Shown one piece after another: positions 1 through 32,925 of a stretch of DNA of 32,925 bases (positions are counted from its first letter, which is position 1; each line of letters starts with the position of its first letter). Both the position numbers and the translations under genes were made by a program. Source of the stretch: an uncultured Verrucomicrobia subdivision 3 bacterium (lineage in GTDB: Bacteria; Verrucomicrobiota; Verrucomicrobiia; Limisphaerales; UBA8199); the NCBI GenBank assembly GCA_903913865.1, contig CAIWMU010000010.1:1-32925 (forward strand), given 5' to 3'. Under the pieces are notes generated by a model, which worked only from the letters and a program-made list of their open reading frames with translations, made no database searches and was not told the origin of the DNA.

Positions 1-255
1 GGCCCAGAACTTCTCAGCCTCGGCCTTCAGGACGAGCGTCTTGTAGTGGTTGTGAACGATGTCGGTGCTGCGGTGCCCCATTTGCTGCGCCGTCTTTCCC
101 CCATCCCCATAAAGTGCCAGATGGTAGGAACCGAAAGAGTGGCGAAGCCCGTTTCGAGGCCAGGATTCAATTCCGGCACTGGCCTTGAGTCCCAGCATGT
201 TCTCCCGGAACTCCTGCTCAAAGAAGGCAACCCTGATCTGGCTAAGCCCGCCAAC
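1..255 (-). pseudogene. Tyrosine recombinase (integrase), C-terminal fragment
   Basis: The minus-strand frame is open for 85 codons from an in-frame stop at 256-258 down to the window edge. It carries the C-terminal catalytic core of a phage/island-type tyrosine recombinase: box II NGLRHSFGSYH (catalytic Arg at fragment residue 38), the MGH motif (His61), and HNHY with the nucleophilic tyrosine at residue 71, followed by LVLKAEAEKFW. The N-terminal DNA-binding domain and the first catalytic Arg/Lys boxes are missing. I could not recognise them in any frame of 256-590, so the gene is truncated at its 5' end. The natural C-terminus may lie to the left of the window. It reads away from the tRNA-end fragment at 591-618 and is probably the relic of the enzyme that used that site. 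The family call is firm; calling it a pseudogene assumes no upstream exon was missed. Confidence 0.8.
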
Positions 256-590
256 CTAGGTGCTGGACCATTTCCAACCGTTAAAGCACATACCCAGGGG
301 GCGAGCCAGCAAACTAGGAACCCCGTCCCCTGGTTCAGAATCCAAACCCTAACAAACCGGATCGACTTTCAAAGCGCGCCTATAACAGTGCAGCTCAGGA
401 TGAGACTTTGAGAGGTGCCTCGGACGATTCATCACAAAAATGGCAATCTGAGATTTTAATGACAATTAATGACAATGTGGGGTGCTTTTGCTGCACTTAC
501 GTGCATCTTGAGTACTTTTGCCACTTTGGCGTAAGTGGCGTATTATGCGTTATTTGCGCCAATTACAGGCTTTTAACGAGGTGCCTTATT
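256..590. other. Gene-free attachment-site flank with short repeats
   Basis: No convincing coding frame is present; the long frames here run across the tRNA fragment and have no recognisable protein. The stretch is more AT-rich than the rest of the window. Its right half contains a perfect 10-bp tandem repeat (TTAATGACAA at 457-466 and 467-476) and a dense set of short direct and inverted repeats between 485 and 540. Position and composition fit integrase/excisionase arm-binding DNA beside an attachment site, but that role is inference. Confidence 0.5.
485..540. repeat. Cluster of short direct and inverted repeats beside att site
   Basis: CTTTTGC occurs at 485-491 and 515-521, each followed by a CACTT-containing stretch. 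CACTTAC (494-500) is the inverse of GTAAGTG (531-537), and GCCACTT (520-526) is the inverse of AAGTGGC (533-539). Such repeated half-sites next to an attachment core are typical of arm sites bound by tyrosine recombinases or their directionality factors. No protein-binding data are available. Confidence 0.5.
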
Positions 591-618
591 GTGAGTTCAA
601 ATCTCACCGCCCCGACCA
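591..618 (+). other. 3'-terminal tRNA fragment (probable att site)
   Basis: The 28 nt form a complete T-arm (stem GTGAG 591-595, loop TTCAAAT 596-602, stem CTCAC 603-607). They continue with a 7-nt acceptor strand CGCCCCG (608-614), discriminator A615 and encoded CCA (616-618), then a run of six T. The matching acceptor 5' strand (CGGGGCG), D-arm and anticodon arm are absent upstream, so this is not a functional tRNA. The implied C1-G72 pair with A73 is characteristic of tRNA-Pro. Tyrosine recombinases commonly integrate at tRNA 3' ends and leave such a displaced 3' fragment at the distal end of the element. The orientation predicts an intact tRNA to the left of the window. Confidence 0.75.
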
Positions 619-895
619 TTTTTTATTGGGAAATTCAACAATTCACTCACTTTCCTAACGCGTTTCTCATGACCAGGAAACTCGTTCCGGTGGGGTGTTT
701 TCAGGCTTTTTCGCACTTTTTCCAATTTTCCGCTCTGCATGCCACATTGTGCAACACGGTGCCAAGCCACCACCCGGAACCAACACAACCAACCACACCA
801 AAGCCCTTCAGGCCTATTTTCCCGAAGGGCTGCCGGGCGCAGGCCGCAAAGCCCTTCACCGTTTTCCCGCGAGTGACCCCATCGCCCGGGGCATG

Positions 896-940
896 AAAAA
901 AACCCCTGCCGCACTTCCTTTGGGGTGTGCGGACAGGGGT
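896..940 (-). terminator. Rho-independent terminator, copy 1
   Basis: On the minus strand an imperfect stem pairs ACCCCTG-CCGCAC (902-914) with GTGCGG-A-CAGGGGT (927-940), followed by seven T (complement of 896-902). It is the duplicate of the lpdA terminator at 2774-2817 and would end any transcript crossing the orphan lpdA fragment. Confidence 0.8.
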
Positions 941-960
941 GTGAAAAACTGCGGGTGGGG

Positions 961-1303
961 CTACTGGGCCTTTTTCCGGACCAGGGTGTGGGTGGCGTGG
1001 CCGTAAAAGCCCTCGGCCGCCTCCATGATGGTCTCAGAGAGGGTCGGGTGCGGATGCACGGTCAGGGCGATATCCTTGGCTGTGGCCCCCATCTCGATGG
1101 CAAGCGCCCCCTCGGAGATGAGTTCACCGGCCCCGTATCCCACGATGCCCACGCCAAGCACGCGCTCGGTGTCGGGATCGATGATCAGCTTGGTCAGGCC
1201 TTCGGGATGGTCAAAGGAGAGCGCACGCCCGGAGGCGGCCCACGGGAATTTGGAGACCTGGACCGCAATTCCCTTTGCCTTGGCCTCCGTCAATCCACAC
1301 CAG
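961..1303 (-). pseudogene. Orphan C-terminal fragment of dihydrolipoamide dehydrogenase
   Basis: The frame encodes the dimerisation domain of the E3 enzyme, including the active-site HPHPTLSE motif. It matches the C-terminus of the full-length lpdA at 2838-4256 residue for residue, apart from loss of one Ala-Glu pair (TEAEAKAKG becomes TEAKAKG). The FAD domain, the redox-active cysteine pair and the NAD domain are missing, so it cannot be an active enzyme. Upstream the homology stops at 1303, where a fragment of an unrelated secreted-protein gene begins on the other strand. An ATG at 1291-1293 gives a nominal 110-residue frame, but there is no reason to think it is translated. The normal stop codon and terminator are retained. 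Confidence 0.9.
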
Positions 1304-1555
1304 TCTGGCTACACGAATACCCCTGTTATTCGGATTGCCTCTCCACCGTTCATCCCTTGGTTGGCAATGGCCATCAGCAAAGTCAAAGTCACCCAGCATG
1401 TCGTTCTCGGCAAGAACTACGTCCTCGAATCCTCCTTCAACCTTCAAACGTGGAATCTGGCGGGGAGTCAATTCACGGCTGATGATGAAGTGATCACTTT
1501 GGAGTTTGATGCAGATGTAACAGGTCGGTTTTTCAGAATTCGGCAAGTTCCGTAG
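1304..1555 (+). pseudogene. C-terminal fragment of a secreted protein
   Basis: After the lpdA homology breaks off, a plus-strand frame runs to the TAG at 1553-1555. It encodes about 83 residues, including VTQHVVLGKNYVLESS, a Leu-Gln-Thr-Trp segment, and the end GRFFRIRQVP. This pattern (a Tyr-x-Leu-Glu-Ser-Ser strand, a Trp, then a final aromatic-Arg strand) is a recurrent C-terminal beta-sandwich tail of large extracellular proteins in Verrucomicrobiota. I recognise the style but not a named family. The 5' end is missing because the frame enters the inverted lpdA fragment. A strong terminator follows 17 bp after the stop, so this is the genuine 3' end of a gene whose body has been lost or lies elsewhere. 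Confidence 0.6.
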
Positions 1556-1571
1556 ATTCTGATTCTCGAAC

Positions 1572-1605
1572 GAGCCCCATCGACTCTCGGTCGGTGGGGC
1601 TCTTT
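1572..1605 (+). terminator. Rho-independent terminator
   Basis: GAGCCCCA (1572-1579) pairs with TGGGGCTC (1595-1602). An inner CGAC/GTCG extension closes a 5-nt loop, and TTT follows. It lies 17 bp after the stop of the secreted-protein fragment and presumably served that gene. Confidence 0.8.
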
Positions 1606-1821
1606 AACTACACAATCCTTCCTTGTCACAGTAAAGTTGGGTCGGGAATGGGATTTTGCCCTCGATAGCTTTGGTTGTTAAGGAATTCAAAGTCAGCATT
1701 CGGAGGTTTCCCCACCAATCTTCAGAATTCGAGATCGTTGATTCCCCACCATTTCCGACTGGTTAAGGCTCCCATGAAACTTCAAATGGACAATTTCTTG
1801 ATGACTTGCCATGTTGAAGTC

Positions 1822-2652
1822 ATGTTCGAGCGACACCTAATTTTCAAATTGGTTGGGATTCTTTGCTTAGTCTGTCTGTTGGGGTGCGGCTCTAAGACGA
1901 GATCTACAGGTGTCGGTGCGAAAAACAGAACACTCTCTTTTGACGGCCTCATGGCCGAGGCAGACGCAGGTGACGCTGATGCTCAGTCTGCACTTGGCTA
2001 TCGTTATGACACGGGTATAGGCGTAGAGCAAGACCCCAAGGAGGCACTCAGGTGGTATAGGAAAGCAGCCGAGCAGGGGCTTGCCGAGGCCCAAAATAAT
2101 CTTGGAGCACTCTATCGCAAAGGCGAAGGGGTTGAGAAGGACTACAAGGAGGCCGTCAGGTGGCATAGGAAAGCAGCGGACCAGGGACATCCCCGGGCCC
2201 AAAATAATCTTGGAGCACTTTATGGTAATGGCCAAGGGGTTGAGAAGGACTCCAAAGAGGCCGTTAAGTGGTATTTGAAGGCTGCCGAGCAAGGAGATGC
2301 CTCAGCCCAGTTTAATCTTGGAGTCTGCTATGGCGATGGTCAAGGGGTTGAGAAGGACTACAAGGAGGCTTTCAAGTGGTATTTGAAGGCTGCCGAGCAA
2401 GGAGATGCCTCAGCCCAGGTCAATGTTGGAGCCATCTATTGCAATGGTAGAGGGGTTGAGAAGGACTACGTTGAGGCCTATGCATGGTTGAACATCTCAG
2501 CAGCAAACGGTAACGAATTAGGCAGGAGCAACCTTCATGACATAAAAAAATGGATATCCTCCGAACGGGTGGCCAAAGCTCAAGAACGGACGAAACAGAT
2601 CAAAGCTGAGATCAGTGCAAAGCAGGCCAAAGTGGCTTGGTTGGCTAAGTAG
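1822..2652 (+). CDS. Sel1-repeat (SLR) lipoprotein
   Basis: This is a predicted 276-residue lipoprotein. The start at ATG 1822 is chosen because it gives a compact signal peptide (MFERHLIFKLVG, then a leucine-rich core) ending in the lipobox LLGC; ATG 1774 and 1801 are in-frame alternatives. After lipidation the mature protein has five tandem 36-residue Sel1-like repeats with the consensus A-x-x-x-LG-x-x-Y-x-x-G-x-GV-x-x-D-x-x-EA-x-x-W. A charged helical C-terminus follows (SSERVAKAQERTKQIKAE). Sel1 solenoids mediate protein-protein contacts, and no enzymatic residues are expected. At DNA level the repeats are 108 bp apart and partly near-identical (e.g. around 2270-2312 and 2378-2420), indicating recent internal expansion. 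Codon use is more AT-rich than the neighbours. The gene sits between the two lpdA 3' copies and looks acquired. Partner unknown. Confidence 0.85.
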   Translation: MFERHLIFKLVGILCLVCLLGCGSKTRSTGVGAKNRTLSFDGLMAEADAGDADAQSALGYRYDTGIGVEQDPKEALRWYRKAAEQGLAEAQNNLGALYRKGEGVEKDYKEAVRWHRKAADQGHPRAQNNLGALYGNGQGVEKDSKEAVKWYLKAAEQGDASAQFNLGVCYGDGQGVEKDYKEAFKWYLKAAEQGDASAQVNVGAIYCNGRGVEKDYVEAYAWLNISAANGNELGRSNLHDIKKWISSERVAKAQERTKQIKAEISAKQAKVAWLAK

Positions 2653-2674
2653 GGTTTCCCGATTTCTTGCGTGC

Positions 2675-3186
2675 GTGCAACACGGTGCAAAATGGCCACC
2701 CGGAACCAACACAACCACCAACACCAAAGCCCTTCACCGTTTTCCCGCGAGTGACCCCATCGCCCGGGGCATCAAAAAACCCCTGCCGCACTTCCAGAGG
2801 GGCGTGCGGACAGGGGTGTGAAAAACTGCGGGTCGGGCTACTGGGCCTTTTTCCGGACCAGGGTGTGGGTGGCGTGGCCGTAAAAGCCCTCGGCCGCTTC
2901 CATGATGGTCTCGGAGAGGGTCGGGTGCGGATGCACGGTCAGGGCGATATCCTTGGCTGTGGCCCCCATCTCGATGGCAAGCGCCCCCTCGGAGATGAGT
3001 TCACCGGCCCCGTATCCCACGATGCCCACGCCAAGCACACGCTCGGTGTCGGGATCGATGATCAGCTTGGTCAGGCCTTCGGGATGGTCAAAGGAGAGCG
3101 CACGCCCGGAGGCGGCCCAAGGGAATTTGGATACCTGAACGGCAATTCCCTTTGCCTTGGCCTCGGCCTCTGTCAATCCACACCAG
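2675..3186. repeat. Duplicated lpdA 3' end and terminator, copy 2
   Basis: This is the partner of 749-1303 and forms the 3' end of the intact lpdA plus its terminator and about 100 bp downstream. It lacks the 48-bp unit of copy 1, leaving a single AAAGCCCTTCA. Five of the eight coding substitutions and the 6-bp indel lie in the last ~55 bp before the junction at 3186; the rest of the coding homology has only three differences. Confidence 0.9.
2774..2817 (-). terminator. Rho-independent terminator of the aceE-aceF-lpdA operon
   Basis: On the minus strand, ACCCCTG-T-CCGCAC and GTGCGG-CAGGGGT form a long GC-rich stem (2779-2817) with a 12-nt loop, followed by six T (complement of 2774-2779). 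It lies 21 bp beyond the lpdA stop codon. Confidence 0.9.
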
Positions 3187-4256
3187 GCGAGTTCCGGCTG
3201 GGTGAAAACAACGGCGGGGATGGTGATATCCTGAAACGCACTGTCCTCACCGGCGATCACTTCAACAGCAATCCTGGCCTCCTTGCTGGCCTTGTGGGCG
3301 AGCAGGACACCGCCTGCAATATCACCGATGGCGTAGATGTATGGATCGGTGGTCTGCTGCTTGTCGTTGACGTGGATGAATCCCCTTTCGTCGAAGGACA
3401 CCTTGGTGTTTTCAAGCCCCATGTCGCCGGCGTTTGCGGAGCGGCCCACGGCGATCAACACACGGTCGTAAAGTTCCTCTTTCTTCTCGCCTGCCATGTC
3501 GAACTCGACCTTGATCTGCTTGCCACAGGTGGACATCTTCGAGACCTTGGTCTTGAGACGCATCTCGCGGAAGTTCTTCTTCGCGTAATTGATGATCGGG
3601 CGGGCCAGATCCGGATCGGCACCGGCCAGGATGCTGTCCATGGCCTCAACCAGCACGACCTTGCTGCCCATTTCGGCATAGACCGTGCCCAGTTCCATCC
3701 CGATGTAGCCACCCCCGATGATCAGAAGATTCTCGGGGATGTCCTCGATCTCCAAGGCCTCGGTAGAGGTCATGACCCGGGGATTGCCCAGATCAAAGGC
3801 CTTGGGAAGTGCGGGCCGGGAACCGACCGCCACAATGGCGTTCTCGTAGCTGATCAACTGCTGTCCCTGCTCCGTCTCCACACGCAGGGTGCGGGAATCT
3901 TCAAAGTAACCCCGGCCATGGATCACCTGCACTCCACGGGCCTTGGCCAACTGGGTGATGCCCCCGGAGAGCCGCTGCAGAATCGATTCCTTCCAGGCCC
4001 GAAGCTTGGGCAGGTCGATCACCGGCTCGGCAAACGTGATGCCACGCGAGGCCGACTGGCGGGCGGTGGCGATGGTATGGGAGGCATAGAGCAAAGCCTT
4101 GGAAGGAATGCACCCACGATTGAGGCAGGCTCCCCCGAGGCGCTTTTCCTTCTCAACGAGAATGACTTTCCTGCCCAGATCGGCGGCATAGAATGCGGCG
4201 GCATACCCACCGGGGCCGCCACCCACAACAACGATTTCAGTCTTTAACGGTTCCAT
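2838..4256 (-). CDS. lpdA: Dihydrolipoamide dehydrogenase (E3)
   Basis: A 472-residue flavoenzyme that reoxidises dihydrolipoyl-E2 with NAD+ in 2-oxoacid dehydrogenase complexes. The N-terminal FAD site GGGPGGYAAA is at residues 12-21. The redox-active disulfide motif GGACLNRGCIPSK has Cys44 and Cys49. The NAD-binding GGGYIGMELG lies in the middle domain, followed by a second FAD contact (YAIGDIAGG). The C-terminal dimer interface holds the active-site HPHPTLSE (His444, Glu449). The length is normal for the family. It is the last gene of the aceE-aceF-lpdA operon, 56 bp after aceF, and a strong terminator follows. The last ~350 bp are duplicated at 961-1303 with only synonymous differences, so the present 3' end may have been replaced during an integration or recombination event. 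All key residues are intact. Confidence 0.97.
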   Translation of the reverse strand: MEPLKTEIVVVGGGPGGYAAAFYAADLGRKVILVEKEKRLGGACLNRGCIPSKALLYASHTIATARQSASRGITFAEPVIDLPKLRAWKESILQRLSGGITQLAKARGVQVIHGRGYFEDSRTLRVETEQGQQLISYENAIVAVGSRPALPKAFDLGNPRVMTSTEALEIEDIPENLLIIGGGYIGMELGTVYAEMGSKVVLVEAMDSILAGADPDLARPIINYAKKNFREMRLKTKVSKMSTCGKQIKVEFDMAGEKKEELYDRVLIAVGRSANAGDMGLENTKVSFDERGFIHVNDKQQTTDPYIYAIGDIAGGVLLAHKASKEARIAVEVIAGEDSAFQDITIPAVVFTQPELAWCGLTEAEAKAKGIAVQVSKFPWAASGRALSFDHPEGLTKLIIDPDTERVLGVGIVGYGAGELISEGALAIEMGATAKDIALTVHPHPTLSETIMEAAEGFYGHATHTLVRKKAQ

Positions 4257-4312
4257 AAATTCTTGGAGATTCCCCGGGGCGCGTCCGGACGGTCCCGGGG
4301 TTGTGTCGGGAA

Positions 4313-5611
4313 TCAGGCGAGGACCGCGTCCTCATCCCTGAATTGTTCGATCGCCTTGATCAAGTCCACGGTGAACCGGGCGGCGATGCCGCCATCAATC
4401 ACCCTGTGGTCGTAGGACAGGCCGATAGGCATCATGAGGCGCGGTTCAATGTTCCCGCCACGCACCACGGCTTTGAGTGCCCCCCGGCCCAGCCCGAGAA
4501 TGGCCACTTCCGGCTTGTTGATGATGGGGGTGAAGTGCGCCCCGCCAATGCCACCCTGGTTTGAGATCGTGAACGTGCCGCCCTTCAGTTCATCACCGGA
4601 AACCTTGCGGTCCCGGGCGCGGCGGGCGAGATCCTCCAGCTCGCGGGAGATCTCGAGGATGCTCTTGCGATCCGCATCCCGGATGACCGGCACAATGAGC
4701 CCGGCCTCTGTATCCACCGCAATGCCGATGTGGACGTATTCCTTGAGGACGATCTCCTGGGAGGCCTCGTCCAGGCTGGAGTTGAAGATCGGATGCTTCT
4801 TCAGCGTTTCGGCAACGGCCTTGACCACGAACGGGGTCAGGGTGAGGCGTGTGCCTTTCGCCTCGTAGGCCGCAGCGTGCTTCTTGCGCAGCTCGTTCAA
4901 GGCGGTGATGTCGGCATCGTCGAACTGCGTGACGTGTGGAATCGCATTCCAGTTTTCCGTCATGCGGCGCGAGATGATCTGGCGCAGGGAGGACATCGGC
5001 TTCTTCGAAACCGGGCCCCACTTGGAGAAATCGATCGATTCGGCCACAACCTGTTTCGGCTGTCCCGGCTCGGCTGCCGCTTTCGGCTGGGAAGCCAGGC
5101 GTTGCAGGCGCTGAATGTAGCTGCGCACATCCTCCATCACGATGCGACCGCCCCTCTGGCTGCCCCGCACCTTTGTCAGATCAATGCCCAGATCACGTGC
5201 CAGTTTCCTGATCGAGGGGGATGTCGCCGGGACAGGGAAGGTTTCCACGGTCGGCTCGGCAGCCGGTGGCGCGACCGGCACGCCGGGCTCAGGATGGGGC
5301 GTCTGGATCGGTTCCGGCTCCTCATCCCGGGTGTTCCGGGGCGCAACCGCCTTGACCGGAGCCGCCACTGCTGGCGCCGCCCCGTCCCCAAGCGCGATCA
5401 GGCGGTGACCGACAGCAATCTTATCCCCGCTCTTCACATACACCTTGGATACGGTGCCGGCGCTGGACGAGGGAATCGTCGCCACAGCCTTTTCATTTTC
5501 CAGTTCGAGGATCGCCTGCCCTTTGGTGATGATGTCGCCCTCTTTGACGAACACATTGACGACCGTCCCGGTATCAGCCCCCTCACCCAGTGGTGGAAGT
5601 TTTACGTCCAT
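4313..5611 (-). CDS. aceF: Pyruvate dehydrogenase E2, dihydrolipoamide acetyltransferase
   Basis: A 432-residue core enzyme that carries the swinging lipoyl arm and transfers acetyl groups to CoA. It has a single N-terminal lipoyl domain (about 1-76) with the lipoylation site LENEKAVAT; Lys41 is the acceptor, and Asn-Glu replaces the more usual Thr-Asp before the lysine. A Pro/Ala-rich linker follows. The peripheral-subunit-binding domain (about 130-165) begins SPSIRKLARDLGIDL. After a second linker comes the catalytic domain (about 200-432), ending with SYDHRVIDGG, where His402 and Asp406 are catalytic. One lipoyl domain, rather than three as in E. coli AceF, is common outside the enterics. 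The start lies 5 bp after the E1 stop codon with no visible Shine-Dalgarno sequence, which suggests translational coupling. Confidence 0.95.
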   Translation of the reverse strand: MDVKLPPLGEGADTGTVVNVFVKEGDIITKGQAILELENEKAVATIPSSSAGTVSKVYVKSGDKIAVGHRLIALGDGAAPAVAAPVKAVAPRNTRDEEPEPIQTPHPEPGVPVAPPAAEPTVETFPVPATSPSIRKLARDLGIDLTKVRGSQRGGRIVMEDVRSYIQRLQRLASQPKAAAEPGQPKQVVAESIDFSKWGPVSKKPMSSLRQIISRRMTENWNAIPHVTQFDDADITALNELRKKHAAAYEAKGTRLTLTPFVVKAVAETLKKHPIFNSSLDEASQEIVLKEYVHIGIAVDTEAGLIVPVIRDADRKSILEISRELEDLARRARDRKVSGDELKGGTFTISNQGGIGGAHFTPIINKPEVAILGLGRGALKAVVRGGNIEPRLMMPIGLSYDHRVIDGGIAARFTVDLIKAIEQFRDEDAVLA

Positions 5612-5616
5612 AATAA

Positions 5617-8358
5617 TTATTTTGGAGAAATGGTTACCAATTCCGGAAACACCTTTTCCGGGTCGAGCCCAAGATCTTTGATGGCCTTGCCGAGGACTCC
5701 CGGCTCAATCTGGCCCTTCTCAAGCAGCGCATACAGGGTGGCCACAACGGTCATCTCGGCATCCACCTCAAAGAACCGCCTGAGGTTTGCCCGTGTATCA
5801 CTCCTGCCGAAGCCATCCGTGCCCAGCGTGGTCAACCCGCCCGGAATCCAGGGGGCAACCTGGTCGGGCACCAGTTTCAGATTGTCGGAGACGGCAACGA
5901 ACACGCCGGTTTCCCCCTCGAGGACCGTCTCGATGTGGGCCTTCCGGCGGGGTTCCCCGGGATGGAGCATGTTCCAGCGCTTCGCAAGAATAGCCTCCGT
6001 GCGGAGGTTCTTGTAGCTCGTTGCACTCCAGACATCCACGGAGACGTCGTATTTCTCCGCCAGAATTTCCTGCGCGCGGAGTGCTTCCCGGATGATCGGC
6101 CCGCTGCCGAAGATGTGTGCCTTGTGCTTCCGCCCGGCAACCCCCGGCTTGAACTTGTAGAGCCCCTTGAGAATGCCATCCTCCACCCCCGGCGGCATGG
6201 CTGGCATGGGATAGTTCTCGTTGTAAAGGGTGAGGTAATAAAACAGGTTCTCCCCCTCGGCATACATGCGGCGCATGCCATCGGCAATGATGATGGCCAG
6301 CTCGTAGCTGAACGCGGGATCATAGGTGACCATCGTGGGAATGGCGCTGGAGAACAGCAGGCTGTGCGCATCCTGGTGCTGCAGACCCTCGCCGTTCAGC
6401 GTCGTCCGGCCGGAGGTGGCCCCAAGGAGGAATCCCTTGGCGCGAATATCCCCGGCAAGCCACATCAGATCCCCGATCCGCTGGAAGCCGAACATCGAAT
6501 AATAGATGTAGAACGGCACCATGTAGCGGTTGTTCGTGGCATAGGCGGTGCCTGCGGCCACAAACGATGCCATGGCACCGGCCTCGGTAATGCCCTCCTC
6601 CAGAATCTGGCCATCCTTCGCCTCGTGATAGAACAGCAGGGACTTGATGTCCACTGGCTCATAGAGCTGGCCTTTGGTGGAGTAAATCCCGACCTCTCGG
6701 AACAGGGCATCCAGACCGAAGGTCCTCGCCTCATCCGGAATGATCGGAACGACCTGTCGCCCGACCTCTTTATCCCGGATCAGCAGGCTGATGAGCCGCA
6801 CAAAGCCCATGGTGGTCGAAACCTCGAACTTCCCTGAGCCCTTGTAAAACTCGGCAAAGAACTCCCTGCCGGGCACCTTCAACGGCTCCGCCTCCACCAC
6901 ACGGCGGGGAAGGAAACCGCCCAGCTTCTTGCGGCGCTGCAAAAGATATTTCCGCTCGGGGCTGTCATTCGCGGGCCTGAAAAACGGGGTCTCCGCAATC
7001 TCCTCATCGCTGACGGGAATGCGGAACCGCTCACGAAACTCACGCAGTTCGCGCTCGTTCAGCTTCTTCTGCTGGTGGGTGATGTTGCGCCCCTCACCCG
7101 CTTCGCCAAGTCCGTATCCCTTGACCGTCTTGGCCAGGATCACGGTCGGCTGCCCCTTGTGCTCGGTGGCCGCCTTGTAGGCAGCATAGACCTTGCGTGT
7201 GTCATGCCCGCCGCGAAGCAGCTTGTGAATCTGCTCGTCGCTCAAGTGGTTCACCAGCTTGAGCAGCTCGGGATATTTGCCAAAGAAATGGCGCCGGGTG
7301 TAGCTGCCCGGTTCCACGGAATACTTCTGGTAATCGCCATCAACCGCCTCCTCCATCCGCTTGAGGAGCAACCCGGACTTGTCAGCAGCCAGGAGGGCAT
7401 CCCAATCGGCACCCCAAATCACCTTGATGACATTCCAGCCAGCCCCCTGGAAAGCGGCTTCCAGTTCCTGGATGATCTTCCCGTTTCCACGAACAGGACC
7501 GTCCAGCCTCTGCAGATTGCAGTTGACCACCCAAACCAGATTGTCCAAACCCTCCCGGGAGGCCAGGGTCAGCGCCCCGAGACTTTCGGGCTCATCCGAC
7601 TCTCCGTCCCCAACGAAAGCCCACACCTTCGGTTCCGGCCCGGTTGTCAGATTCCGGGACCGCAGATAACGGTTGAACCGGGCCTGGTAAATCGAGCAGA
7701 GAGGCCCCAACCCCATGGAGACGGTCGGGAACTGCCAGAAGTCCGGCATCAAATAGGGATGCGGATAGGAGGACAGCCCACCCTCCGGAGACAATTCCTG
7801 GCGAAAACGGTGGAGATCGTTCTCATCTAGACGCCCCTCCAGATAGGCCCGGGCGTAGATGCCCGGCGTGGCGTGACCCTGAAAGTAAACCATGTCCCCC
7901 ACGAAATCATCGTGACGGGCACGGAAAAAGTGGTTGAAAGCCACCTCGTAGAGGGTGGCCGCAGATGCGTAGCTCGAAATATGACCGCCCAGACCGTTGT
8001 GCTTGCGGTTGGCGTTCACCACCATGGCCATGGCATTCCAGCGCACATAGCTCTTGATGCGGCGCTCCATGTCCCAATCCCCCGGGAAGGCTGCCTGCTT
8101 CTCCACCGGAATGGTGTTGATATAGGGGGTGCTTACGACATGGGGCACTTCCAGACCCCGGGCACGAAGGCGATCGGTGAGGTTGTCCAGAAACCGGGTG
8201 GTCTTCTGCGCTCCAAGATCCTTGAGAGCATACTCCAGCACGGATTCCAGGGAGCCCAGATACGCATCCTGCTCCGAGCCTTCCGGCCCGGAAACCGGTG
8301 CGGATACGGGCGCCGCGCCACTTTCTTCCTTCTTCGGTAATTTCACTTTATCGTTCAA
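5617..8358 (-). CDS. aceE: Pyruvate dehydrogenase E1, homodimeric type
   Basis: A 913-residue thiamine-diphosphate enzyme of the single-chain AceE class that decarboxylates pyruvate and acetylates the E2 lipoyl group. The ThDP/Mg motif begins GDGESDEPESLG and ends NCNLQRLDGPV. Other family signatures are SSYPHPYLMPDFWQFPTVSM near the N-terminus, TVKGYGLGEAGEGRNITHQQ in the middle, and TSGRTTLNGEGLQHQDAHS in the pyrimidine-binding half. The length is close to the ~890 residues of E. coli AceE, with about 25 extra Pro/Ser/Glu-rich residues at the N-terminus. The called start is TTG at 8358; GTG at 8346 is an alternative, and neither has a clear ribosome-binding site. First gene of the pdh operon, divergent from the lipoate ligase-like gene. 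Confidence 0.95.
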   Translation of the reverse strand: MNDKVKLPKKEESGAAPVSAPVSGPEGSEQDAYLGSLESVLEYALKDLGAQKTTRFLDNLTDRLRARGLEVPHVVSTPYINTIPVEKQAAFPGDWDMERRIKSYVRWNAMAMVVNANRKHNGLGGHISSYASAATLYEVAFNHFFRARHDDFVGDMVYFQGHATPGIYARAYLEGRLDENDLHRFRQELSPEGGLSSYPHPYLMPDFWQFPTVSMGLGPLCSIYQARFNRYLRSRNLTTGPEPKVWAFVGDGESDEPESLGALTLASREGLDNLVWVVNCNLQRLDGPVRGNGKIIQELEAAFQGAGWNVIKVIWGADWDALLAADKSGLLLKRMEEAVDGDYQKYSVEPGSYTRRHFFGKYPELLKLVNHLSDEQIHKLLRGGHDTRKVYAAYKAATEHKGQPTVILAKTVKGYGLGEAGEGRNITHQQKKLNERELREFRERFRIPVSDEEIAETPFFRPANDSPERKYLLQRRKKLGGFLPRRVVEAEPLKVPGREFFAEFYKGSGKFEVSTTMGFVRLISLLIRDKEVGRQVVPIIPDEARTFGLDALFREVGIYSTKGQLYEPVDIKSLLFYHEAKDGQILEEGITEAGAMASFVAAGTAYATNNRYMVPFYIYYSMFGFQRIGDLMWLAGDIRAKGFLLGATSGRTTLNGEGLQHQDAHSLLFSSAIPTMVTYDPAFSYELAIIIADGMRRMYAEGENLFYYLTLYNENYPMPAMPPGVEDGILKGLYKFKPGVAGRKHKAHIFGSGPIIREALRAQEILAEKYDVSVDVWSATSYKNLRTEAILAKRWNMLHPGEPRRKAHIETVLEGETGVFVAVSDNLKLVPDQVAPWIPGGLTTLGTDGFGRSDTRANLRRFFEVDAEMTVVATLYALLEKGQIEPGVLGKAIKDLGLDPEKVFPELVTISPK

Positions 8359-8365
8359 AAGCTTA

Positions 8366-8395
8366 TTGGTTAAACTCAGATGCCGTGGATGTCAA
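8366..8395 (-). promoter_or_regulatory. Candidate promoter of the pdh operon
   Basis: A perfect -35 hexamer TTGACA lies on the minus strand at 8395-8390. The best -10 at 16-18 bp spacing is poor (TTAACC/TAACCA near 8373-8367). It would start transcription just upstream of aceE. The -35 is clear, but the weak -10 leaves this tentative; an activator may be needed. Confidence 0.35.
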
Positions 8396-8580
8396 ACTTC
8401 CGACTGTGCCAGAACGGTTGAACATTAGACAAAATCGGGTCCCGAATGCCAACGAAATAACATAGCATGGAACAACTTGCGCGTCCCGCATCCTGATCCC
8501 GAAACTTCAGACAGGCCCCCTTCCGCCCGGCCTGAATACTGCCATCGGAGGAAAGAACGACCCGCACCCTCCACTTCCAG

Positions 8581-9300
8581 ATGAATCTTTGCGATCTGAC
8601 ACTCCCCACCCCGGCCGGGAATCTGGCCCTTGAGGAGGCCTTTCTCGACCTGGCCGAGTCCGGCCGGGGCTCCCCCCTGCTCCGCTTCTGGGAACCGCAG
8701 CAGTTTTTTGTGGTGGTGGGCTATGGGAACAAGGTCGCCACGGAAGTCCAAACCTCCTTCTGCGAACGCCTGGGCATCCCGGTTTTCCGGCGGAGCAGCG
8801 GAGGTGGAACCGTGCTGCAGGGGCCGGGTTGCCTCAACTACTGCCTCATCCTGCCGATCGCCTCCCTTCCCGAACTCCATTCCATTTCCTCCACGAACCG
8901 CTTTGTGATGGATCGAAACCGCAACGCGCTTGAGGAAGCCACATCCCGCAAGGTGGAAGTCTGCGGACATTCAGATCTCACGATCCGGGGGCTGAAATTT
9001 TCAGGAAATGCCCAGCGCCGGAGGCTGAACCACCTCATGTTTCATGGGTCCATCCTGTTAAACATGGATCTGGATCTCATCGAACAGGCTCTTTACATGC
9101 CCACCATGGAGCCTGACTACCGGGAAGGCCGCCCCCACAAAACCTTCCTCATGAACCTCCAATTGCCGGGGGAAACGGTCAAAAAAGCCCTCGCCCGGGC
9201 ATGGGACGCAACAACTCCCCAGGAGGAGATCCCCACCGGATTGATCGGGACAATGGTCCGGGAAAAGTTCGGTCAGCCCGAGTGGAACCTGAAATTCTGA
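8581..9300 (+). CDS. Lipoate-protein ligase A family protein
   Basis: A 239-residue member of the LplA/LipB/BirA fold, which attaches lipoate (via lipoyl-AMP) or octanoate to lipoyl domains. Visible motifs are RRSSGGGTVLQGPGCLNY (lipoate/ATP-binding loop), VEVCGHSDLTIRGLKFSGNA with Lys139 at the conserved lipoyl-AMP-contacting lysine, and FHGSILLNMDL. It lacks the small C-terminal domain of E. coli LplA (337 residues). It therefore resembles short LplA forms that need a partner, or octanoyl/lipoyl transferases. A cysteine precedes the conserved Gly of VEVCGHSDL, where E. coli LplA has Ser. It is transcribed divergently from aceE, so its likely substrate is Lys41 of the neighbouring E2. The family is clear; ligase versus transferase is not resolved. 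Confidence 0.85.
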   Translation: MNLCDLTLPTPAGNLALEEAFLDLAESGRGSPLLRFWEPQQFFVVVGYGNKVATEVQTSFCERLGIPVFRRSSGGGTVLQGPGCLNYCLILPIASLPELHSISSTNRFVMDRNRNALEEATSRKVEVCGHSDLTIRGLKFSGNAQRRRLNHLMFHGSILLNMDLDLIEQALYMPTMEPDYREGRPHKTFLMNLQLPGETVKKALARAWDATTPQEEIPTGLIGTMVREKFGQPEWNLKF

Positions 9301-9302
9301 AA

Positions 9303-9332
9303 GGCCGGGGAGGCTGAAACGCCCTCCCGGCC
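9303..9332. terminator. Hairpin between convergent genes
   Basis: GGCCGGGGAGG (9303-9313) pairs with CCTCCCGGCC (9323-9332) with one bulge and a 9-nt loop. It sits between the ends of the lipoate ligase-like gene and the OPT transporter. There is no T-run on either side, so it is a weak or Rho-assisted terminator at best, or an mRNA end-protecting structure. Confidence 0.5.
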
Positions 9333-9358
9333 ACCTTGCCATCCCCCGCTGGAGCCGG

Positions 9359-11296
9359 TCAGCCGCGCCCGATCAGCTTCTGGATCATTTCCAGGCCGTT
9401 CTCCCAGAAGATCAGGAACACCCCCATCAACGATCCACCGGCAATCACCCCTGAGGCGACCGGATAGGTGTATTCCTCAGCCTTTTGAGGGGCACGCTTT
9501 TCGAGAAGCCAGGCGATCAGCGCCCCGACAAAGAAAAGGAAGCCGTAATACCAGTGGAAGGTCCACGCCAGCCCCACCCCGGCGGCGGAGGGGATATATT
9601 TCTGCTTCTTCGGCATCACCACAGGCAGGATTGCGAGCAAAATCCCGAGACTTGCGCCGATCGCCATGGACCAGCGCTTGACCGGGTGCAGGTCGCCAAC
9701 CCCCTTGCTCATCGTCTCAGCCACCGCACGCCAGTTCTGGGCGGCCGGGGCCGGAAACTGGTCGGAACCCAGAACCTCGGCGTTGGGAACCATTACCCTG
9801 AAGGCCAGCACGGTAATAATGGTGCCAATGAAAATTCCGGAGAATTGTGCCAGGAACTGCTTCCGGGGGTTGGCCCCGAGCAGATAACCGCTCTTGAGAT
9901 CGGTGAGCAGATCGGCGGAGGAGATCGCCGCGCTTGAAACCACATTCGCACTCATCAGGGTCGTGGTGGCGCTCCCCGGGTGCAACCCGCCAATCGTCAT
10001 CTGGGTGATCTGCCCCATCGCCCCGACCGGGGTGGTATCCGTCTCACCGGTCACGCGGCAGGCGACCAGCGCGAGGATAAAGCTCATCACCAGGGCCAGT
10101 CCCGCGATCCAATAAGGAATTCCGAAGGTCGCTTTGGCGAGAATCGCGAGCAGGACGAGAACCACGACCTGGCCGATCACAAACCAGGAAATCGGTGCCT
10201 CCAGTTGATCCATCACATCCTGGCTGCCGCTGCGATCAAACATCTTCCCCAAATTCTTGAAAGCCCGGAGGGATGTCCGCCACTGGAGCAAAAAGTTCAG
10301 CAGTCCGGAGCTGACCATGCAGGCCGTCCCGCCCCACAGGGTCCATTGCACAACCGCCTTGTAAGTGGAGCCTTCAATCACCCCGTTCGCCTGCATGATC
10401 GGCACATAGATCATCCAGCAAATACTTCCGCTCACCAGCATGCTCAGGCAGACCCGCATCCCGGTGATCGCCCCGGCGGCGATGAAGATCGGATCCACGT
10501 TGAACATCACCGTGCGCCCCATCCAGACCTTCCCGACGACCGCCTCATTCAGCTTGCCAACCAGGGTGCTCAGCTGGAGCGCCTCCAGCGATTTATGAAT
10601 CAGATGCAGTCCATCGGTCCAGAATTGGACCAAAGCCGCAAAACCGCCCGCAACCGCCAGACCCTTCGCCGCCCGCATCCCCTTCTCCCCCTCGGAATGC
10701 AAGGCCCTCAGCGTTTCCGCCGCAGCCACACCACTGGGAAATCGCAACTGCTCCACATTGATCATCTGCCGCTTCATGGGGATCGCCATCGTCACCCCCA
10801 GCACCGCCAGCAGAAACACCCACATCAACATCACCCCCAGCGGCATCTGGTTGCCCGTGATTAGCACAAGTGCCGCAAAGGCCGAAACCAGCGTGGTCCC
10901 CGTGGAATACCCGGCGGCACTGGCGGTCGATTGCATGCAGTTGTTTTCCAGAATCGTCATCGGCGTGGACACCCATCCCAGTTTGTGGAACGTCGTCCAG
11001 ATGCTGTAGGAAAGAATGCAGGCGGTGATGGCCACCCCGAAACCCCAGCCCGACTTCAGGCCGATGTAGAGGTTGGTCAGCGAGAGTATCCCCCCAAGCA
11101 CGGATCCCATCACCAAAGCCCGCATCGTGAGCTGCGGCATCGTGTCGCCCCGCCCCTTGTAAACCTGCTCATACCATTGGCGCTCAATCTCCTCGGGAGT
11201 GCCCTTGAATCCATCAATTGGCAGTTCAAACTCTGCCTTGTGCGCAGATCCGGATTTTGACTCGTCCTTAACAGGGTCGCTTTTTTCGTGGCTCAT
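9359..11296 (-). CDS. OPT family oligopeptide transporter
   Basis: A 645-residue polytopic inner-membrane protein of the OPT/YSL superfamily, which imports small peptides or metal chelates with protons. It opens with a charged cytoplasmic tail of about 50 residues, then MRALVMGSVLGGILSLTNLY and LKSGWGFGVAITACILSYSI, typical of the first OPT helices. More than ten hydrophobic segments follow. The family signature region RFPSGVAAAETLRALHSEG and the later LKSGYLLGANPRKQF are present. It resembles the bacterial TIGR00733-type OPT proteins. It stands alone on the minus strand, convergent with the lipoate ligase-like gene and divergent from parE. No peptidase or chelator gene is adjacent, so the substrate cannot be told from context. 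Confidence 0.9.
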   Translation of the reverse strand: MSHEKSDPVKDESKSGSAHKAEFELPIDGFKGTPEEIERQWYEQVYKGRGDTMPQLTMRALVMGSVLGGILSLTNLYIGLKSGWGFGVAITACILSYSIWTTFHKLGWVSTPMTILENNCMQSTASAAGYSTGTTLVSAFAALVLITGNQMPLGVMLMWVFLLAVLGVTMAIPMKRQMINVEQLRFPSGVAAAETLRALHSEGEKGMRAAKGLAVAGGFAALVQFWTDGLHLIHKSLEALQLSTLVGKLNEAVVGKVWMGRTVMFNVDPIFIAAGAITGMRVCLSMLVSGSICWMIYVPIMQANGVIEGSTYKAVVQWTLWGGTACMVSSGLLNFLLQWRTSLRAFKNLGKMFDRSGSQDVMDQLEAPISWFVIGQVVVLVLLAILAKATFGIPYWIAGLALVMSFILALVACRVTGETDTTPVGAMGQITQMTIGGLHPGSATTTLMSANVVSSAAISSADLLTDLKSGYLLGANPRKQFLAQFSGIFIGTIITVLAFRVMVPNAEVLGSDQFPAPAAQNWRAVAETMSKGVGDLHPVKRWSMAIGASLGILLAILPVVMPKKQKYIPSAAGVGLAWTFHWYYGFLFFVGALIAWLLEKRAPQKAEEYTYPVASGVIAGGSLMGVFLIFWENGLEMIQKLIGRG

Positions 11297-11419
11297 CGGG
11301 CTGGATTGTCACAATTCCGGCCATCGTGGGCCAGTAGAATTTGACTTCTGACCGAATAGACCCACCATTCCCCCATTCAAAGTTTCGCCCGGTGAGCGGT
11401 CAGCCCCGATTCTTTATGA

Positions 11420-11448
11420 TTGGCAGACCCCCCCACGATTCACATAAT
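11420..11448 (+). promoter_or_regulatory. Sigma-70-type promoter of parE
   Basis: TTGGCA (11420-11425) and CATAAT (11443-11448), each one mismatch from consensus, are separated by exactly 17 bp. Transcription would begin near 11455, about 8 nt before the parE ATG at 11463. That leaves almost no leader, in keeping with the lack of a Shine-Dalgarno sequence there. Confidence 0.7.
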
Positions 11449-11462
11449 TTACCCCTCGAAGT

Positions 11463-13292
11463 ATGGCAGAGAATACCAAGCACATTTACGACGAAAGCAA
11501 GATTAAGACGCTTTCCTCCCTGGATCACATCCGGCTGCGCACCGGCATGTACATCGGGCGGATCGGGGATGGCTCCAACTACGATGATGGCTGCTACGTT
11601 CTGCTCAAGGAGGTGATCGACAACGCCATCGATGAGTTCATCATGGGTTCAGGCCGGGAGGTGCAGATCACCGTTGAGAACCAGATCGTCAGCGTCCGGG
11701 ATTTCGGTCGGGGCATCCCCCTGGGCAAGGTTGTCGAATGTGTTTCCCAGATTAATACCGGTGCCAAATACAACGACGACGTCTTCCAGTTCAGCGTGGG
11801 CCTGAACGGTGTCGGCACCAAGGCGGTGAACGCCCTTTCACGCGATTTCCTCGTCCGCAGCCATCGTCAGGGGGAGTTTGTCGAGGCCGCCTTCAAACAG
11901 GGCCGCCTGAAGAAGGAAAACAAGGGCAAGACAACCGAGCCGGACGGGACTTTCATCCGGTTTGAGCCGGACCCCGACATCTTCAAGAGCACCACCTTCC
12001 TGAACGAGCACATTGAACGGCGTCTCAGGCACTACAGCTATCTGAACAGCGGCCTGCGGCTGGTGTTCAACGGCACCCTTTTCCAGGCCCGGAACGGCCT
12101 GCTCGACCTCGTCATGGAGGATCTCCATGGGGATGGCAGCGAGCCCATTTATCCCCCGCTCCATTATTCGGAGAAGACCCTGGAGTTCTGTTTCACCCAC
12201 AGCAACAGCCGGTTTGGTGAAGTCTTCTATTCCTTCGTCAACGGCCAATACACCTCCGATGGCGGAACCCACCTGAGCGCCTTTCGTGAGGGGTTGCTCA
12301 AGGCGGTGAACGAATACGGCAAGGAAAAGTTCGAGGGGGATGATGTCCGGGAAAGCATGGTGGGCGCCGTTGCCATCCGGCTCAAGGACCCCATCTTTGA
12401 GTCCCAGACCAAGAACAAGCTCGGCAATACCGATATCCGCACCGACCTCGTCAACCGCGTCCGGGAGGAGTTGCTGCAGTTTTTCCATCGGAACAAGGAA
12501 ATCGCCGAAAAGATCCAGGCCAAGGTGCAGGACACCCGGCAGCTTCGCAAAGAGCTGCAGGAGGTGAAAAAGCTGGCTCGCGAACGGGCCAAGGCCATCA
12601 CATTCCGCATCCCGCAGCTCAAGGACTGCAAAATCCACTTGGACAAGTCCAAGGATAAGGGCAAGGGAACCATGGTGTTCCTGACCGAAGGCCAATCCGC
12701 AGCCGGTTCAATCGTCAGCTGCCGGGATGTCAACAACCAGGCCGTGTTCGTGCTGAAGGGCAAGCCTCTCAACGTCTGGGATCTGAAGCGGGATGTCGTT
12801 TACAAAAATGACGAACTCTACAACCTCATGCGCAGCCTCGACATCGAGGATAACATCGAGAACCTCCGCTACGAGAAGGTCGTGCTGGCAACCGATGCCG
12901 ACGTGGACGGACTGCACATCCGCAACCTGCTGATCACCTACTTTTTCCGCTTTTTTGAGCAACTGGTCCATGACGGCCACCTCCATGTGCTCGAGACCCC
13001 CCTCTTCCGCGTGCGCAACAAGGAGCAGACCATTTACTGCTATTCCGAGGCGGAACGGGACCAGGCATCGGCAAAGCTCGGCAAAAATCCGGAAATCACA
13101 CGGTTCAAAGGTCTGGGCGAAATCTCCCCGGGCGAATTCCGCCAGTTCATCGGCAAGGACATGCGCTTGAGCAAGGTCGAATACGCAACAAAGGCCGAAA
13201 TCTCCGGCATCCTGACCTTTTACATGGGCAAGAACACCCCCGAGCGCAAGGATTACATCATGGACCATCTGGTCGTTCCGGTTGAGGAATAA
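11463..13292 (+). CDS. parE: DNA topoisomerase IV subunit B (type IIA, ATPase subunit)
   Basis: A 609-residue ATPase subunit of a type IIA topoisomerase, working with the following parC to unlink or relax DNA. The GHKL ATPase domain has LLKEVIDNAIDEF (Glu50 general base, Asn54), DFGRGIP, and the lid GLNGVGTKAVNALS. The transducer domain has the QTK loop (FESQTKNKLG). The TOPRIM domain has TEGQSAAGS (Glu409, where GyrB proteins usually read EGDSAGG) and TDADVDGLHIRNLL (Asp478, 480, 482). The GLGE motif lies near the C-terminus. The short length, without an E. coli GyrB-type insert, and the NTGAKYND...SVGLNGVG wording resemble Bacteroidetes/PVC ParE. Whether it acts as gyrase or topo IV cannot be told from sequence alone. 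It lies 39 bp upstream of parC. Confidence 0.9.
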   Translation: MAENTKHIYDESKIKTLSSLDHIRLRTGMYIGRIGDGSNYDDGCYVLLKEVIDNAIDEFIMGSGREVQITVENQIVSVRDFGRGIPLGKVVECVSQINTGAKYNDDVFQFSVGLNGVGTKAVNALSRDFLVRSHRQGEFVEAAFKQGRLKKENKGKTTEPDGTFIRFEPDPDIFKSTTFLNEHIERRLRHYSYLNSGLRLVFNGTLFQARNGLLDLVMEDLHGDGSEPIYPPLHYSEKTLEFCFTHSNSRFGEVFYSFVNGQYTSDGGTHLSAFREGLLKAVNEYGKEKFEGDDVRESMVGAVAIRLKDPIFESQTKNKLGNTDIRTDLVNRVREELLQFFHRNKEIAEKIQAKVQDTRQLRKELQEVKKLARERAKAITFRIPQLKDCKIHLDKSKDKGKGTMVFLTEGQSAAGSIVSCRDVNNQAVFVLKGKPLNVWDLKRDVVYKNDELYNLMRSLDIEDNIENLRYEKVVLATDADVDGLHIRNLLITYFFRFFEQLVHDGHLHVLETPLFRVRNKEQTIYCYSEAERDQASAKLGKNPEITRFKGLGEISPGEFRQFIGKDMRLSKVEYATKAEISGILTFYMGKNTPERKDYIMDHLVVPVEE

Positions 13293-13331
13293 CCCGGCCA
13301 CCCTGTTTTCAACGTCACATCGCTTTAGACC

Positions 13332-15437
13332 ATGCCCCCCAAACCCGATCAAGCTCCCGATCAACCGGAACTCCCCATAATGGGGACTGGAGCGGCCCCG
13401 GCACAACCGCAGGAAGCCGCACCCGCCGGTGAATCCCACGTGCAGGCCGAAGTCGTGGCCCCCGCCGCCGTTCACGCTCCATTCGTCCCAGGAAAAATCG
13501 ATCTGGCCATCCACGGCCGCGTGGACCGCAACTTTCTCGATTACGCCTCCTACGTCATCCGGGACCGCGCCATCCCCGCCCTGGCCGACGGCCTGAAACC
13601 CGTCCAACGCCGCATCCTCTGGGCTCTGCACCAGATGGATGACGGGCGGTTGATGAAGGTTGCAAACGTCACCGGGGAGACGATGAAGTACCACCCCCAC
13701 GGCAATGCATCCATCGACGATGCCATCGTGGTCCTCGCCAACAAACGCTACCTGATCGAGGGCCAGGGGAACTACGGCAACATTTACACTGGCGATCCGG
13801 CCGCCGCATCGCGATACATCGAATGCCGCCTCACGGAACTGGCCCGCACGGAGCTGTTCAACGACGACATCACCGAACTCGTTCCCAGCTACGACGGACG
13901 CCGGGATGAACCGGTCTCCCTCCCCAGCAAACTGCCGGTGCTGCTGATGCTCGGCACGGAGGGTATTGCTGTGGGCATGTCCTCCAGGATCCTCCCCCAC
14001 AACTTCCCGGAACTGCTCCAGGCACAGATCGCCATCCTGAAGAAGCAACCGTTCAAATGCCTGCCCGATTTCCAGACCGGCGGCCTCATGGACGCCCGGG
14101 AATACAAGGATGGAGCCGGCCAGATCAAAGTGCGGGCGAAGATCAAGGTCAAGGACGAGTCCACCGTCCTGATCAAGGAGATCCCCCCCACAACCACCAC
14201 CGATTCGCTCATCGCCTCCATCGAGGACGCCTCCCGCAAGGGCAAGATCAAGATCAAGAGCATCAGCGATTTCACATCCGAGACGGCTGAAATCGAGGTG
14301 CGCGCCCCGGCAGGCGCCAACGCCGAACAACTGGTGGATGCCCTCTACGCCTTCACCGATTGCGAGGTCTCCATCTCAAGCCGGATCATCGTGATCCGCA
14401 ACAATCGCCCCGCCGAGATGACGGTGTCCGAGGTGCTCCACGCGAACACCGAACAACTCGTTGCCATCCTGAAGAAGGAATTGGAACTGAAGGAGCACAG
14501 GCTCCTCGAGGAACTCCACTTCCGCACACTGGAACGGATTTTCATCGAGGAGCGCATCTACAAAAAAATTGAGCAGTGCAAAACCAATGAGGCGGTGTTT
14601 GCCGCAGTTTACGACGGTTTCAAGCCGTTTGCCGAGCAACTGGTCCGCGAACTGACCGATCCCGATGTGGAACGTCTGCTCCAGGTGCGCATCCGCCGCA
14701 TCTCGCTGTTTGACATCAGCAAACACCGGGAGGAGATGAGCAAGGTGAAGCAGGAACTGGCGGAGACCCGCAAGAACCTCAAGAACCTGATCAAATATGC
14801 CACAGCCCATCTCGAGGCGCTTCTGGAGAAATATGGCCCCATCTACCCCCGGCTCACAAAATCCAGCCGATACGACGAGGTGGACGCCCGCGAAGTCGCC
14901 TTCAAGGCGTTCAAGGTCGGTTACGACCGGGAAAGCGGCTACGTCGGCTACAAGGTGACGGGGGAGGAATACCGGGTGGACTGCACCAAGTTCGACAGGT
15001 TGCTGCTGCTCTTCCGGGACGGCCATTACCAGGTGGTGGAGCTGCCTGAGAAGCTGTTCGTGGGGCCGGATGTGATCTACTGCGCCATTCCGGAGCGGGA
15101 TCGCGTCTTCACGCTGGCCTACACCAACCGCGAGGCCACCTACCTGAAACGTTTCACCTTCGGCGGAACGATCCTCGAAAAGCTCTACCACTGCATCCCG
15201 CCCAAGAGCAAAATCCTGTTCTTCGAACCGGACACACCCGCTGAGTTGTTCATCAAATACAAGCCGGCCGCCTACCAGAAAATCAACCAGCAGACCTGCA
15301 ACCCTTCCGAGGTGGAGGCAAAGGGGCCAAAGACCATCGGGCGTCAAATCTCGATCAAGGACGTCTCCTCGATCAACAGCAAGCCGCCCCGGGGCTGGGA
15401 CGCCACCGCCCCCACCACAAAGCTGCAGTTCATATGA
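13332..15437 (+). CDS. parC: DNA topoisomerase IV subunit A (DNA-cleaving subunit)
   Basis: A 701-residue partner of ParE. Residues 1-54 are a low-complexity Pro/Ala/Glu-rich extension not seen in typical ParC/GyrA. The winged-helix core follows: SYVIRDRAIPALADGLKPVQ, then YHPHGNASIDDAIV, then AAASRYIECRL with catalytic Tyr162. The tower and coiled-coil region (about 400-515) includes the helix TDPDVERLLQVRIRRISLFD. The C-terminal ~190 residues begin a beta-pinwheel resembling Bacteroidetes ParC (FDRLLLLFRDGHYQVVELPE, then LFVGPDVIYCAI) but end early. There is no GyrA box (QRRGGKG), so supercoiling-type DNA wrapping is unlikely and topo IV is the better name. It ends in KLQFI and no clear terminator was found after it. 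Confidence 0.88.
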   Translation: MPPKPDQAPDQPELPIMGTGAAPAQPQEAAPAGESHVQAEVVAPAAVHAPFVPGKIDLAIHGRVDRNFLDYASYVIRDRAIPALADGLKPVQRRILWALHQMDDGRLMKVANVTGETMKYHPHGNASIDDAIVVLANKRYLIEGQGNYGNIYTGDPAAASRYIECRLTELARTELFNDDITELVPSYDGRRDEPVSLPSKLPVLLMLGTEGIAVGMSSRILPHNFPELLQAQIAILKKQPFKCLPDFQTGGLMDAREYKDGAGQIKVRAKIKVKDESTVLIKEIPPTTTTDSLIASIEDASRKGKIKIKSISDFTSETAEIEVRAPAGANAEQLVDALYAFTDCEVSISSRIIVIRNNRPAEMTVSEVLHANTEQLVAILKKELELKEHRLLEELHFRTLERIFIEERIYKKIEQCKTNEAVFAAVYDGFKPFAEQLVRELTDPDVERLLQVRIRRISLFDISKHREEMSKVKQELAETRKNLKNLIKYATAHLEALLEKYGPIYPRLTKSSRYDEVDAREVAFKAFKVGYDRESGYVGYKVTGEEYRVDCTKFDRLLLLFRDGHYQVVELPEKLFVGPDVIYCAIPERDRVFTLAYTNREATYLKRFTFGGTILEKLYHCIPPKSKILFFEPDTPAELFIKYKPAAYQKINQQTCNPSEVEAKGPKTIGRQISIKDVSSINSKPPRGWDATAPTTKLQFI

Positions 15438-15597
15438 AAACCGGCCGCCCGGGTGCCTTATTGCCCCCCTTCCAAGGGTCCTTGAATATCAGGGAGACGA
15501 TTTCCGTCTGGATTTCTTGGGAAACGGGCTTGTCCCGGGGGCTGGTTTTGGTTTAATTGATCGTTTTACAGCAGTTTGATTTCAGCGATTTAAACAA

Positions 15598-16290
15598 ATG
15601 AAGAATATCATGAATTCGTTCGCGTTCGGGGCCTCCGCCTCGTTCTCACTGTCCGTCCTGCTTCTCGCAGGGTCGGTTGCCCAGGCGGAAGACGCCAAAA
15701 ACCTCGTGCCGCTGGAGTTGAAACTCCCCTCCCCCGGCTTCAAGGGCACCCCCAAGGACATTCAACTCAGTTCCTATGTCGAGCCCCTTTCCGACAAGCC
15801 CCGGCCCGCAATGTTGGTTCCGGCCGGCCTCTCAAACCTGGCCCCGGGCAAGAAACTGACCAGCAGCGACAAAAACGCCACCGCCGACACCCTCGGCAAG
15901 GTCATCGATGGCGACAAGGAAGCCTCCGATCAGAGCATCATCTTCCTCCGCAAGGGAACCCAATGGGTCCAGATGGATCTGGGCGCCCCCAAGGAACTCT
16001 TCGCGATTGTCCTGTGGCACGCCCATAATTCGGCCAAGGTCTATCATGATGTCGTCGTTCAGGCCTCTGATGATCCCGATTTTGTGAAGGACGTGAAGGT
16101 CCTCTACAACAACGACCAGGACAACACCTCCGGCCTCGGGGTTGGAACCGACCGCGAATATTTCGAGAACTTTGATGGCCGCCTCATCAACGCCAAGGGC
16201 GTGAAGAGCCAATACATCCGGTTCTACTCGAAGGGCAGCACCGAAAGCTCCCTGAACGAATACACCGAAGTCGAAGTTTACGGCCGGTAG
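15598..16290 (+). CDS. Secreted discoidin-like (F5/8 type C) protein
   Basis: A 230-residue exported protein. The signal peptide (about 1-30) has a hydrophobic LSVLLLAGSV core and probable cleavage after VAQA. The mature N-terminus is Pro/Lys-rich, with GFKGTPKDIQLSSYVEP. Residues about 85-230 look like a galactose-binding/discoidin beta-sandwich: VIDGDKEA near the start, WVQMDLGAPKELFAIVLWHA, a central VVVQASDDPDF, and a final SQYIRFYSKGSTESSLNEYT leading to EVEVYGR. Such domains usually bind carbohydrate or surface glycans. No catalytic domain is present. It is 5 bp from the following membrane glycosyltransferase gene, so the two are probably cotranscribed; a role in surface-glycan handling is inference. 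Short discoidin-like proteins with this N-terminal segment recur in Verrucomicrobiota and Planctomycetes as uncharacterised genes. Confidence 0.75.
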   Translation: MKNIMNSFAFGASASFSLSVLLLAGSVAQAEDAKNLVPLELKLPSPGFKGTPKDIQLSSYVEPLSDKPRPAMLVPAGLSNLAPGKKLTSSDKNATADTLGKVIDGDKEASDQSIIFLRKGTQWVQMDLGAPKELFAIVLWHAHNSAKVYHDVVVQASDDPDFVKDVKVLYNNDQDNTSGLGVGTDREYFENFDGRLINAKGVKSQYIRFYSKGSTESSLNEYTEVEVYGR

Positions 16291-16295
16291 GCCAA

Positions 16296-17858
16296 ATGAG
16301 CAGATGGCTCTGGTTGTGGTTGCTTCTGGTCCTGGGTTTGGGATATGGCCTTCGCTGGCCGGATCTTGCCCGGAGGCCGATGCACAATGACGAGGCCGTC
16401 AACGCCATAAAGTTCGCGGCTCTGGCACAACGGGGCGAATACAAATACGACCCGCACGAATACCACGGCCCGACACTGCACTACTTCACACTCGCCTGGA
16501 CCCGGCTTATTCCGGGTTCAGGCGGTTCTGTTTCCAGCGAGACCGCTCTCCGCTCCACCACTGCGATTTTCGGGCTGGCACTGATCGCTTCCACCTTTCT
16601 GTTCCTCAGGGGCCTCGGGATCAGCGCCTGCCTCTGGAGTGCCCTGTTCCTCGCCACATCCACCTCCTTCGTCTTTTACAGCCGCTACTACATCCACGAG
16701 ATCCTCTTCGTCTTTTTCACCGCCATTGCCATCGGAGCCGGCTGGCGCTACTGGCAAACCCGGTCGTTGGGATGGGCCATTCTCTGCGGCACAGGCATCG
16801 GCCTGATGCACGCCTCCAAGGAAACCTTTGTGTTTTGCCTCGTTGCGGCTGCGGGTGCCCTGGTGGCAAACATGGCCTGGGGCCGTTGGATTGATGCCAG
16901 CAGCCCCCCGACCCGCCCGCCACGCTTGAACTGGACTCACATCGCCCTGGCTCTGCTCGTCTGGCTGGGTGTCGCCCTGCTGTTTTTCTCCTCCTTTTTC
17001 ACCAATGCACAGGGACCGATGGATTCCATTCGCACCTACCTTCCCTGGCTCAACCGTGCAGGGGGAGCCTCCCCCCATATCCAGCCCTGGTATTTTTACT
17101 TCCAGCGCCTGCTCTTCTTCAAGGCGGGCAATGGTCCGTGGTGGACGGAAGGGGGCATCGCCCTTCTCGCCCTGGTTGGCATGGCTGCGGGATTCATCCG
17201 CAGGGGCCTTTCGGAGGCCTCCGCCAGTCTTGTCCGGTTCCTCGCCTTTTACACAGTGGCCCTCACCGCCGCCTATGTGCTGATCCCCTACAAAACGCCC
17301 TGGTGCCTCCTCGGGTTCTGGCACGGGGCCATCCTTCTCGCGGGGGTGGGAATGGCCGTGTTGCTTGAACTGGCCCGGACCCGGCTGGCAAAGGGTGCCA
17401 TTCTCGGCATCGGCGTGATCCTGGCGGGTCATCTCACCTGGCAGTCTTACAGGGCCAATAACGAATTTGCAGCCGACCGCCGCAATCCCCACGTTTACGC
17501 CCACACGGCGGCGGACCTGCTGAGGCTTGTGGCCCAGGTGCAGAGCCTCTCCGTAGCCTCGCCGGATGGGGACAAGACCACCATCAAGGTCGCCGGCTGG
17601 GAGGGGGACTACTGGCCGCTCCCCTATTACCTACGCACGTTCTCCCGGGTGGGCTACTGGGATGCCCTCCCTCTGGATTCCCCGGCACCCATCATGATCG
17701 TCGCAGCCAGATACGAGGCGCACCTCGACGAAAAGAAAACCCACCTCATGACCGGGTTCTACGAACTCCGCCCCGGCGTGTTCCTCGAACTCTACGTCGA
17801 ACTCGAACTCTGGAAAAAGTGGCTTACCCTCCATCCCCCCAAACCGGATCCGGAATAG
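16296..17858 (+). CDS. TIGR03663-type membrane glycosyltransferase-like protein (GT-C fold)
   Basis: A 520-residue integral membrane protein with about ten hydrophobic helices. After the first helix it has RPMHNDEAVNAIKF and YDPHEYHGPTLHYFTL, the signature of TIGR03663 proteins (called flippase activity-associated Agl23 in some annotation schemes), related to PMT/GT39-type glycosyltransferases. The HNDE acidic pair in the first extracytoplasmic loop corresponds to the metal- or donor-binding site of GT-C enzymes. A C-terminal soluble region of about 110 residues (from about 405) follows the last helix and includes VAGWEGDYWPLPYYLR. Members are thought to transfer sugars from lipid-linked donors at the periplasmic face, but biochemistry is scarce. 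It immediately follows the discoidin-like secreted protein gene, which may be a partner or acceptor. Confidence 0.8.
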   Translation: MSRWLWLWLLLVLGLGYGLRWPDLARRPMHNDEAVNAIKFAALAQRGEYKYDPHEYHGPTLHYFTLAWTRLIPGSGGSVSSETALRSTTAIFGLALIASTFLFLRGLGISACLWSALFLATSTSFVFYSRYYIHEILFVFFTAIAIGAGWRYWQTRSLGWAILCGTGIGLMHASKETFVFCLVAAAGALVANMAWGRWIDASSPPTRPPRLNWTHIALALLVWLGVALLFFSSFFTNAQGPMDSIRTYLPWLNRAGGASPHIQPWYFYFQRLLFFKAGNGPWWTEGGIALLALVGMAAGFIRRGLSEASASLVRFLAFYTVALTAAYVLIPYKTPWCLLGFWHGAILLAGVGMAVLLELARTRLAKGAILGIGVILAGHLTWQSYRANNEFAADRRNPHVYAHTAADLLRLVAQVQSLSVASPDGDKTTIKVAGWEGDYWPLPYYLRTFSRVGYWDALPLDSPAPIMIVAARYEAHLDEKKTHLMTGFYELRPGVFLELYVELELWKKWLTLHPPKPDPE

Positions 17859-17968
17859 AACCGCCGGGTTGGGGAGGATCATCCCCGGATCTCGCAGATG
17901 ACTGAAAGAGTGTTCTTCTCCTATCTGTGCAAATCTGGGCTATCTGCGGATGAATTCCCCCGGGTCCC
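17859..17968. other. Intergenic region with ATCTG-rich repeat motif
   Basis: The short gap between two convergent genes contains ATCTCGCAGATGA, ATCTGTGCAAATCTG and ATCTGCGGATG within about 65 bp (17890-17952). These are variants of one short motif in both orientations. The pattern resembles intergenic repeats scattered through many PVC-group genomes, but its copy number here cannot be judged from one window. No T-tailed terminator is visible for either flanking gene. Confidence 0.4.
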
Positions 17969-18661
17969 CTATCGCCTTGCGGGAAAATCGGGATGATCCT
18001 CGAGCATGGACAATGTCCTGGCGAAGACCTCCTCCGGTGTGCCTGCCGCGCTCACATGAACCATCACATGCCGGTCCTCGTAGTAGTGAACCAGAGGGGC
18101 GCTGCTGGTCTCGTAGGCCTCCATCCGCACATGGACGGACGCCGGATTGTCGTCCTCCCGATGGAATAATGCCCCCCCGCAGCGGTCGCAAGCTCCCTCC
18201 ATTTTCGGAGGTCTCGCATCCACATGGAAGACCGCCTTGCACACCGAGCAGGTTCGCCGGCCAATAAACCGCAGGACAATCTGTTCAAAGGGCAGGTCAT
18301 AGCTGATGACCGCATCCAGGCAAATCCCCGCCCTGGTCAGCAACCGGTCCAGGGCCACCGCCTGCGCGAGTGTGCGAGGGAATCCATCCAGAATGAATCC
18401 CCCGTGGCACTTCAGGCAATCGCCACGCTCCGCCACCATGTGCAGGACGGTTTCATCCGGCACCAGATGCCCGTGCTTCATGAAATCCAACGCTTCCGCC
18501 AGCGCGGGGGTTCGCCGGCAGGGTTCCTGGCTCTTCGCGGCCCGGAAAATGTCGCCGGTGGAAAGGTGGCAGGCCCCAAAGGCCCCGCAGAGCAACTCGG
18601 CCTGGGTCCCCTTCCCCACTCCAGGCGCCCCGAGAAGAAGCAGCCGGCGGGGATGTTGCAT
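17969..18661 (-). CDS. adk: Adenylate kinase
   Basis: A 230-residue kinase interconverting ATP + AMP and 2 ADP. The P-loop GAPGVGKGTQ has Lys17. The AMP-binding region has STGDIFR, and DGFPRTLAQA lies in the core. The lid is of the long, zinc-binding type: two Cys-x2-Cys pairs (CSVC and CDRC) flank a 19-residue stretch that includes FHVDARPPK. REDDNPASVHVRMEAYE closes the lid. ATG 18661 (MQHPRRLLLLG) is chosen because the P-loop then sits at the usual distance from the N-terminus. ATG 18733 or TTG 18742 would add 24-27 residues of unconserved sequence. It lies about 220 bp downstream of hisF on the same strand; there is no functional link beyond possible cotranscription. Confidence 0.92.
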   Translation of the reverse strand: MQHPRRLLLLGAPGVGKGTQAELLCGAFGACHLSTGDIFRAAKSQEPCRRTPALAEALDFMKHGHLVPDETVLHMVAERGDCLKCHGGFILDGFPRTLAQAVALDRLLTRAGICLDAVISYDLPFEQIVLRFIGRRTCSVCKAVFHVDARPPKMEGACDRCGGALFHREDDNPASVHVRMEAYETSSAPLVHYYEDRHVMVHVSAAGTPEEVFARTLSMLEDHPDFPARR

Positions 18662-18877
18662 GGGGGCGGGCGGCGGGGAACAGCGGACGGATCCGCCAGC
18701 CAGCCAGGCGGCACGATCATTCTTCGTTTCCATATTGTTCAATAAGATTCACTACGCCCGCAGGTTTGCAGGCTCAGAAATCCAAATACATCATCGGCCG
18801 GAAATGGCCGGAAGGCAAGGGGTGCCCTGGAAAATCACCAGAATTTCCGGAGCCGCAAGGCCCTGATGGCCAACCCG

Positions 18878-19651
18878 TCACAACCGGACGGGGATGTTTT
18901 TCGACGCAAGAAACTGTTTCACATCGCCAACGGTGTGCTGTCCAAAGTGGAAGATGCTCGCCGCGAGGACGGCATCGGCCCTTCCCTCAAGCAGCACCTC
19001 CGCCATGTGGGCGAGACTCCCCGCCCCGCCGCTGGCCACGACGGGAACACCCACGCTTTCACTGATTCTCCGGGTGATGACGAGGTCGAATCCAGCCTTC
19101 GTGCCATCGGCATCAATGCTGTTCAACACGATCTCCCCGGCCCCCAGCGCCACCGCCTCCACAGCCCATGCCGCCGCATCCCGCCCCGTGGACTTCCGTC
19201 CCCCGTGCGAAAACACTTCCCACCGGTCGGGCCCGACCCGTTTGGCATCGATCGAGACGACGATGCACTGGCTGCCATATTTCTCGGCACCGGCACGGAT
19301 CAAATCGGGGTTTGCCAAAGCCGAGGAGTTGATGCTGATCTTGTCCGCCCCCGCCCGCAGCATGGTGTACATGTCCTCGACGGACTTGATCCCGCCACCA
19401 ACCGTCAGGGGCATGAAGCACTGGTCAGCCGCCCGCTCAATGACATCCACCATGGTGGATCGCCCGTGGGCGGTGGCCGTGATGTCGAAGAACACCATTT
19501 CATCGGCCCCCTGTTCATTATAGCGCAACGCCAGCGCCACAGGATCCCCCACGTTGCGCAGTTCGCCGGCTTCCGCCTTGCCGAACTGGACGCCGCGGGT
19601 CACCTGTCCACCATGAACATCCAGACACGGAATGACTCGTTTTGCTATCAC
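18878..19651 (-). CDS. hisF: Imidazole glycerol phosphate synthase subunit HisF
   Basis: A 257-residue cyclase subunit of the HisHF complex, which makes imidazole glycerol phosphate and AICAR from PRFAR and ammonia in histidine synthesis. The (beta/alpha)8 barrel shows IPCLDVHGG with catalytic Asp in strand 1, [22 protein letters not shown] and [23 protein letters not shown] contains the second catalytic Asp, and VVASGGAGS completes the phosphate-binding half. GTG 19651 gives [12 protein letters not shown], the usual family start; ATG 19675 would add eight residues. hisH and the other his genes are not in the window, so the pathway genes are dispersed here. It is followed by adk on the same strand. 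Confidence 0.95.
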
Positions 19652-19766
19652 CGGCGGAATTGAACCTCTTTCCATCGCAGGAATCAATCCCAAGCCTCAA
19701 CCTTCTGCTCGGGCAGCGCGTGTTCATGAGGGTGGGGGTAGGGCTGTGGACGTGGTTTTGAGGGGT

Positions 19767-19882
19767 TCACACGAAGCCACGAAGAAGGAAAAAACAGCCC
19801 GGCCAAAAATCCAGGGACCTTCGGGGGTTGGTCTGACCTATCCGGGTTGTGCAGAGTCGCAAGCCCCTGAGGCTTCGTGTGA
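19767..19882. repeat. 116-bp segment bounded by 12-bp inverted repeats
   Basis: TCACACGAAGCC (19767-19778) is exactly the reverse complement of GGCTTCGTGTGA (19871-19882). The 92 bp between have no coding potential. The size and perfect ends resemble a small non-autonomous element, but no flanking target-site duplication is evident and I cannot compare copies. Confidence 0.4.
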
Positions 19883-19943
19883 GATACCTGGGTCGTGCAA
19901 GGTCTCCAGCATGTTGGGCTGGGTAGCCCGGTCGTGGTTCACA

Positions 19944-19966
19944 AAAGCGCCGATGCTCGGCTCTTT
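19944..19966. repeat. REP-like compact palindrome
   Basis: AAAGCGCCGA and TCGGCTCTTT pair over 9 of 10 positions around a TGC loop. It lies 92 bp upstream of the glycosidase start and resembles extragenic palindromes more than a terminator, because only a short T-run follows. Confidence 0.45.
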
Positions 19967-20057
19967 GGAGGCGCGGGGCACGGCAAAAGTTCTCAGTTGG
20001 TTTTTTTCCGCACATCTGCCATTAGTATCGCATCGCAGCTGTGTTTCAAAAACTGAC

Positions 20058-21824
20058 ATGAAAAACAACCTCCTAAAGGCCTTATGCACCCTCAGCCTGG
20101 TGCTGTTTGCAACCCTCTCCGCACACACGGAATCCTCCACCGGTCGCTGGTCGCCTGAGCAGGCACAGGCCTGGCAGAAAAAGACCGGCTGGCTTTCCGG
20201 CTGTAACTTTCTACCCAGCACCGCCATCAACCAGCTGGAGATGTTCCAGAAGGAGTCCTTTGATCCGGCAACGATCGACCGGGAACTCCGCTGGGCCCAT
20301 TCGCTGGGTTTCAACTGCGCCCGGGTTTATCTCCAGGACCTCCTTTGGGAGCAGGATTCAAAAGGGTTCCTGAAACGCCTCGACCGGTTTCTTGCCATTG
20401 CCGATAAGAACGGCATCGGGATCGTTTTCGTCCTGTTTGATTCCTGCTGGGACCCCTTCCCCAAGCTCGGCACTCAGCGCCAGCCCCGCCCGGGCGTTCA
20501 CAACTCCGGCTGGGTCCAGAGCCCGGGGGCCGACATCCTTCGCAATCCCTCCAGGCATCCCGCCCTCAAGTCCTACGTTCTCGGGGTGGTGGGTCACTTT
20601 CGCGATGACCGCCGCATCCACGCCTGGGATGTCTGGAACGAGCCGGACAACATGAACCGCCCGGCCTATGTGGAGCTTGAACCGCAGAACAAGACGGATC
20701 TGGTTCTGCCCCTGCTTCGCCAGGCTTTCACCTGGGCCCGCGAAGCCAAACCATCCCAGCCCCTGACCTCCGCCGTATGGATCGGCCCCTGGGCGGATCC
20801 GGAGAAACTGAACCCCACCGAACAGGTCCAACTGGGCGAGTCGGACATCATCAGCTTTCACAACTACGATGGGCTTTCCAGCCTTCAGAACTGCGTGAAC
20901 AACCTCCGCCGCTACAACCGGCCGCTCCTCTGCTCGGAATACATGTCCCGGGGGAACGGCTCCTTCTTCGATCCCAACCTGGGCTACCTGAAAGCGCAGG
21001 GGGTGGGCGGCATCAACTGGGGTCTGGTGGATGGCAAGAGCCAGACGATCTACCCGTGGGATTCCTGGACAAAGAAATATGCGGGGGAACCACCCCTCTG
21101 GTTCCACGACATCTTCCGCAAGGATGGCCGCGCCTACCGCCCCGAGGAAACCGCTTACATCCGGAGCGTGACCGGCAGCGAGCCGCTCTCGAACGGGAAG
21201 GATTTCTCCGGCTGGAAAGCACCCCACGGGGAATGGATCACGGCCGGGGATGTGGTGCAGGATGCCGCAAAGCCGGAGGCCTTCTCGATCAGCAAGGGTG
21301 AGGGTGTGATGGTGAACGGGGCCGGTGGCCGCGCCCCCTCCCTGATCAGCACCGCCGAATTTGGCGACATGGAACTGCACGTCGAATTCTGCATCCCCCG
21401 CCACTCCAACTCCGGCATCTACCTGCTGGGCCAATATGAGGTGCAGGTTTATGACAGCTACGGGGTCCCGCAGGATGCCTATCCCGGCATCGAATGCGGC
21501 GGAATCTACCCGCGTTGGGTGAATGAGGCCAATATCGAGGGTCATTCCCCCCGGGTAAACGCCAGCAAACCACCCGGCTCCTGGCAGTCCTTTGACATCA
21601 CCTTCCAGGCGGCCCGCTTTAACAAGAAGGGTGTAAAAACGTCCAACGCCAAAATCATCCGCATGCTCCACAACGGCCAGTTGATCCACGAAAATGTGGA
21701 ATTGAAAGGCCCCACCCGCGGCCCCCTCTGGAACGAGGAACGGGCGACCGGCCCAATTCTCCTGCAGGGGGACCATGGCCCCGTCGCCTACCGGAACATC
21801 CGTCTGCGCAGGATCGGCAAATAG
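20058..21824 (+). CDS. Secreted GH5-like cellulase-family protein fused to DUF1080
   Basis: A 588-residue exported two-domain protein. ATG 20058 is chosen because it begins a good signal peptide (MKNNLLKALCTLSLVLFATL, cleavage near SAHT). Residues about 45-365 form a clan A glycoside hydrolase barrel: HSLGFNCARVYLQDLLWE, the acid/base motif DVWNEPDN (Glu195), FHNYDG, and the nucleophile strand LLCSEYMS (Glu294). GGINWGLVDGKSQTIYPWDS follows. Residues about 375-588 are a DUF1080 (3-keto-disaccharide hydrolase-like, concanavalin-type) domain: SNGKDFSGWK, MELHVEFCIPRHSNSGIYL, GQYEVQVYDSYG and GPILLQGDHGPVAYRNIRLR. Both Glu residues are present, so the barrel should be active. The substrate is unknown. 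It lies 114 bp upstream of a sensor kinase gene on the same strand, which may respond to its products. Confidence 0.85.
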   Translation: MKNNLLKALCTLSLVLFATLSAHTESSTGRWSPEQAQAWQKKTGWLSGCNFLPSTAINQLEMFQKESFDPATIDRELRWAHSLGFNCARVYLQDLLWEQDSKGFLKRLDRFLAIADKNGIGIVFVLFDSCWDPFPKLGTQRQPRPGVHNSGWVQSPGADILRNPSRHPALKSYVLGVVGHFRDDRRIHAWDVWNEPDNMNRPAYVELEPQNKTDLVLPLLRQAFTWAREAKPSQPLTSAVWIGPWADPEKLNPTEQVQLGESDIISFHNYDGLSSLQNCVNNLRRYNRPLLCSEYMSRGNGSFFDPNLGYLKAQGVGGINWGLVDGKSQTIYPWDSWTKKYAGEPPLWFHDIFRKDGRAYRPEETAYIRSVTGSEPLSNGKDFSGWKAPHGEWITAGDVVQDAAKPEAFSISKGEGVMVNGAGGRAPSLISTAEFGDMELHVEFCIPRHSNSGIYLLGQYEVQVYDSYGVPQDAYPGIECGGIYPRWVNEANIEGHSPRVNASKPPGSWQSFDITFQAARFNKKGVKTSNAKIIRMLHNGQLIHENVELKGPTRGPLWNEERATGPILLQGDHGPVAYRNIRLRRIGK

Positions 21825-21938
21825 GCCCGGGGAAAGGACCGGAGACCGGAAGTGTTCCGCTTCCATCTGTCATCCTCCGAGGTGGACCCGCTACAATCCA
21901 AGCCTGAGACACTGGATCCGTCCGCGATACCGCCACTA

Positions 21939-23807
21939 ATGAGCTCACCCTTGAGATTCACAGCCATTCTGCTGTTCCTCGCCGGGATCCTGACCGGTCG
22001 GGGAGACACCGTGTCCATTTTGGATCCGGGCGCGACGCGGCTGGATCTGGGACCCTCGCTCACCGTGTTCCGGGATACGGCCGACGTCTTCACCCTGAAG
22101 GATGCCCGCAAAGCCTACAAAAATGGCCGGTTCCAACCCGGTAAAAAGCCCAGACCGACCTTCGGCTTCACCCAAGACACCATCTGGGCACGGTTTGAAG
22201 TCCGCCATGACAGCCCCGATGAACAGCTCTGGTTCGCGGAATTGCAGACCTCCCGCATGGATGAGCTGGACTGGTATCTCATCCGGCCATCGGGGACGGT
22301 GGAACATGTCTCCACCGGGAACTACCGCGATCATTCCCCCGGAATGGTTGACGGCCCGACCCCTGTTTTTCAGTTGCGAATGGGTGCCGGGGAGCGTGTA
22401 GAGGTGTTTTTGCGCATCCGCTCGGAAACCTCCATTCATATCCCGCTCTCCATCTGGAGACCGGATGCGTTTGTAACCGCCAAAACCGTGCGGGACGGGT
22501 TGCTCACCTCCTTTTTCGGCTACCTTGCAGCGCTTATCCTCCTTTCCCTGGTGCTGAGCCTCTTCACCCGGGACAGGGGCTATGCCATCTATTCCCTCTC
22601 CCTGGCCGGCATTTTCATCGTTTACTTCATTCTCACCGGTTACTACACATGGCTCAATCTGCCGGGGAAGAGGCTGGCGGTCCACTCGGGGATTATCTGC
22701 TTCATTGAAATCACCCTCACCCTGATGCTGGTTTACCTCCGCTACTTTTTTGAACTGGCCCGAACGATGCCGGGTATCGACCGCTGGGTGCTCGGCATGA
22801 TCCGGGCCAACCCGGTGGTGGCCGCCATCCTGCTGCTGGGTCCCTACAGGATCATGGATCAGATCCTGATGCTGCAGATCTCCCTGCTGGGGATGTGCTC
22901 GCTGGCCGTGTCGATGCGGGCCTGGTGGCAGGGCAATCGGGTGGCCCGCTTTTACACATTGGCATGGTTGAGCTTCTGGTTGCTCTATGGCATCAGCACG
23001 GCGCAGATTCTGGGCTGGTTTCCGCAGCCCACCCTCCCGGAATTGCAGGCGGTCCTGGGCGTGGCCATCAGTGTCACCCTGTTCTTCCTGGCCATGGGGG
23101 ATCGGGTGCGCCAGGTTCGCGAGAACATGCAGCTCTTCCAACAGCAGGTTTTGGAACTGGAAAAGAAGGCCAGCCATGAATTGCAGCAGCAACTCCAGCA
23201 GCAGCAGCAGCTCATCCGGGACCTCCATGACGGCATCGGCGGTCTCACCACCAACGTGGTGATGCTCGCGGAGATGGGCTCCCGCGCCGCCACAAATGAC
23301 AAGGACCGGGGTTGTTTCCAACAAATCCGCGTGCTCGCCTCGGAGGGAGGGGCCGAAGTCCGCAGCCTCATGAGTTCAATGGATGCCCGGGACATCCAGT
23401 GGGCGGACCTCATCGTGGAGTGCAGGCGCCACGCCACGATGGTCCTCGCCGGACACGACATCGCCTTTGAACTCTCTGTGTCGGGCGATGTTGAGCAGCC
23501 GGGCCCGGGCCTTTTCCCGGGCATGTCCCTCTTCCGCGTGTTCAAGGAGTCCCTCACCAATGTGGTGAAGCACTCCGGAGCCAAAAAGGTGGCAGTCCGG
23601 ATGGAGTTCGAGAAGAACCGGTTTCGCATGACTGTCAAGGATGACGGCCGGGGCATACCCCCCGAAAAGGGATCCGGCCGGGGTCTGAAGAACATGACCT
23701 CCCGCATCGAGGAACTCGGAGGAACCGTCACCTGCCAAAACCGACAAGGGACCGAACTGGCTTTTGATATCCCGCTCCCGATGAAGAGTGCCGCCGCGCA
23801 GGAGTGA
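21939..23807 (+). CDS. 7TMR-DISM sensor histidine kinase
   Basis: A 622-residue membrane kinase. ATG 21939 gives a signal peptide (LRFTAILLFLAGILTG). The periplasmic part (about 25-180) resembles the 7TMR-DISMED2 domain: TIWARFEVRHDSPDEQLWFA, WYLIRPSGTVEHV, and a final VFLRIRSETS-IPLSIW segment. Seven hydrophobic helices follow (about 190-390), then a Gln-rich coiled coil (ELQQQLQQQQQ). The HisKA_3 dimerisation segment has phospho-acceptor His430 (RDLHDGIGG). The HATPase_c domain has N-box FKESLTNVVKHSGA, G1 VKDDGRGIP and G2 GRGLKNM. This is the NarX/DesK class that signals to LuxR-type regulators, and one follows 59 bp later. DISMED2 domains are thought to bind carbohydrate-like ligands, and the upstream secreted glycosidase fits that idea. 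The ligand is unknown. Confidence 0.88.
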   Translation: MSSPLRFTAILLFLAGILTGRGDTVSILDPGATRLDLGPSLTVFRDTADVFTLKDARKAYKNGRFQPGKKPRPTFGFTQDTIWARFEVRHDSPDEQLWFAELQTSRMDELDWYLIRPSGTVEHVSTGNYRDHSPGMVDGPTPVFQLRMGAGERVEVFLRIRSETSIHIPLSIWRPDAFVTAKTVRDGLLTSFFGYLAALILLSLVLSLFTRDRGYAIYSLSLAGIFIVYFILTGYYTWLNLPGKRLAVHSGIICFIEITLTLMLVYLRYFFELARTMPGIDRWVLGMIRANPVVAAILLLGPYRIMDQILMLQISLLGMCSLAVSMRAWWQGNRVARFYTLAWLSFWLLYGISTAQILGWFPQPTLPELQAVLGVAISVTLFFLAMGDRVRQVRENMQLFQQQVLELEKKASHELQQQLQQQQQLIRDLHDGIGGLTTNVVMLAEMGSRAATNDKDRGCFQQIRVLASEGGAEVRSLMSSMDARDIQWADLIVECRRHATMVLAGHDIAFELSVSGDVEQPGPGLFPGMSLFRVFKESLTNVVKHSGAKKVAVRMEFEKNRFRMTVKDDGRGIPPEKGSGRGLKNMTSRIEELGGTVTCQNRQGTELAFDIPLPMKSAAAQE

Positions 23808-23866
23808 CTCGGCACTTGAGGTTTTGCTGCTTCCGGTCAATGATAACCCACCAAACTGAACCAGAG

Positions 23867-24511
23867 ATGAACATTTGCATCATAGAGGATAACAAGCAGC
23901 TGCTCAAGAACCTCTGCCTTGTTCTGGCGGGTGAACCGGGATTTGCGGTGACCGGCAGCTACCCCTCGGCCGAGGATGCGCTTCTGGATTTCCCCTGGAA
24001 GGATGCCGATGTGATGCTGGTGGACATGGAGTTGCCCGGCATCTCCGGTGTGGAATTGATCCGCAGAACCGCCCCGGATCTTCCTCATCTCCAAATTTTG
24101 GTTCACACCATTTCCGAGGACAGCGAAACGGTTTTCGGCGCTCTCAAAGCCGGGGCGATGGGTTACCTCCTTAAAGGCTGCCCCCCTTCGGAACTGATCG
24201 ATTCCCTCCGCAGCATTAATGCCGGAGGCGCGCCGATGAGCCCCAGAATTGCCCGCAAGGTGATCCGGGACATGCAAAACCCCTCAGCTGCAACTGACAG
24301 CGAACTTCTCACCCAGCGGGAAAAGGATATTCTCGTGAGCCTCTCCCAGGGAAAGACCTATAAAGAGATGGGGGAGGCGCTCAATGTCAGCCCCAATACG
24401 ATCCATGCTCACATCAAGCATGTTTACGCCAAACTTCAGGCAGCCACACGCGCCGAAGCCCTCCAGAAGGCACGCCGTCTCGGAGTGATCTGGCCCGAGC
24501 AGGGAAAGTAA
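23867..24511 (+). CDS. NarL/FixJ-type response regulator
   Basis: A 214-residue two-domain DNA-binding regulator. ATG 23867 gives MNICIIEDN, the normal receiver start; the frame extends 21 codons further upstream without conservation. In the receiver domain (1-120) the acidic pair is Glu7-Asp8 and the phospho-acceptor is Asp53 (LVDMELPG). The switch Thr is in LVHTIS and the conserved Lys in YLLKG. The LuxR/GerE helix-turn-helix (about 145-205) reads LTQREKDILVSLSQGKTYKE, then VSPNTIHAHIKHVYAKL. It is the cognate partner of the preceding HisKA_3 kinase (59 bp apart, same strand). Candidate targets are the upstream glycosidase or the downstream sigma-factor cluster, but no binding-site repeat was identified. 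Confidence 0.9.
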   Translation: MNICIIEDNKQLLKNLCLVLAGEPGFAVTGSYPSAEDALLDFPWKDADVMLVDMELPGISGVELIRRTAPDLPHLQILVHTISEDSETVFGALKAGAMGYLLKGCPPSELIDSLRSINAGGAPMSPRIARKVIRDMQNPSAATDSELLTQREKDILVSLSQGKTYKEMGEALNVSPNTIHAHIKHVYAKLQAATRAEALQKARRLGVIWPEQGK

Positions 24512-24620
24512 TCGAGTCCCTTCCCGCTCGGCATCCCCACAGGATCTGCCGGTTCTGGCGAGACCACCGGATTCCTTGGATAACAATCCCGGACCGGTCC
24601 CCCGATCACACCCATATTCT

Positions 24621-24643
24621 GCCCGGCTGAATGAACGCCGGGC
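24621..24643. repeat. Perfect hairpin between regulator and sigma genes
   Basis: GCCCGGC (24621-24627) and GCCGGGC (24637-24643) flank a 9-nt loop in the 249-bp gap between the response-regulator stop and the sigma-factor start. No T-run follows, so termination is not certain. Confidence 0.4.
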
Positions 24644-24760
24644 TGCCCCAGCCCATCCAATCCGGAAACCTCATCCATCAACTGCGGGAGGTTTGTTGTA
24701 AAAAATGTGAGCCGGGATAGACAAAAAACGGTGACGGTGACGCTTACAGGATAACATCGC

Positions 24761-25279
24761 GTGAAAAGCGGTTCTGAGAATGAAAGCAATGTATGCAATG
24801 ACTGGGGAGGCTGGCTGGACCAGCACAGCCCGGGAATGCTCCTGTATGCACGGCAGCAAACCCGCTCCGAGGCGGATGCGCAGGATGTTCTCCAGGAGTC
24901 GGTTGTGGAGATTTGGCAGCGGCAGGATCGCGGTGATCTGCCCTCCCCTGCCCTCGTTTACGCCACCATCCGCCGGCGCGCAATCGACCTCGCACGAAGC
25001 CGGACCCGGCGGGAGACCCGGGAGGCGGGCGTGGCTGCCGATGCCCCGGTTGTCTGGTTCGACCCCAGTCCCGAATCCCGCGAGTGGGCCCGTTTGATAG
25101 AGGAATCCATGCGCGCCCTGCCTGAATATTACCGCGAGGTGGTCACACTCAAGATCTGGGGTGGGTTAACCTTCGCTGAGATCGCAACCACCCTGGACAT
25201 TCCAGCCAACACCGCAGCCTCCCGTTACCGCTACGGCATTGAGGCTCTCAAGGAGAACACAAAGGGGGCACTTTCATGA
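24761..25279 (+). CDS. ECF-type RNA polymerase sigma factor
   Basis: A 172-residue sigma-70 family protein with only regions 2 and 4, which directs RNA polymerase to a dedicated promoter set. Region 2 (about 25-85) has RSEADAQDVLQESVVEIWQR, ALVYATIRRRAIDLARS and the basic RTRRETRE end. Region 4 (about 115-168) has LPEYYREVVTLKIWGGLTFA, EIATTLDIPANTAASRYRYG and a final EALK. The GTG start at 24761 is preceded by AGGA 9 nt upstream. Its stop codon overlaps the ATG of the next gene (ATGA at 25276-25279). That coupling marks the next gene as its probable anti-sigma partner. The regulon is unknown; the PDZ protein downstream is a natural candidate. Confidence 0.88.
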   Translation: MKSGSENESNVCNDWGGWLDQHSPGMLLYARQQTRSEADAQDVLQESVVEIWQRQDRGDLPSPALVYATIRRRAIDLARSRTRRETREAGVAADAPVVWFDPSPESREWARLIEESMRALPEYYREVVTLKIWGGLTFAEIATTLDIPANTAASRYRYGIEALKENTKGALS

Positions 25280-25767
25280 ACGATTCTGAGCTCGATGCCT
25301 TTGAAAAGGAGCTGCGCCTCCTGCGCCCCTCCCGCCCGCCCGGGGCCCTCACGCGGCAACTCCTCGCTGCCGCACCCGCCCCGGCACCCGGCACCCGGAG
25401 CACGGCCTGTCACGAGAGCGGGAACAGTCCCGCCTGGCCTTTCGCCCAATGGTTTGGCTGGCTCGCGCCCACAATGGCGGTCCTCATTTGCGGCCTGTTT
25501 GTATGGATGTCTGAACAAAGGGTGTCAAAACAGGGCATCCCCGCCCACGGCATGGCGGATCGCCTGCGGGCGGACGATATCAGCGTGGATCAGCACCTCG
25601 TCTCCTCATTCGACGCCATCGCGGAACTCCCTGATGGCGAGCCTGTCCGGTTCCAATACCGGGAATGGCGGGATACGGTCAACGTGCGGGACTTGAGCCG
25701 GGGGGTGGCGATTCAAAGGGAATCCCCCCGGATTGAGGTCATCCCGGTCCGGTTCGAAACCTATTAA
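25276..25767 (+). CDS. Single-span membrane protein, probable anti-sigma factor
   Basis: 163 residues, no family recognised. The N-terminal ~55 residues are cytoplasmic in character (MNDSELDAFEKELRLLRPSR, then a Pro/Ala-rich stretch). One transmembrane helix follows (about 61-78, WLAPTMAVLICGLFVWMS). A C-terminal domain of about 85 residues is predicted to be periplasmic and contains DAIAELPDGEPVRFQYREW. There is no zinc-binding HxxxCxxC anti-sigma motif. The call rests on position: the ATG overlaps the sigma-factor stop codon, and one-helix topology with a short cytoplasmic N-terminus is usual for anti-sigma factors. The C-terminal segment recurs in form (substrate-like beta strands) in other PVC sigma-adjacent proteins, but I cannot name it. 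The PDZ gene follows 72 bp later. Confidence 0.55.
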   Translation: MNDSELDAFEKELRLLRPSRPPGALTRQLLAAAPAPAPGTRSTACHESGNSPAWPFAQWFGWLAPTMAVLICGLFVWMSEQRVSKQGIPAHGMADRLRADDISVDQHLVSSFDAIAELPDGEPVRFQYREWRDTVNVRDLSRGVAIQRESPRIEVIPVRFETY

Positions 25768-25839
25768 AACGGACGCGCAGCACAGAAAATTTAGAACCGA
25801 TCACAATTCACCATCAACAAAGGAAAGGAAGAAACGACG

Positions 25840-27012
25840 ATGAATACCAACCTTCACAAAATTCAAGGAATCGCATCCGGGTCCAGGCCTGTCACAGGGA
25901 ACTGGCCGGGGTGCCTGCTATGGCTGACCGCCTCGGCGGCACTTGCAACGCTCAGTGCCAGCGCCCTGCCACCTGCCAACTTGGCAGCAGACGGGGGCGG
26001 CGGTGGAGCATCAGTGGCGATCGCGGTGGCAGATGCCACCTCAGACGGCCCGGAAGCCAAAAAGGTCGTGATCACCCGTCTGGAGAAGCGGGAGGGAGTG
26101 GATATCGATGCCCGGAATGACTCCGCCTGGCTGGGTGTGGGTGTGGAGGAGGCGCCTGAATCGCTGGCCGCCCAACTGCAACTCCGCACAGGCGAAGGTC
26201 TCGTTGTCACGTATGTCTCCACAAACAGCCCCGCAGCCAAAGCCGGGATCAAAAAGAACGATGTCCTTTCAAAAATCGATGACCAGTTGCTTGTCCACCC
26301 CGCCCAGCTCCGGAAATTGATCCAGAGCCGGAAGGCTGGAGATCAGATCCGCATCACGGGCTATCGGCGCGCCGAGAAATTGACGGTCTCAGCCGTTCTG
26401 GAGAAGGCCCCGGCGAGCCTTGCCATGGACGGAGGGGCGGGCATCGGTGGGCTTATGGATCGCCAGGTTCAAGTCATCCATCTCAATAATGGTCTGGAGC
26501 GCCTGCACGAATCCCTCGCCAAAGCCGGGATCGATTCGGCTGACATCGCCGCCGAAATCCGGAAAAGCGTTGAGCAGGCCCAAAAGGAGGCGGGCGTGGC
26601 GCTCGACTCCGTCACCAACTCCAGAAAAATCGTGATCGACGCCCTGGTCGCCTCCGGGGGGGATGGTCCCGGTTCAGGATCCGTCACCAACTCCAAGCGG
26701 ATTGTCATCAACTCCCATGGCAAAGGCGGCCTGGATATCGACAAGAAAACGCGGATTTTCGTTACCCGAAATTCCGGCGAATCCCAAAACCTCGTGCGCA
26801 CCGACGAATCAGGCACCTACGTCCTCATCGCAAACCCCAAAAAACAACTCACAGTCCACGACAAGGATGGCAAACTCCTCTTCGATGGCCCTATTGAGAC
26901 TGAGGAAGATCAGGCAAAAGTCCCCGCCGCAGTCTGGGAAAAGGCAAAAGGCCTGGTTGACCAGCTGAAGACCCCCATAAAGGAGGGAACTCACCAGGTG
27001 GAAACACAATAA
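25840..27012 (+). CDS. Secreted PDZ-domain protein
   Basis: A 390-residue exported protein. The start has a good ribosome-binding site (GGAAG 8 nt upstream). A long signal sequence (about 1-45, hydrophobic core CLLWLTASAALATLSASAL) is followed by a Gly-rich spacer. One PDZ domain (about 90-185) shows AWLGVGVEEAPESLAAQLQL, GEGLVVTYVSTNSPAAKAGI and KKNDVLSKIDDQLL, like the PDZ of HtrA/DegP. No trypsin-like protease domain is present, so it is a binding or adaptor protein. After a helical segment, a sequence of the form SVTNS-[KR]-x-IVI occurs twice about 30 residues apart, with beta-rich sequence to the end. As the third gene of the sigma/anti-sigma cluster, closed by a strong terminator, it may act in an envelope-stress pathway. 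That role is inference. Confidence 0.8.
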   Translation: MNTNLHKIQGIASGSRPVTGNWPGCLLWLTASAALATLSASALPPANLAADGGGGGASVAIAVADATSDGPEAKKVVITRLEKREGVDIDARNDSAWLGVGVEEAPESLAAQLQLRTGEGLVVTYVSTNSPAAKAGIKKNDVLSKIDDQLLVHPAQLRKLIQSRKAGDQIRITGYRRAEKLTVSAVLEKAPASLAMDGGAGIGGLMDRQVQVIHLNNGLERLHESLAKAGIDSADIAAEIRKSVEQAQKEAGVALDSVTNSRKIVIDALVASGGDGPGSGSVTNSKRIVINSHGKGGLDIDKKTRIFVTRNSGESQNLVRTDESGTYVLIANPKKQLTVHDKDGKLLFDGPIETEEDQAKVPAAVWEKAKGLVDQLKTPIKEGTHQVETQ

Positions 27013-27036
27013 CAATAGCCCCCCCGGGCTGAACCC

Positions 27037-27094
27037 AAAACCGCCCCCACCAGCCCGGCTGAAAATTTAGCCGGAACAGTGGCGGGCGGTTTTT
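27037..27094 (+). terminator. Two-tier Rho-independent terminator
   Basis: The outer arms AAAACCGCCCCCAC (27037-27050) and GTGGCGGGCGGTTTTT (27079-27094) pair with small bulges. An inner hairpin CCGGCT/AGCCGG (27055-27060, 27069-27074) fills the centre. The structure ends in five T and closes the PDZ transcription unit. Confidence 0.85.
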
Positions 27095-27100
27095 CATTGG

Positions 27101-27131
27101 CAGGAAAAGGCATGGAATGTGCCTTTTGCTG
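27101..27131. promoter_or_regulatory. Dyad upstream of the gal operon
   Basis: CAGGAAAAGGCA (27101-27112) and TGCCTTTTGCTG (27120-27131) are inverted copies with one mismatch around a 7-nt spacer. It lies between the preceding terminator and the -35 of the symporter gene. It may be a regulator-binding site or a second hairpin terminator; the sequence cannot decide between these. Confidence 0.4.
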
Positions 27132-27179
27132 GGCGCAAGGGGCCCAAAAGCCGGGCCGGTTTGCGATCTACGCCGCTCC

Positions 27180-27209
27180 TTGACAAGGGTAAACGTTGTT
27201 TTCTACCCT
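27180..27209 (+). promoter_or_regulatory. Candidate gal operon promoter with overlapping dyad
   Basis: TTGACA (27180-27185) is a perfect -35. The -10 at 16-18 bp is weak (TCTACC/TACCCT, 27202-27209). Immediately after the -35, AGGGTA (27186-27191) and TACCCT (27204-27209) form an inverted repeat, and AAAC-GTT-GTTT (27191-27201) lies at its centre. A dyad with a central CG overlapping a promoter is typical of LacI/GalR-type operators. No regulator gene is nearby. The first ATG with good coding follows at 27234. Confidence 0.5.
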
Positions 27210-27233
27210 GATGCCGTTCGCAAATCTCAACTT

Positions 27234-29183
27234 ATGTACAACGTTCAACTCGGTTTCGTCGATTACGCTGTTCTGGCGATCTATGTGATTGCCGTGGTGG
27301 CCATTGGCTTCGCACTACAGCGCTACATGAAGAGTTCCTCAGACTTTCTGACCTCCGGCCGGTCCATTCCGGCATGGGTCACAGGTCTGGCGTTCATTTC
27401 AGCGAACCTCGGTGCGCTGGAACTGGTCGGAATGGCGGCCAGCGGCGCAAAGTATGGCATCGCCACCAGCCATTTCTACTGGGTCGGGGCGATCCCGGCC
27501 ATGATCTTCCTCGCAGTATTCATGATGCCGTTTTACTACGGATCCAAGGCCCGCTCGGTGCCCGAATACCTGAAGATGCGGTTTGATGAGCGCGTGCGTG
27601 CCCTGAATTCCATCGCCTTCGCAGTGATGACCGTCTTTGCCTCAGGCATCTCGATGAACGCCCTGGCCAAGCTGCTGAACCAGTTGCTGGGCTGGAACTA
27701 CCACGTCGCCCTCTGGGTCTGCTCCGCAGTGGTGCTCGTCTATGTGCTCAAGGGCGGCCTCACCTCCGCGATCTACACCGAGGTGCTCCAGTTCTTCATG
27801 ATCGTCCTCGGCTTCGCCCCGGTCGTTTACCTCGGCCTGAAGGATGTCGGTGGCTGGGGCAAGATGAATGCCTCGCTCCAGACTGTGGCGCAGAACCCGA
27901 TGGCTCTGAATCTCGGCGACAAGCCCTACCCGGCTGATGCATGGACCAGCGCGTGGGGCCCCCTCATGGGTGGCACCTCCACCAACCCCATGGGCGTGGA
28001 TCTGTTCGCAATGGTGTTCGGGTTGGGCTTCGTGCTCTCCTTCGGCTACTGGTGCACCAACTTTCTGGTGGTCCAGCGCGCCATGGCGGCCAAAAACATG
28101 ACCGCAGCCCGCCGCACCCCCCTGATCGCCGCCGTTCCGAAGATGATCTTCCCCATCCTCGTGATCGTTCCCGGCATGATCGCCGTGGCCCTGACCAGCA
28201 TGCCCGACAAGGGCTACCGCATCCCCCCGCCGATCGTGAGTGAGCAGGTTTATGACAATGCCGCCACGGTGGTGAAGGCTTCCGCCAGCCTTGATGCCAC
28301 CGCCGGGGTCGAAGCCGTGGCCAAGGCCATCGGCAAGAAGATGGACTCCGCCAAGGTCGCCACACTGCTGAAAGCCGCCCCCAAGATGACCGATACCGAG
28401 ATCAAGCAGGGCCTCTACAATGCCATCGCTGAATATGATTATGATGGTGTGATCCTCTCCCTCGTGAAGAAGTATTGCCCCACCGGTCTGCTCGGGCTGG
28501 CGCTGACCGCCCTTCTTGCCTCGTTCATGTCTGGCATGGCCGGGAATGTGACCGCCTTCAACACCGTCTGGACCTACGACCTCTATCAGGCCTACATCGC
28601 CCCCAACAAGAGCGACCAGCACTATTTCTGGATGGGCCGGGCCATCACGGTCGTCGGCATCCTCCTGAGCATCGCCTGCGCCTACTTTGCGGCGATGTAT
28701 AACAACGCCATGGACATCATTCAGCTGGTGTTCGGGTTCGTGAATGCCCCGCTGTTCGCCACGTTCCTGCTCGGCATGTTCTGGGCAAGAACCACCGGCA
28801 CCGGCGCCTTCCTCGGCCTTTTCGGCGGCATCGGCGGCTCGGCCATCTTCCACGCCCTCACGACAACCACCAGCAACCTCGATGCCTCCGGCCACGTTGC
28901 CAACGGCATGAAGGGTGGCTATCTGGGCCTCGTCCAGAAGTTCCCCAGCGAAATGGCCCAGAACTTCTGGCTGGCCAGCTTTGCATTCATCATCTGCCTC
29001 ACCCTCACCACCGTCATTTCCCTCGCTACAAAGCGCACCAAGACGGACGAGGAACTGCGCGGGCTGGTTTATTCGCTCACTCCAAAAATTCAGGACGAGG
29101 AAACCGCATGGTATCTCCGTCCCGCCACGCTGGGCATTGCGCTCCTCGTGTGCTGTGTGATTCTCAACATCATCTTCCGTTAA
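27234..29183 (+). CDS. Sodium:solute symporter (SSS), probable galactose transporter
   Basis: A 649-residue polytopic permease of the SSS/SGLT family, which couples Na+ entry to solute uptake. ATG 27234 starts just before the first helix (MYNVQLGFVDYAVLAIYVIA); upstream codons look non-coding. About 13-14 hydrophobic helices are visible. Family signatures include FLTSGRSIPAWVTGLAFISA, ARSVPEYLKMRFDERVRALN, VYVLKGGLTSAIYTEVLQFF, and GLLGLALTALLASFMSGMAG with the Na+-site region. A soluble loop of about 90 residues (about 325-415, rich in Ala/Lys) separates two helices and is longer than in the vibrio SGLT. It is followed 18 bp later by a small membrane protein, then galM and galK, so galactose or a galactoside is the likely cargo. 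Specificity is inferred from context. Confidence 0.88.
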   Translation: MYNVQLGFVDYAVLAIYVIAVVAIGFALQRYMKSSSDFLTSGRSIPAWVTGLAFISANLGALELVGMAASGAKYGIATSHFYWVGAIPAMIFLAVFMMPFYYGSKARSVPEYLKMRFDERVRALNSIAFAVMTVFASGISMNALAKLLNQLLGWNYHVALWVCSAVVLVYVLKGGLTSAIYTEVLQFFMIVLGFAPVVYLGLKDVGGWGKMNASLQTVAQNPMALNLGDKPYPADAWTSAWGPLMGGTSTNPMGVDLFAMVFGLGFVLSFGYWCTNFLVVQRAMAAKNMTAARRTPLIAAVPKMIFPILVIVPGMIAVALTSMPDKGYRIPPPIVSEQVYDNAATVVKASASLDATAGVEAVAKAIGKKMDSAKVATLLKAAPKMTDTEIKQGLYNAIAEYDYDGVILSLVKKYCPTGLLGLALTALLASFMSGMAGNVTAFNTVWTYDLYQAYIAPNKSDQHYFWMGRAITVVGILLSIACAYFAAMYNNAMDIIQLVFGFVNAPLFATFLLGMFWARTTGTGAFLGLFGGIGGSAIFHALTTTTSNLDASGHVANGMKGGYLGLVQKFPSEMAQNFWLASFAFIICLTLTTVISLATKRTKTDEELRGLVYSLTPKIQDEETAWYLRPATLGIALLVCCVILNIIFR

Positions 29184-29201
29184 TCGAAAGGAACTCGTTT
29201 T

Positions 29202-29441
29202 ATGGGTCTGGATATTCGCTGGCCAATCGGGATCATGTTCTCGTTGATTGGTGTCATCATGGTCGTTTACGGTTTGGCAACCGGGGGCGACGTTGAAATG
29301 TATAAACGCTCGCTGGGAATCAACGTCAACCTCTATTGGGGAATGATTCTGCTTGGGTTTGGGGTGTGGATGCTGCTTCTGGCCTCACGCGCCGCCAAAG
29401 CCGCCGCCGGCAAACCGGAACCCAAGTCCAGGAAGTCCTGA
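29202..29441 (+). CDS. Small two-helix membrane protein
   Basis: 79 residues, no named family recognised. It has two hydrophobic helices (about 8-27, PIGIMFSLIGVIMVVYGLAT; and about 42-62, VNLYWGMILLGFGVWMLLLA). They are joined by a short charged loop containing EMYKRSLGIN, and a basic tail follows (KPEPKSRKS). A Shine-Dalgarno AAAGGA lies 9 nt before the ATG, one of the clearer ones in the window. It is sandwiched between the symporter and galM in the same orientation, so an accessory role to the symporter (assembly, stability or regulation) is the simplest guess. Short proteins of this form follow SSS genes in other PVC genomes as far as I recall, without assigned function. Confidence 0.75.
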   Translation: MGLDIRWPIGIMFSLIGVIMVVYGLATGGDVEMYKRSLGINVNLYWGMILLGFGVWMLLLASRAAKAAAGKPEPKSRKS

Positions 29442-29463
29442 GCAGCGTTCCGCGCTGCGGAAC
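29442..29463. promoter_or_regulatory. Two mutually exclusive hairpins before galM
   Basis: GCAGCG/CGCTGC (29442-29447, 29453-29458) and GTTCCGC/GCGGAAC (29447-29453, 29457-29463) are perfect stems that share bases and cannot form together. They follow directly after the stop of the small membrane protein, in the 137-bp gap before galM. They could adjust relative expression of transport and catabolic genes or protect the upstream mRNA end. Confidence 0.35.
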
Positions 29464-29578
29464 AAACCGCGCCCCGCCCGGGAGATCCCTCCCCGGCTTT
29501 GAGCGTGGCAGTGAACTTGAGCCCGACCCGGCGGAACTTCCGGGATCGGGAAATCGGACACAACGCAGTCGAACCAAA

Positions 29579-30616
29579 ATGAATCCATCTGTCGAATCAC
29601 GCCCCTTCGGGAACCTGCCGGATGGCTCCCCGGTCACCGAGTTCACCCTGCAGAACGCCAACGGGCTGATCTGCCGCGTGCTCAATTACGGAACAATCAT
29701 CACTGAACTGCACGTTCCCGACCGGAACGGCAAACTCGGGGATGTCGCCCTCGGCTTCGACAACCTCCCGCAATACCTCGCCGGCCATCCCTACTTCGGG
29801 TGCACGGTTGGCCGCTTTGCCAACCGGATCGCAGGCGGGCGTTTTACACTCGACGGCAAGGAATACAAGGTGGCCGTGAATAACGGGCCAAACCATCTGC
29901 ACGGCGGCATCAAGGGCTTTGACAAGGTGGTCTGGGGATCCATGCCTCAATCCGGAGCGGAGGTGCTGTTCACCCACACCAGCCCGGATGGCGATGAGGG
30001 CTACCCAGGAACACTTCAGGTCCGGGTCCGCGTTTCACTGTCGGATGCCAATGAACTGCGACTGGCCTACGATGCGGTTTGTGACAAACCGACCCCTCTC
30101 AATCTCACAAACCATTCCTACTTCAACCTCGCCACTCGCGGAACGGTGTTGGCCCATGAATTGATGATCCCCGCCCGCCGTTTCACCCCCGTGGATCAGC
30201 ACTGCATCCCCACCGGGGAACTCCGCTCCGTGCTCGGCACTCCGATGGATTTCACCACGGCCACCCCCATCGGTGCCCGCTTTTCCGAGCTCGGGAACAC
30301 GCCTGTGGGTTATGACAACAATTTCGTGCTCGAGAATGACGGGGCGCTCTCCCTTGCCGCTCAGGTTTACGAACCCACCAGCGGGCGGGTGATGGATACG
30401 CTGACCACTGAACCGGGTGTCCAGCTCTACACCGCCAACTACATGGATGGCACGTTGAAGGGCAAGCGCGGCATCGTTTACACCCAGCACAGCGGGCTTT
30501 GCCTTGAGACCCAGCACTACCCCGATTCCGTGAACAAGCCCCAGTTCCCCTCCACAATCCTGCGGCCCAGCCAGACCTATCATCAAACGACGATTTACAA
30601 CTTCTCGACACAATAA
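29579..30616 (+). CDS. galM: Aldose 1-epimerase (galactose mutarotase)
   Basis: A 345-residue enzyme interconverting alpha and beta anomers of galactose, supplying the alpha form to galactokinase. ATG 29579 starts MNPSVESRPFG and gives the standard family length; the frame extends upstream without conservation. Substrate-site motifs are GCTVGRFANRIAGGRF, NGPNHLHGG, and TNHSYFNL with catalytic His179. DNNFVL and QLYTANYMDGTL precede CLETQHYPDS, where Glu310 is the catalytic base. Without an export signal it should act in the cytoplasm. It is 4 bp upstream of galK, certainly cotranscribed, and part of the symporter-galM-galK unit. galT and galE are not in the window. Confidence 0.95.
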   Translation: MNPSVESRPFGNLPDGSPVTEFTLQNANGLICRVLNYGTIITELHVPDRNGKLGDVALGFDNLPQYLAGHPYFGCTVGRFANRIAGGRFTLDGKEYKVAVNNGPNHLHGGIKGFDKVVWGSMPQSGAEVLFTHTSPDGDEGYPGTLQVRVRVSLSDANELRLAYDAVCDKPTPLNLTNHSYFNLATRGTVLAHELMIPARRFTPVDQHCIPTGELRSVLGTPMDFTTATPIGARFSELGNTPVGYDNNFVLENDGALSLAAQVYEPTSGRVMDTLTTEPGVQLYTANYMDGTLKGKRGIVYTQHSGLCLETQHYPDSVNKPQFPSTILRPSQTYHQTTIYNFSTQ

Positions 30617-30620
30617 TCGC

Positions 30621-31790
30621 ATGACCCTCAACGAACTCAGCAGCCATCTCAGCCAGGAATTCCAAAAGGTTTACGGCCGCCCCCCCGCGTGGATTGCCGC
30701 AGCTCCCGGCCGGGTCAATGTGATCGGTGAACACACCGACTACAACGAGGGTTTTGTATTCCCCATGGCCATTGAGCGCTACACCCTCATGGCCGCCGCC
30801 CCCGCCACCGGCACTCAGGTGAGGATTCGCGACGTCCAGGGCACCCACACCGCCACCATTGATCTTTCCCAGCCGCTCAAGCCTGCCCCCAAAGGTTCCT
30901 GGCACAATTATCCCATGGGTGTTCTGGCCGGATTTCAGGCCCTGGGCCTCTCCCTCCCCGGGTTTGATGCCATGCTCCATTCCACCGTTCCCATCGGCGG
31001 GGGGCTCTCCAGCAGCGCCGCGCTTGAGGTCGCCACCGCCACCCTGCTGGAATTGATCACTGGCAGGAAGCTGGATCCGGTTGAGAAGGCCCTGCTCTGC
31101 CAGAAGGCCGAACATGACTACGCCGGAATGCCGTGCGGGATCATGGACCAGTTCATTTCGGTGATGGGCCGCAAGGATCACATCCTGCTGCTGGATTGCC
31201 GCTCCCGCGAAACGCAGCTCGTGCCGATGAGTGATTCATCGGTCGCCCTGCTGGTCACGAACACGAACGTCAAACACGAGCTCACCGGAGGCGAATACGC
31301 CCAGCGCCGCGCCCAGTGCGAGGAGGCTGCACGCATCCTCGGCATCCCCTCCCTCCGGCATGCCACTGCGGAGACGGTCAACGGCGCAATGCCCAAAATG
31401 AGCGATGTCGTTTACCGCCGGGCCCGCCATATCGTCAGCGAAATTGAACGCACCGTCCACGCTGCCGAGGGGGTCCGCGCCTCCAACTGGCCGACCGTCG
31501 GACAGCTGATGTATGCCAGCCATGCCTCCCTCAAGGATGACTACGAAGTCAGCTGCCCCGAGTTGGATGCCGTCGTGGACATCGCCCTGAACATCGGGCT
31601 GAAAGGTGGCGTTTACGGATGCCGCATGACCGGCGGCGGATTTGGCGGTTGCACAGTGGCGCTCGTCGATTCATCCAGGGTCCAGGCCATATCCGAACAG
31701 ATCGCCACAGCCTACGAAAAGAAAACCGGCATCAAGCCGACCCTTTTTGAGTCCCGGCCCGCTGCCGGAGCCTCGGTGATCAAAGGGTGA
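30621..31790 (+). CDS. galK: Galactokinase
   Basis: A 389-residue GHMP-family kinase that phosphorylates alpha-D-galactose at C1, the first step of the Leloir pathway. The galactokinase signature GRVNVIGEHTDYNEG is near the N-terminus (Arg31 of GRVN is the conserved catalytic-site Arg). The GHMP ATP-binding motif is VPIGGGLSSSAALE. CGIMDQFIS carries the catalytic Asp, and the C-terminal motif is MTGGGFGGCTVAL. The length matches the family (E. coli GalK 382). It starts 4 bp after the galM stop and ends the operon. The gap to the convergent permease is only 37 bp and has no T-tailed terminator. Confidence 0.97.
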   Translation: MTLNELSSHLSQEFQKVYGRPPAWIAAAPGRVNVIGEHTDYNEGFVFPMAIERYTLMAAAPATGTQVRIRDVQGTHTATIDLSQPLKPAPKGSWHNYPMGVLAGFQALGLSLPGFDAMLHSTVPIGGGLSSSAALEVATATLLELITGRKLDPVEKALLCQKAEHDYAGMPCGIMDQFISVMGRKDHILLLDCRSRETQLVPMSDSSVALLVTNTNVKHELTGGEYAQRRAQCEEAARILGIPSLRHATAETVNGAMPKMSDVVYRRARHIVSEIERTVHAAEGVRASNWPTVGQLMYASHASLKDDYEVSCPELDAVVDIALNIGLKGGVYGCRMTGGGFGGCTVALVDSSRVQAISEQIATAYEKKTGIKPTLFESRPAAGASVIKG

Positions 31791-31827
31791 ACTTCGCCGG
31801 AGGTCGTTTTGCGCTGGTCGCCGGATT

Positions 31828-32775
31828 CTAAAGTCCGGCCCAGTGCAGGCCAAACCGGATCCACAGGGGAATGGTGAAGAACCCGACCAAGGAGGTTCCC
31901 AGCACGACCTGAATAGCCGTGGCCGGATTGGCTCCGTAGTGCCGGGCCATCACGATGGGAAACACGGCCGCAGGCATCGCCAGTTCCAGCACCATCACCC
32001 GTTTCAGGTCCTGTGATGCAGGCAGGAACCGCTCCAGAACCAGAAACAGAATCGGGAACAGGAGCATCCGCAACAGAACCGCCCCCCCGATCACCCGCCA
32101 GGCGGATCGTGAATAAAACTCCTTCTGGTGGTCAAACACGACAGCCCCGATCAGGATCAGCGACATGGGGATCGCACACTGCCCCAGCCACTTCAAACCG
32201 GTCACCATGGGCACCGGTAGATGGTTCCCCGCCCCCACCAGATTCAACAAAAGCGCGGCCAGAACCGCGAACAGCGGCACGTTGAGGAACCGCTTCCAAT
32301 CCCGTTTCCCTCTCCCTCCGGAAAGCATGTCCACCCCCAGGGTCCACATGGCGATCTCCACCCCCACGTTGTGAACAAACAGCACCCCGGCGGTCCCAGT
32401 GCCGGGGAACAGCAGCATCGAGAGGGGGAGCGGGATGTAGCCGTAATTGTAAATGCCGGTGGTCACGGCGAAGGTCCGCGCCTCACAATCATCCCGGATC
32501 CCCAGCGGGGCCGCGCACCATCTCGAAATCCAGATCCCCGCCACCACCGTCAACAAACCCACCAATGGTGCCATCAGGAGGTTGTCCCACCGGTCCAGAG
32601 CCGGGTTCCCGAGGGTCTCGTGCAGGACAAGGCAGGGAAACAGCAGGTTGATGTTGATCCTCAACAGGCTCTGATCCGCCTCCGCCGAAAGCCAGTTCAG
32701 CCACCGCATGGCCCAGCCAATGGCAATCACGCCAAAAACGGGAAGCACCGCCGGAAAGATGGACAGCTCTGACAC
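31828..32775 (-). CDS. AEC family permease (auxin efflux carrier-like)
   Basis: A 315-residue membrane protein with about ten helices in two five-helix halves, the arrangement of the AEC family. Bacterial members include malonate and other organic-anion transporters. Visible features are LPVFGVIAIGWAMRWLNWLS at the start, INLLFPCLVLHETL (typical helix-2 wording), and TTGIYNYGYIPLPLSMLLFP with the conserved Asn-Tyr-Gly of the first half's broken helix. The second half has LAMPAAVFPIVMARHYGANP and ends GTSLVGFFTIPLWI. The start is GTG at 32775 (MSELSIFPAV). It is convergent with galK and not part of that operon; the substrate is unknown. Confidence 0.85.
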   Translation of the reverse strand: MSELSIFPAVLPVFGVIAIGWAMRWLNWLSAEADQSLLRININLLFPCLVLHETLGNPALDRWDNLLMAPLVGLLTVVAGIWISRWCAAPLGIRDDCEARTFAVTTGIYNYGYIPLPLSMLLFPGTGTAGVLFVHNVGVEIAMWTLGVDMLSGGRGKRDWKRFLNVPLFAVLAALLLNLVGAGNHLPVPMVTGLKWLGQCAIPMSLILIGAVVFDHQKEFYSRSAWRVIGGAVLLRMLLFPILFLVLERFLPASQDLKRVMVLELAMPAAVFPIVMARHYGANPATAIQVVLGTSLVGFFTIPLWIRFGLHWAGL

Positions 32776-32848
32776 CCCCTGAATCTAGCCCGACTTTCGC
32801 ACGACCCTCGTTAAGTTGTTGATGATCAGGCCTCGAAATATTTAGGCA

Positions 32849-32925
32849 CTACAAAGTCGTTGTGGTTTGGACTTCCAATTTTGTCTTTGGAAGGTCCTTC
32901 CAGTTCACCTTGAGTTTGTCATAGA
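32849..32925 (-). CDS. 3' end of an unidentified minus-strand gene (partial)
   Basis: The minus-strand frame is open from the window edge to a TAG at 32851-32849. It gives 24 codons whose C-terminus includes YDKLKVNWKDLPKTKLEV. The wording is protein-like, but too short for a family assignment, and the sequence is more AT-rich than the neighbours. It may be a chance frame. Confidence 0.3.
   Translation of the reverse strand, partial: YDKLKVNWKDLPKTKLEVQTTTTL

Follow-up and report, generated by a model that had tools for sequence, protein, structure and literature searches.

We found that the lpdA gene of a Verrucomicrobia-group bacterium (genome G000) is followed by an insert and then by a displaced second copy of its own 3′ end, all within the window, the 32,925-nucleotide stretch of contig C10 that was analyzed. 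The base substitutions between the two coding tails are all synonymous, the same layout recurs at nearly the same site of lpdA in a genome of another family, making two cases, and a relative of that second genome has the site uninterrupted. To explain these observations, we tentatively propose, with slightly less than even confidence, that a foreign lpdA tail arrived with cargo from a close relative and replaced the gene's end through the repair of a targeted break, at a site that is recurrent in lpdA.

Two lpdA tails that differ only by synonymous substitutions

The intact lpdA gene (positions 2838–4256, minus strand; an ORF of 472 aa with domains PF07992 and PF02852) carries the in-place tail, copy 2 (2838–3186), and is followed by its terminator and downstream DNA (2675–2837, minus strand). 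Also on the minus strand, the displaced tail, copy 1 (961–1303), runs from Trp358 to the stop codon as a fragment of the Pyr_redox_dim domain, and it is followed by a displaced copy of the terminator and downstream DNA (749–960). Local alignment paired 749–1303 exactly with 2675–3186 at an identity of 95.8% (485 of the 506 columns without gaps), a similarity far above chance level. Judged by its DNA, copy 1 starts at the third position of lpdA codon 357, which places the junction at codons 357/358.

The coding parts of the tails differ by 8 substitutions in 8 codons, and by a 6-bp in-frame gap where copy 1 lacks one GAGGCC unit (TEAEAKAK becomes TEAKAK). The non-coding parts differ by 13 mismatches over 163 aligned bases, a 48-bp gap and a 1-bp gap. 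The 48-bp gap lies between 12-bp direct repeats (TGAAGGGCTTTG, as read from the alignment), and copy 2 therefore seems to have undergone a simple deletion there. Our alignment thus reproduced the initial annotation, which had paired the same intervals and counted eight synonymous substitutions, a 6-bp indel and a 48-bp non-coding indel; re-alignment in search of non-synonymous differences found 0, with 8 of 8 substitutions synonymous.

Eight synonymous substitutions out of eight have a probability of 1.6 × 10−5 to 5.6 × 10−5 if all changes were neutral, and of 0.0007 to 0.0018 if copy 2 was functional while copy 1 drifted. Scaled to the non-coding divergence, a drifting copy 1 would have acquired ~10 non-synonymous changes, while none was seen (P ~5 × 10−5). 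An in situ duplication followed by decay of the fragment is therefore rejected on the synonymous-only differences (P ~0.001). The pattern supports the earlier proposal that both copies diverged within functional genes. Five of the 8 differences lie within the first 22 codons past the junction (Fisher P = 0.006 with groups picked post hoc; scan test P = 0.057).

The same synonymous-only divergence would also be expected if the whole lpdA gene had been duplicated long ago, both genes had stayed functional, and one had then lost its 5′ part together with a piece of a neighboring gene; a single deletion of this kind would account for a junction between two truncated genes. However, when we looked in relatives for an old, vertically inherited duplication, no second lpdA tail was among the matches listed for the 12 other genomes of the family that were searched. 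Moreover, neither the low GC content of the cargo nor the cut point in the second genome is predicted by such a history, which we regard as very improbable. A DNA search of the other 39 relatives similarly yielded no second tail among the matches listed: a weak 103-bp match in G022 is a full-length paralogue with 39% identity, and a 32-bp match in G027 is not LpdA.

The insert and its junction

The junction at 1303/1304 is non-homologous and unites two truncated genes. Directly abutting the lpdA fragment is the cut-off end of another gene (1304–1555, plus strand). Three of the matches to its protein in G018 and G015 extend over residues 1–83 and belong to frames of 399, 477 and 368 aa, the last of which contains one stop. 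Because these matches sit within longer frames, the gene appears to have been cut at the junction. The remaining cargo is a gene for a Sel1-repeat protein (1774–2652, plus strand; PF08238 in five stretches), with a GC content of 50.5%. Except for 22 bases, the insert has a GC content of 48.6–50.5%, as compared to 60–64% in lpdA, both tails and the remaining contig. In a PADLOC search, the Sel1 protein weakly matched PtuA (2 × 10−6).

We found no integrase gene between 1304 and 3186 by ORF and domain searches, and no nuclease among the insert proteins that were scanned (the Sel1 protein and the gene tail). The insert did not match a profile of the endonuclease-like ORF family described below, and G000 has no homologue of the G190 member of that family at E = 10−8. 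Since the insert has no endonuclease gene, the window is not a proven member of an endonuclease-carried class of tail replacements.

The left flank and the identity of the resident tail

The sole integrase sequence in the examined part is outside the insertion: the contig opens (1–218, minus strand) with the C-terminal fragment of a tyrosine recombinase. It is identical at 211 of 218 positions to an integrase ORF on contig C14 that sits behind a tRNA-Ser(GCT) and extends to the contig end; of the 6 codons affected by the 7 substitutions, five have synonymous changes and one is an Arg/Gln codon with two substitutions. The fragment lies beyond a duplicate of the tRNA-Pro(GGG) 3′ end with 12 further nucleotides (591–630, plus strand; 40/40 identical to contig C210), which resembles the attR end of an island to the left and is oriented opposite to lpdA. 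On C210, an integrase gene follows tRNA-Pro(GGG), and the sequence just downstream of this tRNA matches a stretch of the window (452–482, plus strand; 29/32), also outside the insertion, that may serve an integrated island as an arm-type site. We read the integrase fragment as probably belonging to other islands. Because the tRNA-Pro 3′ end is inverted with respect to lpdA, this locus has undergone more than one rearrangement.

Sequence identity does not decide which tail is the resident one. The initial annotation had suggested aligning both copies with relatives' lpdA genes; the alignment was carried out with the congener G001. Of the 8 differing sites, G001 shares 2 with copy 1 and 2 with copy 2, and it matches neither copy at the remaining 4. 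Past the tRNA-Pro, synteny in G001 and C210 was of no help, the neighboring genes being absent or related only at a distance. Copy 1 is likely the resident tail and copy 2 the incoming one, the one argument being the nearby tRNA-Pro(GGG) 3′ end: it lies 118 bp from copy 1, and tRNA-Pro(GGG) is often the downstream neighbor of lpdA in relatives.

The contig could instead be a chimera in which metagenome assembly joined two strains. The genome is in 267 contigs, C10 begins at the integrase repeat that it has in common with C14, and a misjoin could bring two allelic versions of a gene end together in a single contig. However, the tails aside, no repeat was found in the genome at 1303/1304 on which a misjoin could have formed, and the tails' longest stretch of identity (125 bp) is well inside them, away from the junction. 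The contamination estimate is 2.08%, and the same layout is present in another genome with an uninterrupted relative. We consider a chimera improbable, though less so than an old duplication.

A second genome with the same layout

A search for lpdA across 320 genomes of the order gave matches in 227, and two matches each were counted in G000, G190, G193 and G213; the second match in G213 was counted but not located. Those in G193 are two full-length lpdA genes. Besides the window, the displaced-tail layout was found in one genome, G190, and the recurrence of the insertion site in lpdA thus comprises two cases only. No displaced tail was seen in G193, G213 and three genomes with short lpdA frames (G186, G046 and G252), within retrieved segments that in some cases were cut off by a contig end.

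The displaced tail in G190 begins within ~8 bp of the window position. By tblastn, it starts at LpdA residue 356, as compared to residue 358 in the window; a second run placed the edges at 355 and 350, respectively, with an alignment that overruns the DNA homology edge. The in-place lpdA of G190 is fused in frame with its tail, and its 5′ end is cut by the contig end. The displaced and in-place tails differ by 11 synonymous and 1 non-synonymous substitutions. The homology edge is fuzzy, with ~20 more bases upstream that look weakly similar, and only 9 identical bases stand at the edge itself.

As in the window, neither G190 tail is clearly closer to congeners by identity. The flank of the displaced tail, however, is found in the congener G180 (785 bp, 89%) near a single, uninterrupted lpdA, and the displaced tail in G190 is therefore probably the resident one. 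This layout, together with the uninterrupted site, supports the topology put forward in the initial annotation, in which an incoming tail completes the gene and the resident tail is displaced.

These measurements bear on a simpler mechanism, homology-facilitated illegitimate recombination, whereby DNA received from a sibling strain by transformation or conjugation is joined through homology at one end and at a random site at the other, with no targeted break. It is a known process (PMC3240628, consulted in part), and it would yield the same product, two truncated genes joined and a second tail allele. It gives no reason to expect the break in another family's genome to fall within ~8 bp of the same position, which has a chance of roughly 1–2% under uniform junctions (an estimate rather than a computed value), nor does it predict an endonuclease-type cargo gene in G190. 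We therefore consider it unlikely, though a serious competitor.

An endonuclease-like ORF family

Between the two G190 copies lies a 677-aa ORF, on the opposite strand, that matches the PHROG families 'HNH endonuclease' (2 × 10−45), 'endonuclease' (7 × 10−25) and 'homing endonuclease' (7 × 10−7). It is rich in zinc ribbons and is neither of the LAGLIDADG nor of the GIY-YIG type. A nuclease-like core of the EHHG/EHNG..H type is kept in three aligned proteins of its family, and a C-terminal motif appears NUMOD-like. Pfam gave weak matches below the cut-off, none naming a homing endonuclease, while NCBIfam and PADLOC gave no match. Among solved structures, the nuclease part had no match, and a profile had six matches with E-values of 0.15 to 0.93, none of them nucleases. 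Plasmids and phages contain only distant matches (~24–25% identity; 3 and 1 records, respectively), and in viral contigs no relatives of this ORF or of the C14 integrase were confirmed.

In G208, a 682-aa homologue of the ORF is flanked on one side by a PFOR-type gene and on the other by a displaced second tail of the same gene; that fragment has decayed, with 13 synonymous substitutions, a further 15 in non-synonymous codons (the stop position among them) and gaps. The homologue in G087 has no tail duplication, and those in G073 and G120 are close to contig starts. In the stretches examined, no fitting direct repeat flanked these homologues.

The initial annotation had envisaged a site-specific integrative element that entered the 3′ end of lpdA and restored the gene with its own tail, as e14 does in icd. 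The two tails around an insert and the recurrent site agree with such an element. So does the homology in the window, which at its 5′ edge opens with 15 identical bases (CTGGTGTGGATTGAC) and then shows wobble-rich divergence, though any homology edge may show such a run. An integrase, however, was found neither in window positions 1304–3186 nor in the one long ORF that the G190 insert carries, which is endonuclease-like instead. The cargo in the window begins with a truncated gene at the edge, and the 9 identical bases in G190 are all that its copies share there. An integrative element is consequently improbable, though slightly less so than a chimeric contig.

Discussion

Under the targeted-break reading, DNA from a close relative would have entered the lineage, bringing that relative's lpdA tail and terminator together with a cargo made up of the Sel1 gene and a portion of another gene. 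A homing-type endonuclease may have broken the conserved A-W-C-G-L-T codons of lpdA, triggering one-sided homologous repair. The 5′ side would be joined through homology, inside lpdA or upstream of it, and the other side would be joined to the resident lpdA at codons 357/358 without homology. lpdA would stay whole with a new tail, while the resident tail would remain downstream as a dead fragment. A targeted break is the likely trigger because G190 repeats the event so closely and with an endonuclease-like cargo gene; the endonuclease gene of the window may have been lost, may have acted from elsewhere or may never have been involved.

A broader reading, which we hold somewhat more tentatively, is that mobile endonuclease genes invade conserved metabolic genes (lpdA, PFOR-type) in bacterial chromosomes without an intron or intein, bringing a replacement gene end so that the enzyme keeps working and the resident end is displaced. 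The window's copy would have lost its endonuclease or been served in trans, and would now carry other cargo. If the recurrent site holds, selfish DNA can sit in essential, conserved genes without splicing, by replacing the tail and keeping the gene. Strains would then trade parts of housekeeping genes through a targeted mechanism, with consequences for gene trees and for the interpretation of apparent pseudogene fragments. A literature search found nothing on dihydrolipoamide dehydrogenase as an integration site and, in titles and abstract openings, no description of endonuclease-carried replacement of gene tails in bacteria.

Several known systems share parts of this layout. When the e14 prophage occupies icd in Escherichia coli, as when similar elements occupy the 3′ ends of genes, the gene end is duplicated, one copy restores the gene, and the differences are mostly at wobble positions. 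The window has the same three properties; unlike in e14, no recombinase was found in its insert and its cargo is truncated at the junction.

At type VI secretion effector/immunity loci of Vibrio cholerae, gene ends would likewise have been joined through homology on one side and without it on the other, with an old 3′ end shifted downstream, for which illegitimate recombination has been proposed (PMC5361080, available in part). Unlike those loci, the lpdA break recurs in conserved housekeeping codons, and tail replacement leaves the encoded protein sequence unchanged but for the indel.

With its zinc ribbons and nuclease-like core, the G190-type ORF may resemble EDxHD/Vsr-like homing endonucleases such as I-Bth0305I (partial text of PMC3943268), but it has no convincing match to a solved structure, and the window has no such gene. 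Free-standing homing endonuclease genes of phages lie at boundaries of genetic exchange (from portions of PMC10448857); G190 similarly has a nuclease gene where the exchanged DNA starts, although those are phage cases.

The replacement of gene tails is already known from fungal mitochondria, where mobile endonuclease ORFs (mORFs) carry a foreign C-terminus of the gene, as in atp6 of Allomyces macrogynus and in atp6, atp9, cox2 and nad3 of Glomus; one tail of Glomus atp6 differs from a relative's gene by synonymous changes only (accessible parts of PMC3630166). The fungal and bacterial layouts agree in an incoming end fused in frame, an extra ORF and an end displaced downstream, which in the bacterial cases is probably the resident one. 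They differ in that ours are metabolic enzyme genes on bacterial chromosomes, the window's insert holds a Sel1 gene and no endonuclease, and the G190 ORF is zinc-ribbon-rich, on the opposite strand and outside the LAGLIDADG and GIY-YIG types.

Two lpdA tails that probably diverged within working genes

We compared the two copies of the lpdA 3′ end in the window, both on the reverse strand, where lpdA encodes dihydrolipoamide dehydrogenase (LpdA, 472 aa). The displaced copy 1 (749–1303) and the in-place copy 2 (2675–3186), located as initially annotated, align with 95.8% identity over 506 ungapped columns. Their coding parts differ in eight codons, all synonymously (ACG/ACA, GCG/GCC, GTC/GTT, GTC/GTA, CCG/CCT, CGC/CGT, TCT/TCC and GAG/GAA), and by one in-frame 6-bp gap; re-alignment returned zero non-synonymous differences, confirming the substitutions and indel first reported. 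The reported non-coding 48-bp indel was likewise recovered, together with a 1-bp gap and 13 mismatches in 163 aligned bases.

Under a model in which copy 1 drifts freely beside a functional copy 2, an outcome of eight synonymous changes out of eight is improbable (P = 0.0007 to 0.0018). When scaled to the non-coding divergence, copy 1 should carry about 10 non-synonymous changes, as compared to none observed (P about 5e-5). Because this synonymous-only pattern is improbable for a drifting fragment, both tails most likely diverged as parts of functioning genes, with one of them truncated only recently, bearing out the initial annotation's reading of the sequence. The differences cluster at the junction, with five of the eight inside 22 codons (Fisher 0.006, post hoc; scan P = 0.057), a weak pattern that would fit a recoded target site.

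A junction that appears to join two truncated genes

The 1,371-bp insert between the copies has a GC content of 48.6–50.5% (54.5% in its last 22 bases), versus 60–64% in lpdA, both tails and the remaining contig. Next to the displaced tail it seems to begin with the truncated end of another gene; all 83 residues of this end are covered by matches in G015 and in G018, where the frames run to 399 and 477 aa. The remainder holds a Sel1-repeat gene with five repeats. The lpdA homology edge falls on the third base of codon 357. Since the lpdA tail and the adjoining insert gene are both cut there, junction 1303/1304 reads as a join of two truncated genes. The insert yielded neither an integrase nor a nuclease, and integrase-driven integration resembling e14 in icd, as initially suggested, is thus not borne out. 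The structure comes from one assembly (267 contigs, 6.27 Mb, 95% complete, 2.08% contamination), in which the window makes up all of contig C10.

A second lpdA case in another family

Searching 196 genomes of the order for the LpdA tail gave matches in 139, and two matches each in the window genome, G190 and G193; across 320 genomes, 227 matched and G213 joined the two-match set. Both G193 matches are full-length lpdA genes on separate contigs (C142 and C82; L118 and L119), and the second G213 match was absent from a 9-kb stretch of that genome. G190, from another family, has the window-like layout: its lpdA runs off the contig end, and a displaced tail in the same orientation lies downstream of it (about 804–1147 of a 4,625-bp contig). 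This parallel case strengthens the part of the initial proposal that stands, a displaced resident tail.

Protein alignment puts the first residue of the displaced tail at LpdA position 356 for G190 and 358 for the window; a whole-protein run gave 355 and 350, the latter overrunning the DNA homology edge. The G190 tails share nine identical bases beginning at the third base of a Trp codon, and the resident sequence can be traced about 7 bases further back via its congener G180, with one mismatch between. This identity, the traced bases and the window edge at codon 357 put the two edges no more than about 8 bp apart (n = 2 lpdA cases). Upstream of the G190 edge, about 20 more bases show weak similarity. 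Between the two tails of G190 there are 11 synonymous substitutions and one non-synonymous substitution, and the last codon before the stop differs as well.

The 785 bp found 3′ of the G190 displaced tail also occur near a single, uninterrupted lpdA in G180 (89% identity), about 220 bp more distant from the gene than in G190, and the nine bases right behind the stop are common to the G180 lpdA and the G190 displaced tail. Because this flank lies near an uninterrupted lpdA in G180, the comparison indicates that the displaced tail and its flank are resident in G190 and that the in-place tail arrived with the insert. Identity to G180 alone does not decide residence (92.7% for the displaced tail, 93.3% for the in-place tail). 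The shared flank carries a toxin–antitoxin-like gene pair (DUF433 and DUF5615/PIN-like) immediately 3′ of the displaced tail (139–713 of L095, G190:C259).

An endonuclease-like ORF beside displaced tails

The G190 insert holds a single 677-aa ORF between the copies, convergent with lpdA. It matches PHROG 559 'HNH endonuclease' (2e-45), 681 'endonuclease' (7e-25) and 9084 'homing endonuclease' (7e-7); Pfam gave weak matches only (DUF2726, treble clef), NCBIfam gave none, and among solved structures no nuclease matched the endonuclease-like proteins by sequence. At 1e-8, homologues occur in five of 320 genomes (G190, G087, G208, G073 and G120), with none in the window genome. An alignment of the G190, G208 and G087 ORFs shows that they share zinc-ribbon cysteines, a core of the EHHG/EHNG type and, towards the C-terminus, a repeat that we take to be NUMOD-like. 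We regard the G190 and G208 proteins as putative endonucleases.

The G208 homologue is flanked on one side by a PFOR-type gene (5073–6686 of L112, G208:C95) and on the other by a displaced duplicate of the tail of this gene (73–354; 82.6% identity). The PFOR-type gene carries TPP and Fe-S domains, and its best NCBIfam match is pyruvate:ferredoxin oxidoreductase (7e-63, under the family cut-off). The displaced tail is decayed: it has gaps and, besides 13 synonymous substitutions, 15 that fall in non-synonymous codons (including the stop position). The same locus has a second duplicated stretch (352–620 and 2109–2377; 82.5%) that includes the last part of a small ORF; one copy adjoins the displaced tail and the other is near the endonuclease-like ORF. 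The small ORF is RelE/ParE-like by eye and has no Pfam match. The G087 homologue has no flanking repeat; it sits between two genes, without tail duplication (4184–5878 of L111, G087:C8). Those of G073 and G120 are near contig starts.

Putative islands to the left of copy 1

In relatives, tRNA-Pro(GGG) often lies 3′ of lpdA on the same strand (five of 10 loci, L035–L043 and L050; 6 of 29 in a second set, the congener G001 being counted in both). In the window genome this tRNA is on contig C210, where an integrase gene follows it immediately and a different gene lies upstream. A copy of its 3′ end is found at window 591–630 (40/40 identical to C210), pointing towards lpdA, and a stretch at 452–482 resembles the DNA behind the C210 tRNA (29/32 match). 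We interpret 591–630 as marking where a tRNA-Pro(GGG) island has its far end. Both stretches pair, like attachment sites, with the tRNA-Pro(GGG)–integrase junction of C210 (L054, 2006–3386). Copy 1 is 118 bp from this tRNA end, a usual lpdA neighbour that is here inverted relative to lpdA, unlike in relatives. This nearby tRNA-Pro end is the one feature suggesting that copy 1 may be the resident tail of the window.

An integrase fragment occupies window 1–218; its relative on contig C14 (L070, 7994–9329) follows tRNA-Ser(GCT) and is open to the contig end. The two are identical over 141 bases and then differ by seven substitutions that change six codons, five of them synonymously. Because both contigs stop at the same point, a repeated element probably continues past it.

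Proposed mechanism and comparison with mobile endonuclease ORFs

A break in lpdA could be repaired from a relative's DNA using homology on the 5′ side, while the other side would be joined without homology, yielding exactly the window arrangement. One-sided events of this kind are known (PMC3240628, PMC5361080). The window would then work like a mobile endonuclease ORF, with a trigger that we infer from G190 and G208. In fungal mitochondria, such ORFs occur in an arrangement of the host's own gene with a foreign tail, an extra ORF and the displaced own tail, and in one case a single tail differs from a relative's gene by synonymous changes only (PMC3630166). The window differs in that its insert has no endonuclease, and for this reason we do not class it as a member; it resembles these elements in its arrangement of gene, foreign tail, extra ORF and displaced tail.
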